From assembly GCA_012962595.1 (NCBI GenBank), contig DTXE01000556.1, forward strand, positions 1 through 15,114: a stretch of DNA of 15,114 bases, given 5' to 3'. Of the stretch, positions 1 to 15,114 are shown piece after piece. A model generated the notes under the pieces. It saw only the letters and a list, made by a program, of their open reading frames with translations. It was not told the origin of the DNA and did no database searches. This stretch comes from Syntrophaceae bacterium. Lineage in GTDB: Bacteria > Desulfobacterota > DTXE01. The translations under genes and the position numbers were made by a program. How positions within the stretch are numbered: position 1 is the stretch's first letter; each line of letters opens with the position of its first letter.

Positions 1-93
1 GAACACACCAGCCATCAAATGAGAACCTATATGATTCATTTCTGGAATTAAAAGTACCTTATCCTTTAGGCTAAACTGACCTATTTTCTGTTT
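1..93 (-). pseudogene. Partial coding trace, possibly a CoA-dehydratase/activase-like fragment
   Basis: An open frame of 31 codons runs off the left edge of the window. It contains the stretch LLIPEMNHIGSHLMAGVF. This resembles, from memory, a segment of the large 2-hydroxyacyl-CoA dehydratase activase-type proteins (IPxMNxIGxHLxAxxFR). No ATG, GTG or TTG precedes the conserved part: an in-frame stop lies at 94-96 and the first ATG is at 37-39. The 5' end is therefore either broken or begins inside the motif. It overlaps the end of the PilC-like remnant in another frame, which fits a decayed junction between gene fragments. The family call is tentative because only 31 residues are visible. 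Confidence 0.3.
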
Positions 94-274
94 TTATATA
101 ATGGCGTATTGAAAAAAGTGTGACAAATAAAGTACCTATAATGATGTACCAGTAATTAACGGTAAATTCAGAAATACCAAGTAAGATACGTGTGGGTAAA
201 GGAAGCTCGGCACCAAAACCGGCAAAAACTTTTGCAAAGGTGGGTATAACCCACATGTTAATAATAAAACATAA
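71..274 (-). pseudogene. Remnant of a PilC/GspF-type inner-membrane secretion protein
   Basis: The visible peptide reads VIPTFAKVFAGFGAELPL, then PTRILLGISEF, then NYWYIIIG, a hydrophobic run and RHYIKTE. This pattern is characteristic of PilC/GspF, the polytopic inner-membrane platform protein of type IV pili and type II secretion, around the loop and helix that end its first repeat. A complete protein is about 400 residues; only about 60 matching residues remain here. The frame stops at 71-73 where the family should continue. The 36 residues encoded upstream of the match (from an ATG at 362-364) do not look like GspF. It is thus truncated at both ends and almost certainly non-functional. 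The similarity is judged by eye. Confidence 0.55.
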
Positions 275-411
275 TGGATTGGAAGAACAAAAAAAAGGTG
301 GAGTTATTTTCACATGAAATTTGTTACTTTCTCTTTTCAAAAAATTAGCACATAGACTCTCCAAAATGCTAAAATTGTGATCAAACTATTTGTTAAACTA
401 GACAGAAGACC

Positions 412-702
412 ATGATATGGGTAGTGGAGAGACTCATTGTTTACCACTTTATAGACCTGGGCTTTGAGATGTTGAAGATTCCTATAAGGGTAGAAGTGGA
501 ATATGGGTTAGAGGGATCCACTGTAACATCCCTTTCCAAAAAGACCCTCTACAATCTCCCCTATCTTATAAAGCAATATCCCAAATTAAATCAAGAGAAG
601 TTAAATACTGCCATTGAGCAAACCGTAAAGAAAGAACTGTCAGATCATTTTAAGGTCAGGGGCTATACCTATAGGAATCAGGAGGAAAGAAAAGATGGCT
701 AA
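412..702 (+). CDS. Small hypothetical protein (96 aa)
   Basis: I do not recognise this family with confidence. The 96-residue product has no signal peptide or membrane segment. Its first half contains RVEVEYGLEG, which faintly recalls the R-I-E-V-G-Y-G-L-E-G motif of TPM (DUF477/YgcG-type) domains, but the rest does not follow that fold. The second half is rich in Lys and Glu and predicted helical. Codon use (AGG, ATA, GGG) looks like the neighbouring genes. No convincing Shine-Dalgarno precedes the ATG at 412, and an internal ATG at 469 is an alternative start. Its stop (TAA, 700-702) overlaps the stop of the convergent DUF429 gene. It could be a genuine small gene or a leftover from the decayed region to its left. 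Confidence 0.4.
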   Translation: MIWVVERLIVYHFIDLGFEMLKIPIRVEVEYGLEGSTVTSLSKKTLYNLPYLIKQYPKLNQEKLNTAIEQTVKKELSDHFKVRGYTYRNQEERKDG

Positions 703-1352
703 CCAAAAAAGTTAGTCCGCAGATACCTATATTTAAGCCTGGGACGTTTCTGCCAGGCCTCGGTAAAATCCATGCGCCACTGCTTTTTCCATAGGGAGGG
801 CTCTGGAATGAAAAGAAGTCCATCTTTGTGACCAATCCAACGTGTCCTACCCTGCCAGTGGAACCAGGCTTGCCAGGCACAAATGGAGGCCGACACCTGA
901 TGAGATGATGGACAGTGGAAATCAGGTATATCCTTGCAGAGTGCCTTAGTAAGGGTAGGAAAGACCTCGATCAGGTTCTTATCCAGTATAAAATTAAATC
1001 TCTTCAATCTCTTGGTAAGATTTACTCCTACAAAAACTATTTCTGACATCAATGCCGGTGGAAGAGGCTGCACACGGTGCTGGCGAAAGACCTTTGTGGA
1101 CAGAAACTTCTCATAGAGTCGCATAGCCCCCTTCCCTTTACCTATGGTTAGTGGGCCATCAACAGCAATAACTCTGATGTCTTTCAGGTAAGGTTTAATG
1201 GTGGCAATAATCTTGGGAGATGTTACCAATTGGCAGGTTTTACAATTATAAGGTATGGCTAAGCCGTTTTTCTGTTTCAGAATGCAGATACCTGTGGTCT
1301 TTCTCTTCCGGCCTCCAAGGTCGATCCCCACAAAGAGATTTTTGGTCTCCAT
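699..1352 (-). CDS. DUF429-family protein (predicted RNase H-like nuclease)
   Basis: A 217-residue protein that opens with FVGIDLGG (Asp11) and carries VIAVDGPLTIG around Asp65 and LIEVFPT around Glu129. This acidic spacing is typical of DUF429 proteins, which adopt an RNase H/actin-like fold and are predicted nucleases; no activity has been firmly assigned to most members. It is soluble with no signal peptide. It is the last gene of the minus-strand operon, starting 7 nt after the PHP gene stop, so the two are probably translationally coupled. The PHP gene's end (CCCAGGTAA) supplies a weak AGG ribosome-binding site. A second ATG five bases upstream is out of frame. The family call is by motif. 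Confidence 0.7.
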   Translation of the reverse strand: METKNLFVGIDLGGRKRKTTGICILKQKNGLAIPYNCKTCQLVTSPKIIATIKPYLKDIRVIAVDGPLTIGKGKGAMRLYEKFLSTKVFRQHRVQPLPPALMSEIVFVGVNLTKRLKRFNFILDKNLIEVFPTLTKALCKDIPDFHCPSSHQVSASICAWQAWFHWQGRTRWIGHKDGLLFIPEPSLWKKQWRMDFTEAWQKRPRLKYRYLRTNFFG

Positions 1353-1359
1353 ACCATAC

Positions 1360-1989
1360 TTACCTGGGCCAGTTCATAATGGGGTCCCCCGTACCTAAAT
1401 TATTTTCAGCATGAAATTTCCTCTCCTTAATTGCTGCAATAAGTTCTTCCTCATTTTGGATCTGGTCTTCAAAGAATGTGAGATATTCACCCACCGCAAG
1501 TATTGAATGGGCATCACTGCCACCCGTTCCGGGTAGGTCCAGTTTTAGGGCAGCCTTCCTGGCAAGTTCATTTTGGTAGTCACTGGCATTCCCATTTAGG
1601 ACCTCAATGGCATCAAAACCCCTTACCTCCCATATCCTATCTCCCAAACTTGGGGCCTCGGTACGGAAGGGATGGGCTGGAATGACCACACCTCCCACAT
1701 CATGCACCAATTCTATTAGTTCCTGAACCCTGATTTTACCGGGGGGTTTTTCCCAGAGTCCAAAGGTGAGTATATCGCCCTCTTCACAGCGTACCTCCAT
1801 CCCCCCTAGAACCAGGAAGCCATATTCTCTACCTATTTCCTTGCATAACTTTACTGCTTTGGTAGTATCATGATCCGTGATACAGACAGCTTCTATACCT
1901 CTTCGTTTGGCAGTGATAATAAGATCCTTGGGATGGAGTATGCTGCAACGGGAGCCAATAGAGGTATGTGTATGGATGTCAATCAGCAT
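1360..1989 (-). CDS. PHP-domain metal-dependent phosphoesterase
   Basis: A 209-residue protein with the complete PHP (polymerase and histidinol phosphatase) metal-site set: DIHTHTS (Asp4, His6, His8), ITDHDT (Asp39, His40), GGMEV (Glu65), PAHPF (His106) and GGSDAH (Asp159, His161). PHP proteins use a di- or trinuclear metal centre to hydrolyse phosphoesters. This short stand-alone type resembles the TrpH/YciV subgroup (5'-3' exoribonuclease or 3',5'-nucleotide bisphosphate phosphatase) but is smaller, so the substrate cannot be named. The ATG at 1987-1989 places DIHTHTS at the N-terminus as expected, though no strong ribosome-binding site precedes it. It lies 48 nt after the Mth938-like gene and 7 nt before the DUF429 gene. 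Confidence 0.85.
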   Translation of the reverse strand: MLIDIHTHTSIGSRCSILHPKDLIITAKRRGIEAVCITDHDTTKAVKLCKEIGREYGFLVLGGMEVRCEEGDILTFGLWEKPPGKIRVQELIELVHDVGGVVIPAHPFRTEAPSLGDRIWEVRGFDAIEVLNGNASDYQNELARKAALKLDLPGTGGSDAHSILAVGEYLTFFEDQIQNEEELIAAIKERKFHAENNLGTGDPIMNWPR

Positions 1990-2037
1990 CTTTAACTTTA
2001 TTCTACGAGGTCTTATTATCTTCTATTCCAGATGTCC

Positions 2038-2382
2038 TTAGCAGGTGAGATGGAAGGCCCCAATTACTTTTTTGTTAGAAGAAGAGAGTTCGTTGAAGAT
2101 CTTATAGGCCTCTTCTGTCCTTTGTGCAATAAGTTGAATCCCCTGGGATGTGATAAATTCCTCTGTTTTCCTGGGAATCTTCATTACTCCGTAATACCCT
2201 GTTCCTACCACTATCACATCTGGATCCAGTTCCAAAGCAGCCTTTAGGTCTTCCACATAAAGGGCATGTCCTTCCTTCCTCCACCAACTTGCATCTACCT
2301 TATCAGGATAAATAATTACATCTGATCTGTATTTCTTCCCATCTATTACTATAGACCCGAATGAATATGATTCCACCTTCAT
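2038..2382 (-). CDS. Mth938-like domain protein
   Basis: A 114-residue protein covering a whole Mth938-like (DUF498/DUF598) domain. Key segments are SYSFGSIVIDGKKY near the N-terminus, ALELDPDVIVVGTGYYG around residues 48-64, and GIQLIAQRTEEAYKIFNEL in the second half. Homologues include archaeal MTH938 and human AAMDC and NDUFAF3. The bacterial stand-alone form has no agreed biochemical function. The start is well supported: GGGAGGA ends 7 nt upstream of the ATG and is formed by the last codons of the cupin gene, whose stop lies 2 nt before this ATG. That arrangement implies translational coupling with the cupin gene. Confidence 0.8.
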   Translation of the reverse strand: MKVESYSFGSIVIDGKKYRSDVIIYPDKVDASWWRKEGHALYVEDLKAALELDPDVIVVGTGYYGVMKIPRKTEEFITSQGIQLIAQRTEEAYKIFNELSSSNKKVIGAFHLTC

Positions 2383-2384
2383 GA

Positions 2385-2840
2385 TTAAATCCTCCCATAA
2401 TCATCCTCCACACGTATGATATCATCTTCCCCAAGATAGGTTCCACGCTGGATTTCAATGAAGATCAATAGATCACCTCCTACATTTTCGATACGGTGGA
2501 GAGCTTGTTTTGGGATATCAATATAGTTCCCTTCATCAAGGAAAATTTCCTTACCGTCCAAGGTAACCTTAGCTCTTCCTTTAACCACCATCCAATGTTC
2601 TGACCGTTTAAAATGCCTTTGGTAGCTCAGTCGCTTTCCAGGTAGGACTTCAATCTTCTTGACCTTAAAATCTATATTATCCTCCAGAACAGTCCATCTG
2701 CCCCAAGGAGGTGTGGTAGTTTCTTTCATAAGGGTAACAATATAAATATTGAATCCTTTATCAAAAGTCAATAATTCCAGAGCTTCCTGTTTTTTAATCC
2801 CTATGTTAGCGGAGTGTGGTAACAGCTCATCAAAAGACAT
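2385..2840 (-). CDS. Mannose-6-phosphate isomerase-like cupin protein
   Basis: A 151-residue single-domain cupin resembling the type II phosphomannose isomerase domain at the C-terminus of ManC/AlgA. It shows PPWGRWTVLED (residues 44-54), the cupin core PGKRLSYQRHFKRSEHW (67-83), PKQALHRIEN (110-119) and the typical ending YLGEDDIIRVEDDYGR. No GDP-mannose pyrophosphorylase domain is present. The usual HxH of the metal site reads H76-F-K78, with Glu81, His82 and His115 kept, so metal binding may differ. The 43 residues before PWGRW are not recognised. Before the IS insertion its ATG would have overlapped the M50 stop by 11 nt. The IS now ends 3 nt upstream of the ATG, and no clear ribosome-binding site is visible. 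It may bind or isomerise a sugar phosphate. Confidence 0.75.
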   Translation of the reverse strand: MSFDELLPHSANIGIKKQEALELLTFDKGFNIYIVTLMKETTTPPWGRWTVLEDNIDFKVKKIEVLPGKRLSYQRHFKRSEHWMVVKGRAKVTLDGKEIFLDEGNYIDIPKQALHRIENVGGDLLIFIEIQRGTYLGEDDIIRVEDDYGRI

Positions 2841-2843
2841 ATC

Positions 2844-2849
2844 TAATTA
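2844..2849. repeat. Target-site duplication of the IS, left copy
   Basis: TAATTA abuts the left inverted repeat and recurs as TAATTA directly after the right inverted repeat. The sequence is itself palindromic, so part of it could instead be counted as terminal inverted repeat; a shorter TSD such as TTA or TAA is also possible. Confidence 0.6.
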
Positions 2850-2866
2850 GTTCACACTGAAAAATG
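2850..2866 (+). repeat. IS left terminal inverted repeat
   Basis: GTTCACACTGAAAAATG. Its reverse complement matches 4471-4487 at 16 of 17 positions; the single difference is the C at position 6 of the repeat. Confidence 0.85.
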
Positions 2867-2912
2867 AGGTGCTAAGTTATTGAAAATAATAGGCCACAGG
2901 TTGAGGGATCAC

Positions 2913-2931
2913 GTCGTTTTCATTGAACGAC
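2913..2931 (+). other. Stem-loop in the IS leader
   Basis: GTCGTT, a 7-nt loop TTCATTG, then AACGAC: a perfect 6-bp stem about 40 nt upstream of the transposase ATG. Such leaders in IS elements can limit transposase translation from read-through transcripts; whether it does so here is inference. Confidence 0.35.
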
Positions 2932-2972
2932 ACTCCAAAATGTGGTATTCAATTGATAACATCCCTTAACCT

Positions 2973-4379
2973 ATGGCCTATCAAAGAGAGTACCAATATG
3001 ACATATTCGAAGCAGTTTTTCAATACCCGCTTCATCCTCGCCATGAACTTATTTTGCTGGGTAATCGAATTGACTGGGATAATATTCAAGATAGGCTCTC
3101 TACCTATTACTCAAGCATGGGGCGTCAAGCCAAAGATATCCGTTTGATGGTGGGCCTTCACATACTCAAGCATCGATTTAATCTCTCTGATGAAAAGGTT
3201 GTTAAAGGACTCCATGAGAATGTTTATTGGATGAGCTTTTGTGGTGTCTCTCTTAAGCCTCGGTATAGGATAAATGAAAGGGGAGAGAAACAATTTATTC
3301 CCTGTGAGTTTCTGGAAGCCTCCTCAATGACCAAATTCCGCAAAGGTATCGGTCCTGAAGGAATGCGCATAGTGGAGGAGGTGATTCGAGAACGATTGAT
3401 CTCTGAAGATAAGATCTGCCCCCGTACTCAATTAATAGATACTACCTGCATGGAGAAGAACATTGCCTATCCCACAGGGCTTCTGGATAAAGGAAGAAGG
3501 ATTCTCATCAAAACCATATCTAACATCAAAAACTATGGGGTTAAAGTTCCATCCCACTTACGCAGCTTCAAAAGGGTAAGCAAAGGGATCATCATAGAGA
3601 TAAATAAATGGGGTAAGGGAAGAAAAGAAAACATTGAAAGTGGTGCTAAGAGGCTTATTACCTATGCCCATCATATAGTAAGGCAAGTACCTAAGATCAT
3701 CCACACCACCGAGCATAAAATCAAAAGATATATAAGAAAAGGAAGAGACAAGGAAAAAATGGCCCTTGAGCGCCTGAAACACAAATTGAATGAACAAACC
3801 AAATTGGTTGAAAGGGTAATCCATCAGACCATAGAGAGATTTAAAGGAAATCACATCGCACATAAAATATTGAGTTTACATGAACCAGAGGTTGTGTGTA
3901 TCAGAAAAGGAAAACGAAAACGACCCCATGAATACGGCTCCAAAGTACTAATCTCTATAGATCGTCATGGCTATATAGTGGATCATAAGGAATATGCTTC
4001 TAATCCTTGTGATTCAAACCTCCTAGAGGCTGCTTGTCAAGGATGGGAGAATAGCGTTGGCTCCCCTGCCAAGGAGATAGGGGCTGACCGTGCCTTCCAT
4101 AGAAATCAAGATGTCAAAACACCTCATGTCTCCAAAGGAAAGAGAGTCTCAATCCATACCAAAGGTAAAGGGCCTCATACTCAAGCCAACACCTCCTGGT
4201 TTAAGCGTCTACAAAGGCTTAGAGCCAAGATAGAGCCAGTAATCAGTCACCTAAAAAATGAGCACCGAATGGACCGTTCTAGATATAAGGGATTTGAGGG
4301 AGATCAAATCAATGTAAGCTTGGCTGTTATTGCATGGAATACTAAGAAATGGAATAAAACCATGGTGTCAATGACCTGA
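2973..4379 (+). CDS. DDE transposase of the IS
   Basis: A 468-residue transposase. The N-terminus has the DUF772-like module of IS5-type enzymes: HPRHELILLGNRIDWD, then GRQAKDIRLMVGLHILKH and a motif around YWMSFCGV. The catalytic region shows the three expected acidic blocks: LIDTTCMEKN (first Asp), IGADRAFHRN (second Asp) and IEPVISHLKNEHRMDRSRYKG (Glu). A Lys/Arg-rich helical insertion lies between the first and second, near residues 200-290. The reading frame is intact, so the enzyme is probably active. The ATG at 2973 is the first possible start, as an in-frame TAA lies at 2967-2969. No good ribosome-binding site is seen, which fits the low expression usual for transposases. Confidence 0.9.
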   Translation: MAYQREYQYDIFEAVFQYPLHPRHELILLGNRIDWDNIQDRLSTYYSSMGRQAKDIRLMVGLHILKHRFNLSDEKVVKGLHENVYWMSFCGVSLKPRYRINERGEKQFIPCEFLEASSMTKFRKGIGPEGMRIVEEVIRERLISEDKICPRTQLIDTTCMEKNIAYPTGLLDKGRRILIKTISNIKNYGVKVPSHLRSFKRVSKGIIIEINKWGKGRKENIESGAKRLITYAHHIVRQVPKIIHTTEHKIKRYIRKGRDKEKMALERLKHKLNEQTKLVERVIHQTIERFKGNHIAHKILSLHEPEVVCIRKGKRKRPHEYGSKVLISIDRHGYIVDHKEYASNPCDSNLLEAACQGWENSVGSPAKEIGADRAFHRNQDVKTPHVSKGKRVSIHTKGKGPHTQANTSWFKRLQRLRAKIEPVISHLKNEHRMDRSRYKGFEGDQINVSLAVIAWNTKKWNKTMVSMT

Positions 4380-4470
4380 GGCAACAGTTTAAAACTGCCT
4401 AATTGAACCAGAAAACAAAAAATCTTTGAAGTTAAATCTTAGAGGGCTATCAGCTAGCTCTTAAGACATG

Positions 4471-4487
4471 CATTTTTCAGTATGAAC
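4471..4487 (-). repeat. IS right terminal inverted repeat
   Basis: CATTTTTCAGTATGAAC on the plus strand, the inverted partner of 2850-2866. It supplies the last three residues and the stop codon (4477-4479) of the disrupted M50 gene. Confidence 0.85.
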
Positions 4488-5115
4488 TAATTAAGGCTAT
4501 AAAATGATTTCCGCCAAATAGGTAGCATAGTGATATAATTGGTGTGCCCAGAAAGAGGTTCAAGATACCTAAGTGCATAAAATTGTCTAATAATATGACA
4601 AAGATTAAGATGGTCATACTATATCTATCGTACTGACTGTATCTTGCTGCCGCCACTGGTGAAAGTAATCCCTTCAAGACATGTGAGCCATCTAAAGGAA
4701 ATACAGGTAGCAAATTAAATATTGCTAAGGCGGTATTGAAGAAAATCCCCAAGACCAAAACACTTAATAGCAGAATATCTTGTGTGGGAAAATATCGTAA
4801 AATCAAACCGAAAATAAAGGCAGCAAAAAGATTTGCCCCAGGTCCAGCCAGGGACACATACATTTCGTCCTTGCGTGGATTTCTGAAGTTTCTGGGGTTT
4901 ATGGGGACTGGCTTAGCCCATCCAAAGCCAGCGAGGAAAAAGCAAATGGCTCCAAAGATATCAATATGGCTTATAGGGTTTAGTGTTAAACGGCCGCTCA
5001 TTTTGGCAGTGGGGTCACCAAGGCGATAGGCCATCCATCCATGAGCGTATTCATGTATAGTTAAGGCAAATAAGATTACAGGAATTCTTATGATTAATGC
5101 TTGGATATGGGACAT
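4477..5115 (-). CDS. Site-2 protease family (M50B) membrane metalloprotease, C-terminal end rewritten by the IS
   Basis: A polytopic zinc protease of the minimal YwhC/Rip type, cleaving substrates within the membrane. Helix 1 carries the zinc motif HEYAH (His21, Glu22, His25). Then come GDPTAKMSGRLTLNP (34-47), GFGWAKPVPINP (63-74), a central hydrophobic region and the third-ligand motif NLLPVFPLDGS (134-144). The catalytic set is complete. The IS entered in the codons after residue 209, so the protein now ends ISSY from the inverted repeat. The reconstructed uninterrupted gene would end IRYVF, one residue longer, so function is probably unaffected. Only weak upstream ribosome-binding sequence (GGA) is seen. 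It was the first gene of the operon continuing into the cupin gene and is divergent from the MerR-TPR gene. Confidence 0.9.
   Translation of the reverse strand: MSHIQALIIRIPVILFALTIHEYAHGWMAYRLGDPTAKMSGRLTLNPISHIDIFGAICFFLAGFGWAKPVPINPRNFRNPRKDEMYVSLAGPGANLFAAFIFGLILRYFPTQDILLLSVLVLGIFFNTALAIFNLLPVFPLDGSHVLKGLLSPVAAARYSQYDRYSMTILIFVILLDNFMHLGILNLFLGTPIISLCYLFGGNHFIALISSY
4488..4493. repeat. Target-site duplication of the IS, right copy
   Basis: TAATTA, identical to 2844-2849. Deleting the element plus one copy rejoins the M50 and cupin genes in a plausible overlapping arrangement, which supports the boundary. Confidence 0.6.
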
Positions 5116-5256
5116 TTAAGAAATCCATTTGGGTGAATTTGGTAACATATATTCCATAAATTAGCAAACCAAAATCCATATGGCTACTACTTTCTGTAGA
5201 GAAATAAAAATTTTATTGATAAGTCAAAAACTCTTGTGATATCAGGGTAATTAACC
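5116..5256. promoter_or_regulatory. Divergent intergenic region between M50 and MerR-TPR genes
   Basis: A 141-bp AT-rich gap that must hold promoters for both directions. On the plus side, TTGATA (5216-5221) followed 16 nt later by TGT-GATATC (an extended-type -10 near 5238-5243) is a weak candidate, and AGGG at 5244-5247 can serve as the ribosome-binding site for the ATG at 5257. The same stretch contains ATAAGTCAAA (5219-5228), repeated upstream of the HD-GYP gene. On the minus side several AT-rich hexamers exist but none stands out. MerR-type proteins often control divergent promoters, which fits but does not prove regulation. Confidence 0.35.
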
Positions 5257-6105
5257 ATGGATAGGTTCAGCCGAAAGGCCGTAGCCAAGATGTTCGGGTT
5301 ATCAGAAAGCCGTTTGAGATACTGGGAGGAAACAGGATTTATCGCTGCCAGCTTAAAGGGTAAGGATGGTAGAAACTATTATAGTTTCCATGATTTGAAG
5401 GGCATTAAGACAGCGATAATACTTCTAAAGCAGGGAGTCTCTTTTAGGAGGCTTAGGAAAGGGATAAATAACTTAAAGAGATTATTGCCAGATATTGAGA
5501 ACCCTCTATCCCAACTCAGGGTTTATTTTGACGGAAAAGATTTTTTGATAGACCAGAAAGGTATCCGTTTCTATGCCAATGGTCAGGTGCTAATAGATTT
5601 TTCTGCCAACTTACAAAAGGAGGCCCAAATAAAATCCCTAGCAGGCTCTTTAAGTCCAGATGATTGGTATAGGAGAGGTTGCCAATTAGATTCTGATCCA
5701 TCCACCTTTAAACAGGCTGAGGAGGCATATCTAAGGGCCTTGGAATTAAAACCCAATTTTCCTCAGGCCCTGACAAATCTAGGGACTCTTTATTACAATA
5801 TGGGCAAGAGGAAAAAGGCTGAGAGGCTCTATCAGAAGGTACTACAAATTGACCCTCATAATTTGGAATCCAATTATAACTTAGCCAATCTCTTAGAAGA
5901 AAGAGGCAAACTTGCTCCCGCTATTGCTCATTATAAAAAAGCACTATCCCTTAAGCCAGACTTTGCCGATGCCCATTTTAATCTTGCCCTATCCTATCAA
6001 AAGGGCGGGATGAAGAAAGAGGCTAAAATACACTGGAAGATATTTATTGAGCTCGAGCCCTTTAGCCCAGATGCTAAAATAGCAAGACAATTCCTGGAAA
6101 GCTAA
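5257..6105 (+). CDS. MerR-type HTH / tetratricopeptide-repeat fusion protein
   Basis: A 282-residue protein in three parts. Residues 4-70 are a MerR-family winged HTH (FSRKAVAKMFGLSESRLRYWE, then NYYSFHDLKGIKTAI and LKQGVSFRRLRKGI). Residues 70-125 form a linker unlike the usual MerR dimerisation coil. Residues 130-280 hold about four TPR units, recognisable by repeats of A-x-x-x-Y-x-x-A-L-x-L-x-P, such as EEAYLRALELKPNFPQAL, RLYQKVLQIDP and AHYKKALSLKPDFADAHFNL. The TPRs replace a ligand-binding domain, so the input is probably a protein partner. The ATG at 5257 has AGGG nine bases upstream. The gene is divergent from the M50 protease, which suggests it may regulate that operon. No membrane segment is present. 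The target and partner are unknown. Confidence 0.8.
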   Translation: MDRFSRKAVAKMFGLSESRLRYWEETGFIAASLKGKDGRNYYSFHDLKGIKTAIILLKQGVSFRRLRKGINNLKRLLPDIENPLSQLRVYFDGKDFLIDQKGIRFYANGQVLIDFSANLQKEAQIKSLAGSLSPDDWYRRGCQLDSDPSTFKQAEEAYLRALELKPNFPQALTNLGTLYYNMGKRKKAERLYQKVLQIDPHNLESNYNLANLLEERGKLAPAIAHYKKALSLKPDFADAHFNLALSYQKGGMKKEAKIHWKIFIELEPFSPDAKIARQFLES

Positions 6106-6290
6106 GCATCATTTTCCTAACCAGGATTCTGGCTCCTTCCGAAAATCCTTCAATTATATTATCCCAGAGACTTGCCGTAAGACATCCTTTTTTAAATCCC
6201 CACCCTTCCAGTTTTCAATATTGATCCTCAGGAAGTACAGGGGTTTAACCATCTACAAGCTAACAAAATTCCGGATTTCCTGGTAATATT

Positions 6291-6326
6291 TTCTTATAAG
6301 TCAAATTATGATATATTATTTATCAT
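6291..6326 (+). promoter_or_regulatory. Candidate promoter with overlapping inverted repeat, upstream of the HD-GYP gene
   Basis: TTCTTA (6291-6296), a 17-nt spacer and TATTAT (6314-6319) make a reasonable sigma-70-like promoter. A perfect inverted repeat ATGATA (6308-6313), 7-nt gap, TATCAT (6321-6326) brackets the -10 and could be an operator. The copy of ATAAGTCAAA shared with the MerR-TPR promoter region lies in the -35/spacer (6296-6305). The rest of the 273-bp gap (6106-6378) shows no other clear feature. AT-rich DNA gives such matches by chance, so confidence is limited. Confidence 0.4.
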
Positions 6327-6432
6327 CTGAGTATCAGTATCTAAATTTCTGACGTTTTGGATTCAGGGGAATAGAAATGTGGTTAAAAAGTGGCATGTTT
6401 TTGGTGCAAAGAATTGTAAAAAGGAATTCAAA

Positions 6433-8016
6433 ATGGAAAGGAAAAAGGAAAGGGTACAAAAGAAGATAAAAAAATTGAAAATAGGACCAAGAGAGGCTGA
6501 GGCTATACTTAGAGGCCTGGGTGATGGAGTCAGCATTCAAGACAGAAATTTCAGGATAATTTATCAAAATGAGGTCATGCAGAAAATATTCGGTAATCAG
6601 ATAGGTAGGTATTGCTATAACATTTATGAACGCAGGGATCAGGTTTGCGAAAAGTGCCCTGTGGAAATAGCTTTGAGCACCGGCAAGATCAATACCAGCC
6701 TTCGAGTGGGAATAGATAAGGATGGAAGGTCGGGATATTATGAGAACACCGCTTCACCAATAAGGGATGAAAAGGGGAATATTATAGCGGCGGTGGAGAT
6801 TGTAAGAAATGTCTCTGACAGGGTAAGGCTGGAAGAGGATGTTAAAGACAGGACAAATGAACTAGCCCAGGCAAACATAAAATTGAGAAAATTACATAAT
6901 GAATTGGAGCAAAAGGTGAAAGAAAGAACGGTTGAGCTTCAGGCCCGCCTGAATGATCTTAGCATCGTCTATGAGATGGATAGGCAGATATCGGCCAAAC
7001 TTCATCTTAGTGATATTTTGGAGTATGTGATTAATTCTGTTCCTGAAGTTATGGAGGCGGAAATCTGCGCCATCTTTCTCTGGAATGAGGTTAGGGCTCA
7101 ACTTATTCCCAAAATGGTGACGGGGCTTTCTCCAGAAGGGTCAGAAGATATCCCCTTCCTATTGGGAGAAGGACTGGAGGGCTGGGTAGGCTTAGAAAGG
7201 AGACAGGTTAATGTCCTGGATGTGTCTGTTGATCCTCGTTGGAAGGATAAACTACCCTACCCAGTCCATAAAGTAAAAACTGCCCTATTTTGCCCTATCC
7301 TCATGGGTGAAAAGTTATTAGGGGTAATCGGATTAATAAATAAGGCCAGGGGGAGGGCGTTTAACCATTCTGATGAATCTCTACTTACAGCCATTGCCGG
7401 ACAGCTGGCGGTGGCTATGGAGAATGCCACTTTATACGAAAGGGTAAGGGACCTTTCATTAGGTACTATACGTTCCTTAGCCATGGCCATAGATGCCCGT
7501 GACCCCTACACCAGAGGTCATTCGGAGGAAGTGGCCAAATATGCGGTTATAATAGCTAAGGTCCTTAATTATAGCCTAGAAAAAACAGAGATGATAGAGA
7601 TTGCTGGGCTTCTTCATGATACGGGAAAGATAGGCATCTCCGGGGAAATCTTAAAGAAACCTGGTCCCCTTACACACGAAGATTGGGATAAGATAAGGCT
7701 TCATCCCTATTTGAGCAGGAAGATATTAATCCCTGTAGAATCCCTTCATAGTATCATACCCTGGATATACCATCACCATGAGAGATATGACGGCACTGGA
7801 TATCCAGATGGCATAAATGGGGAAAAGATACCTTTGGAGGCCAAGATACTAGCCGTAGCCGATGCCTTTTCCGCCTTGACCTCCGATAGGCCATATCGTA
7901 AAGCAAAAACCAAACATGAGGCCATAGAGGAATTAAGAAAGGTATCTGGAACACAATTAGACCCCAAGATAGTAGAGATTTTTATCAAGGCACTAGCTAA
8001 AGAAAGTGAGGGGTAA
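6433..8016 (+). CDS. PAS-GAF-HD-GYP sensor, probable cyclic-di-GMP phosphodiesterase
   Basis: A soluble 527-residue signalling protein. Residues 22-130 form a PAS domain (ILRGLGDGVSIQDRNFRIIY) with a Cys cluster (Cys61, Cys72, Cys75). Residues 130-175 form a coiled-coil linker. Residues 176-335 form a GAF domain (ILEYVINSVPEVMEAEICAIFLW, GLEGWVG, CPILMGEKLLGVIGL). Residues 345-510 form an HD-GYP domain with the full metal and catalytic set: RGHSEEV (His363), LLHDTGKIGI (His395, Asp396), His424, HHHERYDGTGYP (447-458) and VADAF (Asp477). HD-GYP proteins hydrolyse c-di-GMP to GMP. I start at ATG 6433 because AAGGA lies 7 nt upstream. GTG 6379, preceded by GGGGA, would add 18 residues and remains possible. 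The PAS/GAF input signal is unknown. Confidence 0.92.
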   Translation: MERKKERVQKKIKKLKIGPREAEAILRGLGDGVSIQDRNFRIIYQNEVMQKIFGNQIGRYCYNIYERRDQVCEKCPVEIALSTGKINTSLRVGIDKDGRSGYYENTASPIRDEKGNIIAAVEIVRNVSDRVRLEEDVKDRTNELAQANIKLRKLHNELEQKVKERTVELQARLNDLSIVYEMDRQISAKLHLSDILEYVINSVPEVMEAEICAIFLWNEVRAQLIPKMVTGLSPEGSEDIPFLLGEGLEGWVGLERRQVNVLDVSVDPRWKDKLPYPVHKVKTALFCPILMGEKLLGVIGLINKARGRAFNHSDESLLTAIAGQLAVAMENATLYERVRDLSLGTIRSLAMAIDARDPYTRGHSEEVAKYAVIIAKVLNYSLEKTEMIEIAGLLHDTGKIGISGEILKKPGPLTHEDWDKIRLHPYLSRKILIPVESLHSIIPWIYHHHERYDGTGYPDGINGEKIPLEAKILAVADAFSALTSDRPYRKAKTKHEAIEELRKVSGTQLDPKIVEIFIKALAKESEG

Positions 8017-8064
8017 AACTATATAGAATAAATAGGTAACTGACTTATTTTCTGGCATACGAGA

Positions 8065-8814
8065 ATGTTTTGGTTCATACCAAGAAGACATATTCTACAG
8101 ATATTTCTTATCCTTACCATTTTAATTACCTCCTGTGCCCATGTGCCTTATACCGAGCGCCCACAGTTTATCCTTATATCTGAAACCCAGGAGATAGCCT
8201 TGGGGGCTGATGCATATCAAGAAATATTGAAAGAGTCTCGATTATCAAGTGATACTGCCATCGTGGAAATGGTTCGGCAAGTGGGGTGGAGAATTGCTAG
8301 GGTTTCTGGACGTCCAGATTATAAATGGGAGTTTAACGTGATTGAAGATGATGAGATGGCCAATGCCTTTGCCCTACCTGGCGGCAAAGTAGCCGTTTAT
8401 ACCGGTATTCTCAAATACACCCAAGATGAGGAGGGTCTAGCTACTGTCATGAGCCACGAGATTGCCCATGCCATTGCTAGACATGGTGCAGAGCGGATGA
8501 CCAGCTCTTTGGTATTAAATATGGTAGGGGGGAGTCTTACAGGGGCAGCCAAGGTAGGCTATGGGATAGCTACAGGAGTAGGAATCGTTTTACCCTTCAG
8601 CAGGAAACAGGAATCAGAAGCAGATCACATCGGTTTGATTCTTATGGCGAAGGCAGGCTACGATCCAAGGAAAGCCATAGATTTTTGGAGCAGGATGATG
8701 GCCTCTGATAAGAAGACACTGCCTGCTTTTCTCTCCACACACCCAGCGGACGAAAAAAGGATTGCTCAAATTCGGGCCTGGATGCCCGAGGCACTGAGTT
8801 ATTATAAGCCTTGA
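8065..8814 (+). CDS. M48-family zinc metalloprotease lipoprotein
   Basis: A 249-residue protease with a lipoprotein signal peptide: basic start (RRH), hydrophobic run and lipobox ITSC with Cys24 as the lipidation site. The mature protein would sit in the periplasm anchored to the outer or inner membrane. Residues 95-118 give the family segment NAFALPGGKVAVYTGIL. The zinc site is HEIAH (His131, Glu132, His135) with the third ligand in ESEADHIG (Glu185). The ending FLSTHPADEKRIAQI is typical of M48 proteins such as LoiP, YcaL and the BepA peptidase domain. No TPR tail follows, so it is closer to LoiP/YcaL in size. Envelope-protein quality control is the expected role. The ribosome-binding site is weak. 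The gene converges on the coiled-coil gene with a 13-bp gap. Confidence 0.9.
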   Translation: MFWFIPRRHILQIFLILTILITSCAHVPYTERPQFILISETQEIALGADAYQEILKESRLSSDTAIVEMVRQVGWRIARVSGRPDYKWEFNVIEDDEMANAFALPGGKVAVYTGILKYTQDEEGLATVMSHEIAHAIARHGAERMTSSLVLNMVGGSLTGAAKVGYGIATGVGIVLPFSRKQESEADHIGLILMAKAGYDPRKAIDFWSRMMASDKKTLPAFLSTHPADEKRIAQIRAWMPEALSYYKP

Positions 8815-8827
8815 AAACGCTATCCAC

Positions 8828-9544
8828 TCATTTTTGTGGAATATTATAGTAGTCATATTTTGCATGATCTCGAACAAGCAGAAGAAACTGTTTAATCTCC
8901 TTTAAGGCTGTCTTCAAATCGTGACATTCCTTTTCTAAACCGGCATTGTCCTCCAAAACTGCTTTCAGTTGTTCTTCCAGTTCTGATTGTTTTTGAAGGA
9001 TTCTTTTTCTCTCCTTTTCTAAGTAGCTATTTTGAATCCTTAAGGCCTCATCCTCCTTTAGCCTGGATTTAAAGGAATCTCTTTCTCTTAAGGCCTCATC
9101 TCGCTCGGTGGTCAAGGTGGCAACCTTTTCTTTCAATTCTTTGTTTTCTGTTTGAAGGTCATGGATTTTTAGCAAAGCATCACTATTCTCTTCCTCAAGG
9201 TAGGTAATTTCCCGCTCCATCTCTTGGAGTCTTGCAGTGATATTACTCTGATCCTGAACCAGAGTCCTTAGTTCTTTGTTATCAGAGAGGAGTTGATTTA
9301 TGGTCTTTTCAGCTGAAGCCAGATCTTCTTCTAACGCCATTTTTATATCCTGAGTTGCCTGTAATTGAGATTGTAGGTCTTCCACAAGCCCCAAGACATC
9401 CATGTGTAGATCTTTTGCTGAAAACGTCTCTTTTTCATCTCTTCCATTTTTTTCCCCGGAAGAAATTTCTTTGACCGCTTCTGCAACCTTACTCCCCACT
9501 GTAGGCATCTTTCGGGCAACACTTCTGTCAAACCCATTAGACAT
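8828..9544 (-). CDS. Coiled-coil protein, candidate PomX-like partner of the adjacent ParA
   Basis: A 238-residue soluble protein. Residues 1-50 are polar and partly basic (MSNGFDRSVARKMPTVGSKV at the start). Residues 50-225 are a long Glu/Lys/Leu-rich coiled coil, followed by a short tail DYYNIPQK. It is the last gene of the ruv-HEAT-ParA operon. Its ribosome-binding site AGGAGGT (9555-9561) lies inside the two terminal Arg codons and stop of the ParA gene, implying coupled translation. Context and composition match PomX of Myxococcus xanthus, a coiled-coil scaffold whose short basic N-terminal peptide stimulates the ParA-type ATPase PomZ. The start here shares F5, V9, R11 and P14 with the PomX peptide as I recall it. 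PomX is longer (about 400 residues). The coiled coil is clear; the function is inference. Confidence 0.7.
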   Translation of the reverse strand: MSNGFDRSVARKMPTVGSKVAEAVKEISSGEKNGRDEKETFSAKDLHMDVLGLVEDLQSQLQATQDIKMALEEDLASAEKTINQLLSDNKELRTLVQDQSNITARLQEMEREITYLEEENSDALLKIHDLQTENKELKEKVATLTTERDEALRERDSFKSRLKEDEALRIQNSYLEKERKRILQKQSELEEQLKAVLEDNAGLEKECHDLKTALKEIKQFLLLVRDHAKYDYYNIPQK

Positions 9545-9552
9545 AGTCTCTT

Positions 9553-10587
9553 TTACCTCCTCTGAGCATAGTTAGCGAATAGCCTTGATTTGGCCTTTGA
9601 TGGCATTCCTTTTTTATGTTTTGAAAATCTTTTCCCTGTCAGATTTCTTATTTTGAAGATTTCACCAATAACCCTTTGAATATCCACCGCACCTCTTGAA
9701 TTGGGAGCATACTCAAAAATGGTCTTTCCATCACTGGATGCCTCAGCGATCTTGGTATCCTGCCCAATGGTTGTTTTTAAAAGATATTTGGAATAATGTT
9801 TTATTAAGGCCTCTCGTGACCGCCGACATATCTTATGAGATCTGTTATAGCGATTTAATAAGATATAAATATTGTCGAATGTAAAGGAAAAGTCTTCCTC
9901 CACGGTCGCCAGCGTTTCAAATAGTATCTTGAGGCCATGGTAAGATAGAAAATCGGCCAGAACCGGAATTATTAGATCGTTGGCGGCCAAAATGGCATTG
10001 AGATTCAAAAGTCCCATACTAGGTGAGGCATCCATTACGATAACTTCATAATCCTTCTCAATGGGCTTAAGAGCCTTTTTTAATCTGAATTCTCTGGCAT
10101 TCAAGGGTTGAAGCGCAAGTTCGATTGGAGATAAACTGAGGTTAGAAGGCAACAAATCTAGGGTGGGAAGTATAGTTTTCATAATAATGTCCCTGATGTC
10201 CTCTTTGAGAATGAGGGCATTATATAAGGTCTTCCCATCGTGTGAGTCATAGCCCAGACACTGAGTTAAATGGCCCTGAGGGTCCAAGTCCACAAGTAGT
10301 GTGTGGATGCCCATTTCGGCCAATCTAAATCCGTAAGATGCTGAGAGACTACTTTTACCTGTTCCACCCTTGAAGTTAAGGAAAAGCTGTCTTCTATGGG
10401 ACTTAATTGGAGAAGGGATTTTCAGGTATGTCCTATATCGAGAGAGGTCCTCTGGCAAGTAATACCGAACTTTGCCATTACGCCTGGCTGGAGGTACTAT
10501 CCCCCTTAGTTCTTTTTCCAGTAGCTCCTTACTGGAGATACCCAATAGTTCGGCAAACCGTGCAGGCGTATATACTACGGGATACAA
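9553..10587 (-). CDS. ParA/MinD-like ATPase with N-terminal MerR-like HTH, candidate PomZ-like
   Basis: A 344-residue protein. Residues 5-56 resemble a MerR-type HTH (YTPARFAELLGISSKELL, VRYYLPEDLSRYRTYL). The ATPase follows: deviant Walker A KGGTGKSS (73-80, signature Lys73), LLVDLDPQG (97-105), IVMDASPSMG (183-192, Walker B Asp186) and the C-terminal TKIAEASSDGKTIFEYAPNS block. The tail from about residue 317 is strongly basic, which could aid non-specific DNA binding. Such ATPases form ATP-dependent DNA-bound dimers that position cargo on the nucleoid. The start is TTG (10585-10587), chosen because GGAGG lies 8 nt upstream and no ATG or GTG precedes the HTH. The gene starts 2 nt after the HEAT-protein stop. 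There is no ParB gene or obvious parS nearby, so it is unlikely to be a classical chromosome-segregation ParA. Confidence 0.88.
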   Translation of the reverse strand: MYPVVYTPARFAELLGISSKELLEKELRGIVPPARRNGKVRYYLPEDLSRYRTYLKIPSPIKSHRRQLFLNFKGGTGKSSLSASYGFRLAEMGIHTLLVDLDPQGHLTQCLGYDSHDGKTLYNALILKEDIRDIIMKTILPTLDLLPSNLSLSPIELALQPLNAREFRLKKALKPIEKDYEVIVMDASPSMGLLNLNAILAANDLIIPVLADFLSYHGLKILFETLATVEEDFSFTFDNIYILLNRYNRSHKICRRSREALIKHYSKYLLKTTIGQDTKIAEASSDGKTIFEYAPNSRGAVDIQRVIGEIFKIRNLTGKRFSKHKKGMPSKAKSRLFANYAQRR

Positions 10588-10589
10588 AA

Positions 10590-11294
10590 TTAGTTCCTCC
10601 GGTTATCTTTTCCTACCGTAGCTTTCCTTTGCCACCACATCTTCCACTCCCTTATCTCCCTTTCCAGTGTTAGTATCTTATGATTGGCCTCCAGTTTTAC
10701 AGGACCAACAATCCTTCTTAGATAGCGTAATGCCATATCACGAACCACTTCATGAGAATCGTCAAGGGCCCTAATTAGATGGGGCATGGCAATATCTTGG
10801 GAAAGGCTGACTGTTGCCCAAAGGGCCACCTTCCTAACGCCTTTGTCAGTATCATTCAGTAAATCGAGGATGATAGGGATTGCCTCATGAATCTGATTAC
10901 ATGCCAGATATGTGACAGCCCTCCTTCGAACAAATGGTGAACTACTCTTCAAGGACTTTTCAAATTCTAATAGCCCTGTGTGGCCTATGTGGTGAAGTCC
11001 TCGCAATGCTTGCATAACAACACATTCATCTTTATCTTCCAATGCCTCCCTTAGTAAGGGGATTAGAGAGCTATCTTTAAATTTAGAGATGATTTGGATT
11101 GCTAATGACCTAACACTTCCATCGTTATCCTTGGCAGCCTTAACTACGTGAGGCAAGATGGTTTCATGGCGCCTATTTTGGAGAAATCTAAGGCTTAGGC
11201 ACCTAACCTTGGGGTCAGGATCTAAGAGGTCAGAAAGGGCTTGTTCAAGGCTTACCCCACGGTATTTCTCGCCAATGATTGGTTCCTTATCCAT
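10590..11294 (-). CDS. HEAT-repeat protein, candidate PomY-like
   Basis: A 234-residue, almost entirely alpha-helical repeat protein with about five or six HEAT/PBS-lyase-type units. Each has a D/N-x-x-x-x-V-R-x-x-A pattern, for example DPDPKVRCLSLRFL, DNDGSVRSLAIQII, SSSPFVRRRAVTYL, DTDKGVRKVALWA and DSHEVVRDMALRYL. It ends with a Trp-rich helix (EIREWKMWWQRK). No signal peptide or membrane segment is present. Repeats of this kind act as protein-binding scaffolds. It begins 1 nt after the ruvB stop and ends 2 nt before the ParA start, so the three are tightly coupled. In the Myxococcus Pom system the HEAT-containing PomY bridges PomX and stimulates PomZ; PomY is much larger and also has coiled-coil and Pro-rich regions. 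The repeat call is firm; the role is inferred from context. Confidence 0.8.
   Translation of the reverse strand: MDKEPIIGEKYRGVSLEQALSDLLDPDPKVRCLSLRFLQNRRHETILPHVVKAAKDNDGSVRSLAIQIISKFKDSSLIPLLREALEDKDECVVMQALRGLHHIGHTGLLEFEKSLKSSSPFVRRRAVTYLACNQIHEAIPIILDLLNDTDKGVRKVALWATVSLSQDIAMPHLIRALDDSHEVVRDMALRYLRRIVGPVKLEANHKILTLEREIREWKMWWQRKATVGKDNRRN
10596..10600 (-). promoter_or_regulatory. Ribosome-binding site deciding the TTG start of the ParA-like gene
   Basis: GGAGG on the minus strand, 8 nt before the TTG at 10585-10587. It lies in the last codons of the HEAT-protein gene and is the main support for using TTG. Confidence 0.75.
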
Positions 11295-11295
11295 C

Positions 11296-12315
11296 TTAAA
11301 CCTTATTGTTTTCTTCCAAACTTTTTAATTTCTTCCCGAAGTGTTCATAAGCAAGCCTAGTTACTACCCTCCCTCGAGGGGTGCGGTTAAGATAACCACT
11401 TTGGATAAGAAATGGTTCATAAACATCCTCTATAGTATCCTTCTCTTCGCAGATGGCTGCGGATAGAGCATCAACGCCTATAGGGCCACCATCAAACTTA
11501 TCAATAATGGTCAGCAGAATCTTCCTATCCATTTTATCAAGGCCCTTTTCATCCACCTCCAGCATATGTAAGGCCTTATCTGCCACCTCTCTGGTTATAG
11601 TCCCGTTAGCCCTTACTTGTGCATAGTCCCTTACTCTCCGAAGTAAGCGTAGGGCTACACGTGGAGTCCCCCTGGATCTCCGAGCTATTTCCCTGGCCCC
11701 CCCTTTTTCAATACCGATAGTCAGTAAATTGGCTGAACGTAGGATAATAGATTCGATTTCCTCCATTCTGTAAAAGTCAAATCTGAAGACCACACCAAAT
11801 CGATCCCTCAAAGGAGAAGTAAGAAGCCCTGCTCGGGTGGTGGCGCCTATAAGGGTAAATTTCGGAAGATTCAATTTGATGGAACGTGCACTGGGGCCTT
11901 GGCCAATTATGAGGTCTAACTTAAATTCTTCCATAGCTGGATAGAGTATTTCTTCTACCACATGAGGGAGACGATGCATTTCATCAATAAACAGTACATC
12001 GTGATTCTTAAGGTTGGTGAGTATGGCAGCCAAATCGCCTGGACGTTCAATAACTGGACCCGCGGTAGCCCTGATATTCACACCTAATTCCCGGGAGATG
12101 ATGTAAGCTAGAGTCGTTTTACCTAGGCCTGGATACCCATAGAAAAGTACGTGATCCAAAGATTCGCCCCTTTCCTTGGCAGCCTCGATAAATATCTTCA
12201 AGCTCGTTTTTATCTCTTCTTGACCAATGTATTCATTTAGGGTTTTAGGACGAAGATTAAGCTCATAGGTAAAATCTTCCTCTCTATCTCTGCCCACAAT
12301 GGCATCCTCTTTCAT
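11296..12315 (-). CDS. ruvB: Holliday junction branch-migration ATPase RuvB
   Basis: A 339-residue AAA+ helicase, full family length. It opens with the usual [12 protein letters not shown]. The Walker A reads GYPGLGKTT (60-68), where most RuvB proteins have GPPGLGKTT. Walker B is FIDEMH (109-114), sensor 1 lies in IGATTRAG, the arginine-finger region is SPLRDRFG (167-174) and sensor 2 lies in RRSRGTPR. The C-terminal winged helix ends with TPRGRVVT. RuvB forms hexameric rings on DNA arms flanking the RuvA tetramer and drives branch migration. It follows ruvA by 26 nt and is followed after 1 nt by the HEAT-protein gene. The start codon lacks a strong Shine-Dalgarno, so coupling to ruvA is likely. 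Confidence 0.97.
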
Positions 12316-12341
12316 GACAATTGAGTGATCTTCCAGTTCGT

Positions 12342-12947
12342 CTATTTTAAAAAGGAGCTTAAAGTCTTTCTAAGAAGTTCCTCTATGGTTATCTTTCCGG
12401 AATTTTCTTCCCATATCTTGCTCAATGCCCTTCTGGCCTCTCTTTTGTCATAACCCAAGTTGGCCAAGGCAGAGAGGGCATCCCTTAAAATTTCCCTCCC
12501 ATCAAACTGTCCCAGGCTTTCTCGCTCTGCTTGGGATATACTATGGGCCACCTTTTCCTTAAGCTCAAAAAGTATGCGCTTGGCTGTCTTTTTCCCCACC
12601 CCTGGAATGGCATCTATTCTGTCCATATCACCTGTTAATATGGAGCTTCTGAGTTCGTGAGGAGATATTCCAGACAAGATGTTTATAGCAAGCTTAGGGC
12701 CGATTCCTGCTACATTTAAAAGGGTGAGGAACATCTCCTTTTCGTCAGGGGTAGAAAATCCATACAACTTGAGAGAATCCTTCTGTACATAGGTCTGGAT
12801 ATGGAGTGTCACTTTATCCCCGGGATCTGGCAATTCATAAAAGGTAGAAAGAGAGATGTCAATTCCGTACCCTACCCCTTGATTTACCGATACGATAACA
12901 TGTCCCGGAGATTTGAAAAGAAGCTTACCTTCAATATGAGCAATCAT
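12342..12947 (-). CDS. ruvA: Holliday junction binding protein RuvA
   Basis: A 201-residue protein of normal length. Residues 1-62 form the OB-fold domain ([28 protein letters not shown]). The middle carries two helix-hairpin-helix motifs, [13 protein letters not shown] and [13 protein letters not shown], which bind the junction arms. A flexible acidic/polar linker leads to domain III ([28 protein letters not shown]), which contacts RuvB. The ATG overlaps the ruvC stop by four bases (ATGA), a classic coupled arrangement. As a tetramer it holds the junction square and recruits RuvB. Confidence 0.97.
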
Positions 12948-13426
12948 CCCTCTTTAGGCTCCTTAGATGAATGTATAGAACAAATGGCTACCGCCAGGGC
13001 ATCTGAGACATTATGTTCTGCAACTTTGTTAAGACTCAGCAAGGATTTGACCATGTGTTGCACCTGATTCTTAGTGGCCATACCAAAACCCACCACAGAT
13101 TTTTTAATCGATAGGGGACTATACTCTTGGACGACCAATTCTGCATTGGAAACTGCCAAAAGAACAACTCCCCGCACTTCACCTAGCCTTAGCAAGCTTT
13201 TCACACTTTTTGCATAGAAAGGATGTTCTATGGCCACAGCATCGGGAGAAAATTGCTCAATAATCTCTTCCACAGAATCATATATTTTCTTTAATCTAGA
13301 GGGGAGAGGTTCTTTTAGGGAAAAGGAAATACTTCCACTGGCAACATGGATCAAATGGTCACCTTGGTTTTCCACGATTCCATAACCCGTGGTATAAGAT
13401 CCTGGATCAATACCTAAAATACGCAT
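12944..13426 (-). CDS. ruvC: Holliday junction resolvase RuvC
   Basis: A 160-residue endonuclease of the RNase H-like fold that resolves four-way junctions as a dimer. ILGIDPGS (Asp7) and VAIEHPFYAKS (Glu67) give the first two metal ligands. The C-terminal motif reads EHNVSDALAVAI with Asp142. The residue three before Asp142, normally Asp (E. coli Asp138) or His (Thermus), is Asn139, with His138 beside it; this could alter metal binding. The Tyr-Ser-Pro segment EYSPLSIKK and the VVGFGMATKNQVQ loop are otherwise typical. The ATG is fixed by the conserved N-terminus. A purine-rich AAGGGGAGT immediately precedes it, rather close to the start. It overlaps ruvA by 4 bp and lies 74 nt after the STAS-like gene. 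Confidence 0.95.
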   Translation of the reverse strand: MRILGIDPGSYTTGYGIVENQGDHLIHVASGSISFSLKEPLPSRLKKIYDSVEEIIEQFSPDAVAIEHPFYAKSVKSLLRLGEVRGVVLLAVSNAELVVQEYSPLSIKKSVVGFGMATKNQVQHMVKSLLSLNKVAEHNVSDALAVAICSIHSSKEPKEG

Positions 13427-13500
13427 ACTCCCCTTCTGTTATCTGCAAATTGCGAGTAGTCATTGTAAGATCACACAAAGACTAACAGTATCCTTTGAAG

Positions 13501-14133
13501 TTATATCAGTGACTTATATATATATTGCCTTCCTCTATCTGGCAAATTCTGAACGCATCTTTTTACCAGCCGAGCCTTATAAAGATTGAGGAGTTTGGTG
13601 CTGGCAGAGTTGATTTTCATGTTTCTCAGATTGGCTAATTCTCTCGCCGAAAGAATCTGTCTTTCCATAACAATGTGTAACACCTCTTTCAGGTAGGGGC
13701 TCAGAATGCCTAGAATATGCCAGCCATTGACTAACCTTACGGGTCTTCCTCTTATTTCTTTATTCCTGCCTTGAGACTCACGGGCAGGTTTTATGGACAA
13801 GAGATGGAGTTTTTTCCTCTCCAGAGCTACATGGATATTTTCTTCCTGAGTCTTGGTTAATCCAGTTACGGCTATAAACTTATCGCCGTATTCCATAGCG
13901 TTTAGTCTCACGATCAATTTAGCTATGATTTCATCAGCATAGGAATAGTCTATAGGACCTACCCTCGAAAAATCGAGAATTACTACTATTCCCTCCTGTT
14001 CCCATTTCAGTTTAGACTCAATTACCTCTCTAATCATTTTCCCGATCTCTCGGGTAGTGAGGTTCTTGTAGGTATAAGTTGAATTATGACTCACAATTTC
14101 TTTGAGCTGGTAGATTTTATATGTATTCTTCAT
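13501..14133 (-). CDS. STAS-like (DUF4325-type) / winged-helix protein
   Basis: A 210-residue protein. Residues 18-115 resemble the STAS-like DUF4325 domain: YKNLTTREIGKMI, then GIVVILDFSRVGPIDYSYADEII around residues 48-70, then FIAVTGLTKTQEENIHVAL. Residues 145-210 look like a MarR/ArsR-type winged helix (LKEVLHIVMERQILSARELANL, KLLNLYKARLVKR, then a wing RGRQYIYKSL). DUF4325 domains are linked to phospho-relay or anti-sigma-type signalling, but this fusion's role is not established. It interrupts the common yebC-ruvC neighbourhood and has its own promoter with a perfect palindrome over the predicted transcription start, so autoregulation is plausible. The ribosome-binding site is weak. Domain calls are by eye. 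Confidence 0.65.
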   Translation of the reverse strand: MKNTYKIYQLKEIVSHNSTYTYKNLTTREIGKMIREVIESKLKWEQEGIVVILDFSRVGPIDYSYADEIIAKLIVRLNAMEYGDKFIAVTGLTKTQEENIHVALERKKLHLLSIKPARESQGRNKEIRGRPVRLVNGWHILGILSPYLKEVLHIVMERQILSARELANLRNMKINSASTKLLNLYKARLVKRCVQNLPDRGRQYIYKSLI

Positions 14134-14147
14134 AAGAAGTCTTCACT

Positions 14148-14163
14148 GAATTCAATTGAATTC
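14148..14163. promoter_or_regulatory. Perfect 16-bp palindrome, candidate operator
   Basis: GAATTCAATTGAATTC is identical to its reverse complement. It lies one base downstream of the -10 of the promoter below, over the expected transcription start and 15 bp before the ATG of the STAS-like/winged-helix gene. A dimeric HTH protein, possibly the gene's own product, could bind here. Confidence 0.55.
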
Positions 14164-14164
14164 T

Positions 14165-14192
14165 CTTATAGCAGATTATCTAGTCTTGTCAA
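14165..14192 (-). promoter_or_regulatory. Strong sigma-70-like promoter of the STAS-like/winged-helix gene
   Basis: On the minus strand a consensus -35 TTGACA (14187-14192) is followed by a 16-nt spacer and -10 TATAAG (14165-14170). It is the best promoter match noticed in the window and separates this gene, and perhaps ruvCAB downstream, from yebC transcription. Confidence 0.7.
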
Positions 14193-14227
14193 GTGATTTC
14201 TCTGAGAAAATGAAGGAAGGATGCTAA

Positions 14228-14271
14228 GAGGCCATGGGGTGAGAAGTAGGTAAAGTTTAGCTCATGGCCTC
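14228..14271 (-). terminator. Long-loop inverted repeat at the end of yebC, possible terminator
   Basis: GAGGCCATG (14228-14236) pairs with CATGGCCTC (14263-14271): nine perfect pairs extendable by a G-U and a G-C, with a loop of about 22 nt. It spans the last yebC codons and the stop. Only a mixed pyrimidine stretch, not a T-run, follows in the minus direction, so it is a weak terminator candidate. Confidence 0.35.
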
Positions 14272-15003
14272 CATGATTTCATCAGGGATATCAAAATTGG
14301 CATAAACATGTTGGACATCATCACAGTCTTCCAAGGCCTGCATGAGACGAATCATTTGTTCTGCTTTCTTATCCTCAAGTTTTACTGTTCCTCTGGGGAT
14401 CATGCTGATTTCTGCTACACTGTATCTTAAACCAGCCTTTCCTAGGGCCTCTTTAACTGCTTCAAATTGGGAGACGGGAGTTATTATGGAAAGTGTAGTT
14501 TCCTCTTCTCTTACATCCTCAGCGCCGGCTTCTAAGGCCACATCTAGCAATTTGTCTTCATCCACCGAGCCCTTTTCAAGGACAATAAGACCCTTTTTCT
14601 CAAAGAGCCAAGATACGCAACCACTTTCTCCCAGACTACCACCATTTTTGCTAAACATATGTCTGATATCAGCTACTGCCCGTTGCTTATTATCCGTTAA
14701 TACCTCAACCAGTACAGCTACTCCCCCAGGTCCATAACCTTCATAGATCGCATCCTCGAAGGTAGTTCCCTCAAGTTCACCAGTGCCTTTTTTGATAGCC
14801 CTCTCGATATTATCTTTGGGCATATTCTGGGCCTTAGCTGCTGCAATAGCTGTCCTAAGTCTTGGGTTGGCATCTGGATCTCCGCCTCCAAGCCTGGCAG
14901 CAACCATAATTTCCCTTATTAATTTGCTGAAGATACGGCCTCTTTTAGCATCTACTGCGCTTTTCTTATGTTTGATGCTACTCCACTTGGAATGGCCTGA
15001 CAT
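14257..15003 (-). CDS. yebC: YebC/PmpR-family protein
   Basis: A 248-residue protein of normal family length. It begins with the invariant [20 protein letters not shown] and continues with [38 protein letters not shown] and [18 protein letters not shown]; the second half has the alternating domains 2 and 3. The family was long described as transcriptional regulators and has more recently been linked to translation of difficult sequences. It commonly precedes ruvC, as here, although a STAS-like gene intervenes. The ATG is supported by AGGAGAAG (15007-15014), with the AGGAG core 6 nt upstream. Confidence 0.96.
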
Positions 15004-15024
15004 TAACTTCTCCTAATCCTTTTT

Positions 15025-15082
15025 AGTATAAATTAGATAGCAGTTTTTACCATAATTACAGGCACATGGCAATAGTTTTTAC
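15025..15082 (-). promoter_or_regulatory. yebC upstream region with paired 9-bp repeats
   Basis: A -10-like TATACT lies at 15025-15030 (minus strand), with only a poor -35 (ATGGTA, 15048-15053). Two direct copies of AGTTTTTAC (plus strand, 15042-15050 and 15074-15082) are spaced 32 bp apart, about three helical turns. The first overlaps the -35 region. They may be activator or repressor sites; no coding is seen in 15004-15114. Confidence 0.35.
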
Positions 15083-15114
15083 ATGAAAATAGCTCCTCTA
15101 ATTTAAATTCCAAA

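Follow-up and report, generated by a model that had tools for sequence, protein, structure and literature searches.

Does the PomXYZ positioning system of Myxococcus xanthus have a relative outside the myxobacteria, and what would such a relative position? The question is raised by three genes in a 15,114-nucleotide stretch of DNA from a Syntrophaceae bacterium (the window), in which a sequence-only reading had seen a tightly coupled HEAT-repeat protein, ParA-like ATPase and coiled-coil protein. The three open reading frames are confirmed, all on the minus strand, with 2 nt between the first and the second and 8 nt between the second and the third. The first (10590..11294) encodes a protein of 234 amino acids with HEAT repeats (HEAT_2, Pfam, 2.5e-31) and a short W-rich C-terminal stretch, which we call PomY-like from these repeats and its position. 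The second (9553..10587) starts with a TTG preceded by GGAGG and encodes a ParA/MinD-type ATPase of 344 amino acids (AAA_31, Pfam, 4.1e-41). The third (8828..9544) encodes a coiled-coil protein of 238 amino acids. On the same strand, they are preceded by yebC, ruvC (12944..13426; TIGR00228, 5.3e-47, over its cut-off), ruvA (12342..12947; TIGR00084, 1.9e-59) and ruvB (11296..12315; NF000868, 1.1e-155), with 1 nt separating the ruvB stop (11296) from the ATG of the HEAT gene.

On sequence comparison, the ATPase is an ortholog of PomZ. Its residues 5-310 are 50% identical to M. xanthus PomZ, and over the ATPase domain the identity is 52%, compared with 26-34% for 27 other ParAs. In a tree of 41 PomZ sequences (57 of the 98 were omitted for thinning) and 22 generic ParAs (after removal of five with long branches), the window protein and M. 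xanthus PomZ form one clade apart from the generic ParAs, with support of 100/100; the grouping with an unrelated subfamily that would have spoken against the sequence-only reading is not seen. The node joining the window to family f7 has support of 97/96 in this tree. The tree with all 27 generic ParAs places two of these generics (L005 and L006) inside PomZ, on a branch of length 7.72. Loci in which no PomZ reading frame was called (L032, L039, L058, L114, L120 and L129) are absent from the residue comparison and from both trees, and the Planctomycetota PomZ-like matches L142-L148 lie outside the trees.

The deviant Walker A motif KGGTGK (residues 73-78; 10354..10371, minus strand) is invariant in 26 aligned PomZ proteins. 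The ATP-site and DNA-binding residues are likewise as in M. xanthus, with equivalents of K61, K66, D90 and K268 in the aligned columns; K66 and D90 are also present in all 27 generic ParAs, and the K268 column contains lysine in 6 and arginine in 20. In the pocket for helix alpha5 of PomY, at positions taken from a structure model of the M. xanthus proteins (available part of PMC13170346), six of the eight residues are as in M. xanthus, with 4-6 in other PomZ groups and 0-3 in the 27 generics. The pocket is kept despite a HEAT protein without the alpha5 region. The PomX-peptide pocket, with 6 of 13 residues in the window, 4-6 in other non-myxobacterial PomZ and 1-5 in generic ParAs (two of which have 5), is a weak mark because the PomZ and generic ranges overlap.

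Beyond what had been seen before, the PomZ N-terminus contains a weak MerR-like helix-turn-helix (residues 6-51; 10435..10572, minus strand; MerR_1 E 0.01, HTH_17 E 0.014, below the curated cut-off). The PomZ of locus L070 matches at 6.7e-10, and no such motif was reported for M. xanthus PomZ in the same profile search. A helix-turn-helix followed by an ATPase domain is also the arrangement of the plasmid ParAs of PDB entries 3ez2 and 3ez9, which we take to be 'type Ia'; unlike these, the window ParA has PomX and a HEAT protein, not ParB, as its partners.

The coiled-coil protein, judged in the same way, is a PomX homolog. This is indicated by its position, an alignment with 12 relatives, its N-terminal peptide and its Pfam matches, which are solely to coiled-coil-type families, none over cut-off. 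When profiles are compared, the match to PomX of Myxococcota (E 2.9e-6, probability 88) is inflated by coiled-coil composition; being composition-driven, this and the coiled-coil PDB matches are given little weight. The coiled coil lies C-terminally, and a scaffold role is predicted for it. The protein opens with a PomX-type peptide, MSNGFDRSVARKMPTV (9497..9544, minus strand), another feature additional to the sequence-only reading. In M. xanthus, the N-terminal peptide of PomX switches on the PomZ ATPase. A profile made from 11 distinct Myxococcota peptides scores the window peptide at 5.0, against 2.7 for the best start outside the peptide genes among 1715 reading-frame starts, a profile with which several true relatives score under unrelated starts. 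K13 and R15, essential in M. xanthus (available part of PMC7993993), are replaced by M13 and T15, with R11 and K12 as nearby basic residues; K12 and K/R15 are frequent in the peptides of relatives outside the myxobacteria. Also absent from the 238-residue protein is the long Ala/Pro-rich region (residues 27-182 of the 404-residue M. xanthus PomX), which varies in length and sequence among PomX homologs (same source, available part). The f7 mini-activator had no match elsewhere in the window's genome.

The HEAT protein appears to be PomY-like by position; its sequence by itself is not enough to call it PomY. Homology leads to an M. xanthus locus with the order pomY-pomZ-pomX, with the ATPase in the middle as had been claimed and the HEAT gene of the window in the place of pomY; the identity of pomX there agrees with published primer parts, which fall inside the 404-residue coiled-coil reading frame (available part of PMC7993993). 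PomY consists of a coiled coil, HEAT repeats, a disordered region with alpha5 and a winged helix (available parts of PMC10307791 and PMC13170346), with a published end residue of 682. The window protein is of HEAT type only, and its 234 residues leave no room for the N-terminal coiled coil, the disordered region or the C-terminal winged helix, so the partners are indeed smaller, as first noted. A HEAT-protein profile, run on myxobacterial genomes, ranks PomY first in G075, second in G076 and only as the eighth distinct frame in M. xanthus (G077), where PomY was recognised by frame length and position; orthology from sequence alone is thus not shown.

The trio is more than a chance association. 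In the best 80 of 351 relatives, a HEAT gene lies directly upstream of pomZ in 72 loci and a gene with a PomX-type peptide, starting within 0.7 kb, lies downstream in 79 (75 called by pattern, 4 by eye). The pattern-found peptides in these 80 start within 629 bases of PomZ; the 27 generic ParA control loci, with 1193-1548 bases downstream, contain none. Among the 104 loci scanned for neighbours and peptide, 19 or more duplicate another locus in the last 300 residues of PomZ; the counts out of 80 refer to loci L032-L111, which contain one such pair (L090, L096). Pom relatives are also present in two further families of Desulfobacterota, in Latescibacterota and in Planctomycetota. The class-level survey comprised only the window's own genome, and aligning two short pieces of DNA yielded nothing. 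Nothing of plasmid or prophage kind was found among the scanned neighbours of the Latescibacterota cassette. The literature searched contains no description of Pom outside the myxobacteria.

Other positioning systems share parts of this design. ParABS has the same ParA fold, a nucleoid-bound ATPase and activation by the partner's N-terminal peptide (available part of PMC13170346); it differs in that PomZ forms a clade apart from the 22 generic ParAs and that the window's assembly (91% complete) contains no ParB match. MinCDE also combines a ParA/MinD ATPase and an activating peptide in division placement, and the PomX peptide has been modelled at a MinE-like site (available part of PMC13170346). 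Unlike in MinCDE, the track would be the nucleoid, not the membrane, and MinC over cut-off is found in none of 22 PomZ genomes. Its absence is not telling, because in a sample of 16 genomes of the phylum without PomZ, 14 also have no MinC over cut-off; in this MinC search, the genomes of L004 and L065 (G031 and G071) may be one. In carboxysome positioning by McdAB, a ParA-type ATPase and a self-assembling partner also work on the nucleoid. McdA (chain 6noo) differs in matching the ATPase part of window PomZ only.

The PomZ clade, the PomX-type peptide and the M. xanthus gene order support the minimal Pom-like system that had been proposed, and we have good confidence that the trio is a Pom system in compact form, which would act at mid-nucleoid and most likely mark the place of the Z-ring. 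Extrapolating from M. xanthus work, ATP-bound PomZ dimers would bind nucleoid DNA non-specifically, while PomX coiled coils would assemble into a cluster that serves as a docking platform for the HEAT protein. The PomX peptide would stimulate ATP hydrolysis and release of PomZ, and the cluster would therefore reach mid-nucleoid by biased diffusion. There, it may recruit FtsZ and mark the division site. Confidence is lowest for this last step, since the window HEAT protein lacks the PomY coiled coil, without which M. xanthus forms neither condensates nor clusters at constrictions. By analogy, the Z-ring is probably the cargo, a judgement we hold somewhat less firmly than that of a Pom system as such; the window's genome has an FtsZ fragment at a contig edge (E 4.9e-29). 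Z-ring positioning is the Pom function in the literature searched, M. xanthus PomZ also interacts with FtsZ (available part of PMC13170346), and an FtsZ match above cut-off is present in 10 of the 12 PomZ genomes examined for it, including Latescibacterota G072 and G073.

These observations count against another cargo, such as the chromosome origin or a replication or repair assembly, moved by the same PomX/PomZ mechanism, with FtsZ recruitment through a longer PomY as a later myxobacterial addition. We regard this as possible, if clearly less likely than the Z-ring. Four loci, two from Latescibacterota and two from Planctomycetota (L047, L069, L070, L072), have PomX and PomZ but no HEAT gene upstream, and one such Planctomycetota genome (G066) has no FtsZ match. 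Latescibacterota PomX contains a DnaA_N domain (L070, 4.4e-7; L072, 4.5e-13), and 35 deltaproteobacterial loci have short PomY-like proteins. Neighbouring genes, as raw counts, may point the same way: ruvCAB in the window, priA in 19 of 23 f32 loci, and an XRE gene in 18 of 39 loci (L073-L111) in the position of ddiA, a DNA damage response co-regulator that adjoins pomXYZ in M. xanthus (available part of PMC12288472).

The same ddiA, the 1-nt ruvB-pomY spacing and a junction in which a sequence scan found no promoter-like or terminator-like site would suit a repair checkpoint, in which co-transcription with ruvCAB would let the state of recombination influence where this lineage divides. We consider this improbable. 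The scan yields fewer sites than in shuffled sequence, which leaves a blank junction with little weight, and operon membership does not demonstrate regulation. The pom genes of the window are co-directional with ruvCAB, unlike in M. xanthus; beyond the window, ruv is near pom in 1 of 80 loci (best 80 of 351; up to 8 kb of flank per locus), convergently. Conservation of the gene order holds in these loci for the HEAT-ParA-coiled-coil part and fails for ruvB; ruv coupling as a conserved trait is rejected, and the suggested tie to ruvCAB is not supported. Still less probable is that the ATPase is a common ParA of chromosome or plasmid type, with HEAT and coiled-coil neighbours unrelated to it: TIGR03453 RepA is the best NCBIfam match (115.9 bits, far under the cut-off of 348.45) and the helix-turn-helix resembles that of plasmid ParA (chain 3ez9 matched from profile position 6), but the conserved trio, PomZ clade, PomX-type peptide and lack of a ParB match in the window's assembly argue against it, and a plain chromosomal ParA is rejected on tree, identity and gene context.

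With the trio read as a compact Pom system, a broader history can be tentatively suggested. Rather than originating in the myxobacteria, Pom may be an old nucleoid-positioning machine of PomZ and a PomX-type activator in Desulfobacterota, Latescibacterota, Planctomycetota and Myxococcota, serving first replication or repair assemblies, with FtsZ recruitment arriving stepwise with PomY, from none through HEAT-only to the full-length protein of myxobacteria. Because systems exist in nature whose PomY is HEAT-only or missing, comparison allows the core to be separated from added parts: PomZ and the PomX peptide form the core, and the PomY coiled coil, alpha5 and winged helix are seemingly additions. 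For some Desulfobacterota, the trio is a testable candidate for division placement.

On the minus strand of the window, the genes run in the order yebC, a STAS-like gene, ruvC, ruvA, ruvB, a HEAT-repeat gene (10590-11294), a ParA gene (9553-10587) and a coiled-coil gene (8828-9544). The ruvB and HEAT genes are 1 nt apart, and the gaps within the trio are 2 nt (HEAT-ParA) and 8 nt (ParA-coiled coil), as claimed in the sequence-only reading. The STAS-like gene (13501-14133, minus strand) has a possible HTH; its DUF4325 match (E 0.0011) is below the cut-off. The window also contains TPR repeats fused to a MerR HTH (5257-6105) and an uninterrupted DDE-type transposase ORF (2973-4379; DUF772, DDE_Tnp_1). 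The genome assembly (2.09 Mb, 564 contigs) is 91% complete, and a ParA search of it returned the window ParA and one further weak match (E 2.6e-5).

Searching named genomes with the window ParA yielded 351 relatives. The 80 best were retained; they range over Syntrophaceae, other deltaproteobacterial assemblies, Latescibacterota, Planctomycetota and many Myxococcaceae. In Myxococcus xanthus (locus L090), the ParA match is flanked by a HEAT-repeat ORF (724 amino acids from the first GTG) and a 404-amino-acid coiled-coil ORF. Parts of the pomX mutagenesis primers in the accessible text of PMC7993993 map within the latter, as does the tail of another primer given there beside them, which falls on the stop codon; one 12-mer has one additional match elsewhere. 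The mapping of the pomX primer sequences therefore identifies the locus as pomY-pomZ-pomX, which is the HEAT-ParA-coiled-coil order of the window trio.

The ATPase domain of the window PomZ is 52% identical to that of M. xanthus PomZ, compared with 26-34% for 27 other (generic) ParAs of the phylum. In a tree of 41 PomZ and 22 generic ParAs, the window protein groups with M. xanthus PomZ in a clade supported at 100/100, placing it in the subfamily expected of a Pom system. Within it, support is 97/96 for the window with f7, 100/100 for f32 and 92/95 for the myxobacterial group, f7 and f32 being two further families of the phylum with PomZ relatives. Members of f7 are deposited under the names Syntrophaceae or Deltaproteobacteria, so the phylum is probably Desulfobacterota. 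A first tree, with all 27 generic ParAs, placed two long-branch generics inside PomZ; the Planctomycetota matches L142-L148 were left out of the PomZ trees. The ParAs of loci L005 and L006 match only from residue 67-68, are 38-40% identical to the window PomZ and have a very long branch.

The available part of a 2026 modelling paper (PMC13170346) lists PomZ residues that lie close to PomY alpha5 and others close to the PomX peptide. In the alpha5 set, as listed there, the window has 6 of 8 residues identical to M. xanthus, against 0-3 in the 27 generic ParAs. The listed peptide set gives 6 of 13 for the window, 4-6 for other PomZ and 1-5 for the generic ParAs; because these ranges overlap, it does not separate PomZ from other ParAs. 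A MerR-like HTH at the N-terminus scores weakly in the window PomZ (E 0.01) and clearly in the PomZ of Latescibacterota locus L070 (6.7e-10); the domain search reported none in M. xanthus PomZ. The only solved chains matching the HTH part of the PomZ profile at E 1e-10 are the plasmid ParAs 3ez9, 3ez2 and 3ez7.

M. xanthus PomX starts with MKKAFEQNVSRAKPRLRLG and the window coiled-coil protein with MSNGFDRSVARKMP. Residues 1-22 of the former are enough for PomZ activation, with K13 and R15 essential, according to the accessible text of PMC7993993; the window PomX has M at 13 and T at 15, with R11 and K12 adjacent. Among the best 80 of the 351 relatives, a simple pattern locates the peptide start in 75 loci, at 36-629 bases downstream of the PomZ match; the start was read by eye in four more (L066, L073, L097, L101), leaving L084 as the sole exception to both. 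None of the 27 generic ParA loci has it in the 1193-1548 bases available downstream. When 1715 ORF starts from the window and other loci were scored with a profile built from 11 distinct Myxococcota peptides, pomZ-adjoining peptide genes occupied ranks 1-29 (the window 28-29), and unrelated starts began at rank 30. Several f32 and f7 starts rank lower, among or below unrelated starts, the low f7 scores being partly due to an uncertain start codon.

In f7, pomX is usually the second gene after pomZ, and the preceding 110-amino-acid gene (for example L033:8947-9279) starts with its own PomX-type peptide in 12 of 13 named loci; in L034 this is MVDEFTNNVAQKFPNT, followed by PWDV. From its sequence, this gene would encode a miniature second activator; a search of the window's genome for it found none. 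Another motif, PW[DN][VI], comes after the peptide in 22 of 23 f32 loci, in the Latescibacterota loci and in five Planctomycetota loci, and is absent from the window PomX. In Latescibacterota locus L135, peptide-bearing genes flank PomZ on both sides. Ten Planctomycetota PomZ loci (L139-L148) divide into three with a clear peptide, four with a weaker GF..xAP start and three with neither. In L144, L145, L147 and L148, HTH-ParAs are followed by proteins starting GF.K[SN]AP, with AWD[VI]D next in three of the four; these are possibly a more distant form of PomX-type activator.

A HEAT gene lies upstream of pomZ in 72 of the best 80 loci (of 351 relatives). Four of the other eight reach a contig end within 377 bases (L051, L088, L091, L094), and L047 and L069 (Planctomycetota) and L070 and L072 (Latescibacterota) have none over 1.6-8 kb. 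The ORF measures 215-277 amino acids, once 344, in 35 deltaproteobacterial loci within L032-L068, and mostly 400-840 in the other 37, being shorter in L097 and L108 (the latter at a contig end). In M. xanthus PomY, the coiled coil is required for condensing, and clusters without it are not at constrictions (PMC10307791, accessible part), while the C-terminal part activates PomZ (PMC13170346, available part); unlike PomY, the window protein has neither. The window HEAT profile ranks PomY first in myxobacterial genome G075, second in G076 and as the eighth distinct frame in M. xanthus. It does not single out PomY, so the suggested PomY counterpart is upheld by gene position upstream of pomZ but not by sequence profile.

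Of 395 genomes sampled from the phylum, 24 have PomZ (E <= 1e-60), all of them from the window's family, f7 or f32; in a count within f7, 14 of 17 genomes have it. It is also present in 4 of 64 Latescibacterota and 10 of 246 Planctomycetota genomes sampled. None of 22 PomZ genomes has MinC over the cut-off, G073 having a weak match under it. Since just 2 of the 16 phylum members searched that lack PomZ have MinC over the cut-off, its absence is not specific to PomZ genomes. Among 12 PomZ genomes searched, FtsZ is over the cut-off in 10 and ParB is present in 11, the window's genome having an FtsZ fragment at a contig edge and no ParB match. Planctomycetota genome G066 (L047) has PomX and PomZ, no upstream HEAT gene and no FtsZ match; therefore its cargo is probably not the Z-ring.

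The sequence-only reading also raised a possible tie to DNA repair. Repair or replication genes are seen beside several pom loci, a recurrence that may be due to chance. The window pom genes adjoin ruvCAB, and in 19 of the 23 f32 loci the pom operon and priA are arranged divergently. An XRE gene upstream of the pom genes in 18 of 39 loci (L073-L111) is by position the putative ddiA, a DNA-damage co-regulator reported to lie beside pomXYZ (PMC12288472, accessible part). In Latescibacterota loci L070:2666-6493 and L072:5546-9138, PomZ is preceded by related genes (a LexA-like S24/HTH repressor in L070, its L072 counterpart 79% identical) and followed by a PomX-type protein that ends in a DnaA_N domain. 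Most f7 loci have no such neighbour.

The accessible parts of the papers concerned describe the Pom system as conserved in myxobacteria, where PomY orthologs were looked for (PMC13170346), and report no PomZ in Gemmatimonadota (PMC11271474) and no such system yet in Bdellovibrio (PMC11318664). We found no description of Pom outside myxobacteria in the literature searched, which took in a minority of subscription papers, and an earlier report may exist. The PomZ tree and identity, the PomX peptide and the gene order bear out a Pom-like module in a non-myxobacterial genome: the window trio is a genuine, compact Pom system. By analogy, it would follow the M. xanthus mechanism, with the Z-ring as the first candidate for its cargo.
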